From: Chloroflexota bacterium
GTDB taxonomy: Bacteria; Chloroflexota; Chloroflexia; Chloroflexales; Roseiflexaceae
Assembly: GCA_003670675.1 (NCBI GenBank)
Contig: QWQY01000002.1
Coordinates: 1-48,110, forward strand
Length of the DNA stretch: 48,110 nt
Direction: 5' to 3'
Shown here: positions 1-48,110 of the stretch, one piece after another
Layout: each line of letters opens with the position of its first letter
How positions within the stretch are numbered: position 1 is the stretch's first letter
Notes under the pieces: generated by a model
The model's database searches: none
What the model saw: only the letters and a program-made list of their open reading frames with translations
What the model was told of the DNA's origin: nothing
Position numbers and translations under genes: made by a program

Positions 1-137
1 GTACGCACCGGGGTTCGATACAGTTGTCAACTAGGATTGGCATCCACAACAGTCAAACACACTTGTCTAGAATCTGTAGAGAATGTTTTCGTACACTATC
101 ACCAGTACACTAACCTCAGAATGCTCGGAGTCCTCCT

Positions 138-3062
138 ATGCGGCGATACATTGCGGTTTTGTTGGGTATGCTCTTGGTCATCACAGCCGTTATGTGGCAA
201 CCTGACACTGGGAAACCGGTCGCAGACGCAGCCGCTTCACGTGCAGACACCCCAACGGCTTCCATGACGCCGACCTCAATCCCCAATATCGGCTCACTCA
301 TGGTCGCAGCCGGTCATAACTACAGTTGTGCAGTGCTGACGGATGGGACGGTGCGCTGTTGGGGCGAGAATTATGCGGGCCAACTGGGTTTGGGGAGTAC
401 AACGAACTATGGAGATGACGCAAACGAAGTAGGTTCTGGACTGCCGACGGTGAATATCGGCCAAACAGTCAAATACATCACGGCAGGCGAACACAACACA
501 ACCTGCGTCATCCGCGCAGATGATACGACCGTGTGTTGGGGAAATGGGTATGGGTACCTCCTCGGGACTGGTGCATGGAACGATACTATCGGTGATTCGA
601 GCAGCGAGATGGGCAGCGCACTGACACCCGTCGACTTCGGCAGTAGCTATGCAGTGACCCTGAGCGAGGGCGACGATCACATCTGTGCATTGATGGCGAG
701 TGGTGAAGTCAAATGTTGGGGCCAAAATGGATACGGACAGCTAGGAATCAGCGGTACTGCGAACTATGGCGCAATCGCCGAGTTGGGGACCAATTGGCCA
801 GCCGTTGATTTGAATGGGAACACTGCCCTAGCGGTATCTGCCGGTGCATTCCATACCTGCGCCATTCTGAACACAGGTGCTGTCACTTGTTGGGGTCTAA
901 ACGATAAAGGGCAATTGGGGTATGGCGATACCACGAATCGCACGTCTGCAGATTTGGGTAGTGCACTGACCACCATCAATCTCGGGACTGGACGCACAGC
1001 CACAGCCATCGCCGCGGGCGGGTACTACACCTGTGCGATTTTGGACAACGGCTCACTCAAATGCTGGGGCTACAACGCAACGGGGCAATTGGGTCAAGAC
1101 TCGACCACGACCCTCGGCGATGGTGCCGCCGAAATGGGCGACAATCTGCTCCCGGTATACCTCGGAAGCGGGCGTACCGCCCAGAGCGTCTATGCCTCAC
1201 GCCGCGCAGACCTCGACTATACCTGTGCCATCCTCGACGACGACACCCTCAAATGTTGGGGCGAAAATGCCATAGGACAACTCGGCGTCGGCGATAGCAA
1301 CAATCGCGGTGATGCGACGGGCGAAATGGCGTTGCTCGGTACGGTGAATCTGGGAACCGGCCAAACGGCTGCACAGGTTGCCCTGGGTGAGCGGCATACG
1401 TGTGTCTTGTTGAAATCTGCAAACATCAAGTGCTTTGGTAACGCAGGTGCTGGGCAACTGGGCTATGGATCAACAATTGGGTACGGCGGCAGTTCCATAA
1501 CGACTGGCGATAACATTCCAATCGTCGACCTGAGTGACGTCATACCGCCCACATTGACCCCCAGCAGGACACTGACACGTAGCAAGACACCCTCAAAAAC
1601 CAAATCACCCACAAAAACCAAAACACGCACAAAAACGAAGTCACCAACCAAAACAAAAACACGTACGAAAACCAAATCACCCACAAAAACCTTAACACGT
1701 ACGAAAACCAAATCACCGACCAAGACTCTGACACCGACCAAGACTCTGACACCGACCCTTACACCGACCCTTACACCGAGCATGACCGCGACGCCCGTTA
1801 GTGGGTCGCTGATGATCGCAGCTGGACACAACTACAGTTGTGCGGTGATGACCAACGGTGCAGTCAAGTGTTGGGGCGAGAATAATGCCGGTCAATTGGG
1901 GTTGGGCAACACGGACATCTATGGGCTCACATCCAGCACCATCGGCTCTGGATTGCCGGCGGTAGACATCGGCCAGACCGTTACGTACATTGCAGCCGGT
2001 GAAGGCAACGCGACCTGCGCCATCCGGGCCGATGACAAGACCGTCTGCTGGGGTGATGGGTATGGGTATCTGCTCGGGAATGGCCTATGGAATACAATTA
2101 TCGGTGATTCGAGCGGTGAAATGGGCAGTGCACTGACAACCGTCGACTTCGGTTCGAGTTATGCAGTGACCCTGAGCGAGGGTGATGATCACATTTGTGC
2201 ATTGCTGGCCAGTGGTGCGGTCAAATGTTGGGGCCAAAATGATCATGGCCAGCTCGGGATCAACGGTACCGCGAACTTTGGCGAGAGCGCCGAGTTGGGT
2301 GCCAGTTGGCCAGCCGTCGATTTGAATGGGCATACCGCAGTGGCGGTATCGGCTGGTGCGTTCCATACCTGCGCAATCCTGAATACCGGTGCTATCACCT
2401 GCTGGGGACTCAATACCTATGGTCAATTAGGCTATGGTGATACCACGAGTCGTGGCTCTGCCGATCTGGGGAGCGCATTGCAAACCGTCAACCTCGGAAC
2501 CGGTCGCACGGCCACGGCCATCGCTGCTGGTGGGAACCATACGTGTGCGATTTTGGACAACGGCACCCTCAAGTGTTGGGGCTACAATGCCAGCGGTCAA
2601 TTGGGGCAAGACTCGACCACGACCCTCGGTGATACCTCCAGCGAGATGACCAATCTGACAGCGATTAACCTCGGAGTTGGGCGGACCGCAAAGAGCGTCT
2701 ACACCTCACGGCGCGCGGACCTCGACTACACCTGTGCCATCCTGGATAACAACGCACTCAAATGCTGGGGCGAAAACGGGTCTGGACAACTCGGCGTAGG
2801 CGACAGTGACAATCGTGGTGATGCGGCAGGCGAAATGGCGGCGTTGGGCACCGTGAATCTGGGGACCGGCCAAACGGCCGCACAGGTTGCCATGGGTGAG
2901 ATGCACACCTGTGTGTTGCTGACATCAACCGATATCAAGTGCTTTGGCAAGCCAAATCAAGGGCAACTGGGTGATGGCCTAGGATTTTACACGTATGGAG
3001 GCAGTAGCTCCCAGATGGGTGATAATCTGCCGATTGTCAATCTTGGAGTAGTTACCCCATAA
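138..3062 (+). CDS. Secreted RCC1-repeat protein, two seven-bladed propellers
   Basis: This 974-aa protein starts at ATG 138 with GGAG seven bases upstream. The N-terminus (MRR plus a hydrophobic run to about residue 22) is a signal peptide or anchor. Residues about 50-470 and 560-974 each hold seven RCC1/BLIP-II-type units of the form C-A-[IV]-L-x-[VL]-K-C-W-G-x-N-x-x-GQLG. I count seven CWG/CFG motifs in each half, so each half should be a closed seven-bladed beta-propeller. Nearly every unit has two cysteines about nine residues apart, which would allow one disulfide per blade in an exported protein. The halves are joined by about 80 residues of Thr/Lys/Pro/Ser repeats. The two halves are much more alike than expected for old repeats, so one propeller was probably duplicated recently. 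RCC1 folds bind proteins or lipids; the ligand here is unknown. The next gene is a paralog. Confidence 0.85.
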   Translation: MRRYIAVLLGMLLVITAVMWQPDTGKPVADAAASRADTPTASMTPTSIPNIGSLMVAAGHNYSCAVLTDGTVRCWGENYAGQLGLGSTTNYGDDANEVGSGLPTVNIGQTVKYITAGEHNTTCVIRADDTTVCWGNGYGYLLGTGAWNDTIGDSSSEMGSALTPVDFGSSYAVTLSEGDDHICALMASGEVKCWGQNGYGQLGISGTANYGAIAELGTNWPAVDLNGNTALAVSAGAFHTCAILNTGAVTCWGLNDKGQLGYGDTTNRTSADLGSALTTINLGTGRTATAIAAGGYYTCAILDNGSLKCWGYNATGQLGQDSTTTLGDGAAEMGDNLLPVYLGSGRTAQSVYASRRADLDYTCAILDDDTLKCWGENAIGQLGVGDSNNRGDATGEMALLGTVNLGTGQTAAQVALGERHTCVLLKSANIKCFGNAGAGQLGYGSTIGYGGSSITTGDNIPIVDLSDVIPPTLTPSRTLTRSKTPSKTKSPTKTKTRTKTKSPTKTKTRTKTKSPTKTLTRTKTKSPTKTLTPTKTLTPTLTPTLTPSMTATPVSGSLMIAAGHNYSCAVMTNGAVKCWGENNAGQLGLGNTDIYGLTSSTIGSGLPAVDIGQTVTYIAAGEGNATCAIRADDKTVCWGDGYGYLLGNGLWNTIIGDSSGEMGSALTTVDFGSSYAVTLSEGDDHICALLASGAVKCWGQNDHGQLGINGTANFGESAELGASWPAVDLNGHTAVAVSAGAFHTCAILNTGAITCWGLNTYGQLGYGDTTSRGSADLGSALQTVNLGTGRTATAIAAGGNHTCAILDNGTLKCWGYNASGQLGQDSTTTLGDTSSEMTNLTAINLGVGRTAKSVYTSRRADLDYTCAILDNNALKCWGENGSGQLGVGDSDNRGDAAGEMAALGTVNLGTGQTAAQVAMGEMHTCVLLTSTDIKCFGKPNQGQLGDGLGFYTYGGSSSQMGDNLPIVNLGVVTP
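1555..1795 (+). repeat. Low-complexity DNA encoding the Thr/Lys/Pro linker
   Basis: The DNA between the two propellers is built of short ACNAAAAC/ACCAAATCACC-like units, giving K-T-K-[TS]-[PR]-T repeats and then a run of L-T-P-T units. It is slippage-prone. The antisense valine/glycine-rich ORFs in the track over this region are by-products of the repeat. Similar Thr/Pro linkers are common in exported Chloroflexota proteins; the lysine richness is marked here. Confidence 0.8.
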
Positions 3063-3126
3063 GAAATATCGGAGACACCTGACCAACAGCTGTTGACGTG
3101 ATTGGCAAATTGCGACATATCCTGCA

Positions 3127-3156
3127 CCACACGCGGCGTGCCGCGTGTGGTTTTTT
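3127..3156 (+). terminator. Rho-independent terminator after first RCC1 gene
   Basis: A perfect 10-bp stem (CCACACGCGG / CCGCGTGTGG) with a 4-nt loop is followed by six T residues, 65 nt after the stop codon. It separates the two RCC1 genes into different transcripts. Confidence 0.9.
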
Positions 3157-3199
3157 GTATAAACGTAAAGATTGTATGTACAGATTCGGTAGAGGGGCT

Positions 3200-3216
3200 T
3201 TGTTTACTATAAACAA
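3200..3216. promoter_or_regulatory. 17-bp palindrome in the second RCC1 promoter region
   Basis: TTGTTTA-CTA-TAAACAA is a perfect 7-3-7 inverted repeat about 30 nt before the start of the second RCC1 gene. It overlaps a plausible -10 hexamer (TACTAT). It could be an operator; no regulator is identified. No equivalent precedes the first RCC1 gene. Confidence 0.4.
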
Positions 3217-3245
3217 GTAAATTTTCGGCAAGATGGAGCAGATGT

Positions 3246-6215
3246 ATGCGTAGACTCTCGCTAGCGGTGTTTTCTGTGCTTATCATCCTGGCATGCTGTG
3301 CCGTCGCACTCCGAACGCAGTCGTTCGACTCTCGTGTCGCCGCTGCGCCGCGACTGAGTCGGTCGACGCAGATTTCGCTGGGCAGTGATCACTCCTGCGC
3401 AATGCTGACGACGGGCGTCGTCAAATGCTGGGGGGCTAATAACAACGGACAATTGGGGTTGGGTAACACCAATAGTTATGGTGATGCCGTGAGCGAAACC
3501 GGCGCAGGCCTCCCTGCCGTCGACCTCGATCAGACGGCCAAATACATCAGTGCGGGGTACGGGCATACCTGTGCAATCCGGAACGACAATTCGACTGTCT
3601 GTTGGGGCGAAAATTTTTGGGGCACATTAGGAAACGGTAGCAGATCAAACATCGGCGACAACAGTGGTGAGATGGGGAGTTCCCTTATTGCAGTGGACTT
3701 AAGTACGGACTATGCCACATCGCTGAGTGCTGGCTATCAATTTACATGTGCAATCCTGAATACAAGTCAGGTCAAATGTTGGGGGGTAAACGACGTAGGC
3801 CAAACCGGCGCTGATGGCTGGCATGGAATGTCGAGCGACACGATGGGGGCGAATCTGCCCGCCGTCAACCTGGGTGCGGGTCGCACCGCCAAGGCTATTT
3901 CAGCCGGGCGGCAGCACGCATGCGCAATACTCGACAATGATACCGTCAAATGTTGGGGCGCGAATACCTACGGCCAACTCGGATTGGGGAATACGGCTAG
4001 TCTGGTGTATCCGAACATTGGAGAAGCTGCGGTTGTCAATCTCGGCACTGGTCGTACTGCCAAAACCATTGCAGCTGGTTCGTACCACACCTGTGCCATA
4101 CTCGACAACGGGAGCCTCAAGTGTTGGGGATTCAACGCGTCTGGCCAATTAGGGCAAGACACGACAGCAAACATCGGCGATGGCAGTGGCGAAATGGGTG
4201 ATTCCTTGCCCGCGATCAACCTCGGCTCGGGGAGAACCGCAGTTGCAGTTGCAGCGTGTAAACGTGGCGATCTCGACTATACCTGTGCCATCCTCGATAA
4301 TGGGACCCTCAAATGCTGGGGTGATAATGGGTTCGGCCAACTCGGCCAAGGTGATATGAATAATCGTGGCGATTCGACGGCTGAAATGGCAGCCCTCGCA
4401 GCCGTGAACCTCGGTACAGGGATACAGGTAACAGCGGTGGCGATTGGTGCAGCGCACAGCTGTCAGATATTGAGCTCGACGAACATCAAATGTTTCGGCC
4501 ATGGGCAAAACGGGAAATTGGGCTATGGTGATGCGGACACGCGCGGATATACTTCGTCAGCGATGGGGGATAACCTCCCTATAGTGGACCTCGATGGTGT
4601 CTCACCTACCGCGACCAGCACCCCGGTTGACACAGACACTCCGACCGCGTCCAACACCCCGGTCGACACGAGCACCCCATCGCAGACCAATACACCGACG
4701 GTGACGCGCACCGCATCCAAAACATACACCCGCAGCAAGACCCCCACCCGCAGCAAAACCAAAACCAAAACCAGAACACCCACCAAGTCCAAGACACCCA
4801 CCCGTACACCCATCGGCTATGTCTCGCGCGTTTCTGCACTGGCAAGTGGATCGAGTCACTCCTGCGCAATCCTGGCTAGCTCGGTGGTCAAATGCTGGGG
4901 GCTCAATACCAACGGGCAACTCGGACTGGGCGACACCGCCAGCCGCGGTGATGCCGGCGGCGAAATGGGCAACTCCCTCCCCGCTGTCGATCTCGGCACC
5001 GGTGTGCTGGCCAGCAAAATCTATGCGGGCAGTGACCATACCTGCATTCTAACCACCACCAAACGCGTCAAATGTTGGGGCGGCAATGGTGCCGGCCAAC
5101 TCGGCATCGGCGATACCAACCATCGCGGCGATGGCAGTGGCGAGATGGGGGACATACTCCCATACGTCGACCTCGGTACGGGGCGCACCGCGAGCGCTGT
5201 AGCACTCGGCGAAGGCAGCACCTGCGCACTCCTCGACAACGCGACGCTTGTGTGTTGGGGCCAGAATGTATTCGGCCAGCTCGGCGTCGGGTCGATAGAC
5301 ACTATTGGTGATGCAAGCAGCGAAATGGGCGATGCACTGGTCCCCGTAGACGTGGGGACCGGCCGGACGGTCAAGAGCATTGCAGCGCGTTCATTGGGCT
5401 ACTGTGCACTCTTGGATGATGACTCCATCAAATGCTGGGGCAACAACTGGGACGGTCAACTCGGCGTCGGCGATACCGACCATCGCGGCGATGGCAGTGG
5501 CGAAATGGGCGATGACCTTGCACGTGTCCCGTTCAGTACCGATCTGACTCCCGTCGAACTCGCAGGCAATGCGGATGCAGCGTGCGCCCGCTTCGACGAC
5601 GGCACGGTGCGCTGCTGGGGGTCGAACGTCTACGGCGCATTGGGCATCGGCGATGCAGTCAATCGTGGCGAATCCGCCGGTCAAATCGCAGCCCTGAGCG
5701 CCATCGACCTAGGCAGTGGTCATACCGCCAAGCGCATCTATGGCGGCCTCGGGAACTCGTTCTGCGCACTCCTCGACGATGATTCTCTCAAATGCTGGGG
5801 CGATAACTCCGATGCCAATCTGGGCATTGGCGTCGGCGCTACCGACACCAATTGGGGTAATGCAACCGGCGAAATGGGTGACACCCTACCGACCGTAGAT
5901 GTTGGTACGGGAACGACCGTCAGCGCATTGAGCATCGGCAGCGACTTCCGCTGTGCCATCCTCACCATCAGCACCGGCGTCAAATGCTGGGGCGAGAATA
6001 GCAACGGCCAACTCGGCAGTGGCTCAACCACCGAAGACTACGGCGTCTACCCGGCGAGCGACATGGGCGACGCGCTGCCTTTTGTCCGCTTAGGAATCAT
6101 CGTTCCGAGCACATCCACCCCGACACCCACCAAAACCCTGTCCCCGTCGCGCACCAAGAGCACAACCAAGACGCTCACCCCTTCACGCACTGCGACGCGC
6201 ACCACTGCTCCATAA
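3246..6215 (+). CDS. Secreted RCC1-repeat protein, paralog of the upstream gene
   Basis: This 989-aa protein starts at ATG 3246 with GGAG seven bases upstream. Its N-terminus (MRR, then a hydrophobic stretch ending in Ala-rich sequence near residue 35) looks like a signal peptide. It has the same architecture as the preceding gene: seven RCC1 units, a Ser/Thr/Pro/Lys linker (about residues 455-525), seven more units, and a second Thr/Lys/Pro tail at the very C-terminus that the first gene lacks. Nearly every blade keeps the paired cysteines around the K-C-W-G motif. The first propeller resembles those of the upstream protein (both have a DLDYTCAILD blade), while the second is more diverged. 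The C-terminal tail may be wall-associated or glycosylated; that is inference. It has its own promoter region and terminator. Confidence 0.85.
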   Translation: MRRLSLAVFSVLIILACCAVALRTQSFDSRVAAAPRLSRSTQISLGSDHSCAMLTTGVVKCWGANNNGQLGLGNTNSYGDAVSETGAGLPAVDLDQTAKYISAGYGHTCAIRNDNSTVCWGENFWGTLGNGSRSNIGDNSGEMGSSLIAVDLSTDYATSLSAGYQFTCAILNTSQVKCWGVNDVGQTGADGWHGMSSDTMGANLPAVNLGAGRTAKAISAGRQHACAILDNDTVKCWGANTYGQLGLGNTASLVYPNIGEAAVVNLGTGRTAKTIAAGSYHTCAILDNGSLKCWGFNASGQLGQDTTANIGDGSGEMGDSLPAINLGSGRTAVAVAACKRGDLDYTCAILDNGTLKCWGDNGFGQLGQGDMNNRGDSTAEMAALAAVNLGTGIQVTAVAIGAAHSCQILSSTNIKCFGHGQNGKLGYGDADTRGYTSSAMGDNLPIVDLDGVSPTATSTPVDTDTPTASNTPVDTSTPSQTNTPTVTRTASKTYTRSKTPTRSKTKTKTRTPTKSKTPTRTPIGYVSRVSALASGSSHSCAILASSVVKCWGLNTNGQLGLGDTASRGDAGGEMGNSLPAVDLGTGVLASKIYAGSDHTCILTTTKRVKCWGGNGAGQLGIGDTNHRGDGSGEMGDILPYVDLGTGRTASAVALGEGSTCALLDNATLVCWGQNVFGQLGVGSIDTIGDASSEMGDALVPVDVGTGRTVKSIAARSLGYCALLDDDSIKCWGNNWDGQLGVGDTDHRGDGSGEMGDDLARVPFSTDLTPVELAGNADAACARFDDGTVRCWGSNVYGALGIGDAVNRGESAGQIAALSAIDLGSGHTAKRIYGGLGNSFCALLDDDSLKCWGDNSDANLGIGVGATDTNWGNATGEMGDTLPTVDVGTGTTVSALSIGSDFRCAILTISTGVKCWGENSNGQLGSGSTTEDYGVYPASDMGDALPFVRLGIIVPSTSTPTPTKTLSPSRTKSTTKTLTPSRTATRTTAP

Positions 6216-6244
6216 TCGTCACCAGTTCGCGATTGCAATTCTCC

Positions 6245-6275
6245 CCCGCACGTGTCGTGGCACGTGCGGGTTTTC
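6245..6275 (+). terminator. Rho-independent terminator after second RCC1 gene
   Basis: A 10-bp perfect stem (CCCGCACGTG / CACGTGCGGG) with a 6-nt loop is followed by TTTTCTTT. It lies inside the longest ORF reading for the next gene, which argues for that gene's later start. Confidence 0.9.
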
Positions 6276-6355
6276 TTTGCGCGCCCCCATGCAAACACAT
6301 CAGCCACGCACACTTGGTAGAATGCAGACAACAGACGCAACAGAAGTGGACATCC

Positions 6356-7219
6356 ATGCCGGCACACCGCACAACGTTGACGCGCTACAACCTCGATGAC
6401 GTCGTGGTAGCGTTCGGTGCAACAACTCGTCCGTTGCGGCGTGCTGTGGTGCGGACCATGGCATGGTGGCCGGCGTACCGGTTGGCACAGACGCTCGTTG
6501 AGGCAGACAAACGTGCCGCCACGGTCGGCATCGTATCGGCCTGTGCGCACCTCGTCACCCGCATTGCCGGCGCTACCGAGCCCATCGGGGCAGCATGCAT
6601 CCCACCCACGGGGCCACTCATCTGCGTGGCCAATCACCCCGGCCTGGTCGATGCCCCAGCACTCGTGCAGACCATCGGTCGTGGCGATCTGCGTATCATC
6701 GCCGCCGAACGCCCGCTGTTGCAGGCAATGCCCGGCTTTGCACCCTACCTCATCGAAGTCCCCGATGCCGGTCCCGGTCGGGCCCATGCACTGCGTGCGG
6801 CAGTGCGCCACGTGCGCCAGGGTGGCGCGCTGCTGACATTCCCCGCCGGGCGTATCGAAGCGGATCCTGCGGTGTTGGACGACGCCCAGGCAACCTTGCC
6901 GCTCTGGTCCGACATGCCCGCAATCCTGCGCCGCGCCGTCCCCAACGCCACCGTCGTCGGCATGTTGGTCAGTGGGGTGACGTCAGCACGCGCGCTCCAT
7001 CACCCATGGGTGCAACGGGTCCCCGTGCGCCGTGACCGCGAATGGCTGGCAGCAACGTTGCAACTCATCATTCCGTGGTTTCGCGCGCCGGTGGTGCGTG
7101 TCCGGGTGGCTGCCGTCGCGCCCCATGACGGTGTCGTGGCGGAGATGTATCAACTCATCTGTGACGAACGCCGTGCCCGCGGGTTACCCACGCCGGCACG
7201 GAGCGAGGATCTGCCATGA
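6356..7219 (+). CDS. PlsC-like acyltransferase (glycerolipid type)
   Basis: The protein has 287 residues from ATG 6356. The track ORF starts 41 codons earlier but would run through the upstream terminator, so the later ATG is preferred. The acyltransferase block-I motif NH-x4-D is present as NHPGLVD, and a block-III-like motif is present as TFPAGRIE in place of the usual FPEGTRS. These place it in the PlsC/LPLAT superfamily, which moves acyl chains from acyl-CoA or acyl-ACP to lysophospholipids at the membrane. The replacement of the usual Glu and Ser/Thr in block III leaves the substrate uncertain. The stop overlaps the start of the next gene (ATGA), so the two are probably translated together. 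Confidence 0.7.
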   Translation: MPAHRTTLTRYNLDDVVVAFGATTRPLRRAVVRTMAWWPAYRLAQTLVEADKRAATVGIVSACAHLVTRIAGATEPIGAACIPPTGPLICVANHPGLVDAPALVQTIGRGDLRIIAAERPLLQAMPGFAPYLIEVPDAGPGRAHALRAAVRHVRQGGALLTFPAGRIEADPAVLDDAQATLPLWSDMPAILRRAVPNATVVGMLVSGVTSARALHHPWVQRVPVRRDREWLAATLQLIIPWFRAPVVRVRVAAVAPHDGVVAEMYQLICDERRARGLPTPARSEDLP

Positions 7220-7662
7220 CGGCTATTGTCTGGATTCATGCCGATTGTCTACGCCGCGAGTGTGCAGCCTTCCAACAATACCCCACAGCCCCGGCCGTAT
7301 TCGTCTGGGACGATGTGGTCTTGCGTGGCTATGGGCTGAGCCTCAAACGGATGGTGTTTTTGTACGAATGTCTGCTCGACCTCGATGTGGCCATCTATCG
7401 CGGCGATGTCGCAGCCCAGGTACGTGCGTTTGCAGGCCTACACGACGCACACAGCGTTGTGACCATGGCAACCGTAGCCCCACGCTTTGCAACCATCGTG
7501 GCAGATTTGCGCACGACGCACACGGTCGAGGTGCTCGCCGACGAACCCTTTGTCGACGCGCCAGCAGACCTCGATATCGCCCGGTTTTCGCGCTATTGGT
7601 CCCGTGTCCGTGGCGATGTCCTGCGCAAACCGACCCAACGCGGGTTATTCGACGAGGTGTGA
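7216..7662 (+). CDS. Stand-alone photolyase/cryptochrome N-domain-like protein
   Basis: This 148-aa protein is translationally coupled to the acyltransferase by a 4-bp ATGA overlap. The pattern IVWIHADCLR near residue 4, VFVWDD near residue 28, FLYECLLDLD near residue 48, a following I-x-RGD, and a final segment ending near FVDAP follows the order of the alpha/beta antenna domain of DNA photolyases. The FAD-binding catalytic domain is absent and there is no room for it, since the next gene is convergent. The arginine-rich start typical of photolyases (WFRxDLR) is altered. If the homology is right, it is an orphan nucleotide- or chromophore-binding fold, not a repair enzyme. The assignment is by eye and moderate. 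Confidence 0.45.
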   Translation: MTAIVWIHADCLRRECAAFQQYPTAPAVFVWDDVVLRGYGLSLKRMVFLYECLLDLDVAIYRGDVAAQVRAFAGLHDAHSVVTMATVAPRFATIVADLRTTHTVEVLADEPFVDAPADLDIARFSRYWSRVRGDVLRKPTQRGLFDEV

Positions 7663-8340
7663 GGGGGGATTTGTCCGTTCTCTGCTCGGCGCAAACAGCG
7701 TCGGCGCATTGCGGGGGATCATTTTGCGCATCAGATGCCATTGACAGTTGCCCAGCACCAACCACCCAAATACCGATTGGCGTTTGCCCACAATCAAATA
7801 TCCGCTCCGTTGGTACAACGCAATGGCTGCTGGGTTGCTGGCACTGACAAATAAACACACCGAACCAATTGCGAGCCGTTGCGCCTCGCCGACCGCGTGG
7901 TGCAACAACGCACTGGCGATGCCCAGCCGACGGTGCGTATGCCGCACGGCAACGTCCGAGATGTACATTTCGTTGGCGCCGATGTGATAATCCACCAACG
8001 AAAGAATCGTCAGCGCATAGAACGCCCGCCAAATCCCCAACGCCCGCATGAACAGCCACTCGACCGGGATCAGGGGCAACGCCCGACTCGTGATGCGCGC
8101 GCGCAACGCAATCGTTGCAACCACCACACCATCCACCTCGGCGACCCATATCCCCGATAAGCCGGCACTCCCCTGGCGCCGCCAGATGTCTTGCATCAAC
8201 GCCACACCCGCCGCATAACGCCGTTCACCGAATGCCGCCAAGAACTTATCGTGGAAGGCATCACTATGCACATCGACCAGTGCGGCGATGTCACCCCCAT
8301 GGGCACGGCGTATCGTGATGTCAGGGCGATCGGCGCTCAT
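7645..8340 (-). CDS. GNAT-family N-acetyltransferase
   Basis: The protein has 231 residues from ATG 8340, which overlaps the stop of the upstream PIG-L gene. The GNAT core is visible: a central strand with MYISDVAVRHTHRRLGIASALL, matching the acetyl-CoA-binding V-x4-(Q/R)-x-x-G-x-(G/A) loop, then a C-terminal N-P-A-A-I-A-L-Y-Q-R-S-GY segment. Members transfer acetyl groups to amines; the substrate is unknown. The pairing with a PIG-L deacetylase suggests both act on the same class of N-acylated small molecule. The C-terminus overlaps the convergent photolyase-like gene by 18 bp. Confidence 0.8.
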   Translation of the reverse strand: MSADRPDITIRRAHGGDIAALVDVHSDAFHDKFLAAFGERRYAAGVALMQDIWRRQGSAGLSGIWVAEVDGVVVATIALRARITSRALPLIPVEWLFMRALGIWRAFYALTILSLVDYHIGANEMYISDVAVRHTHRRLGIASALLHHAVGEAQRLAIGSVCLFVSASNPAAIALYQRSGYLIVGKRQSVFGWLVLGNCQWHLMRKMIPRNAPTLFAPSRERTNPPSHLVE

Positions 8341-9191
8341 GCATCGAACCGCAAGCGCGTGCGACGTCCGGCGGGTGCCGGGGTCACCTGCGTCAATGTT
8401 TCGGAACCGTAGAACCACCACCACAAGAACGCCGGTACACGCGTTATGCCACCACCCTGGCTTGCATGGCACTTCCAGGCAGCGATTTTGGCGGGGATGA
8501 CGTGCCGACAGTCAACGCTCGTCGTAATCGGCGTGGCTTCTTCGGCGACGCGCACCATATCGATGTCGCCGTTGCGCCCGAAGGCACGTGGGTTTTTGCC
8601 CAACAAACGCATCGCACCAATGATGACCCGCAACAACGACGTCGAAAATGTCGAGTAATACACCTCAGAGACCTGCCATTTGGCCTGCGTCAACGCCAAC
8701 GTCGTTGCATGATGAATGGCAATGTGATCAGGATGCCCGTAGCCACCATATGGTGGGAAGGTAATCAGGTACTGCGGCTCGAATGCATCAATAATTGCGG
8801 CGACACGCTCGGCGACATCGGTCACCGGTGCCATGACCAACGCCTCGGGATGGAGATTGTCGGGTGTGCCCGGCATATTACTGTCACGATAATTGAGAAA
8901 ATGTACCGCACCGAGATCAAGCGCCTCAGCAGCGGCGATTTGTTCTGCAGTCCTGAGTGCACGGACGTCTGCATGGTCTGCCAAAAAATGTTCGTCGACG
9001 GTGCCGCATTCGCCCCGCGTGGCACAGACATACTGCACTTCGACCCCCGCAGCACGTGCCGCCAGGATGATACCTGCATTGCCAAAAGCCTCGTCGTCTG
9101 GGTGTGCATAGACCACCAGCAAGCGTTTGGGCGCGGTCACCGGGCGCCGTTCGTAGAGCTCGGTTTGCGGGCGAAAGTCCGTTGCGGTCAT
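8337..9191 (-). CDS. PIG-L family (LmbE-like) N-deacetylase
   Basis: This 284-aa protein starts at ATG 9191, supported by AGGAG six bases upstream; the track ORF starts earlier without such a site. The hallmark AHPDDE zinc-binding motif is near residue 30, followed by T-R-G-E and a later GHPDHIAIH motif that supplies the third metal ligand. PIG-L enzymes are zinc hydrolases that remove N-acetyl groups from GlcNAc conjugates (GPI precursors, mycothiol and bacillithiol pathways, glycopeptides). A thiol-cofactor role is possible, but nothing else here supports one. It is the first gene of a two-gene operon with the GNAT enzyme. Confidence 0.88.
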   Translation of the reverse strand: MTATDFRPQTELYERRPVTAPKRLLVVYAHPDDEAFGNAGIILAARAAGVEVQYVCATRGECGTVDEHFLADHADVRALRTAEQIAAAEALDLGAVHFLNYRDSNMPGTPDNLHPEALVMAPVTDVAERVAAIIDAFEPQYLITFPPYGGYGHPDHIAIHHATTLALTQAKWQVSEVYYSTFSTSLLRVIIGAMRLLGKNPRAFGRNGDIDMVRVAEEATPITTSVDCRHVIPAKIAAWKCHASQGGGITRVPAFLWWWFYGSETLTQVTPAPAGRRTRLRFDA

Positions 9192-9293
9192 GCGGGACTC
9201 CTTGGAACAACGAGAATGCCCAACACACACGGTTGGCGCTCTCCGAGGGATTACGTACCCCACTACTATACCGCATTCCGGTGAAGCATTCCG

Positions 9294-9323
9294 TTCTTTT
9301 GTGGGCAAAATCAATGCTATAAT
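9294..9323 (+). promoter_or_regulatory. Extended -10 promoter of the membrane-protein gene
   Basis: TGCTATAAT (perfect TATAAT at 9318-9323 with the TG extension) lies 22 nt before ATG 9346. The -35 is weak (TTCTTT, about 9294). AGGAG at 9337-9341 serves as ribosome site. Confidence 0.65.
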
Positions 9324-9345
9324 ATGTCGTTATTACAGGAGCACG

Positions 9346-10356
9346 ATGCTGATGAGCGCACCATCCCAACCGAGTATCGTCGACATCCTCAGCGACGCAT
9401 ATGCACGCCTCAACCGGGCTGCATGGATTGTCGCCATTCCCTTGGTGCTGAACGTAGCACTCTGGTACGCACCAGCGGTGTCGTTCGCACCGCTCCTCAA
9501 CCAATCTGCCCAACTATTGCGCGACATGCAACCCGACGATGCGCCCGAATCGACTGCCGAAATCCGTCAGATTCGCGATCAAACCATAACCGTCCTCGAA
9601 GAGCTCGGTAGCGACGACATGCGCCCGCAACTGGCCTGGCTCAACGCCGTGCCCTATACGATATACGGCTTCCGGGCTGGTGGGGCGAGCGCAGACGCGG
9701 TCGGCTTGCCGTTCATTAACGCACAACCAGCCAAAGTCGACCCCGCCACGGCCATCTGGGTCGAGGGCTTTGGCGATGTGGCACGGAGCTTTCTCGTCGT
9801 CAATGTCGTCGGCTTGTTCATGACCGCGCTCTACTTGCTCCTGGTGGCGGGGAGTGTTCGCGATTCTGCTCCCATGGACAAGTTTGGCGGGCAGCTCCTG
9901 CTGACCATGGGGCGGTTGTTGCTCTATGCACTGACCATCACGGCTATCGCCGTTGTGCTGTTGATCCCGCTGTCCATCTTCACCTTCCTGCTGATTAGTC
10001 TCAACCCCGCATTCGGGGCATTTGTCCTCCTGGCAGGATCGGCGATTTGGTTATGGGCGGGCATTTATCTGGGGTTCACCCGCGAGCTGATGGTCCTCAA
10101 CGACTACGGCCCGTTCCAGGCAATACGGGCCAGTATCACGCTGGTGCGTACATCGTTTTGGCGGGTGGTATCGTTCGTGGGGGTCTTGTTGGTTGTGGTC
10201 GCTGGGATGGGGATTGTGCTGGCAGGCATGATCGGCACCCAAGCAGGCCTCATCGGCGCAATTATTGTCAGTGCCTATCTGATGAGTGGGATATCCGTCG
10301 CACGCATGCGCTTCGTGCAACTCCATCAGGGTGCTCCGACCGTCCACATCGTCTAA
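9346..10356 (+). CDS. Multi-pass membrane protein of unknown function
   Basis: The protein has 336 residues from ATG 9346 (AGGAG four bases upstream); ATG 9352 is an equally acceptable start. The track ORF begins upstream of the promoter and cannot be right. I see about five or six hydrophobic segments: one near residues 25-45, one near 145-165, then pairs in the C-terminal half (about 190-250 and 275-320). A soluble stretch with many Asp/Gln residues separates the first two. The organisation resembles GPDP-membrane-domain or DUF-type integral proteins found near housekeeping genes. I do not recognise a family. It is 58 nt upstream of gyrB and may be cotranscribed with it. Confidence 0.65.
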   Translation: MLMSAPSQPSIVDILSDAYARLNRAAWIVAIPLVLNVALWYAPAVSFAPLLNQSAQLLRDMQPDDAPESTAEIRQIRDQTITVLEELGSDDMRPQLAWLNAVPYTIYGFRAGGASADAVGLPFINAQPAKVDPATAIWVEGFGDVARSFLVVNVVGLFMTALYLLLVAGSVRDSAPMDKFGGQLLLTMGRLLLYALTITAIAVVLLIPLSIFTFLLISLNPAFGAFVLLAGSAIWLWAGIYLGFTRELMVLNDYGPFQAIRASITLVRTSFWRVVSFVGVLLVVVAGMGIVLAGMIGTQAGLIGAIIVSAYLMSGISVARMRFVQLHQGAPTVHIV

Positions 10357-10414
10357 AGAGTCTCGAGTGCTGCGCCTGGGGAGCAATCCCCTTGATCACA
10401 GGAAAGATAGTTGA

Positions 10415-12337
10415 ATGACTGACGCATCAATGCAAGGATCCACCTACGACGAGAGTCAAATTCAGGTTCTCGAAGGTATGGAAGCGGTGCGCAAGCGCCC
10501 GGGCATGTACATTGGACCCACCGATATCAACGGGTTGCACACCATGGTGCGTGAAGTCGTCGACAACTCCGTCGACGAAGTCATGGCCGGCCGTGCCACC
10601 AAAGTCATGGTCACCATCCACCAAGACGGCTCGGTCACCGTCCGTGACGACGGCCAGGGTATCCCCGTCGGCATCCACCCCAAAATGGGCATCAGCACGT
10701 TGACCGTGGTCATGACTGTGCTCCACGCCGGCGGCAAGTTCGGCGGCACCGGCTACAAAGTATCGTCTGGTCTGCACGGCGTGGGTGTCTCGGCAGTCAA
10801 CGCCTTGTCGTCGTACTGCAAAGTGACGGTCTATCGCGCCGGCCGTGAGTACTACCAAGAGTTCCGCTGCGGCGCACCCGTCAGCGAGGTCATCGAGGTC
10901 GGTCCCACCGAAGAACACGGCACCGAGACGACCTTCATGCCCGATACGACGATCATCCAGTCGATCGACTACAACTTCAAAACCCTGGCCCAGCGCTTCC
11001 GCGAGATGTCGTACCTCAACAAAGGGCTCCGCTTCCGCTTCGTCGACGAACGCGACGGCAACGAGCTGAGCTTTTACTTCGAAGGTGGCATTGGCTCGTA
11101 TGTGCGCCATCTCAACAAAGATCGCGTCACCCTCCACAAAAACCCGTTCTATGTCGAGCGCGTCTCAGACGACGTCGCAGTCGAGATTTCGTTGCAATAT
11201 ACCGAAGCCTACGACACCGATTCAATCTATTCGTTTGCCAACAACATCAACAACACCGACGGCGGCGCGCACGTTACGGGCTTCCGCAACGCACTCACCC
11301 GGGTCGTCAATGCATATGCCCGGAGCAAGAATCTGCTCAAAGAAAACGAAGGCAACCTGACCGGCGACGACGTCCGCGAAGGCCTGACCGCCGTCATCAG
11401 CGTCAAGCTCCGCGATCCGCAGTTCAGCTCACAAACCAAAGAAAAACTCGTCAGCCCCATCGCCGCCACCGCCGTCAACACCGTCTTTGGCGAAGCCTTG
11501 CAGATGTGGCTCGAAGAGAACCCCGCCGAGGGCAAACGTGTCATCGAAAAGTGTATCTCGGCTGCCCGTACCCGACTGGCCGTCCAAAAAGTCCGCGAAA
11601 CAGCCCGCAAAGGCCTGCTCGAAGGCTTTTCGCTGCCCGGCAAATTGGCCGACTGCTCCGACAACAACCCCGCCAACTGCGAACTCTTCATCGTCGAAGG
11701 TGACAGCGCCGGCGGAAGTGCCAAGCAAGGCCGCGACCGACGCTTCCAGGCCATCCTCCCGTTGCGCGGCAAAATCTTGAACGTCGAGAAAAGCCGGCTC
11801 GACCGCATGCTCTCCAACAACGAAGTGCGCGCGCTGATAACCGCCATTGGTGCCAGCGTCGGCGATCAGTTCGATATCTCCAAAATCCGCTACCATCGGG
11901 TCTTTTTGATGTCGGACGCCGACGTCGACGGGAGTCACATCCGTACCCTGCTGCTGACGTTCTTCTTCCGCTATATGCGCCCCTTGATTACCAGCGGCAA
12001 CTTGTACATCGCCCAACCACCGTTGTTCCGCGTCCGCGTCGGCAAAAACGACCGCTACGTATACACCGACCAAGACCGCGAAGCATACGTCGCCACCCTG
12101 ACCCCGGCCGAACGCAACCGCGTCGAGCTCCAGCGCTACAAAGGGCTGGGCGAAATGAACGCCGAACAACTCTGGGACACGACGATGAACCCAGCAAACC
12201 GCGTCATCCTTAAGGTCACTATGGACGATGCCGTCGCTGCCGAAGAAACCTTCACCATGCTGATGGGCGACCTCGTGCCACCACGCAAACGCTTCATCCA
12301 GACCCACGCACCCGAGGTCCGCAACCTCGATATCTAA
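10415..12337 (+). CDS. gyrB: DNA gyrase subunit B
   Basis: The 640-aa length is normal for the short (non-enterobacterial) GyrB class. It is the ATPase subunit of gyrase, which supercoils DNA with GyrA. Motifs occur in order: RKRPGMYIG near residue 25, the GHKL ATP-site EVVDNSVDE, the GGKFGG..YKVSSGLHGVG lid, the TOPRIM EGDSAGGSAKQGRDR near 430, PLRGKILNVEK, the metal-binding DADVDGSHIRTLLLTFFFR near 510, and the C-terminal QRYKGLGEMN. No insertion or intein is seen. AGGAAAG upstream of ATG 10415 serves as ribosome site. gyrA is not in the window. A strong hairpin follows. Confidence 0.95.
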   Translation: MTDASMQGSTYDESQIQVLEGMEAVRKRPGMYIGPTDINGLHTMVREVVDNSVDEVMAGRATKVMVTIHQDGSVTVRDDGQGIPVGIHPKMGISTLTVVMTVLHAGGKFGGTGYKVSSGLHGVGVSAVNALSSYCKVTVYRAGREYYQEFRCGAPVSEVIEVGPTEEHGTETTFMPDTTIIQSIDYNFKTLAQRFREMSYLNKGLRFRFVDERDGNELSFYFEGGIGSYVRHLNKDRVTLHKNPFYVERVSDDVAVEISLQYTEAYDTDSIYSFANNINNTDGGAHVTGFRNALTRVVNAYARSKNLLKENEGNLTGDDVREGLTAVISVKLRDPQFSSQTKEKLVSPIAATAVNTVFGEALQMWLEENPAEGKRVIEKCISAARTRLAVQKVRETARKGLLEGFSLPGKLADCSDNNPANCELFIVEGDSAGGSAKQGRDRRFQAILPLRGKILNVEKSRLDRMLSNNEVRALITAIGASVGDQFDISKIRYHRVFLMSDADVDGSHIRTLLLTFFFRYMRPLITSGNLYIAQPPLFRVRVGKNDRYVYTDQDREAYVATLTPAERNRVELQRYKGLGEMNAEQLWDTTMNPANRVILKVTMDDAVAAEETFTMLMGDLVPPRKRFIQTHAPEVRNLDI

Positions 12338-12377
12338 TCATCCATGCCCACGGCGTCATATTGACCCACGGCATGCC

Positions 12378-12407
12378 TTTTGGCCCACGGCGTGCCGTGG
12401 GCCAAAA
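12378..12407. terminator. Bidirectional hairpin after gyrB
   Basis: A 14-bp perfect palindromic stem, TTTTGGCCCACGGC / GCCGTGGGCCAAAA, has a 2-nt nominal loop. It ends gyrB transcription just before the tRNA promoter. The CCCACGGC core recurs twice upstream (about 12347 and 12364). Confidence 0.75.
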
Positions 12408-12413
12408 TTCGGT

Positions 12414-12442
12414 TTGACAACGTACTTTTTGCGTCGTATACT
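12414..12442 (+). promoter_or_regulatory. Consensus sigma-70 promoter of the tRNA pair
   Basis: A perfect -35 TTGACA (12414-12419) and a -10 TATACT (12437-12442) are separated by 17 bp, and the first tRNA starts 14 nt downstream. This is one of the two clearest promoters in the window. Confidence 0.9.
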
Positions 12443-12456
12443 GAAAAAAGAGTTTT

Positions 12457-12532
12457 GGGGGTGTAGCTCAGCTGGTAGAGCGCGACAATCGCACTGTCGA
12501 GGCCAGGAGTTCGAGCCTCCTCACCTCCACCA
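12457..12532 (+). tRNA. tRNA-Ala (anticodon CGC)
   Basis: The 76-nt cloverleaf folds fully by hand: acceptor GGGGGTG/CACCTCC, D stem GCTC/GAGC, anticodon stem CGACA/TGTCG, a loop with CGC at 12490-12492, a 5-nt variable loop, T stem AGGAG/CTCCT with TTCGAGC loop, discriminator A and an encoded CCA. The G3-U70 wobble pair, the main alanine identity element, is present. It reads GCG codons. Confidence 0.95.
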
Positions 12533-12546
12533 AGTTCATAATGTCT

Positions 12547-12622
12547 GGGGCAATAGCTCAGTTGGTAGAGCGCAACGCTGGCAGTGTTGAGGTCTGGGGT
12601 TCGACCCCCCATTGCTCCACCA
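12547..12622 (+). tRNA. tRNA-Ala (anticodon GGC)
   Basis: The 76-nt cloverleaf starts 14 nt after the first tRNA: acceptor GGGGCAA/TTGCTCC with G3-U70, D stem GCTC/GAGC, anticodon stem CAACG/TGTTG (one G-U), anticodon GGC at 12580-12582, T stem TGGGG/CCCCA, discriminator A and an encoded CCA. It reads GCC (and GCU by wobble). It shares the promoter at 12414. Confidence 0.95.
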
Positions 12623-12626
12623 GTCA

Positions 12627-12663
12627 ATCACCGCAATCATACGATTGCGGTGATACTCTTTTG
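12627..12663 (+). terminator. Rho-independent terminator of the tRNA pair
   Basis: A 12-bp perfect stem, ATCACCGCAATC / GATTGCGGTGAT, with a 4-nt loop (ATAC) is followed by ACTCTTTT. It starts 5 nt after the second tRNA. Confidence 0.88.
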
Positions 12664-12715
12664 TGCCCAAAAATACCCTATCATAGAGGCACGAAGCGTT
12701 ATCAAGAGGTACCCC

Positions 12716-13813
12716 ATGCAACCACATCGTGAATACCACGCAAAACGCGCACGCCTCGCACAGCACATGCAGGCACTTGGTTTGAACGGGTTATTGCTTA
12801 CCCGGAGCGCCAACGTGAGTTGGCTGTCGTGTGGCGGCCAAGCCCACGTCGGCCTCAATAGCGAGAGCGCTGTTGCCAACATTTTGTGCACCCCTGAACG
12901 CGATTACCTCGTCGCGAGTGGGATCGAGATGCCGCGCATGCTCGCCGAAGAAATGACCAATCTGCCCGTGACGCCGCATGTGTTCCCCTGGTTCGAGCCA
13001 CAACAACGCGATGCGTGGATCGACAATCTGTGTGGAGCGGGCACCTGGGCGAGTGACCTGCCCGGCGCACGCTCGCAGGCAGCGGCGCTCACCGACCTGC
13101 GCGTCACCCTCGAGCCCGAAGAAATCGATCGCTACCGCGCACTCGGTGCAGCAACCGGACGCGCTGTCGAGGCGGTCACACGAGCGGTTCGCCCCGGGAT
13201 GCGCGAGTTCGAGGTATCTGGCTTATTAGCTGCGCATGTCTACGCGATGGGCGCAGCACCGGTGGTCACGCTGGTAGCAGCAGACGACCGCCTGCTCCAG
13301 TTCCGTCACCCCATACCCACCGACACACGTGTCCAAAAAACCGCCATGGTCGTCGTGTGTGCCCGCCGCAACGGCTTGATCGTATCGGCCACACGGCTCG
13401 TGTCGTTCGGCGCTATGGATGCAACCATGGCCCAGCGGGCCGCAGATTGCGCCGCCGTCGATGCCGCTGCCTGGCATGCAACGGTACCCGGACAAACCCT
13501 CGGTAGTGCGTTCCAGGCCATCATCGCAGCCTACCACGAATGTGGTCACATCAATGAATGGCACAAACATCATCAGGGCGGCGTGACCGGCTACGAAAAC
13601 CGCGAAATCCAGGCACGCCCTGACAGCACTCACATCATCGGGGTCAATCAGGCGTATGCGTGGAACCCGAGCATCACCGGCACCAAATCCGAAGACACCA
13701 TGATCGTCACCGCCAATGGCCCCGAATCGGTGTCGACCACCGGCGATTGGCCTATGCAGCAGGTTACCATCGGCGGCACCGTCTACGAGCGGCCGGCGGT
13801 ATTGATCAACTAG
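12716..13813 (+). CDS. M24-family peptidase-fold protein with degenerate metal site
   Basis: The protein has 365 residues from ATG 12716 (AGAGG six bases upstream); the longer track ORF starts inside a tRNA and is rejected. The N-terminal creatinase-like domain (about 1-135) and C-terminal pita-bread domain have the Xaa-Pro peptidase layout, with the R-x-L-G-A-A helix near residue 140 and a C-terminal GTKSEDT motif. The metal ligands are largely missing. The usual IDxG aspartate aligns with VCAR, the S-D-I-T-R aspartate with S-A-T-R, the G-H-G-I-G segment with HHQGGVTGYE, and the EPG glutamate with AWNPS. It may be a pseudoenzyme, or belong to a subfamily using other residues. Transcription is separate from the tRNAs. 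Confidence 0.75.
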   Translation: MQPHREYHAKRARLAQHMQALGLNGLLLTRSANVSWLSCGGQAHVGLNSESAVANILCTPERDYLVASGIEMPRMLAEEMTNLPVTPHVFPWFEPQQRDAWIDNLCGAGTWASDLPGARSQAAALTDLRVTLEPEEIDRYRALGAATGRAVEAVTRAVRPGMREFEVSGLLAAHVYAMGAAPVVTLVAADDRLLQFRHPIPTDTRVQKTAMVVVCARRNGLIVSATRLVSFGAMDATMAQRAADCAAVDAAAWHATVPGQTLGSAFQAIIAAYHECGHINEWHKHHQGGVTGYENREIQARPDSTHIIGVNQAYAWNPSITGTKSEDTMIVTANGPESVSTTGDWPMQQVTIGGTVYERPAVLIN

Positions 13814-13826
13814 ACTCCAAACCAAT

Positions 13827-13859
13827 CACGCCCCCGTCGGCAGTGCCGACGGGGGCGTG
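13827..13859. terminator. Bidirectional hairpin between convergent genes
   Basis: A 15-bp perfect stem, CACGCCCCCGTCGGC / GCCGACGGGGGCGTG, with a 3-nt loop lies between the stop codons of the M24 gene and the VOC gene. There is no T tract on the plus side. Confidence 0.6.
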
Positions 13860-13872
13860 TGTGCGTCTACTC

Positions 13873-14316
13873 CTAGGCGTTGAGCAAATCAGCGACAATC
13901 AGCTTCTTCATGCCCATCATCGCCTGCATGGCCCGTTGCGCTTTGGCCGGGTCAGGGTTGCCCAACGCCTCGCCGAGCTGCACCGGCACGACCTGCCACG
14001 TCACCCCGAAGCGGTCAACCACCCAGCCGCATTGTTGCTCGGTCCCACCAGCAGCAAAGGCATCGTAATAATGGTCGACCTCGGTTTGGTCGGCGCAATC
14101 GATCATGAACGACACCGCAGAGTTCATGGTCATGTACGGTCCGCCATTGAGCGCATGGATTTCGCGCCCATCCAGCGACATGGTCAGTGTAAACGTCGTC
14201 CCGTCGGCGTTGGTCTGATGTGCGGTTAAATGCGAGTTGGGGAAGAGCGCAAGATAAAACTGCGCTGCCTCGTATGCATTGTTGTCGAACCACAAAAACG
14301 GAGTAATTTTGGGCAC
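13873..14316 (-). CDS. VOC/PhnB-like protein (3-demethylubiquinone methyltransferase-like domain)
   Basis: The protein has 147 residues starting at GTG 14316, chosen because AAGGAG lies six bases upstream and the protein then opens with P-K-I-T-P-F-L-W-F, the usual start of this family. The upstream track extension lacks such a site. The family pattern is clear: FDNNAYEAAQFY near residue 9, then LDGREIHALNGGP, SFMIDCADQTEVDHYYDAF, a G-W-V-x-D-x-F-G-V-T-W-Q motif, and a C-terminal AMQAMMGMKKLI. Despite the Pfam-type name, members are VOC-fold proteins of uncertain chemistry, not proven ubiquinone methyltransferases. It is divergent from the PucC gene, with a palindrome between. Confidence 0.82.
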   Translation of the reverse strand: MPKITPFLWFDNNAYEAAQFYLALFPNSHLTAHQTNADGTTFTLTMSLDGREIHALNGGPYMTMNSAVSFMIDCADQTEVDHYYDAFAAGGTEQQCGWVVDRFGVTWQVVPVQLGEALGNPDPAKAQRAMQAMMGMKKLIVADLLNA

Positions 14317-14366
14317 GGTGCGCTCCTTCGTCACGATGAAGGCAAAGTATACCACACCGCATATTG

Positions 14367-14380
14367 ACTGACCGGTCAGT
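14367..14380. promoter_or_regulatory. Perfect 14-bp palindrome, TetR-operator-like
   Basis: ACTGACCGGTCAGT is a perfect 14-bp palindrome between the divergent VOC gene (start 14316) and pucC-like gene (start 14465). The TGACCGGTCA core is typical of operators of TetR-family repressors. No TetR gene is in the window. It could control both genes. Confidence 0.5.
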
Positions 14381-14464
14381 TTGTTTTGGGCAACAGAACG
14401 CGCCAAAAAGCGTTGTCCCGTGCGTTACAATAATCACAATGTGAACGCAATCAAAGGACGCCCC

Positions 14465-15760
14465 ATGCGAATCCCGACCCTTATCCGACTCAGTGCCATC
14501 CACGTATCCGTCGCGTTGACATTGTTGCCCATCAACAGCACCCTCAACCGCATCATGATTACCGAACTGGGTATTTCTGCGACCCTCGTCGCGTTGCTTG
14601 TATCGGTGCCGTATCTACTTTCACCGATGCAGCTCTGGATCGGGTCACTCGGCGAACAGCGCCCGATTTGGGGCTACCACCGCAGTCCCTACATCATCAT
14701 CGGGCTGCTCCTGTGTGCATTTGGAGCAGCCAGCTCACCCACTGCTGCATTTGCCATCTATGACGGGCTGTGGTGGGGCATCCCGTTTGGGTTTTTGGCG
14801 TTCGGTGCGTGGGGCTTCGGATTCAACTTTGCGACGGTCTCGTATCTCGCATTGGCAACCGAGCTGTCGAGCCCCCAAGAACGCTCCAAAACGGTCGGTG
14901 TGATGTGGTTTGTCCTCATCCTGAGCATGATTATTGGCGGTATCAGTTTTTCTCGTGCCATCGAGCCCTACTCACACGAACGGCTCATCACTGCCTTTAT
15001 CGAGATGGCCGGTTTGGCACTGGGTATCGGCCTCCTCGGCGTCATCGGGCTTGAGCAACGCGGTCCTGCAGCAGTACCCGCCGAGCAGAGACCCAGCATG
15101 CAGGTCGTTTTGCGCACGGTATGGGGCAATCCGCAAGCCAAACGGTTCTTCGTCTATCTCATTTTGTTGTTGGTTGGCTTGTTGGGTCAGGATGTCCTGC
15201 TCGAGCCATACGCCGGCGACATCTTCGGCGTTCCACCGGCAGTCACCACACGCTATACCTCGATCTGGGGAGCGACGTTGTTGCTGGGGCTCTTGATTAC
15301 CAGCCCACTCACCAAACGCTACGGGATGAAGCGCGTCGCAGGTAGTGGAGCTGTCATCGCAGCACTCGGGTTGGGGTTGATTGTGTCAGCCGGCGCGGTT
15401 CATGAAGTCGGACTATTGGTACCAGGGCTGGCAGTGTTCGGCTTTGGATCGGGGATTTCTACCGCGGCCAACCTCGCACTGATGCTCGATATGACCGTGG
15501 CTGGCCAGGTGGGTATTTTCATTGGTGCCTGGGGCGTGGCAGATGCGTTGGCGCGCTTCGGGGGCACCATGCTCAGCGGTATCATCCGCGATGTCGTCGG
15601 GTATGCCCTCGGGAGCGTGTATGCGGGCTACGCCGTCGTCTTCGGCATCGAGATAGCCCTGTTCGGCTTTTCGCTCATCTTGCTGAGAAATATCGAAGTC
15701 AAAGACTTCACCCGCCATGCGTCCACCCGCGACGTCATCGCTGCAGCCGGCAACGTGTAA
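14465..15760 (+). CDS. pucC: PucC/LhaA-family MFS transporter (antenna assembly)
   Basis: The protein has 431 residues from ATG 14465 and twelve apparent membrane segments. The BCD/PucC family is indicated by the N-terminal R-L-S-x-I-H layout, RSPYIIIG near residue 80, and above all the QDVLLEPYAGDIFG motif near residue 241, which matches the QD-x-L-L-E-P-Y-G signature of PucC, LhaA and BchG-linked transporters. In phototrophs these proteins are needed to assemble light-harvesting complexes, probably by handling bacteriochlorophyll. The presence of pucC is the best single argument that the host is a chlorophototroph. No other photosynthesis gene is nearby, so the gene sits outside any photosynthesis cluster. 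Confidence 0.8.
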   Translation: MRIPTLIRLSAIHVSVALTLLPINSTLNRIMITELGISATLVALLVSVPYLLSPMQLWIGSLGEQRPIWGYHRSPYIIIGLLLCAFGAASSPTAAFAIYDGLWWGIPFGFLAFGAWGFGFNFATVSYLALATELSSPQERSKTVGVMWFVLILSMIIGGISFSRAIEPYSHERLITAFIEMAGLALGIGLLGVIGLEQRGPAAVPAEQRPSMQVVLRTVWGNPQAKRFFVYLILLLVGLLGQDVLLEPYAGDIFGVPPAVTTRYTSIWGATLLLGLLITSPLTKRYGMKRVAGSGAVIAALGLGLIVSAGAVHEVGLLVPGLAVFGFGSGISTAANLALMLDMTVAGQVGIFIGAWGVADALARFGGTMLSGIIRDVVGYALGSVYAGYAVVFGIEIALFGFSLILLRNIEVKDFTRHASTRDVIAAAGNV

Positions 15761-15804
15761 CACTCCCGCCCGCTCACGCTCCGTCGTGACAGTCCGATGT
15801 GCGC

Positions 15805-16968
15805 CTATTGCATGACGCTGGCTTCGCAGAAAAACGACGCGAGCGCCGGCGGCAAAATTTCGGCAAAGCGCGTCGTGTCGCCGACGGCATGACCGGCGAG
15901 GGGCATCAGACGCGCAGTCAATGGCTTTTTGAGCGCAGTAGCAACCGACGCTACCTCGCGATACATGCCCGCCAACGCGTCGACCGACACATCAGCCGCC
16001 AGCGGGATGGTATCGAGCCCTGTGCCGCAGACCGTACTAAATGCCAACAAATCCCGCAACGTATAGCGACCCTCGCGTGCCCGCTGGGCCAACACTGCAT
16101 CCTCGACCACCGGCAACATAATGCCCGAAAAGCCCAACTGTGTGACCGCACAGGCGCGGATCGTCGCCGTCAAGGCGCGTACCGCACTCAGCGTGCCCCA
16201 GCCACCAAACGGCACTCCTGACAGCGCCTCGATGGCACCTGCGATGCTCCGCTCGGGGTGGGGATGCGGCGCAAGCGACCAATCACAGCCCGCATAACCA
16301 ATCCCATACTGCGCACAAATTGGTTGGGCAATGCGGGCGAACAGCGCATCGTAGCGCACAATATCGGTAGCCAACTGCTGCAACGCTGTCGCCACCAACC
16401 GCGGTCGGTCGGCGTGGCCGAGTGGCACCTCTGCCAGCGGGCGGGTTGCCTGCCAGGCCAACGCTGCCGCCTCGGGGCCAATCGCCAGCCATGGGGCACC
16501 GCCGTCGTGCCACGAGGCGGGGAAGAACGGGCTGCCCGCGGGTACCTGTGCCAACGCCGCTACCCGCAGGTTGCCCACGCCGCCCGGTACGATCCGAGCC
16601 AGGTCGTGTGTCATCCGCGCCATCTGCTGGATAGCTCCTTCGTCGACGGCGTCGTGCGTCGTCAACGACACACTGGCAAATAACGCCTGCGTGGCAGCCA
16701 TTGCATCGGCGAGTTGATCGAGGCGCTCGCGCTGCACAACGCCGAGGGTGACGTAATCAAACCCCAAATCCAACGCGCGCTCTTCGAGCCCACAGGCCAC
16801 ACTGACCAGGTCGGCGCAACTGTTGAACCCATCTACCGTCGGCGTGGCCCGCAATGTCTGCACCACAACGCCCTCACGGGCGAGCTGCGTGCGCAGTGCT
16901 GCGGCGGCATCGGCGGCCCGTTGCCAATCCTTCTCGCGCGTGCCAACGGTAATCGTGCGTAGCTCCAT
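15805..16968 (-). CDS. DUF711 / UPF0210 family protein
   Basis: The 387-aa protein opens with MELRTITVGT, and the family signature follows: V-V-V-Q-T-L-R near residue 35, GYAGCDWSLAPHPHP-x-R-S near 230, GTLSAVRALTATIR, LGFSGIMLPVVEDAVLAQ near 285, FSTVCGTGLDTIPLAADVS near 315, and LAGHAVGDTTRF near 370. UPF0210 proteins have a glycyl-radical-like fold without the radical machinery, and their role is unsettled. In many bacteria they pair with an ACT-domain protein, and none is seen here. The gene is last in a six-gene minus-strand operon, 9 nt after azlD, and so is linked by context to amino-acid export. Confidence 0.85.
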   Translation of the reverse strand: MELRTITVGTREKDWQRAADAAAALRTQLAREGVVVQTLRATPTVDGFNSCADLVSVACGLEERALDLGFDYVTLGVVQRERLDQLADAMAATQALFASVSLTTHDAVDEGAIQQMARMTHDLARIVPGGVGNLRVAALAQVPAGSPFFPASWHDGGAPWLAIGPEAAALAWQATRPLAEVPLGHADRPRLVATALQQLATDIVRYDALFARIAQPICAQYGIGYAGCDWSLAPHPHPERSIAGAIEALSGVPFGGWGTLSAVRALTATIRACAVTQLGFSGIMLPVVEDAVLAQRAREGRYTLRDLLAFSTVCGTGLDTIPLAADVSVDALAGMYREVASVATALKKPLTARLMPLAGHAVGDTTRFAEILPPALASFFCEASVMQ

Positions 16969-16977
16969 GGTCTGCTC

Positions 16978-17298
16978 CTAGCCGCCCATCACCATGCGAA
17001 TAATCCAAAAGGACACCATTCCGCAGACGACCGTCAAAATGGCGTTGCTGGTGCGCCATGCCACCAATGCACCGATGATGCCTGCAAGCACTGCCGGCCC
17101 GAGCGACAACACCCGCCCCGCCGCACCACTCGTGGTGACCAACGCCGGCACGACCAAGGCCGTAAACACCGCCGCCGGCACATACCGGAGCCACAACGCC
17201 AACCACGGTGGCGGATTGTTGCGCATCACCAGCAACGGGATCGCCCGGGCTGCGTAGGTCACCGCCGCCATGCCCACATAGGTCAACCAAATACTCAT
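16978..17298 (-). CDS. azlD: AzlD-family branched-chain amino-acid export subunit
   Basis: The 106-aa, four-segment membrane protein has the AzlD pattern: TYAARAIPLLV near residue 15, LRYVPAAVFTALVVP near 38, a glycine/alanine-rich central helix, and a C-terminal VVCGMVSFWI. AzlD is the small partner of AzlC in an exporter of branched-chain amino acids (azaleucine resistance in Bacillus; the same arrangement as BrnFE). The start overlaps the aminotransferase stop by 4 bp (ATGA). Unusually, azlC and azlD are not adjacent; an aminotransferase lies between them. Confidence 0.88.
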   Translation of the reverse strand: MSIWLTYVGMAAVTYAARAIPLLVMRNNPPPWLALWLRYVPAAVFTALVVPALVTTSGAAGRVLSLGPAVLAGIIGALVAWRTSNAILTVVCGMVSFWIIRMVMGG

Positions 17299-18425
17299 GC
17301 CGTTGCTCCTGGCAGGGTGTCGAGGTAGGCAGCAAATGTGTGCAAACCGACATCAAAATCTTCTTTGCCAAAGCCGATGCGAAAGAAGTTCCCGGGATAC
17401 CCGTAGACCGTTGCCGGCAACACCAACACCCCGTGCTGTGTTTTCAGTGTGTCTGCAGCATCAGCAATAGTTGTATCACCCAGCAACTCAGGGAACGCTA
17501 CACTCCCCGCCTGTGGTGCCACCATCCGTAATTGATGCGGGCGGTCCATGCACAACTGATGAAAGAGCTGCAGGTTGCGCAACACAATCGAGCGACTGCG
17601 TGCCAACATGCGTGTCCGTGCGCGCAAGGCAATCAGCGAAAGGATTTCGGACGGGGCCGAATTACAGATCGTCGTGTAGTCTTTGTAGGCCATCATACGG
17701 GCCCGGAGTTCACTATCGCGGATAATCAACCAACCAACGCGTAGACCCGCCAGACCGAATGCTTTGGACATCACGCTCAGGCTCAAGCCACGGGTGCTGA
17801 GTTCGCAGGCAGCAGGCAGGCGATCTGCCGGGTTGTACTCAAGCAGGCGATAGACTTCGTCCGCAAACAGGTACGCCCCCGCGGCCTCGGCGATGTCCAC
17901 CACCGTGCGCCATTCGTCGTGCGTCAACGTCGCACCGGTCGGATTGTGGGGCACGTTGAGCAGAATCAGCTTCGTATTGGGGCGCACAGTGCGGCGCAAT
18001 GCCTCGATGTCGAGCTTCCACTTCTGCTCTGGTTTGAGCTCGATCAGCGTCACATCGGCACCGGTCGCGCGGCCTACTTCGTAGAGCGACTGATACCCGG
18101 GCCAGGTGGTAATCATGTGATCACCCGGGCCGAGAAGAACGTTAGCGGCGATATAGACGGCTTCTTCGGCACCGGCAAAGGTCAGTACGTCGTCGGGGCT
18201 AATCCCGCTGTACATCGATGCGATTTCGGCACGCAAGACAGGCAACCCGGCGGTCTCGGTATAGCCGAGGGTCAGGTCGTCCCAACGCTGGCGCGCATCA
18301 TCGTCGGCAAGGGCCAACACATCGCGCATCGCCATGCCTTGGATATCAGAACTACAGAGGATATGTGGGGTCGAAAACTCGTGCTTTGCGAAATAGCGCT
18401 CGAGTGCAAAATCAGCAATACGCAT
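17295..18425 (-). CDS. PLP-dependent class I/II aminotransferase inside the azl operon
   Basis: The protein has 376 residues from ATG 18425, sharing one base with the azlC stop; the longer track ORF runs back into azlC and is rejected. Fold-type I features are clear: PGYQSLYE near 105, NVPHNPTGATLT near 158, ADEVYR near 190, the Schiff-base lysine about residue 221 in SKAFGLAGLRVGW, and the substrate-binding arginine in FFRIGFG near 347. It fits aspartate-aminotransferase-like enzymes of the capreomycidine/arginine or broad amino-acid type, and the exact substrate cannot be read. Its position between azlC and azlD, overlapping both, implies it makes or removes the amino acid that the exporter handles. 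Confidence 0.88.
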   Translation of the reverse strand: MRIADFALERYFAKHEFSTPHILCSSDIQGMAMRDVLALADDDARQRWDDLTLGYTETAGLPVLRAEIASMYSGISPDDVLTFAGAEEAVYIAANVLLGPGDHMITTWPGYQSLYEVGRATGADVTLIELKPEQKWKLDIEALRRTVRPNTKLILLNVPHNPTGATLTHDEWRTVVDIAEAAGAYLFADEVYRLLEYNPADRLPAACELSTRGLSLSVMSKAFGLAGLRVGWLIIRDSELRARMMAYKDYTTICNSAPSEILSLIALRARTRMLARSRSIVLRNLQLFHQLCMDRPHQLRMVAPQAGSVAFPELLGDTTIADAADTLKTQHGVLVLPATVYGYPGNFFRIGFGKEDFDVGLHTFAAYLDTLPGATA

Positions 18426-19147
18426 CAGGGTTGCTCCTCTGGGGCTTGCATAGGCGTCAGAACGGCGAACCATGCACCGAACGCGCTCCCGATTAATCCT
18501 GCCAACAACACATACCAGCTCCCCGGCAACCACAACGCCGCCGCCACCGAAATCCCCGCCGCCAACAATGCCACCGAGCGATTGACGCGGTCGCGCACCA
18601 TGGGCATCAAGAAGGCGATGAACGTCAATGGGAAAATCAAATCCAGCCCGAGGCCGGCGGGGTCCGGGATCAGTGCGCCCAACAGGCTGCCAATCACCGT
18701 GCTCAACGCCCAAATGAAGTAGAGACTCAGATTGGCACCGAACTGGAACCACGCGTCCCCGCCGGTTTTCTCAAACTGCTGGACCCCTATCGCGTATGTC
18801 TCGTCGGTCAACTGGAAGGCCACCACTGCCCGCAACCAACCGGGCGACTGCCGAATATACGACGCCGTCGAGGCCGCCAACAACAGATGCCGCGCATTGA
18901 TAATCGCCGTCGCCGCAATAATGCTAATCGGGTTGGCACCTGCCGCAAATAACCCGACCGCAGTGAACTGCGATGCACCCGCAAACACGATCAGCGACAT
19001 CCCCAACGTCTCGGCAAAGCTCAATCCTGCCGCCAATGCACTGACGGCATAGACCATCCCAAACGGCGCCACCCCTGGCCACACAATTATCGTTGCAACA
19101 AATCCGCTACGTATCGCCTGCCAGCGACCGGTTGTCTCACCCTGCAT
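18425..19147 (-). CDS. azlC: AzlC-family branched-chain amino-acid export subunit
   Basis: The 240-aa protein has the AzlC layout: PGVAPFGMVYAVSALAAGLS near residue 24, the FAGASQFTA motif near 55, INARHLLLAAS near 82, FQLTDETYAIG near 110, and about seven membrane helices. AzlC is the large subunit of the AzlCD exporter. It begins 15 nt after the methyltransferase stop and its TGA overlaps the aminotransferase ATG (TGATG). Together with azlD further downstream the exporter is complete. Confidence 0.9.
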   Translation of the reverse strand: MQGETTGRWQAIRSGFVATIIVWPGVAPFGMVYAVSALAAGLSFAETLGMSLIVFAGASQFTAVGLFAAGANPISIIAATAIINARHLLLAASTASYIRQSPGWLRAVVAFQLTDETYAIGVQQFEKTGGDAWFQFGANLSLYFIWALSTVIGSLLGALIPDPAGLGLDLIFPLTFIAFLMPMVRDRVNRSVALLAAGISVAAALWLPGSWYVLLAGLIGSAFGAWFAVLTPMQAPEEQP

Positions 19148-19162
19148 ACCGAAACTTTCTGC

Positions 19163-19933
19163 TTAGCGCGGCACCACACCACTGATGAGTGCCACCGGGA
19201 TATGAAAACTACAATCTGCCTCGATCCCGAGTGCTTGTTTGACCGATTCGGGCGCTGCACCCAACATGCGCCGCAACTGCGCAACCTCGGGCTCGGGCGT
19301 CGCCATGCGTGTGACCCAGCTGGTAAACTCCAGCCGCACCGACCATGTCTGCTCATGCGTACCGACAAAGCCCACTGCCGCATACATGGCCAGCCACTGG
19401 CTGACGCAGTGATCGCGCACGTGCGATGGGTCACGCAAGATTTCGACAGCATTGAGAAAGGTGTCTGGCATCGGCGCTTCGGGCGAGACGACATCCACCA
19501 GCAACCACCGTCCACCCGGCTTGAGGACCCTGAATATCTCGCGCAGAGCTGACAAAGGATCAGCGAAATGATGCGCTGCATAGCGCGAAACTGCAACATC
19601 GAATGAATCATCCGGATACGGCAATTGCATGGCATCCGCTGCCTCGACCGTCACATTGCGCAAGCCCTTGGCAGCAACCTGTGCGCGGGTTTGGGCGAGC
19701 ATGGCCGGCGTCAAATCGACGGCCACCACCGCGGCAGCCTGCCCGGCCAGCCCGATGGTGACGTGACCCGCGCCGCAGCCGACATCGATGACGCGTTCGC
19801 TACCGGTGAGTGCGGCTGCCGCAATCAATCCCTGCAAATCGGCGCCACTGGCGTGCACCGTGCTGGTGGTGTAATTCGCAGCTACCGCGCCGAATTGCTG
19901 TTGGATCGATTGATTGATGCTGCTGTCGCTCAT
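19163..19933 (-). CDS. Class I SAM-dependent methyltransferase (UbiE-like)
   Basis: The 256-aa protein has SAM-binding motif I VIDVGCGAGHVTI near residue 48, motif II acidic residue in VVAVDLT near 70, DAMQLPYPDDSFDVAVSRYAAHHF near 104, and the LKPGGRWLLVD post-motif near 138. This is the Methyltransf_11/UbiE pattern for small-molecule methylation. It overlaps the alaX stop by 4 bp (ATGA). UbiE-type quinone methylation is possible, but the context gives no direct support. Confidence 0.85.
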   Translation of the reverse strand: MSDSSINQSIQQQFGAVAANYTTSTVHASGADLQGLIAAAALTGSERVIDVGCGAGHVTIGLAGQAAAVVAVDLTPAMLAQTRAQVAAKGLRNVTVEAADAMQLPYPDDSFDVAVSRYAAHHFADPLSALREIFRVLKPGGRWLLVDVVSPEAPMPDTFLNAVEILRDPSHVRDHCVSQWLAMYAAVGFVGTHEQTWSVRLEFTSWVTRMATPEPEVAQLRRMLGAAPESVKQALGIEADCSFHIPVALISGVVPR

Positions 19934-20646
19934 ACCAAGCCCACGATGATCCGTTTGTTGGTCGCGCCTTTGCTGCGGGTCTTGAGCAACGTCACCGTGC
20001 CCACTTCGGACGTGCGTGCGACATGGGTGCCGCCGTCCGCCTGCAAATCGAGCCCAACGATGTTGACGGTCCGTATCTCGCTGATCCCTTCGGGGAGCAG
20101 ATTGATTTTGGTGCGGATCAAGTCGGGGATGGCAAATGCCTCGGCACGGGGCAAAATACTGACCTCGAGGGGACGGTCCGCGGCGACTTCGACGTTGACG
20201 GCGTCGACGATTTTTTGGGCCAGTTCCGGGCTAAAGTCGCTTATCTCGAAGTCCAACCGGCCTTCGTCAATGTCCATGTTCCCACCGGTCACCAGGGCAC
20301 CATAATCGCGGAAGACCACACCGCACAGCAGATGCATTGCGGTGTGCGTGCGCATCAGGCGGTAGCGGCGCTCCCAATCAATGGTCACAGTAACGGCAGC
20401 GCCGACTGCTGGTCGTGATTCGCCGGTGAGCACATGCACGACGCCGTCAGCAGTTTTTTTGACCTCGCTGATGCTGTACTCTTGGCCGTCTGCACGCATC
20501 GTGCCGGTATCATGTGGCTGACCGCCGCTGGTGCAGTAGGCTATTGTTTGGTCGAGGATAACGCCGTTGCCTTCGGTGCTGTGGCCAGTGACGGTGGCGG
20601 TGCACGTGCGCAGGTATGCGTCGCTGTGATAGAGCAATGTAGTCAT
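19930..20646 (-). CDS. AlaX-type alanyl-tRNA editing protein
   Basis: The protein has 238 residues from ATG 20646. The track start is a TTG 3 nt downstream of a -10 hexamer and is unlikely. The zinc ligands of the alanyl-tRNA editing domain are present: HTAMH near residues 97-101 and DGGTHV with His about 208. The usual Cys of CGGTH is Asp, as in some AlaX classes. N-terminal features typical of the family, such as ILDQTIAYCTSGGQPHDTG, are clear. AlaX hydrolyses Ser- or Gly-mischarged tRNA-Ala in trans. It is the first gene of the azl operon. Confidence 0.88.
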   Translation of the reverse strand: MTTLLYHSDAYLRTCTATVTGHSTEGNGVILDQTIAYCTSGGQPHDTGTMRADGQEYSISEVKKTADGVVHVLTGESRPAVGAAVTVTIDWERRYRLMRTHTAMHLLCGVVFRDYGALVTGGNMDIDEGRLDFEISDFSPELAQKIVDAVNVEVAADRPLEVSILPRAEAFAIPDLIRTKINLLPEGISEIRTVNIVGLDLQADGGTHVARTSEVGTVTLLKTRSKGATNKRIIVGLV

Positions 20647-20672
20647 TGAAGGGCTCTCTTTCTGTTGCAAGC

Positions 20673-20678
20673 ATTATA
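20673..20678 (-). promoter_or_regulatory. -10 element for the alaX-azl operon
   Basis: A perfect TATAAT on the minus strand lies 27 nt before the alaX start. No good -35 is found at 16-18 bp. It is the only convincing promoter ahead of the six-gene operon. Confidence 0.5.
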
Positions 20679-20831
20679 GGTTACCGTTTGTGGGTTTGCG
20701 GCGAGCGATATGTTAGGATGGGGCATTACACAGGTCGCACGAGACGATGCAGGCTCTACAGTCGCACCGTACCTCAGGTGCTCACGAAATAAGTTTTCTC
20801 GCTATGTGCAACTACTGAATGGAGTGGATAC

Positions 20832-21566
20832 ATGCACGGACCAATCAGCGCAGTCTGCTGTAATCACAACACATCGAAATATATGGAACTCATGTTACGT
20901 TCGTTCGATGCAACCCATGCGGATCAGTGTATCGACCACTGGACACTCTACGATAATGCGTCCATAGACGACACAGCCAGCGTGTTTGCGTATGCACAGT
21001 CACGCGGCACTCCAATCCAACAATCCGGCTATACCACAGATACCCAACATGTCAGTCACGGAGCGCTCTTGCAGCGCGCTATAACGGCATTCCCCGACAG
21101 TCTGTATGTAGTGCTGTTTGATGCTGATATTGTCTTTACACAACACCAAACCATTCCGCGTATGATTACTCAATTGGCAGACGATCCACAGGCTTGGGCA
21201 ATTGGGGTCGCACCATCGTGGGATGGTCAAACTGAAGTTCCACCCGAGGCGCGTGCTGCAAATCCCGACATCTGCGATGCGCGCTTGCATCCTGCCTGTG
21301 CGGTCATCAAAAACACCCCGCTTTTTCGCACCGTCCTCGCCTGCGTGGGGATGGGGACATACGTGCGTCATTACCCAGAGCGCGATGAGTACCTCGATAC
21401 CTGCAAATTGCTGACACAGGTGATGCACACACACGGCATGCATCACCGAGTGAGTTCAGATATTATGGTCAAGCACTTCTTTTGCACATCGTACGAGTGG
21501 GATGATGCAGACCTTCGCGCTGCGAAAATGCAAACCCGTGATGCGCTGCTCGCAGCGTACCGGTGA
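20832..21566 (+). CDS. Glycosyltransferase-like protein (GT-A fold, probable)
   Basis: The 244-aa protein starts at ATG 20832 with GGAGTGG upstream. The N-terminus resembles GT2-type enzymes: ISAVCCNHNTSKYMELMLRS for the first strand and helix, Y-D-N-A-S-I-D-D-T for the nucleotide pocket, then VVLFDADIVF near residue 96, a DxD-like metal motif. Several cysteines and a C-terminal DIMVKHFFCTSYEWDD follow. It probably transfers a sugar onto a cell-surface acceptor. It lies just before a GT-C-like membrane protein, and both may act on the same glycan. Confidence 0.6.
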   Translation: MHGPISAVCCNHNTSKYMELMLRSFDATHADQCIDHWTLYDNASIDDTASVFAYAQSRGTPIQQSGYTTDTQHVSHGALLQRAITAFPDSLYVVLFDADIVFTQHQTIPRMITQLADDPQAWAIGVAPSWDGQTEVPPEARAANPDICDARLHPACAVIKNTPLFRTVLACVGMGTYVRHYPERDEYLDTCKLLTQVMHTHGMHHRVSSDIMVKHFFCTSYEWDDADLRAAKMQTRDALLAAYR

Positions 21567-21689
21567 CGCAGGTCACGTTCGAGTCCCTCCAGATCGTATG
21601 CCAACTGTGGCAGTATCTATGATTGATAACCGGACAGCACTACACCGCAGCGTTCGCGCTCATCATCGTTCACGTTCTTTGAGGTCAAC

Positions 21690-23606
21690 ATGCACTCCAT
21701 CACGAAATACTTGCAGAGTCACAATCTCCCGCTTATCCTATTGATCCCTGCTATGGGGTGGTTAGCGATGGTCGCGCACTGGTCCGAGACCCCCATGCTT
21801 GCACCACTGTTATTTGTTGCCATGCTTGTCGTTGTGGCGGGGTATCTGTGGCAAAACAACTGGGTCCGGATTGGTGGAGCACTCTGCTCGACCGTTGTCA
21901 TGGGACTGATGACCCAAGACAAGGCACCGCCACTAATCATCCCGCAGGTTGTGAGTTGGTTGGCATGCATCGCAGCAGTACTCATCCCATACCTACCGGC
22001 GCTCTGGCAGCGACTCCGCACACGTGCGCGCACGGTCCGTTCAAACATCGCTTGGTATGGGGCAGTCGGTTCAGTGACGTTGCTCGCGATTGGGGTGCGT
22101 GCCTGGCAGCTAGACAGTATTCCCATACCGGTGAGTGACGAATCTGCCTCAGCATTACTCAGCCTCGAAATATGGCACGGCAGCTTCACCAATCCATTCA
22201 TTTCTGGATGGTTCGAGTTCCCGTCGCTCTGGTTCTTTTTGATTGCGCCGTTCATCGGGACGTTCGGCAAGACATTTTTTGCAATCCGGTTCTTCCCCAT
22301 GATACTGGGGAGCGCCTGCATCCCCGCCCTGATCTGGGCAGTTCGACCCGTCCTACCACGGCAAGGCGCATTGGTGGCAGGTCTTGCTCTGGCCATGCTG
22401 GGCATTCACATCCACTTCTCACGCTATGGACTCAACAATATCGCAGATAGCTTCAGCGGCATTGTGCTCCTCGGTATCCTATTGCGCTATCGGCACCGTT
22501 CGACATTTGGGCTGGCGACGGCAGCAGGACTAACCATGGGGGCAGCTGTCTACGGGTATGCGAGTGCCCGCGTCTTCCCACTCATCGTCGTTTTGTATAT
22601 CGTCGCATTGGTGGTACGTGCACATCACACCTGGCGCCTCCATCTGCGCAATCTCGTCGTGATGGCGCTCGTCGCGATGGTCGTGACAGGGCCGTTGTTG
22701 GTGCACTACATCGAACAGCCCGACCAGTTCTGGTCGGTCGTTCGGCGGAGCTCTATCATCACCCGCGAGGCAGACGGCACGTCGGGCATCGAGCGCTGGG
22801 CCGCAGAACACGAACAAACAGTAGCCGAGGTCGTTGTGCGCAATATTGCCTACACCATGCAGGCGTTGTTCTGGGGGCCCGTCGAAGGGTGGTTCGGCAC
22901 GCCGCGCGCTGTGCTGACCATCCCGCTGTCGGCCTTGGCACTCATCGGCGCGATCGGCATGGTTGTCCGCCGCCAAGACAGTGCGGTATTCGCCGTCGCT
23001 GCCTGGCTCGCTGTGTGTAGTGGCATATCGGCGGTGAATTGGCCAATTGCAGCAGGGCAGCGCCTGGTGTCGTTGCTCGGCATTCTCGCCTTGCTGATTG
23101 GGTTCGGTACAATCGTGCTCTCAAACGTGTTGCGTCGGTACGTCAATCAACGCGCAATTGCGGTCGTCCTGTTTGCGCTGGTGAGTACGGGTGGGGTAAT
23201 GAGCCTCGATCATTATTTCAATACGTTTGTCAAACGCGAAGCCGGCATTGGCGATGCCCAACTCCATCGCGCCGGGATTGTCGCCCTGGTTGCCCAGCAG
23301 CTACCCGCATATACCTGGATCGACGTCTATCGGTCGGATGTGTTCAACTATGAGACTACCCCGGTATTGCGCTATGCGTTGATGCGTATCGACGCAAATA
23401 TCATCACCGAAGTGTATCCCGATCAGCCACTCGCTCCCATCATCATCTATCCCATCGAAGCCGCCAGTCGAGTGGTCCGCACGGACAACTATGTGGAGTA
23501 CAGTGTCGATACACCCGAAGGCGAGCCAACGCTGATTTTCGCTGTCCGCGACGATGCTCCCTGGGCAGCTGATGTTATTCGGACCGTCATCGAAAAGAAT
23601 GAGTAA
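21690..23606 (+). CDS. Polyprenol-sugar-dependent glycosyltransferase, GT-C fold (ArnT/PMT-like)
   Basis: The 638-aa integral membrane protein has about eleven to thirteen predicted helices. The GT-C signature is a first-loop acidic pair, here PVSDESASALLSLE near residue 150, then a W-F-E-F-P-S-L-W-F-F segment and a long C-terminal soluble domain (about 540-638). Such enzymes use undecaprenyl- or dolichyl-phosphate sugars on the outer face of the membrane. The N-terminal approximately 125 residues add three or four helices before the catalytic loop, which is longer than usual. It ends 1 nt from a convergent MFS gene. Confidence 0.7.
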   Translation: MHSITKYLQSHNLPLILLIPAMGWLAMVAHWSETPMLAPLLFVAMLVVVAGYLWQNNWVRIGGALCSTVVMGLMTQDKAPPLIIPQVVSWLACIAAVLIPYLPALWQRLRTRARTVRSNIAWYGAVGSVTLLAIGVRAWQLDSIPIPVSDESASALLSLEIWHGSFTNPFISGWFEFPSLWFFLIAPFIGTFGKTFFAIRFFPMILGSACIPALIWAVRPVLPRQGALVAGLALAMLGIHIHFSRYGLNNIADSFSGIVLLGILLRYRHRSTFGLATAAGLTMGAAVYGYASARVFPLIVVLYIVALVVRAHHTWRLHLRNLVVMALVAMVVTGPLLVHYIEQPDQFWSVVRRSSIITREADGTSGIERWAAEHEQTVAEVVVRNIAYTMQALFWGPVEGWFGTPRAVLTIPLSALALIGAIGMVVRRQDSAVFAVAAWLAVCSGISAVNWPIAAGQRLVSLLGILALLIGFGTIVLSNVLRRYVNQRAIAVVLFALVSTGGVMSLDHYFNTFVKREAGIGDAQLHRAGIVALVAQQLPAYTWIDVYRSDVFNYETTPVLRYALMRIDANIITEVYPDQPLAPIIIYPIEAASRVVRTDNYVEYSVDTPEGEPTLIFAVRDDAPWAADVIRTVIEKNE

Positions 23607-23607
23607 T

Positions 23608-24810
23608 TCATAATTCATCTTTAAATATGTGCCACGCTGCAATCCCTGCGCAGAGGTACGCCGCACCAGCGAACCAGACAAGCGGGGCAAAGCCGTAGAC
23701 AGGCTGCACAAAGCCGCTCAGGAGCGACGCCGAACCCCAGCCCGCCGACCACATAATCGTAATCATGCTCATCGCGACACCGCGTTGTTTGGGCTTCACA
23801 AAGCGCATTATCTGCAAATCGCTGAGCGTCACCGCCATGCCCAGCGAAAACGCACGCCACAGGTACCCAACAATCGCCAGCGCCTGCCACGGCGCCAAAA
23901 TCAGCAATACCCCTGGCCCCGCCAGCGCGCGCAGAGCGGCGACCCAAAACCGCAAACGCCGTTTGGCCAGGAAGTGTCCCGACAGCAGTGCTCCGCAGCC
24001 AATCGCCAGCTCGGCAAACGAAATAACCACACCGACGCTCTGATCCGGCAACCCAAACTGGTTGCGCAACAACAGACTCTGGAACGGGATAATCGCACCG
24101 CCGCCCAATCCCATCAGCAAATTGGGCACTCCATAGAGCAAAAAATGCCGCCGCAATTGTGGAGTCCCGGCATTCGCCTCGGCATCCCGCGCATGCTCCT
24201 CGTGGTGCTCGGTCACCCGCACAAATAAAATGGGCAGGATCGACAGATAGAAAAGCCCCACTCCGATGAGCATCGCCGATCGATAGGCAGGCATTGACTG
24301 TGCATCGACCTGCATCATGGGTGCCAAAACACTCGGCATCCACCCGGCGATGATGCCGCCAATCAGCCCAATGCTAATCGATGCCTCGTTCAACCCAAAA
24401 ATGAACCCACGTTGCGATTCGTCGTCGGTCGTCGCAGTCAACAACGGCATGATGGCCGTCATCGCCAATGCGGCGCAACATCCATTGAGGAACTGCGTCA
24501 CAATAATCCAGAACACCGACGGTGCATACAGCTGCCACGTCAACGTCGCCGCAAAAAACAGCATGGCGATTGCTAACGATCGCCGTGATCCGTATCGATC
24601 AATCAAGATCCCCACCGGGACCCCGACTATCAATCCCGCCACACGCATCGTCGTCGACAAGATCCCGGCCAGCTCGCTACCGAAGCCACGACTGACCAGG
24701 AAAAAATTGAACAACACATCAAAAAAACTAATCCCCAACCCAAACAACACCGCATGCAAGAGCACAAACCAGGCGGCCCGTGGAACGTTTCGAATCGATT
24801 GCATTGACAT
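23608..24810 (-). CDS. MFS transporter
   Basis: The 400-aa protein has twelve hydrophobic segments in two six-helix halves. The loop-2/3 MFS motif is present as VGVPVGILIDRYGSRRSLA near residue 62, and a second partial copy as SGHFLAKRRLRFW near 275. This is a drug/metabolite proton antiporter fold; the substrate cannot be read. The start (MSMQ) could be residue 1 or 3. It is divergent from the DMT transporter with a 12-bp palindrome between. Confidence 0.8.
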   Translation of the reverse strand: MSMQSIRNVPRAAWFVLLHAVLFGLGISFFDVLFNFFLVSRGFGSELAGILSTTMRVAGLIVGVPVGILIDRYGSRRSLAIAMLFFAATLTWQLYAPSVFWIIVTQFLNGCCAALAMTAIMPLLTATTDDESQRGFIFGLNEASISIGLIGGIIAGWMPSVLAPMMQVDAQSMPAYRSAMLIGVGLFYLSILPILFVRVTEHHEEHARDAEANAGTPQLRRHFLLYGVPNLLMGLGGGAIIPFQSLLLRNQFGLPDQSVGVVISFAELAIGCGALLSGHFLAKRRLRFWVAALRALAGPGVLLILAPWQALAIVGYLWRAFSLGMAVTLSDLQIMRFVKPKQRGVAMSMITIMWSAGWGSASLLSGFVQPVYGFAPLVWFAGAAYLCAGIAAWHIFKDEL

Positions 24811-24818
24811 TCGCTAGC

Positions 24819-24830
24819 GCACAGCTGTGC
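24819..24830. promoter_or_regulatory. 12-bp palindrome between divergent transporters
   Basis: GCACAGCTGTGC is a perfect palindrome in the short gap between the MFS gene and the EamA gene. It is a candidate operator for both; no regulator is known. Confidence 0.3.
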
Positions 24831-24898
24831 CATATCAACAGACAAAAACAGACAGGTGGACGTGCTATTATAAAGCAATTCTTTTTACCGAGGCTCTT

Positions 24899-25792
24899 AT
24901 GACCGCGCGCCAAACGGGTTTGCTCGTTCTCTTGGGTGCCATTTGGGGCGCTGCTTTCATGCTTATCAAAATCGCCGTCACCGATATCGAACCCGCCACC
25001 CTCGTCGCGGTCCGTATCGCCATCACCGCGCTGATCCTCTATGGGGTTATGCGTGTGTCGGGCATCAGCCTCCCGGGCGGCAGCAAAATATGGAAAGACT
25101 TTTACTTTGTCGGCATGCTCGGCCTCGTCGTCCCGTTTTTGCTCATCGGCTGGGGGCAACGTCTCATCCCGAGTAGCACGACGGCCATCCTCGGTGCAAC
25201 GACGCCGCTCTTTGCTGCCATCATCAACCTGATTACCCGCAACGACGAACGCATCAATACCGAGCGTGTCATCGGTCTCATCATGGGATTCGCCGGTGTC
25301 ATGATTGCCATCGGCATCGAAGGCGCACAAAGCGGCAACATCTGGGGTGAACTGTGTGTCCTCGGTGCGGCGGTCTGCTATGCCCTGTCGGCCTTGTACG
25401 GTCGCCGTGCCTTCAGCGGGATGCAACCCATCATCCCGTCCACAGGTCAGATGATAGCCAGCACGTCCCTGCTCATCCCCATCGCACTCATCTGGAACGG
25501 CATCCCGACGGTCATGCCCGCGCCGTCTTCACTCATCGCACTCGTCATTCTGGCGGTCTTTTGTACGGCGATTGCCTACATCCTCTACTACCGCCTGATG
25601 GACGCAGTCGGGGCGACCAAAGTATCGATGGTGTCCTACCTCGTGGCACCGTTCGGGGTCGTCTATGGCGCAGCAATTCTGTCCGAACCGATTGCACCCA
25701 ACGCCATCGCCGGCCTAGTAGTTATTATTGTGGGCATTTTGATTGCCGGTGGCACGTGGCGGTCGCTCATCCCGCTGGTACGGCGCGCATGA
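24899..25792 (+). CDS. EamA/DMT-family transporter
   Basis: The protein has 297 residues from ATG 24899, with GAGG six bases upstream and a TGCTATTAT extended -10 about 30 nt before. The longer track ORF begins upstream of that -10. Ten hydrophobic helices form two EamA repeats: LVLLGAIWGAAFMLIKIAV at the start, and GELCVLGAAVCYALSALYGRRAF in the second half. Family members export amino acids or metabolites. The stop overlaps the next ATG by 4 bp (ATGA), so it is coupled to the THUMP-like methyltransferase. Confidence 0.88.
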   Translation: MTARQTGLLVLLGAIWGAAFMLIKIAVTDIEPATLVAVRIAITALILYGVMRVSGISLPGGSKIWKDFYFVGMLGLVVPFLLIGWGQRLIPSSTTAILGATTPLFAAIINLITRNDERINTERVIGLIMGFAGVMIAIGIEGAQSGNIWGELCVLGAAVCYALSALYGRRAFSGMQPIIPSTGQMIASTSLLIPIALIWNGIPTVMPAPSSLIALVILAVFCTAIAYILYYRLMDAVGATKVSMVSYLVAPFGVVYGAAILSEPIAPNAIAGLVVIIVGILIAGGTWRSLIPLVRRA

Positions 25793-26994
25793 ACCCGGCC
25801 ATCGTCGCTTGGTTGCAGACACGCACCGCGCAGGATCTCGTCGCCGGGATTGACGTCACCGCGCACCTGCGCTCCCTGTCACAGCTGCGTCAGGTGGTGT
25901 CGTCCGAACACGCCGCTGCTGCCTACGAGCTTGCCTGGGTACGCGCCCACGCGACCCGCAAGTTCCCCGACGGTGACGCGCTCTTTTTCACCAAAACCGC
26001 CCTCGAACAAGCCAGTCACCAACGGGTCAGCACCCACCGGGCACACATGTTCGCCGGCGCGACACACATCGCCGATGTCTGCTGCGGCTGCGGCGGCGAC
26101 CTGCTGGCGTTGGCGACAGTCGCCCCATGCACCGCTATCGACAGCGACCCCGGGCGCGTTGCCATGGCCGAAGCCAATCTCCACGCGCGTGGACTCACCC
26201 ACCGTGTCACCTGCATCTGCGCCGATGCCCTCTCATGGGCATTGCCGGATCACGTCGATGCAGTCTTTTTCGATCCCGGTCGGCGCGCGAGCAATGGTCG
26301 CATCTATGATCACGACGCGTACCTCCCCCCGTTGACCAGTGCCAATGCCTGGCGCCGCCCCGGCCGGCGTATTGCCATCAAATGCGCGCCGGGGATCGAC
26401 TACCGCCAGCTCCCGTTTGCTACACCCTATGCCATCGAGTGCGTGTCGCTCGACGGCGACCTGCGCGAAACCGTCGTCTGGCTCGACGCAGACCTGCCCT
26501 GGCAGCACCGCGCCACGGTGCTCGATGACCACGGGACGCACCTGCTCGACGACACCCACACCCCGGCGCAGATTGCTTGCACCGCACCCGCAGCGTTTTT
26601 CTACGAGCCCGACGCAGCGGTCATCCGCGCCGGCTTGGTCCAACACCTCGCCGCACGCATCGGCGCGACGATGATCGACCCGCAGATCGCCTATTTGACC
26701 CATACCGAGGCGCTGTTCACCCCATTTGCGCGGTGCTGGCGGGTTATCACGACGGTGCCGTTCAGCGAACGTCATGTGCGCGAAATCCTGCGGGCTCACG
26801 GCGCAGGAGCGGTCACGGTCAAAAAGCGTGGCTCGCCGATAGACACCGATGCGCTCGCGAAACGGCTGTCGCAACCACATGGTGTGCCAATGGTGGTAGT
26901 ATTGACGCGCGTCGCTGGCGCCCACACAGCAATCGTCTGTGTCGGACCCATCGACCCGAAGGAGCCCTCCAATGGCCATGAAGCAACCGAATGA
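25789..26994 (+). CDS. Class I SAM methyltransferase with THUMP-like C-terminal domain
   Basis: The protein has 401 residues from ATG 25789; the track ORF starts out of context in the upstream gene. SAM motif I is IADVCCGCGGDLLALA near 92, motif IV is AVFFDPGRRASNGR near 160 (the DPxRR pattern typical of this family), and the C-terminal region KKRGSPIDTDALAKRLSQ near 345 with VVVLTRVAGAHTAIV is the THUMP-like domain. Family members are predicted RNA-modifying enzymes of unknown target. The 3' end overlaps the next MFS gene by 23 bp. Confidence 0.82.
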   Translation: MNPAIVAWLQTRTAQDLVAGIDVTAHLRSLSQLRQVVSSEHAAAAYELAWVRAHATRKFPDGDALFFTKTALEQASHQRVSTHRAHMFAGATHIADVCCGCGGDLLALATVAPCTAIDSDPGRVAMAEANLHARGLTHRVTCICADALSWALPDHVDAVFFDPGRRASNGRIYDHDAYLPPLTSANAWRRPGRRIAIKCAPGIDYRQLPFATPYAIECVSLDGDLRETVVWLDADLPWQHRATVLDDHGTHLLDDTHTPAQIACTAPAAFFYEPDAAVIRAGLVQHLAARIGATMIDPQIAYLTHTEALFTPFARCWRVITTVPFSERHVREILRAHGAGAVTVKKRGSPIDTDALAKRLSQPHGVPMVVVLTRVAGAHTAIVCVGPIDPKEPSNGHEATE

Positions 26995-28201
26995 ATTGAC
27001 CGCGACGCAACGACGCCATGGCATGATCGTCATGATTGTCAATTCGTTCATGATGTGGGGCGGCTTTTTCATGGTGGTTCCGCTTATCTCGATCCACTAT
27101 GTCGAGGCGCTTGGGTGGACCACCGCCAGCATCGGGATTGTATTGGGCATCCGTCAACTTTTTCAGCAGGGCTTCACCGTCGTCGGCGGCATGCTGGCAG
27201 ACCGCTTCGGTGCGCGGCTCTTGATCCTCTGTGGGTTAATTGTGCGCTTTGTGGGTTTTTCTGCGATGGCCTGGGCAGATTCGTTCCCCCTTCTGCTCGG
27301 GAGTGCGATTTTTGCGGCATTGGGTGGCGCGATGTTCGATTCGCCCAGTTCGGCCACGATTGCCGCGCTGACAACCACCGAAGACCGCGCACGCTATTTT
27401 TCGATCCTCGGCATCGTACGCAATATCGGTATGGCCGTCGGCCCACTCATCGGCACGGCATTGCTGATATACGATTTCGGAATCGTCGCCATTGCAGCCG
27501 GGTCTTGTTATCTCATCGCCTGGGTGGTCACCTTTCGCATGCTCCCCGATGTGGCGGTTGCAACCACCCAGGGTAACCTAACCTACGGCATCCGCTTGGC
27601 CCTACGCGACAAGCGCTTCATGCTCTACAACACATTGCTGCTGGGATACTGGTTCCTGTGGACACAGATTACGCTCGCCATCCCGCTCCGGGCAGTCGCC
27701 CTCGCCGGCACCGACAGTGCGGTGAGCTGGGTGTACAGCGTCAATGCCGTGATGAGCATCGGGCTCCAGTATCCGTTGATGCGTTTTGCCGACAAACGTT
27801 TCGCGCCGGCAGTCACGCTCCTGCTCGGCATTGGCCTGCTGACGACGAGTTTGGGGCTCATCGGCGCTGCAGACAGCATATGGTTGTTATTAGGTTGTGT
27901 GGCAATGTATTCGTTGGGAGGGTTATTTGCGTCGCCCAGTCAACAAACGGTCGCAGCCAATCTCGCCGACAACTCGGCGCTGGGATCGTACTTCGGCGTC
28001 GCCGGATTGGCGATCGCGCTGGGCGGGGGGATGGGCAGCTTCAGTGGCGGTACCCTCTATGGCTGGGGTCAAGCAATCCAATACCCCGCTGCCCCATGGT
28101 TGGTCTTTGCCGGAGTAGGCACAATCACCTCGTTGCTGTTGTACTTTTTCTTCCGCTCTCATGACCTCCTGCGCCGCGTCACCCCGGTGCGTCCCGACTG
28201 A
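26972..28201 (+). CDS. MFS transporter (multidrug-like)
   Basis: The protein has 409 residues from ATG 26972, fixed by AAGGAG seven bases upstream. It has twelve helices, and motif A appears as VVGGMLADRFGARLLI near residue 70. The second half contains LMRFADKRFAPA. The MdtH-like layout suggests drug or metabolite efflux. The final TGA overlaps the next ATG by one base (TGATG). Confidence 0.82.
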   Translation: MAMKQPNELTATQRRHGMIVMIVNSFMMWGGFFMVVPLISIHYVEALGWTTASIGIVLGIRQLFQQGFTVVGGMLADRFGARLLILCGLIVRFVGFSAMAWADSFPLLLGSAIFAALGGAMFDSPSSATIAALTTTEDRARYFSILGIVRNIGMAVGPLIGTALLIYDFGIVAIAAGSCYLIAWVVTFRMLPDVAVATTQGNLTYGIRLALRDKRFMLYNTLLLGYWFLWTQITLAIPLRAVALAGTDSAVSWVYSVNAVMSIGLQYPLMRFADKRFAPAVTLLLGIGLLTTSLGLIGAADSIWLLLGCVAMYSLGGLFASPSQQTVAANLADNSALGSYFGVAGLAIALGGGMGSFSGGTLYGWGQAIQYPAAPWLVFAGVGTITSLLLYFFFRSHDLLRRVTPVRPD

Positions 28202-29079
28202 TGTTTAGCCCGCGCATCGATCAACTGACCATCACCTATGCAGATGTCGCACAGCACGGTGCGCTCATCGACTTCGTGCGGCGCTCGCGTTTTCGCCTCA
28301 TCCAGTTTGGGATGGCCACGTTGTCGTTGCCCCTCGATCAATACCACATCAGCGTCGCCTGGCATGGTGAACGCCCAGTGGCGCTTTTGCTGGCCACCCC
28401 GGCCGCCAATCAGACGGCGTGGGTACGGTCCTGTGCGCTCGACGGGATTTCGATTGCCTATCATGCCGAGTTAATCGGGCTGTTGGCGTCGACGCTCATT
28501 TATCACGCGCCGTGTCGGGCGTTGTTTTATAGCAGCGATCACTACGACAACTGGTTGAGCGACATCTTGCGCGGGGTGGGATTTGTCGCCCACAACACCA
28601 TCATCGCGCTCGAGACGCACCACTACCAGGCGCTGCCCCATGCAACCCCGGCCACGTTGGCACCACTGGGATTGGCCGAGTACGGAGACATCCAACGCAT
28701 CGATGCCCAGGCGTTCGACCCCGAATGGCAGAAAACCAGCCACGATGTGCGCGAGCTCACCAGCGGCGACGGACTCAGCCTTATCGGGGTCGTCGACAAC
28801 GTGCCCGTCGCCTATGCCATCGCCAATTGGCACGACAACCATACGACGTTCCACCTCGTGCGCATCGCCGTTTTGCCCGCGTACCAGGGTCGCCGGATAG
28901 CCAGCCAACTCCTCAATGCCGTACTCGAACACGGCTTCGTCCAGGGTGCTACCCGCGTCACCCTCAATACGCAACGCAACAACTACGCGGCGTTGGCCCT
29001 TTACACGCGGGCGGGATTCACCGCGACGGGTGAACAGTACGAAGTCATCCGTGCACAATCCCACGGAGTGCCGGAGTGA
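28201..29079 (+). CDS. GNAT acetyltransferase, two-domain
   Basis: The 292-aa protein is coupled to the MFS gene by TGATG. The C-terminal half has the GNAT core HLVRIAVLPAYQGRRIASQLLN near residue 217 (acetyl-CoA loop Q-G-R-R-I-A) and NTQRNNYAALALYTRAGF near 258. The N-terminal half (about 1-145) looks like a second, degenerate GNAT fold without the loop. The substrate is unknown. Confidence 0.78.
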   Translation: MFSPRIDQLTITYADVAQHGALIDFVRRSRFRLIQFGMATLSLPLDQYHISVAWHGERPVALLLATPAANQTAWVRSCALDGISIAYHAELIGLLASTLIYHAPCRALFYSSDHYDNWLSDILRGVGFVAHNTIIALETHHYQALPHATPATLAPLGLAEYGDIQRIDAQAFDPEWQKTSHDVRELTSGDGLSLIGVVDNVPVAYAIANWHDNHTTFHLVRIAVLPAYQGRRIASQLLNAVLEHGFVQGATRVTLNTQRNNYAALALYTRAGFTATGEQYEVIRAQSHGVPE

Positions 29080-29139
29080 CGTTTGGTATACTACCCATAT
29101 CAAGCCCGTCAGATGCACCCGAGATACAGAGGAGCGCAG

Positions 29140-30318
29140 ATGTCCATCATCCCCGAAGAGCTTTTGACGCGTGGCGTCGCCGAAATCATCGTCGAGTCCG
29201 AACTCCGTGCCAAGCTCAACGCCGGCAAAAAACTCCGCCTCAAGCAGGGCTTTGACCCGAGCCGCCCCGATATGCACATCGGCCATGCCGTCGGTCTGCG
29301 CAAACTCAAAAAGTTCCAAGAACTCGGTCACACCATTGTACTCATCGTCGGCGACTGGACGGCCCAAATCGGCGACCCCAGCGGCCGCGACGTGACCCGG
29401 CCGCGTTTGACTGCCGAAAAAGTCCGTGAAAACGCGCTCACCTACATGGAGCAGTTCTTCCGCGTCATCGATCGCGACAAAACCGAGGTCCGCTGGCAAT
29501 CCGAGTGGTTCGGCACGTTCAAACTCGAAAACGCCCTCGACCTGGCCGGTCGCTTCACCTTGGCACACATGTTGTCGCACGACACCTTCCGCAAACGCTA
29601 TGAGGCAGGTGCACCGTTGACCATCCTCGAGCTGATGTACCCGATGCTCCAGGGATATGACTCGGTGGCCATCAAAGCCGACGTCGAATTCGGCGGTACC
29701 GACCAAAAGTTCAACAACCTGGCCGGCCGTGAGCTCCAATCACAGATGGGTCTGCAACCGCAGGACGTCTTTTTGTTGCCCCTCATCCCCGGCACCGACG
29801 GCCGCAAGATGGGCAAGTCGTTCGACAACACCGTCGACATCCTGCTCTCGCCCGAAGACATGTTCGGCAAAGTGATGTCCATGGCCGACGACGTGATGCC
29901 CCTGTACTTCGAGGTCCTCACCGACGTGCCGATGGCCGACATCACCGAGTTCCGTCACATCCTCAGCACGGGCCAAGGCAATCCGATGGACATCAAAAAA
30001 CTCCTCGCCGGCCATGTCGTGACGCAGTTCATTTCGGCTGACGCAGCCATCCGCGGTCGCGAGTCGTTCGAACGACAGTTCCAACGCCGCGAAGTCCCCG
30101 ACGAGATGCCCGAGTACGCCATCAGTCAGCCCACCGCGATCCTCGACGTGCTGGTGGCCAGCAATCTGGCTTCCTCCAAAAGTGAAGCGCGCCGCCTCGT
30201 CGATGGTGGCGGCGTCAAAGTCAACGGCGAAAAGGTCGCTGGCTATGACACCCTCGTGGCGCCCGTCGCCGTCATCCAAAAAGGTCGGCACTACGTGCGC
30301 ATCACAGCTGCTTCGTAA
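29140..30318 (+). CDS. tyrS: Tyrosyl-tRNA synthetase
   Basis: The protein has 392 residues from ATG 29140 with AGGAG upstream. It is a class I synthetase: HIGH is exact at residues 46-49 (MHIGHAVGL), and the KMSKS loop is GRKMGKSFDN near 222, the form found in the TyrZ-like subgroup. The tyrosine pocket V-E-F-G-G-T-D-Q-K-F-N-N is near 186, and a C-terminal S4 RNA-binding domain holds SSKSEARRLVDGGGVKVNGEKV near 345. It charges tRNA-Tyr. No T-box leader is visible in the short upstream gap, and a hairpin terminator follows. Confidence 0.95.
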   Translation: MSIIPEELLTRGVAEIIVESELRAKLNAGKKLRLKQGFDPSRPDMHIGHAVGLRKLKKFQELGHTIVLIVGDWTAQIGDPSGRDVTRPRLTAEKVRENALTYMEQFFRVIDRDKTEVRWQSEWFGTFKLENALDLAGRFTLAHMLSHDTFRKRYEAGAPLTILELMYPMLQGYDSVAIKADVEFGGTDQKFNNLAGRELQSQMGLQPQDVFLLPLIPGTDGRKMGKSFDNTVDILLSPEDMFGKVMSMADDVMPLYFEVLTDVPMADITEFRHILSTGQGNPMDIKKLLAGHVVTQFISADAAIRGRESFERQFQRREVPDEMPEYAISQPTAILDVLVASNLASSKSEARRLVDGGGVKVNGEKVAGYDTLVAPVAVIQKGRHYVRITAAS

Positions 30319-30340
30319 TCATTGCTACCGCACGTCAACG

Positions 30341-30372
30341 CGCCACGTACACTCCTGTACGTGGCGTTTCTC
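30341..30372 (+). terminator. Terminator after tyrS
   Basis: A 10-bp perfect stem, CGCCACGTAC / GTACGTGGCG, with a 6-nt loop is followed by TTTCTC, 22 nt after the stop codon. Confidence 0.8.
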
Positions 30373-30431
30373 ATATAGTTTTCAGAGTGCTGTGCTATGG
30401 TAGCGGAGTGTTCATAAACGGGGTATGTGGT

Positions 30432-30971
30432 ATGCGACGGTTGCTTCTCGTCATGGTCTTTTCGCTCTGCAGTTGTGCCGCCAAGCCGGCCACGGTTATA
30501 CCCGCTGGTCTGCCACCCAATATCAGTGTCGATGCAACCTTGACTGCCGGCAACGATGGCATCTTGGCTGTGGGTCAACCTGCACCAGCGTTCAGTTGGA
30601 CCACTGCAGATGGCCAGACCGCAGACTTGACTACGTATCGCGGCAAGCGCGTTATCATCAATTTCTGGGCGACCTGGTGCGAGCCATGCCGCGCCGAAAT
30701 GCCCGCGCTCAATGCCTACCACGGTCGTGACGACGTCGTCGTCATCGGCATCAACAAAGGCCAAGACATCGCACTCCTGCCTCCGCTCGCTGCCGAACTC
30801 GGACTCACCTTCCCCCTGATCAGTGACCCCGACGGCGATGTCAGCATCGCCTACAGTGCCCGCAATCTCCCCACGAGTGTGTTTGTTGATCGCACGGGGA
30901 TGATCAGTGCAATATCGATTGGTGTCCTCACCGAAGACGCCTTGGCCCTACAATTGGAGCGCATCCCATGA
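30432..30971 (+). CDS. TlpA/ResA-like thioredoxin-fold lipoprotein
   Basis: The protein has 179 residues from ATG 30432, which places a short signal (MRRLLLVMVFSLCSC) directly at the start with a lipobox-like L-C-S-C. The track start would bury it. A thioredoxin-like domain follows: VGQPAPAF near 45, FWATWCEPCRAEMP with the CxxC pair near residue 82, and the cis-proline loop NLPTSVFVD near 148. Such proteins reduce disulfides on the outer face, often for cytochrome c maturation. The stop overlaps the DUF2085 start by 4 bp. Confidence 0.85.
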   Translation: MRRLLLVMVFSLCSCAAKPATVIPAGLPPNISVDATLTAGNDGILAVGQPAPAFSWTTADGQTADLTTYRGKRVIINFWATWCEPCRAEMPALNAYHGRDDVVVIGINKGQDIALLPPLAAELGLTFPLISDPDGDVSIAYSARNLPTSVFVDRTGMISAISIGVLTEDALALQLERIP

Positions 30972-31780
30972 CCTTCCCCCCACGCCCTGCGTTGCAATAT
31001 GTCGCAATCGGTGTCTATGTTGTCCTCTTGGCGGGTGTCTTTTTGTTCCCTTCCGTGCCCCTACCGAGCTGGCCCGGTGGGACGGTCGCATGGAACATGT
31101 ACGCGACCGTACACGGTGTCTGCGCACAAATGCACAACACCATGATCGGCGGCATGCAATTACCATTGTGCGCCCGCAACACAGGGATCTACGGGGCGAT
31201 GACCATTAGTCTGCTGGCTATGTGGGCCCTTGGACGGATCCGCACGCGTACCTTCCCACCCGTGTGGATGACCATCCTGCTGCTCATCCCGGTCATCATC
31301 GTCGCAATCGATGGCCTCAATTCGCTCTTTGTCGACCTCGAGATGCCGTCGCTGTATACCCCGCGTAACCAATTGCGTACACTGACGGGTGCCATGGCCG
31401 GTATTGCCATCGCGCCGTTTTTTGTACCGTTGTTCAACCGCGTGCTGCGTTGCAACCCCAAAGAAACCCCCGTCATGGCCAATGCAGTCGATCTCATCGT
31501 GCTGTGGGGATTGGCATTTTGTTTCAGCATGCTGGTCATCATCGGACCCGCATGGTCGTATTGGCCGATTGCCATTATTTCGTGGCTCGGCATCGTCGGG
31601 ATTTTGCTCATCTCAAACGGCTTTGCCGTGGCGGTTGCATTTGGCTATGACCAACGCGTCGCCCACGTGCGCGAACTGGCTGCACCAGTGTTGGTGGCAA
31701 CGGCAATTACCATCGCCGAGTTGGGGTTGATGTCGTGGTTGCGCTTTGGGTTTGAGGTAAATGGGTTTTTTCAATCATAG
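30968..31780 (+). CDS. DUF2085 membrane protein
   Basis: The 270-aa protein has about seven hydrophobic segments. The DUF2085 core is recognisable: HGVCAQMHNTMIGGMQLPLCARNTGIYG near residues 48-75, where the family normally has a Cys-His and a C-A-R-C-T-G-x-Y. Here the second cysteine is Asn (CARN). It is coupled by ATGA to the TlpA-like lipoprotein, which suggests a joint redox or membrane function. The family function is unknown. Confidence 0.75.
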   Translation: MTFPPRPALQYVAIGVYVVLLAGVFLFPSVPLPSWPGGTVAWNMYATVHGVCAQMHNTMIGGMQLPLCARNTGIYGAMTISLLAMWALGRIRTRTFPPVWMTILLLIPVIIVAIDGLNSLFVDLEMPSLYTPRNQLRTLTGAMAGIAIAPFFVPLFNRVLRCNPKETPVMANAVDLIVLWGLAFCFSMLVIIGPAWSYWPIAIISWLGIVGILLISNGFAVAVAFGYDQRVAHVRELAAPVLVATAITIAELGLMSWLRFGFEVNGFFQS

Positions 31781-31793
31781 TGTCGGGGTCGGG

Positions 31794-31855
31794 CGCGGCG
31801 TACGCATGTCGGCCCGCTCGTGTGCGTGAGCACAACGCCTGCCCGCCGCGTTTTC
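31794..31855 (+). terminator. Possible complex terminator between convergent genes
   Basis: CGCGGCG pairs with CGCCGCG across a loop that itself holds a GCTC/GAGC hairpin, followed by TTTTCT. The long loop makes this weak. Confidence 0.3.
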
Positions 31856-32283
31856 TAAATCATATATGAGGTCGCTACCAGCGAGTTCCGACGTTCGGTC
31901 AGCATGGCCAGGGTCGTCTGGCCGAGCACTGCGGTGGCACGCTGGCGCGCTTCGGCCCAGACTTCGCGCGCGACGACCGAGTCTGCAATGCTTGGATTGC
32001 CGCCTTTGTCGCGTGCATCGTCGGTCCCCTCGAGCGCTTCGACGATTTCGAGCAACGTTATCTGACTGGCTGGGCGCGCCAGCCGGTGGCCACCTTGGCG
32101 ACCACGCAAACTTTCGATCAAGCCGCCACGACGCAACATCAACATGATTTGACTGATGAAGTGCTCGTCAATCTGCTGCCGCCGGTGGATGTCACGCGCT
32201 TGTACCGGACCATCGCTCCCGTTGACGGCAATATCAATCATCGCCCGGATCCCGTATTCGACTTGGCTCGACATGCGCATCAT
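31855..32283 (-). CDS. Rrf2-family transcriptional regulator without cysteine ligands
   Basis: The 142-aa protein has the Rrf2 winged helix: M-S-S-Q-V-E-Y-G-I-R-A-M at the start, EHFISQIMLMLRRGGLIESLRGRQGGHRLARP near 40-70, and ITLLEIVEALEG near 78. Iron-sulfur Rrf2 proteins (IscR, NsrR, RsrR) carry three cysteines near residues 90-110. This one has no cysteine at all, so it must sense something else or use a protein partner. Three closely spaced ATGs leave the exact start open. A palindrome-like site overlaps its promoter. Confidence 0.85.
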   Translation of the reverse strand: MMRMSSQVEYGIRAMIDIAVNGSDGPVQARDIHRRQQIDEHFISQIMLMLRRGGLIESLRGRQGGHRLARPASQITLLEIVEALEGTDDARDKGGNPSIADSVVAREVWAEARQRATAVLGQTTLAMLTERRNSLVATSYMI

Positions 32284-32295
32284 AGACGTGTACCC

Positions 32296-32326
32296 ACTTA
32301 GACGACTAACTTACTCATGTATTGTA
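32296..32326 (-). promoter_or_regulatory. Rrf2 gene promoter with imperfect inverted repeat
   Basis: TACAAT on the minus strand (32326-32321) is a likely -10, and ACTTAGACGACTAACT (32296-32311), an imperfect inverted repeat matching at six of eight positions, lies just downstream across the expected transcription start. It fits autorepression by the Rrf2 protein. Confidence 0.4.
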
Positions 32327-32346
32327 ACATGGAGTGTCGGTCGCTG

Positions 32347-34605
32347 TTATGGGTAGCGTTCGGTAATCCCTGCAGTCAACAACTGTGCCCCGTGGACATT
32401 CATATGGGTATCATCAGAGAAAAGCAGCTGACCATCTTTGGCGGCATAACAATTTTCTGTATCACACATCATCTGCATCGGGTCTATCGTGTCTATTTGT
32501 GGGTATAACGGGAGGACCTCTTCGACGATGTTGCGATATTGTGCATTGAATGCGTCGACAAATGCACGCGGAACTGGGCACGCCCACGAACCAGGCAGTG
32601 TGTTGCGTCGCAGGCAAGTGTTTGGAGCAAACGGAAATTCAGGTGTTTGATAGACAAAAACCACCTTTGTACGGGGAAGCGCAGTCAATCTATCGAACAT
32701 TTCCACAAGTGAATCACGATAGTCTGTCTGCTTCTGTTCGCTTGTTTCCGGAAAAGGCCGATCCCGGTACTTGAGGCGTATCACCCGACGCGATTGCGGA
32801 TTCGGCTTGTAACCTTCGATGCTCGTATAGCGTCCCAGCACAAATATCACTCGATCTCGATCCGCAGGCATAGTCTTGAGCGTTTCGTAGATGGCCGGAA
32901 TACCGCGCGGCACATTACACTTTACCGAGACAGCGTCCGACGCGCCGTAGCGCTCCATGCCCGGTAATGGTATGCATCCGTTCTTTCTCATCACAAGCAC
33001 CGGATGGTCTATAGTCTGATCGAGTAACGCTGTTGCAAATGCCTTCGCAATACTATCGCCGATGACAATGTATTGCGTACGCGTACTGTCAGGGTGCGCG
33101 ACGAGGTTACAATTCGCTCTAAAGGAAGTTTTGAAGCCCGCCTGCATGCACGTTTGTATATTGGTGCGGGCTGCGATCTTCGCCAGCGTAGTCTTAGCTG
33201 TCTGTGTATTCAACTGTGCACTGACAACCGTTGGGATAGGCCATTGCAGAAACACCGCTGCGCTCATTACCACACCCAGCATCGTCACCAGAATCAGCCA
33301 CGTCGGTACCAGTTTGGCTTGCTCACGCGTTTCTCGTACGCGCCGCTCTACCACCCAATAGGTCAAAAACGCCAGCACGACAGACAGGATGATAGCGCCG
33401 ATGCGCAGATATGCAGTGAAGTCGGCTTCGAGATACAGCATCCCAAACGACAAGATTGGCCAGTGCCAGAGATACAACGGATAGCTGATGAGTCCCACAA
33501 AAACCACGAATTTGTTGGCGAACAATACACGACTGACCCACGATTGCCCTCCCGAGACAATCAACATGAACGCACCGACCGTCGGGATCAATGCCATATT
33601 GCCAGGGAACACCGTCTTATCTTTGATAACAACAAATCCGATACACAACAGTATGAATCCTGCCCAGCTCAGTTCGCTGGCAATTTTGCGTACCTGCGGT
33701 TGCGTGTAAGGGATCCGATATGTCGATACAATCCAGGCAGCAATGCCACCAATTCCTAACTCCCAAAAGCGGGATATCGGCCAGTAGAACGCCGCGTCGT
33801 CGTCTGTCTTATGCAGGTACTGCGTCGTAACAAATGATGCAATACACAACAAAAGGAATGTCCAAAAGAGACCATTGCGGTGTTTGCGCAACAGCGTAAT
33901 CACAACCGGCCAGACTATATAGAACTGCTCTTCTATGCCCAAAGACCAGAGATGGAGCAATGGCAGTGCATATGAGTCCTGGGCGAAATAGCCGACTTGA
34001 CTGTAGAGAAGTATGTTCGATACGAACAGCGAGCCCGCGATGCTCTGTCTGATCAGGTTTTCGTATTCTGCGGGGAATAGCACAAACCAACCCATCACCA
34101 GAACAGTTGCGAGTACCACCACCAATGCAGGGAAGATGCGGCGGATCCGGCGTTCATAGAATCCTATGTATGTAAACGTCCCTTTGGCATTTTGCTCAAT
34201 CAATATTTGTGTAATTAAGAAGCCTGAAATAACAAAAAAGATGTCTACCCCAATGAATCCACCGGGCATGAGTGAGGGAAAGGCGTGGTAAATGACAACT
34301 GGAATGATCGCGAACGCACGCAAACCGTCTATTTCGGGACGATATTTATGTTGATCTGGGGTTGGTGTCGGTGCATGCTCGTCATCGCGTGCGGTTCGTT
34401 GATTCAATCCCGCCAACATCTGCACAATGCTGAGAACAAGCCATCCTATGGTGAGTGTCAGTGCTACGATTTTCACCAACGATGGAATCAGGATGAGTAC
34501 ACCCGCAACCGTGACAACCAAACCAAGCACGTAAAATGATTTGCCGAGTCGAAGCGCAATGCAACTACTGATGAGTACGACCCACACCAAAAAAAAGGTA
34601 TACAT
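32347..34605 (-). CDS. OafA/YrhL-type membrane acyltransferase with C-terminal SGNH domain
   Basis: The 752-aa protein has two short N-terminal helices and then an Acyl_transf_3 domain (about 88-440) with RPEIDGLRAFAIIPVVIYHAF, FIGVDIFFVISGFLI and E-R-R-x-R-R-I-F-P-A. A C-terminal SGNH hydrolase-like domain (about 500-752) carries GDSIAK near residue 516 and DDTHMN near 734, the expected Ser and Asp-x-x-His catalytic elements. Such two-domain proteins O-acetylate cell-surface glycans. The next gene upstream on the same strand is a broken paralog. Confidence 0.88.
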   Translation of the reverse strand: MYTFFLVWVVLISSCIALRLGKSFYVLGLVVTVAGVLILIPSLVKIVALTLTIGWLVLSIVQMLAGLNQRTARDDEHAPTPTPDQHKYRPEIDGLRAFAIIPVVIYHAFPSLMPGGFIGVDIFFVISGFLITQILIEQNAKGTFTYIGFYERRIRRIFPALVVVLATVLVMGWFVLFPAEYENLIRQSIAGSLFVSNILLYSQVGYFAQDSYALPLLHLWSLGIEEQFYIVWPVVITLLRKHRNGLFWTFLLLCIASFVTTQYLHKTDDDAAFYWPISRFWELGIGGIAAWIVSTYRIPYTQPQVRKIASELSWAGFILLCIGFVVIKDKTVFPGNMALIPTVGAFMLIVSGGQSWVSRVLFANKFVVFVGLISYPLYLWHWPILSFGMLYLEADFTAYLRIGAIILSVVLAFLTYWVVERRVRETREQAKLVPTWLILVTMLGVVMSAAVFLQWPIPTVVSAQLNTQTAKTTLAKIAARTNIQTCMQAGFKTSFRANCNLVAHPDSTRTQYIVIGDSIAKAFATALLDQTIDHPVLVMRKNGCIPLPGMERYGASDAVSVKCNVPRGIPAIYETLKTMPADRDRVIFVLGRYTSIEGYKPNPQSRRVIRLKYRDRPFPETSEQKQTDYRDSLVEMFDRLTALPRTKVVFVYQTPEFPFAPNTCLRRNTLPGSWACPVPRAFVDAFNAQYRNIVEEVLPLYPQIDTIDPMQMMCDTENCYAAKDGQLLFSDDTHMNVHGAQLLTAGITERYP

Positions 34606-34831
34606 CTGGGATGATGACTTTCACAGTTCTTCTCTCAACAAAATGATACACGTTCCGTTCATTGATATCAACCGGCGTGAATACACTCCACCAAGCACCA
34701 CACAACAACACCGCAGCACGGTACAGAGCTCTGCATGTCAGTCGGAACAAACGATACGATTCGTGTGTATCATCAGTCGTAGCGACGACTGCCGTGTTAG
34801 CCTACCGCACGTTATCAGGCGGCAGTCAACA

Positions 34832-37125
34832 CTACGGGTAGCGCTCGGTGACTCCTTCCATGACCAGCTGCGCACCGAGAATATTGACGTGGATATCATC
34901 GTCGTACAACAACTGACCATCTCTGGCTGCGTAACACTTCTCGTCATCACAAAATGTCTTTAATGGGTCAATCGTATCAACTTGGGGGTACTCTTTGAGG
35001 ACTTCGTCAACGATGTTCCGATATTGAGAAAAAAATTCATCTTGGTCAGCTCTTGGGATGGCACAGCCCGTCGCTTCACCCATGAGGTTGCGCGAAATAC
35101 AATACTCCAGTTTAAAGGGAAGTTCTGGCGTCTGATAAACAAAAACAATCTTCGCGCGTGGGATTTTGGTGACGATTTCGAACATTTCGATGACAGAATC
35201 TCGATAATCTCGCTGCTTTTGTTCGCGCGTCGTGGGGATTGGGCGATTGAGATACTGGAGCTTGGACTCTCCGACATGATTTTTGTTGAACTTGATTCCT
35301 TCAATCGCGGTATAACGCCCAACCAAGAATATCACGCGATCGCGATCTGGCGGAAGTTTTTGAGCGTGTCGAAGATACCAGTTGTCCCCTTTGGCTAGTT
35401 ACATCCAAATACGCCATTTCCCGTCAGTTGATAGCGCTCCATCCCTGGTAGTGGCGGGCATGCACCCTTCCCCATCAAGATCACCGGATGATCGATTGCA
35501 CTATCGAGTAATGCGTAAGATACGGCCATAGCAATGCTGTCGCCAACAACGATGTATTGGGTACGTTCGCGATCAGGGTGCGTGACGACTTTGCAATTAC
35601 CAACAAAAGCCGTTTCGAACGATGCTTCAGCGCAGGTTTGTATCTTTGTCCGGGCGGTTATTTGTGCCATGACACTATCGGCTATTTGTCGTTGACTAGT
35701 GTTGTTCATGAGTTGTGAAATGTTGGTTTGCACCATAATCGTTGAGACCGTCACCATGCCAACCATCACCCCGATTATGCGCCTCGTCGGAACGACCTTG
35801 GTTGACGCTTGGGTTGTTCGTACCCGACGCTCCACCATCCAATACGTTACAAATGCGAGTCCAACGGCAAGAAGCATTGCTGCAATGCGCAGATAAGGAG
35901 TAAACTCGGCTTCGAAATAGATCATTCCAAACGATAGAATTGGCCAATGCCATAGATATAACGGATAACTGATAAGTCCGACGAATACCGCAAATTTGTT
36001 CGCAAAAAGGATTCGGCTGACCCAGCCGTTCCCGCCTGCCAATATCAGCATGAATGCCCCAATTGTCGGTATCAATGCGCTATATCCAGGGAAAACCGTC
36101 GCGTCCGAGATTATCACAAAGCCGATACACAAGAGAATCAAACCGATCCAACTGAGCTCGTTGGCTATTTTGCTGACCCGCGGGTGTTCATAGGTAATGT
36201 GATAACTTGAGAGGATCCAAGCTGCGATGCCCCCAATTCCTAACTCCCAAACTCGAGAGATTGGCCAGTAGAATGCCGCATCATTGTCGATTGTGTGTAA
36301 ATACTGTGTCGCAATAAACGACGCCGCACACAATCCGATGAACGTCCAGAGCAGACCGTTGCGGTTTTTTCGAAGCAGCGTGACAACGAACGGCCAGAAA
36401 ATATAAAACTGCTCCTCAATCCCCAACGACCAGAGATGGAGCAATGGGATGGCATATGACGCCTCAGCGAAATATCCTTGCTGACTGTACAGGAGCAGAT
36501 TGGACACGAAAAGCGAGCCCGCGAGGCTGTGCGTAATGAGGTCCATGTATTCGGCGGGGAACAACACAAACCACCCCGCCACGAGCACCGATACCAGAAC
36601 CACCACCAGCGCCGGGAAGATTCGGCGCGCACGACGTTCATAAAATCCCGCGTAACTGAACGTTCCTTTGGCATTTTGTTCAATCAAAATTTGCGTTATG
36701 AGGAACCCAGAGATCACAAAAAATATATCTACACCAATAAACCCACCGGGCAGCAGTTCTGGGAATGCGTGATAGATGACAACTGGAATAATCGCAAAGG
36801 CACGCAACCCGTCTATTTCGGGACGATATGTATGCTGTTGTTGGATTGTTGTGGATCCATTTTCGTCATCGCTAACGGGTCGTTGGGTCAATCCTGCAAG
36901 CATCTGCACAACACTGAGGACGAGCCAGCCCATCGTGAAAACAATAGCCGAAATCTGCACATACGATGGATACAGAATCAATACCCCTGCTGTTGCAAGA
37001 ATCACTCCGACCACACGGTATGTTTTGCCAAGTCGTAGTGCGACGAAGCAAGCAATGAGTACAAACCAAACCATCGGCAAAATGTATGTCGTTTGTAGTA
37101 GACTTTCGCTGGTAGTTGTACCCAC
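34832..37125 (-). pseudogene. Disrupted paralog of the OafA-SGNH acyltransferase
   Basis: Two track ORFs (35395-37179 and 34832-35335) together rebuild a full copy of the neighbouring 752-aa protein. The first holds the acyltransferase domain and the SGNH Ser motif GDSIAM and stops at TAG 35397-35395, where the intact paralog reads C-N-V-P-R-G. Past the TAG the same frame stays homologous (P-K-G-T-T-G-I-F-D-T-L-K) until a run of five A (minus strand, 35361-35357). Adding one A restores the frame to K-L-P-P-D-R-D-R-V-I-F. One nonsense codon and one -1 frameshift therefore lie about 35 nt apart. The start is probably GTG 37125 with AGGAA upstream. The region is visibly more AT-rich than its neighbours. 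A sequencing error could explain one lesion more easily than both. Confidence 0.8.
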
Positions 37126-37167
37126 GTATACACTTCCTAATTCGTTTTTTTCTCTAACCTTCAATCC

Positions 37168-37197
37168 ATTATAATACAAAAAAATTTACTGATTCAA
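37168..37197 (-). promoter_or_regulatory. Promoter of the acyltransferase pseudogene
   Basis: TTGAAT (37197-37192) and a perfect TATAAT (37173-37168), 18 bp apart on the minus strand, are followed by AGGAA and GTG 37125. The promoter appears intact although the gene is not. Confidence 0.6.
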
Positions 37198-37200
37198 TAA

Positions 37201-38406
<1,206 letters not shown>

Positions 38407-38486
38407 CGCAGGTACTGCCTGACGTCATGATGGGTGGCACAGCGTAGCATGGGCTGAACGTCCTGCAGTACACGGGGATAGATGCG

Positions 38487-39269
38487 ATGAATTGGCGGTA
38501 TGCAATCCAAGAGTGGCGTGGTCTCAAATTGCCACACTTTATGGTCATCGGTGCACAAAAAGCGGGGACGACGAGTGTGCATGAATGGCTCTTGCATCAT
38601 CCCTCTGTGTACGTACCGGCAACCAAAGAAACGCACTATTTCACGTTGTTTTTTGATCAACCAGTGCGCTGGTACGCAGATCACTATCAGGGGTCACGCC
38701 CGGGACAATTACGTGGCGATATCACGCCATACTATGCATTTCATCCGCATGCCGCAGCACGCATTGCAGCGTTGATTCCGACCGTTCGTTTGGTGTATTT
38801 GGTGCGTGACCCGGTAGAGCGCGCGATTTCGCAGTACTACCACGAGATTCGTCGTGGCAAAGAATCTCTCAGCATTGAGGACGCACTTGCAGCAGAGTCT
38901 GAGCGCCTCTCCGGTGCACTCGAACGACTGCGTATACCGGGGAGTCGTGATCAAGCCCATCAATCCAACAGCTACGTTGCGCGGAGCCGCTACGAACAGC
39001 ACATTTTGCACTATCGGCGCTTCTTCCACGCCGATCAGCTGCTCGTGCTCCGTAGCGAAGATCTCTTTGCAAACGACCCGCGGGCTTGGCAACGATTGCT
39101 GCGCCACATCGGAACGCCTATGATTTCACTTGAACGGGCCGTTCCGCAGGCCAACGCTGGACAGGGCGAACACAGTCACGTCTCTCAGACGACCCGCGAT
39201 GCACTGCGCGCAACCCTCGACCCGACCTATCAATGGATGGTCAAAGAGTATGGAATCCAGTGGCAGTAG
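38487..39269 (+). CDS. PAPS-dependent sulfotransferase
   Basis: The 260-aa protein has the 5'-phosphosulfate loop GAQKAGTTS at residues 22-30 and the 3'-phosphate site LVYLVRDPVERAISQYYHE near 105. The HYFTLFF and WY-x-x-HY segments match the heparan/aryl sulfotransferase-like group. It transfers sulfate from PAPS to a hydroxyl on a glycan or lipid. It follows sqdB by 80 nt on the same strand. SqdB builds a C-S bond from sulfite, a different chemistry, so the two may act on different products or on one modified lipid. Confidence 0.88.
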   Translation: MNWRYAIQEWRGLKLPHFMVIGAQKAGTTSVHEWLLHHPSVYVPATKETHYFTLFFDQPVRWYADHYQGSRPGQLRGDITPYYAFHPHAAARIAALIPTVRLVYLVRDPVERAISQYYHEIRRGKESLSIEDALAAESERLSGALERLRIPGSRDQAHQSNSYVARSRYEQHILHYRRFFHADQLLVLRSEDLFANDPRAWQRLLRHIGTPMISLERAVPQANAGQGEHSHVSQTTRDALRATLDPTYQWMVKEYGIQWQ

Positions 39270-39342
39270 CTACGCGTTCTCACTGATTTGCACGCAATAC
39301 CGTTGATATCAGACGATGCGTGCCAGGGGCTGGGGGCTTATC

Positions 39343-39419
39343 ACTACTCCCTACTCCCTACTCACTACTCACTACTCACTACTCACTACTCACTACTCCC
39401 TACTCCCTACTCCCTACTC
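39343..39419. repeat. Heptamer tandem repeat (ACTACTC/CCTACTC), eleven units
   Basis: Eleven exact 7-bp units lie back to back, ordered ACTACTC, CCTACTC twice, ACTACTC five times, CCTACTC three times. Only the first base of each unit varies. The 7-bp period is a multiple of neither 3 nor a helical turn. It lies in the 326-nt gap before groES, upstream of the CIRCE element. The ORF over it in the track is an artefact of the repeat. Confidence 0.95.
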
Positions 39420-39463
39420 ACGCATTCTCGCCCTACCTCCAGATTACTAATTCTTTGTTAGAT

Positions 39464-39490
39464 TTAGCACTCGCACTCCTTGAGTGCGAG
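39464..39490. promoter_or_regulatory. CIRCE element upstream of the groES promoter
   Basis: TTAGCACTC-N9-GAGTGCGAG: the left arm is the exact CIRCE consensus and the right arm differs at two bases (GAGTGCTAA expected). It is the binding site of the heat-shock repressor HrcA. It ends 7 nt before the -35 box. Confidence 0.9.
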
Positions 39491-39497
39491 TTTTCTC

Positions 39498-39526
39498 TTG
39501 ACAAGGGATGATGCTTTATCTATAGT
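39498..39526 (+). promoter_or_regulatory. groESL promoter
   Basis: TTGACA (39498-39503) and TATAGT (39521-39526) are separated by 17 bp, between the two CIRCE-geometry repeats. The transcription start would be about 39533, immediately before the second repeat. Confidence 0.88.
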
Positions 39527-39535
39527 TAGGTATGG

Positions 39536-39562
39536 TTAGCAGTTGAGCTGTTTGACTGCTAA
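39536..39562. promoter_or_regulatory. Second CIRCE-like inverted repeat in the groES leader
   Basis: TTAGCAGTT-N9-GACTGCTAA has the same 9-9-9 geometry as CIRCE and keeps the TTAGCA/TGCTAA ends, with CAGT in place of CACT. Its arms pair at eight of nine positions. It covers the start of the transcript and could be a second HrcA site or a 5'-end stem. Confidence 0.7.
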
Positions 39563-39595
39563 ATGTATGTATCGCAGATGAGGGGAAGCGTCACT

Positions 39596-39901
39596 ATGGC
39601 TGCAAACTTCCGCATCCGACCGCTGGCCGACCGGGTTGTCATCAAACCGGCAGAGCGCGAGGAAAAGACCAAGGGCGGCTTGTTCATCCCAGACACCGCC
39701 AGCAAAGAACGCCCCATGGAGGGCGAAATCGTCGCTGTCGGCGATGGTCGCCGCACGGACGAAGGTGCATTGGTACCGATGAGTGTTAAGGTCGGTGACA
39801 AGGTCCTGTTCGCCAAGTACAGCGGCACCGAGTACAAGGTCGACGACGTGGATTACCTCGTCTTGGCCGAAAAAGACATCCTCGGCGTCATCCAGGGTTA
39901 A
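39596..39901 (+). CDS. groES: GroES co-chaperonin
   Basis: The protein has 101 residues from ATG 39596 with AGGGGAAG upstream; the longer track start falls in the second repeat. The family pattern is complete: RIRPLADRVVIKPAERE at the start, TKGGLFIPDTASKERPMEGEIVAVGDGR for the mobile loop and roof, and KVGDKVLFAKYSGTEYKVDDVDYLVL near 60-90. It caps the GroEL ring during protein folding. It is 35 nt upstream of groEL in one operon under CIRCE control. Confidence 0.97.
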   Translation: MAANFRIRPLADRVVIKPAEREEKTKGGLFIPDTASKERPMEGEIVAVGDGRRTDEGALVPMSVKVGDKVLFAKYSGTEYKVDDVDYLVLAEKDILGVIQG

Positions 39902-39936
39902 TCCAACTACCAGTCTGATTTGAGGAGTGGAAACAC

Positions 39937-41571
39937 ATGCCTAAGCAACTTTATTTCAACGAAGAGGCTCGTCGCGCCCTCAAGCGTGGTGTAGATGCCG
40001 TCGCTGACGCCGTCAAGACCACCTTGGGACCTCGCGGCCGCAACGTCGCCATCGACAAGAAGTTCGGCGCTCCGACCGTCACCCACGACGGTGTCACGGT
40101 CGCCAAGGAAATCGAACTCAAAGACCCATTCGAAAACATGGGCGCTCGCTTGTTGGTCGAAGTCGCCACCAAGACCAATGACATCGCCGGCGACGGTACC
40201 ACCACCGCAACCGTCCTTGCACAGGCCATCGTTACCGAAGGCCTCAAGATGGTCGCTGCTGGCGCCAACCCGATGATGATCCGCCGCGGTCTCGACCGTG
40301 GTGCCGAAGCCCTCATCGCCAAGCTGCGCGAGATGGCAACCCCCATCCGCGATCGCGCCGACATCGCCCACGTGGCATCCATCTCGGCCGCTGACCGCGA
40401 AATCGGCGAAATCATCGCCGAAGTGATGGAAAAAGTCGGCAAAGATGGCGTCATCACCGTCGAAGAGTCCAAGGGTATCGCCTTCGAAAAGGAATACACC
40501 GAGGGCATGCAGTTCGACCGTGGCTACATCTCGGCCTACTTCGTCACCAACTCCGAGCGCATGGAAGCCGAGCTCGAGAGCCCATACATCCTCATCACCG
40601 ACAAGAAGATCAGCGCCATCCAAGAGATCTTGCCGGTCCTCGAGAAGGCTCTCACCGTCACCAAGAACTTGGTCATCATCTCCGAAGACATCGACGGCGA
40701 AGCCTTGGCAACCCTGGTTGTCAACAAGCTCCGCGGTACCGTCAACGTCCTGGGTGTCAAGGCTCCTGGCTTCGGCGATCGCCGTAAGGCCATGCTTCAA
40801 GACATCGCCATCCTCACCGGTGGTACGTTGATCTCCGAAGAAGTCGGCCGCAAGCTCGACTCCGCCACCATCGAAGACCTTGGTCGTGCCCGCCGTGTCG
40901 TTTCCGACAAGGACAACACCACCATCATCGAAGGTAACGGCAACGAGAAGGCCATCAAGGCCCGTATCGAGCAGATCCGCACCCAGATCGACTCCACCAC
41001 CAGCGACTTCGACCGCGAAAAGCTGCAGGAGCGCTTGGCCAAGCTCGCCGGCGGCGTCGCAGTCCTCAAGGTCGGTGGTTCGACCGAGCCCGAGCTCAAA
41101 GAAAAGAAGCACCGCGTCGAAGACGCCTTGTCGACCGCTCGCGCAGCAGTCGAAGAAGGTATCGTCCCTGGCGGTGGTGTAGCCCTGATCAATGCCATCT
41201 CGGCCCTCGACAACGTCAAAGTTGCCCACGAAGACGAGACCTATGGCATCCGCATCCTGCGCCGTGCGCTCGAAGAGCCAATGCGCATCTTGGCCCGCAA
41301 TGCCGGTGAAGAAGGCTCCGTCATCATCGACGCAGTCCGCCGCATCCAGGCCGAGAAGAAGAACACCAACCTGGGCTACAACGTGATGAACGGCGAGTTC
41401 ATCGACCTCGTCAAAGAAGGCATCATCGACCCGGTCAAGGTCACCCGCAGTGCTGTTCAGAACGCAATCTCGATTGCCGCTCTGATCCTCACCACCGAGG
41501 CCCTGATCGCCGATCTGCCCGAAGACAAGGCAGCTCCTATGCCACAAGGCGGCGGCGGCATGGACTTCTAG
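39937..41571 (+). CDS. groEL: GroEL chaperonin
   Basis: The 544-aa protein has normal length. [33 protein letters not shown] near residues 30-60, [15 protein letters not shown] near 85, the central hinge [25 protein letters not shown] near 183, [13 protein letters not shown] near 408, and the terminal [11 protein letters not shown] are all present. It folds client proteins in a double ring with GroES. GAGGAGTGG precedes ATG 39937. The long minus-strand ORF opposite it in the track is a codon-bias shadow. Confidence 0.98.
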
Positions 41572-41590
41572 TCCATCCCTCTCCCCACAA

Positions 41591-41625
41591 ACGCGGGTCG
41601 GTGCAATGCACCGACCCGCGTTTTC
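41591..41625 (+). terminator. Terminator of the groESL operon
   Basis: A 14-bp perfect stem, ACGCGGGTCGGTGC / GCACCGACCCGCGT, with a 3-nt loop is followed by TTTC. It starts 19 nt after the groEL stop. Confidence 0.9.
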
Positions 41626-41647
41626 ACGTGTCGCATACCGATACGCT

Positions 41648-43507
41648 ATGATAGCGGTGACACGATTCCCATCTGCAGAGGTCACCATTCCATCCGCACA
41701 CATCCGTCCATGGCTGGTTTTTTGGCTTTGCTGTGCCTTTTATATCCTCACTGCCAGCGGCCACACCTACGCCCCCGATGAAGAAACCATGATTGCCGTC
41801 AGCGACGCAATCGTGCACACCCAATCCGTCGCCCTGCGTCACGCCGATGGGCAGCCGTGGTCTGCCCTGCGCGACGGGATCAACTACGGTCGCTATGCCT
41901 CGTACGGTATTCTCCCGTCCCTCCTCATCGTTCCCATCAGTGTCGTGGTCGCGCTTATCAGCACCCCTGGCACACTTGCTGCCACTGACGCGGTGCGTCT
42001 GCTGGCTAGTTTTGTCAATGCACCCATCACCGCCGCCACGATTGCCTGCCTCGCGGTGCTCCTCAACCGAACCACGCTACCCCGTTCGGGGCGCATCTGG
42101 ACCCTCGTGTGCGCGGCTGCCGGCGCATGCCTCTGGCCATACGCACGGTCGTTTTTTTCCGAGCCCCTCACCATGCTCCTCATCACCGCCAGCCTCGCCA
42201 GTGCGACACGCCGACCCGTTACTACCGGCAGCGTGTTCCTGGCGGTGCTCTGTGCGGGCTTGATCCTACCTACCCGCATCGCTGCCGTCGTGGCCATCCC
42301 CATCCTGGCTACCGCCGCCGACTGGACCGCCCCGTTGCGCCGGAGGACCGTACTGGCTGCCTGCGCCGGCGTCATCCCCGGCATCGCCCTGTGGGGCACC
42401 TACAATGTCCTGCGCTACGGCACCTTCTTTGCGACCGGCTACGGCACCGAATCGACCGCCTTCGACACGCCGTTTCTGACCGGTTTGACCGGTCTGCTCG
42501 CATCCGGCGGCAGTGGACTCATCTGGTATGCGCCATTCGTCATCTGGATCCCCGTCGGTGCGCGCTATTGGTGGCACCATGACCGCCGCTTGTTGTCGAG
42601 CGCCCTGGGCCTCGTCCTGACGCATCTGCTCCTGTATGCTTCGTGGAGCGCATGGGACGGCGGCGGGGTGTGGGGGCCACGCTTCCTCGTACCCATCATT
42701 CCTGCTGCGCTCCTCGTCGCCGCTGGCGTCTGGGCGACGCAATCGCGCATCGTTCGGTCCGCCGCCCAACTCACCGTCGTGCTGGGTATCGGCATCACCT
42801 TCCTCGGCGCCGCGGTGAATTTTTCGATTGATTCGAACCTGCCTGTCCCGCGCGAGATCCCCCCCATCGCCCACGCCCGTATCCTCTGGGATCGCCTGCG
42901 TAGCAGCACCGTATCAGCCCAGACCTGCCGCATCGAGACGAACTGGCACCCCAGCGAAGCCGTCGATGGGCACCTCTGGCAGCGGAGCAATGGCGCCAGT
43001 ACATTCAGCTGTCGCCTCGAACCGCTCAGCATCCTGCGCCTGCACCTCGACGATCGCCGCCCCGAACAAGCCGCTGCGTCAGCAATGCTCTTGCAGGTAG
43101 GGGACGATGCCCAGTACCCTATCCCCGCGGGCACCTTCCGACGCATCCATCTGCTCAGTCGTGCCGGTATGCAACACTACACGCTCCGTAGCACACCCTG
43201 GAACGCCCGCGCCCTCGGTCTGAGCGACCGCGACGACGACCTCGGACCGACGCTCCTCGACATTCGTTCTACCCCCGCCCTGGCGCGCATCAGCGACGCC
43301 AGTACTGCCCCCATGCCCACCCAACCCATCCGGCGCTGGGCATGGTACTACGAACCCACCAACCGCCATCCGGGCGACTGGTGGGTCTGGTATCTGCCGC
43401 ACACGGCACTTGCTGACTGGTCTGCACTGTTGATTGCCGGCTGGCTGGCCTGCGTGAGCATCTGTCTTGGTGCTGCGACGCAGGTATGGCGCCGTACGAA
43501 CAACTAA
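41648..43507 (+). CDS. GT-C-like membrane glycosyltransferase (probable)
   Basis: The protein has about 619 residues if started at ATG 41648. The track start lies in the groEL terminator, and the true start is uncertain because a TATGAT -10-like box overlaps this ATG. About ten membrane helices are followed by a soluble C-terminal domain (about 415-590) and a final helix. A first-loop acidic pair, TYAPDEETM near residue 44, and the PYARSFFSEPLT segment fit GT-C or PMT-like enzymes that use polyprenyl-phosphate sugars. The gene overlaps the convergent GT28 gene by 4 bp. Confidence 0.62.
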   Translation: MIAVTRFPSAEVTIPSAHIRPWLVFWLCCAFYILTASGHTYAPDEETMIAVSDAIVHTQSVALRHADGQPWSALRDGINYGRYASYGILPSLLIVPISVVVALISTPGTLAATDAVRLLASFVNAPITAATIACLAVLLNRTTLPRSGRIWTLVCAAAGACLWPYARSFFSEPLTMLLITASLASATRRPVTTGSVFLAVLCAGLILPTRIAAVVAIPILATAADWTAPLRRRTVLAACAGVIPGIALWGTYNVLRYGTFFATGYGTESTAFDTPFLTGLTGLLASGGSGLIWYAPFVIWIPVGARYWWHHDRRLLSSALGLVLTHLLLYASWSAWDGGGVWGPRFLVPIIPAALLVAAGVWATQSRIVRSAAQLTVVLGIGITFLGAAVNFSIDSNLPVPREIPPIAHARILWDRLRSSTVSAQTCRIETNWHPSEAVDGHLWQRSNGASTFSCRLEPLSILRLHLDDRRPEQAAASAMLLQVGDDAQYPIPAGTFRRIHLLSRAGMQHYTLRSTPWNARALGLSDRDDDLGPTLLDIRSTPALARISDASTAPMPTQPIRRWAWYYEPTNRHPGDWWVWYLPHTALADWSALLIAGWLACVSICLGAATQVWRRTNN

Positions 43508-44682
43508 CGCTCGAGCGGCACCACCAGTGGGCTGGGCTTTTTGGTGCGGCCTGCACCCATCACGGGGCCCATCTGCAACAGTCGTTCGACTTCGCGACCT
43601 ACCGCCACTGCTGCATCGGGGTAGCCGATGCGCCGGGCGGCATCCGACATCGACGCGCGCAAGGCCGGGCTGGCCAACAAAATATGAGAATAATCGACGA
43701 AGTTGCGCGCGTTTTCGGCCCACAAACCGGCGTCGTGTGCAATCACATATGTCCGATTGCCGCCTTCTTGGCCCGGCGCCTCTCCATAAAAGACCATCGG
43801 TTTGCCTGCCGCCATACACTCGCTGACCGTCAAGCCTCCTGCCTTCGAGGCGACAATATCGGTCGCGTGCACCAAATCGACCAACGGCACAAAATCATAG
43901 ACATGCGTCGGGTTGCGCCACGTCTGCGCCCGCAACGCTGCCGCCAAATCTTGATTGCGACCGGCCACAATGGCAATTTGGCACGGCAATGTGTGTGCAT
44001 CGACCGCCTGCGCCATCTCGAGCACCGGCCCGACCCCTGCGCCACCACTCAACAACAACAGGGTAGGCAACTCGGGGTCCCAGCCGAGGTCACGGCGAAG
44101 CTCTGCCTTTGGCGCCCGCATGGCACGATAGCCAGCATCAATGGGCAACCCAGTGTGGACGATTTTTTGCGCTTCGATCCCACATTTGCGTGCCTTTTCG
44201 CGCACCAGCGCCGTCGGCACTGCCACGCAATCGTCGACCCGATTAAACCAGGCACGGTGCACGTTGCCCAGATCACAGACAACGGTTATCAACCGCGGTC
44301 GCTGGGCCGGCTTGAGGATATGCGAAATAATCCGCGTAAACAATGGGTAGACGCTGACCACCACATCAGGCTGGTATTCGGCCAGGATCGCCTCGAGCGA
44401 GTTACGCACCGCCGACGACAAGGTAAACTCGAGGAACATATCGAGACCCGGTACATCGGTCATGGCATGCGCAAAGTCATAGTGTTCAGGCGCGTCACGG
44501 ACCATCTCGAGATAAAACTTCTCGGCCTGGGCCAGCGTCGTCGACGCAAGCGGATGATGCGCCGGGTTGACCACCCGCGTCTCGCACAGATGGCTGACCT
44601 CACGCTCAATCGCTGCGGCCGCACTGCGGTGCCCACTGCCCGCATCCGTTGTCAAAATCAGAATTCGTTTGGGTGATTGCAT
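43504..44682 (-). CDS. MGDG synthase / processive diacylglycerol glycosyltransferase family (GT28)
   Basis: The protein has 392 residues from ATG 44682 (AGAGAAAG upstream); the longer track start is less well supported. The N-terminal MGDG-synthase domain has ILTTDAGSGHRSAAAAIERE near residue 8, and the D-V-V-V-S-V-Y-P-L-F-T-R region follows. The GT28 C-terminal donor domain has LLLSGGAGVGPVLE near 208 and SKAGGLTVSECMAAGKPMV near 285. These enzymes transfer galactose or glucose to diacylglycerol to make membrane glycolipids. In green phototrophs MGDG is a main thylakoid or chlorosome-baseplate lipid. The sugar cannot be read. Confidence 0.85.
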   Translation of the reverse strand: MQSPKRILILTTDAGSGHRSAAAAIEREVSHLCETRVVNPAHHPLASTTLAQAEKFYLEMVRDAPEHYDFAHAMTDVPGLDMFLEFTLSSAVRNSLEAILAEYQPDVVVSVYPLFTRIISHILKPAQRPRLITVVCDLGNVHRAWFNRVDDCVAVPTALVREKARKCGIEAQKIVHTGLPIDAGYRAMRAPKAELRRDLGWDPELPTLLLLSGGAGVGPVLEMAQAVDAHTLPCQIAIVAGRNQDLAAALRAQTWRNPTHVYDFVPLVDLVHATDIVASKAGGLTVSECMAAGKPMVFYGEAPGQEGGNRTYVIAHDAGLWAENARNFVDYSHILLASPALRASMSDAARRIGYPDAAVAVGREVERLLQMGPVMGAGRTKKPSPLVVPLER

Positions 44683-44932
44683 GGGGTGTCTTTCTCTTGC
44701 GAAATCGCCAGAAAGGCAACGATGCACGATAGCGCAGGCCTCGACGCCCACGTATGACGTACTATAGCGCAGTCACCTTAAGTACAGATGATTTTCGTAT
44801 GTGCTCCACGTTATGTAGCAGGGCAAAACCGCCTCCGGCGGCCCGCGCGGCCACGCCCCGCGTCACCGACACGTCCGGGATGTCATGTTTTTTCAGTTAC
44901 ACTAGACAGACCCGCACCAACAAAAGGCCGTT

Positions 44933-46129
44933 ATGCTGACACCCAAATTGTTCCGCCGCGAAATCATCCTCCATGCGAAAAACGCCGTCAAAATCACCCC
45001 GCTCTGCCCACATGCGCCACCGAGCGACATGTGCGGCGGGTGCACCTTCCAAGATATCATCTACCCCGACCAAATCGCAGCCAAAACCCAGGCCCTCATT
45101 GCCCTCTGGGCTGACACCCTGACCAGTAGCATCCCCACCCCAACCGTCGTGGCATCCCCCGACCCGTTGCACTACCGCACCCGCATGGATTTCATCGCCA
45201 GCAAAGGGCGCTTCGGACTACGCCGCGGCGGCAAGTTCAACTACATCATTGACCTGACGACCTGCCATCTCATACCCACCGACGCCTTTGCCATTGCGCA
45301 CGCCATCTGGCAACAACTCATCGCCGCCGGCGTCCCCGATTACAATCTGCGGAGCCACGAAGGCATCTTGCGCTATATCGTCGTTCGTCGCAGCCCCGAT
45401 GACCGCTACATGCTGGCCTTCATCACCTCTGCACCCGACGACAACGCCGAGGTAGCCATCGCATCCGTCGCCCAGGCAGCCCTGGCCAATCCGGCCATCG
45501 TCGGCATCCATTGGTTGCGCAACGACTCACCTGCCGATGTCTCGTTTGGGACCCCCTACAAACACTGGGGCTCACCGCTGTTGCCCATGCGCATCGGTGC
45601 AAACACCTTACACATTGGCCCCAATACATTCTTCCAAAACAACGTCTATTTACTCGATGACATGCTCGCCCACATCGGTGCTGCCGTGCCGGCCGGCCAA
45701 CACGTCGCTGACCTATATGGTGGCGTCGGCACTATCGCCCTCCATCTCGCCGCAACCGCCCAGTCTGTCCACTGTGTCGAATCATTCGCCGAGAGTATCG
45801 ACCTCTGCCAAGCAAATATCCAAACCAACCACCACACCAATGTCACTGCCGAAGTCGCCGATGTGGCTGAATTCTTAAGAAATACCAACCGCACATTTGA
45901 TACAATGGTCGTAGACCCACCGAGGGTCGGTTTGGGTGCTCCCGTCTGTAAAGAAATTCTCCGTCACCGGCCGCAACGTGTCGTCTATGTGTCGTGCAAT
46001 CCGTTGTCCCAAATCGAGGATGCCAAACTCCTCGCCGAGGGCTACGAGCTGACCTCACTGATCGGCTACGACATGTTCCCGCAGACACCGCACTTCGAGA
46101 CGCTGGCGATTTTCGACCGCCGTTCCTGA
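44933..46129 (+). CDS. RlmD/TrmA-like RNA (uracil-5-)-methyltransferase
   Basis: The 398-aa protein has an N-terminal cysteine cluster CPHAPPSDMCGGC (residues 25-37), with a later Cys in DLTTCHLI, resembling the 4Fe-4S ligands of RumA/RlmD. SAM and catalytic motifs follow: GPNTFFQNN near 228, VADLYGGVGTIALHLA near 262, VVDPPRVGLG near 323, and the nucleophile in VYVSCNP near 350. It methylates U to m5U in 23S rRNA or tRNA. No TRAM domain is present. The 250-nt gap before it holds no clear promoter or RNA. Confidence 0.88.
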   Translation: MLTPKLFRREIILHAKNAVKITPLCPHAPPSDMCGGCTFQDIIYPDQIAAKTQALIALWADTLTSSIPTPTVVASPDPLHYRTRMDFIASKGRFGLRRGGKFNYIIDLTTCHLIPTDAFAIAHAIWQQLIAAGVPDYNLRSHEGILRYIVVRRSPDDRYMLAFITSAPDDNAEVAIASVAQAALANPAIVGIHWLRNDSPADVSFGTPYKHWGSPLLPMRIGANTLHIGPNTFFQNNVYLLDDMLAHIGAAVPAGQHVADLYGGVGTIALHLAATAQSVHCVESFAESIDLCQANIQTNHHTNVTAEVADVAEFLRNTNRTFDTMVVDPPRVGLGAPVCKEILRHRPQRVVYVSCNPLSQIEDAKLLAEGYELTSLIGYDMFPQTPHFETLAIFDRRS

Positions 46130-46148
46130 GACATCGAGGCATCCTGGC

Positions 46149-47717
46149 ATGACCAGCCGTTCCGACATCCTCTGCCCGAGTTGCCGACGCATCAATCCGC
46201 GTCGTGCCGACACGTGCCGTTTTTGTGGGCATGCCCTTTCGTTCGTCGACGGTGCGGTGCGCTACTCGCTGACACGCCTCATCAAGACCGGCGGCCAAGC
46301 GGTCATCTTCGAAGCCATCGACGACAGCACGCATCGCACTTATGCAATCAAAGAAATCATGCTGCCGCTCGATCCCGAACGCACGGTCGAGGCATTCCAA
46401 CGCTGTGCCATCGAAGCACGACTGCTCGCGACCCTGGCCCACCCGGGGATTCCGCGCTTTTATAGCTGTATCATCGACAATGGTCGCGTCTACATCGTCA
46501 TGGACTACGTGCGTGGCACCGATCTCGAAGACATCCTGCGTCAACGCGGCATGCTCGACGAATCGACCGTGTTGGGCATCGCCAATCAGGTCTGCGATAT
46601 CCTGCACTATCTGCACAATCAGGCCAACCCGGTCATCTTCCGCGACGTCAAACCGTCCAACATCATGTACGACACGGACGGCACGGTCACGATGATCGAC
46701 TTCGGCATCGCCCGCTTCACCAACAGCCAGCGCGGCAACATCATGGGGACGCCCGGCTATGCCCCACCCGAGCAGTATCGCGGCGATATTTCGCCATCTG
46801 CCGATATCTATGCCCTCGGCGCCACCATGCACCACCTGCTCAGCGGGCGCGACCCGCGTGGCCACAAGCCGTTTACCTATACCCCCATCCGCGAGCTGGT
46901 GCCTGGGGTATCTGCCAATACCGCAGCCATTCTTTCGACCGCGCTCCAGCTAGACCCCACCGACCGGTTCACCAGCATTCTCGAGATGCGCGACTCGATA
47001 CGCACGGTCTTGCGCGGCGACGAGACGGTCCAGTTCGCCATTCTCGGCGCGACATCGCCCATCCCCACCGTCGCATCTACCCCGCACACATTCCCCAACA
47101 CCCCCATTGCTCCGATGTCGGCGCCGTTGTTTTTGCCTACCGAGCCCGAGTACCTCGCCTCGGCGACAGCACCTGTCGTCGCTGCCCCAGCAACGCTCCT
47201 CACCGACGACATCAGCGCCGCCTACATCACGACCGTCATCACCGACCCCGATGACAATTCCATCCAGACGCACGAGCTCGATCTCGCCTTTGCCCAACAC
47301 ATCGAAGCAGCCGCAGCCGATATCGACCGCAGTAGCGAACGCTCGGTCACGATGGAACATGCTGCCATCGTCATCGCCCCGCAGACCCGCTGGCGCGTCT
47401 TTGCCTTTGTGGTAGCCGTCATCCTCTGTGTCGCGATGTTGGTCCTCAGCAACGGCGGCACCGATTGGCAACCCTGGCAGGCCGACGGCCAGACCATCAG
47501 CGTGCTCCTCGAGGTCGATGTCCCCGCTGATGTCACGCTCGATGCGTCGTTCCAGAACGCCCTGAGTGCACACCTCACCGACACCTACGGTGCCGAGTGG
47601 ACCCAATTGGGCACGCCGAGCTTCCTCGGCGCCCCCCCAGAACACGTCGCCACCAACACCGACGGCAGTAGTCGCTACCGCGGCCGCATTACCGTCACCC
47701 TCACCCGCTCACCATAA
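46149..47717 (+). CDS. Membrane-anchored Ser/Thr protein kinase with N-terminal zinc ribbon
   Basis: The 522-aa protein has a zinc ribbon with C9, C12, C23 and C26 (LCPSC...CRFCG). The Hanks-type kinase domain spans about 40-285, with Lys68 in YAIKEI, FRDVKPSNIM near 164 (Phe in place of His of HRD), DFGIA at 184, and GTPGYAPPEQY near 200. A Pro/Thr/Ala-rich linker leads to one membrane helix (about 418-437) and a C-terminal domain of about 80 residues outside. It starts 19 nt after the RNA methyltransferase. The gene overlaps the convergent partial gene by 9 bp. Confidence 0.9.
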   Translation: MTSRSDILCPSCRRINPRRADTCRFCGHALSFVDGAVRYSLTRLIKTGGQAVIFEAIDDSTHRTYAIKEIMLPLDPERTVEAFQRCAIEARLLATLAHPGIPRFYSCIIDNGRVYIVMDYVRGTDLEDILRQRGMLDESTVLGIANQVCDILHYLHNQANPVIFRDVKPSNIMYDTDGTVTMIDFGIARFTNSQRGNIMGTPGYAPPEQYRGDISPSADIYALGATMHHLLSGRDPRGHKPFTYTPIRELVPGVSANTAAILSTALQLDPTDRFTSILEMRDSIRTVLRGDETVQFAILGATSPIPTVASTPHTFPNTPIAPMSAPLFLPTEPEYLASATAPVVAAPATLLTDDISAAYITTVITDPDDNSIQTHELDLAFAQHIEAAAADIDRSSERSVTMEHAAIVIAPQTRWRVFAFVVAVILCVAMLVLSNGGTDWQPWQADGQTISVLLEVDVPADVTLDASFQNALSAHLTDTYGAEWTQLGTPSFLGAPPEHVATNTDGSSRYRGRITVTLTRSP

Positions 47718-48110
47718 GCGGAGCTGACTGCGGCTCCCTGCGTGCGGCACGACCACCGTCTGATCGATCAGCCACGGCATGCGGTCATGGTCTGTCAACT
47801 GGGCGTAGGCCGCGTCAGCAGCAGTGGTCAGCATGTAGACGCGCTGATCGGCACCTGCACCGACTACCAGTCCACGTACTCCATGGTCTATCCCGTACCA
47901 CACCCCTTTTTCGTAGCCCGCCACGAGCGGGACTGTCACCATCGTCGGCTGGTACCGATCCCAGACCCCTGCCGCATAACTCTCGTGTTTGGCCCACCCG
48001 CTTGGTGGATATGCACGCGTCTCGTTGCGGTTCCCCCACCGACACAGCGCGAGCACGCCGTTGTGCACCACCGGCAAAATCGGCTCACCGGACCAGTAGC
48101 GCGATTCGTA
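47709..48110 (-). CDS. C-terminal part of an unrecognised protein, cut by the window edge
   Basis: An open frame of 133 codons runs from the right edge to the stop at 47709. The track begins it at a TTG (48077), but the frame is open to base 48110 and continues outside. It has many Trp, Tyr and Gly residues, including KGVWYGIDHGVRGLVVG and HDRMPWLIDQ, with no transmembrane segment. I do not recognise the family. Confidence 0.5.
   Translation of the reverse strand, partial: YESRYWSGEPILPVVHNGVLALCRWGNRNETRAYPPSGWAKHESYAAGVWDRYQPTMVTVPLVAGYEKGVWYGIDHGVRGLVVGAGADQRVYMLTTAADAAYAQLTDHDRMPWLIDQTVVVPHAGSRSQLRLW

Follow-up and report, generated by a model that had tools for sequence, protein, structure and literature searches.

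To our knowledge nothing in the function of the two-subunit amino-acid exporter AzlCD requires its genes to be adjacent, but adjacency is usual, and a locus in which azlC and azlD are parted by the gene of a PLP-dependent enzyme raises the question of whether enzyme and exporter belong to one functional unit and, if so, what that unit would serve. Such a locus is found in the window, i.e. the whole stretch of 48,110 nucleotides that was analysed, where six intact and complete genes follow each other on the minus strand. In transcription order, these and the associated promoter element are:

19930..20646, minus strand: alaX, alanyl-tRNA editing protein of AlaX-M type, 238 aa (PF01411/PF07973)
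19163..19933, minus strand: MT, class I SAM-dependent methyltransferase, 256 aa (Pfam Methyltransf_11, above cut-off)
18425..19147, minus strand: azlC, large subunit of the AzlCD exporter, 240 aa (PF03591, 127.6 bits)
17295..18425, minus strand: AT, PLP-dependent class I/II aminotransferase-like enzyme, 376 aa (Aminotran_1_2)
16978..17298, minus strand: azlD, small subunit of the AzlCD exporter, 106 aa (PF05437, 80.7 bits)
15805..16968, minus strand: DUF711 (UPF0210-related) protein, 387 aa (PF05167)
20673..20678, minus strand: TATAAT box, the likely -10 promoter element, lying 26 nt ahead of the alaX start codon (ATG)

All six products contain a Pfam domain scoring above cut-off (tRNA_SAD/tRNA-synt_2c for alaX, then Methyltransf_11, AzlC, Aminotran_1_2, AzlD and DUF711). 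The genes are tightly packed, with a 4-bp ATGA overlap between alaX and MT, a gap of 15 nt between MT and azlC, a 1-bp overlap (TGATG) between azlC and AT, a second 4-bp ATGA overlap between AT and azlD, and a gap of 9 nt before the DUF711 gene; ribosome binding sites of the AGGAG type precede AT, azlD and the DUF711 gene. A preliminary description of this DNA had reported six genes on one strand with gaps of at most 15 nt, as found here, and three 4-bp overlaps or shared bases; the three overlapping junctions stand, two of them sharing 4 bp and the third a single base. The genes on both flanks, of the PucC family downstream (14381-15760) and at 20832 and 21690 upstream, lie on the opposite strand, so that the ends of the operon are natural. 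The convergent PucC-family transporter gene is expectable in a lineage with phototrophic relatives.

In each of the ten sequences from the genus, alaX is preceded at a comparable distance by a -10-like hexamer (TATAAT, TAGAAT or TATAGT), although the DNA around it is divergent; a generic promoter scan did not report the TATAAT box of the window. In three loci of a second subclade (L025, L028 and L029), alaX is preceded on its own strand by a tandem array of two or three MFS genes. The -10-like box lies between these genes and alaX, which is therefore taken as the first gene of the operon. The window also carries an MFS transporter gene (23608-24810), of which the MFS genes upstream of alaX in these three loci are tandem homologues (about 40-50% identity).

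Conservation and the azlC-azlD junction

The metagenome-assembled genome from which the window derives, as contig 78, is estimated to be 72% complete, and the members of this freshwater Roseiflexaceae genus are apparently metagenome bins. The cluster is present in 10 of the 11 genomes of the genus, with its order kept as far as the contigs reach: nine genomes have an unbroken azlC-AT-azlD run on a single contig, and the contig of G003 stops within AT. AT identity across these ten genomes ranges from 68 to 98%, and the distance between azlC and azlD is 1113-1126 nt in the eight loci checked. In the eleventh genome (G005, 91% complete), no AT orthologue, azlC, MT or DUF711 gene was found, and AlaX is represented by a distant paralogue only; this joint absence speaks for the genes as a unit. 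Four comparisons with the window yielded dN/dS values of 0.04-0.16 for most genes and of at most 0.27 (azlD), indicating purifying selection. Recurrence of gene order, low dN/dS and the kept -10 box place the six-gene arrangement beyond chance, and bear out the earlier view of the cluster as one unit. The DUF711 gene is tied less tightly to the operon than the other genes, its distance from azlD reaching about 115 nt in the second subclade; it is unlinked to the other operon genes in related genera, and was discarded as a candidate for an old part of the module.

The split between the two exporter genes was surveyed across Chloroflexota and in six annotated plasmid loci outside the phylum (Archaea, Deinococcus and Alphaproteobacteria). 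On other Chloroflexota contigs that carry both genes, azlC adjoins azlD in 56 of 58 loci, mostly with a 4-bp overlap and in three cases with 169-400 nt between the predicted frames, and the two genes overlap in all six plasmid loci. The split is thus as unusual as had been supposed. The preliminary description had also taken relatives with adjacent azlC and azlD and the other genes scattered as evidence against a unit; such relatives exist outside the genus and are lacking inside it. Adjacency outside the genus, never seen inside it, argues that the split is derived and the full arrangement specific to the genus.

The two exceptions (L140 and L233) belong to other genera of the same family. 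L140, from genome G020, carries the gene of a PALP enzyme resembling serine/threonine dehydratases (1944-2918) between azlC and azlD, and L233, from genome G017, that of a PLP decarboxylase (5457-6878) which overlaps azlD by 4 bp. Three genera of the family therefore have three different PLP enzymes at the azlC-azlD junction. In an AzlC tree, the genus with the dehydratase-like enzyme groups (84/83) with two genera that have adjacent azlCD genes; the backbone is unresolved, and the tree was set aside as an arbiter between one ancestral slot and repeated insertion.

The encoded proteins

Both exporter subunits are well past their Pfam gathering scores (AzlC, 127.6 versus 32.1 bits; AzlD, 80.7 versus 23.7 bits). 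AT belongs to the class I/II PLP fold, with an Aminotran_1_2 score of 154.5 bits and a PLP lysine in the motif SKAFGLAG that aligns with K219 of GntC. Its best curated families are PRK07324 and the PLP-dependent arginine cyclases GntC and VioD, every one of them below cut-off (266.8 bits against 415 for GntC, 231.8 against 390.9 for VioD). Residues E9, S25 and S26 are common to GntC, VioD and OrfR, and T84 and H250 belong to the GntC site (PMC10367076). In a pairwise alignment with GntC, AT shares the equivalents of E9 and S25, like the PLP lysine, but has D, E and I in place of S26, T84 and H250, respectively. These replacements, together with the failed cut-offs, make a role as arginine cyclase unlikely; plain transamination or elimination are possible reactions. 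Plasmid-borne relatives of AT (38-44% identity; L098, L099 and L100) in Sinorhizobium, Streptomyces and Phaeobacter follow the gene of a PAS domain-containing protein.

The alaX product resembles trans-editing proteins of the AlaX-M type in domain content, length, HxxxH motif and C-terminal GGTH motif. Its match to the NCBIfam model AlaXM (NF040865) spans residues 2-235 of 238, and at 268.3 bits stays below the curated cut-off of 300. The first motif is intact (HTAMH), but the second reads ADGGTH instead of CGGTH, so that of the AlaXM ligand set HxxxH plus CxxxH the metal-binding Cys is replaced by Asp. In the motif comparison, the window shares ADGGTH with all close relatives and with actinobacterial Nonomuraea, and CGGTH is kept in AlaRS proteins (two of which have CGGVH) and in the more distant AlaX proteins; a second AlaX paralogue also retains Cys. 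Asp can bind zinc, and the site may thus be changed rather than dead; the low dN/dS supports function. The exchange in this clade is a variant of the usual zinc site that lends itself to testing. Four of five genera in the order (the window genus, G016, G017 and G037/G055) have members of this AlaX subclade (57-97% identity) next to AT, azlCD or both; alaX stands alone in G032/G038. Two tRNA-Ala genes in tandem, with CGC and GGC as anticodons (12457-12622), lie about 3 kb past the end of the operon. Of seven related loci scanned, L022 alone has such a pair; the other six may stop short, and the tRNA genes are treated here as neighbours and not as part of an AlaX module.

The nearest solved relative of MT is YcgJ of B. 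subtilis (1xxl). The DUF711 protein scores 210.3 bits against a gathering score of 25 (PF05167) and has a solved relative (2ha9); we know of no function for this family. A literature search on DUF711/UPF0210 and on the arrangement azlC-aminotransferase-azlD returned nothing functional.

Recurring gene associations and possible function

Parts of the operon are repeatedly associated in relatives. Genome G016 has azlD-AT-alaX at a contig end and azlC at the end of another contig, which probably joins it. G017 has AT-alaX-MT-GNAT and G014 has AT-MT; the ATs of these three genomes are MocR-domain-like and not orthologous to that of the window. In G037 and G055 alaX is convergent with azlD-azlC, and in G026 a MocR-type AT gene lies upstream of azlC-azlD. 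Eight genes in a row in G048 (L244, 3-5754) encode an AT-like protein, an ammonia-lyase that passes the cut-off for threo-3-hydroxyaspartate ammonia-lyase, an FMN-binding protein, PhzF, RidA, GNAT, AzlC and AzlD; RidA beside an ammonia-lyase fits the quenching of reactive enamine products. In G319, which belongs to the class but to a different order, the series is azlC-azlD-AT-PhzF; its AT falls in the PRK07324/GntC group, and its azlC is distant (35%). In Priestia a LysE exporter gene is followed by alaX, with GNAT and methyltransferase genes nearby, and in Sinorhizobium a PLP cysteine synthase gene is followed by alaX. These recurring associations lend support, at the level of gene neighbourhoods, to the earlier suggestion that PLP enzyme, exporter and AlaX are coupled, with AlaX as a possible guard against mischarging.

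We lean towards the view that the six genes form one operon which limits the harm done by a surplus or analogue small amino acid, i.e. a unit for disposal and quality control. AzlC and AzlD together would act as a broad amino-acid exporter, and the PLP enzyme, whose coding sequence overlaps both of theirs and is translated between them, would convert the exported amino acid by transamination or elimination, conversion and export thereby being made together. AlaX would strip the amino acid, perhaps serine, glycine or an analogue, when misloaded on tRNA-Ala, and MT and the DUF711 protein would be passengers or accessory enzymes. One operon would then link three ways to cope with a harmful amino acid, namely to convert it, to export it and to remove it from tRNA.

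We infer disposal and quality control from the RidA gene beside that of an ammonia-lyase, from export data on AzlCD and from precedent for editing proteins. In B. subtilis, AzlCD, the bipartite exporter of toxic or surplus amino acids encoded in the azlBCD operon, mediates export of 4-azaleucine, histidine and asparagine and has a part in resistance to 2,3-diaminopropionate (PMC11005379, PMC10882977). The window likewise encodes both subunits at full length, but differs in the PLP-enzyme gene that parts them, and the operon was not found to include a regulator of the azlB type. The precedent is CtdA, a canavanyl-tRNA-Arg deacylase encoded beside the canavanine utilisation operon (PMC10018355). 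A stand-alone editing protein is there encoded alongside enzymes acting on that toxic compound, which shows that editing proteins can travel with the metabolism of the offending amino acid. Unlike the AlaX of the window, CtdA has the PheRS B3/B4 fold and acts on tRNA-Arg, and no exporter is mentioned in the passages considered (PMC10018355).

Several observations speak against disposal. The group to which AT belongs includes the biosynthetic cyclases GntC and VioD, and AT may itself be anabolic; Asp in place of the metal-binding Cys leaves the predicted activity of AlaX not assured; a methyltransferase is unexpected in a disposal unit; and AzlCD of B. subtilis has no significant role in serine export (PMC10882977). 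The operon could instead be a small biosynthetic system, in which a methylated non-standard amino acid is made and exported via AzlCD and AlaX shields the tRNA-Ala of the producer. The grouping of AT nearest to GntC, VioD and PRK07324, with cyclases of non-canonical amino acids (PMC10367076), would agree with this, as would the recurrence of MT and AlaX together beside AT in G017, and exporter plus editing protein would be a plausible set for self-protection. Nevertheless, we consider such a system unlikely: the operon lacks backbone enzymes such as an oxygenase, a carrier protein or a ligase, AT keeps only part of the GntC residues, and the cluster is kept in nearly the whole genus instead of being scattered in the manner of secondary metabolism. 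The making and methylating of a non-standard amino acid, proposed earlier, hence finds no specific support, since in addition no substrate can be assigned to MT and the slot enzymes of sister genera differ. Disposal fits better than synthesis with the dehydratase-like enzyme and the decarboxylase in those slots, and with RidA, GNAT, PhzF and ammonia-lyase in related clusters.

The arrangement might also reflect ordinary co-transcription in a compact genome, AT being a housekeeping transaminase that is functionally unconnected with AzlCD and AlaX. Genomes of the genus are indeed compact (about 3 Mb), and AT homologues outside the order occur in varied contexts, away from azlCD in 26 of 27 Chloroflexota loci, which disqualifies them as a general marker of the system. 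This explanation is nonetheless improbable: PLP enzymes recur beside azlCD, and AlaX beside AT or exporters; the insertion between two subunit genes is maintained genus-wide; and in G319 the same AT subfamily follows azlC-azlD despite the distant azlC.

The genes of the two exporter subunits are thus parted more than once by that of a PLP enzyme, and the enzyme in the slot offers a direct clue to the cargo of the exporter, an open question for most AzlCD systems. It is tempting to go further and regard the azlC-azlD junction in Roseiflexaceae as a functional slot with exchangeable PLP enzymes that hand their product or substrate directly to AzlCD, with AlaX as a back-up at the level of tRNA; this seems very doubtful, and if true would describe an enzyme-coupled amino-acid export module in which the slot enzyme decides what gets disposed of.
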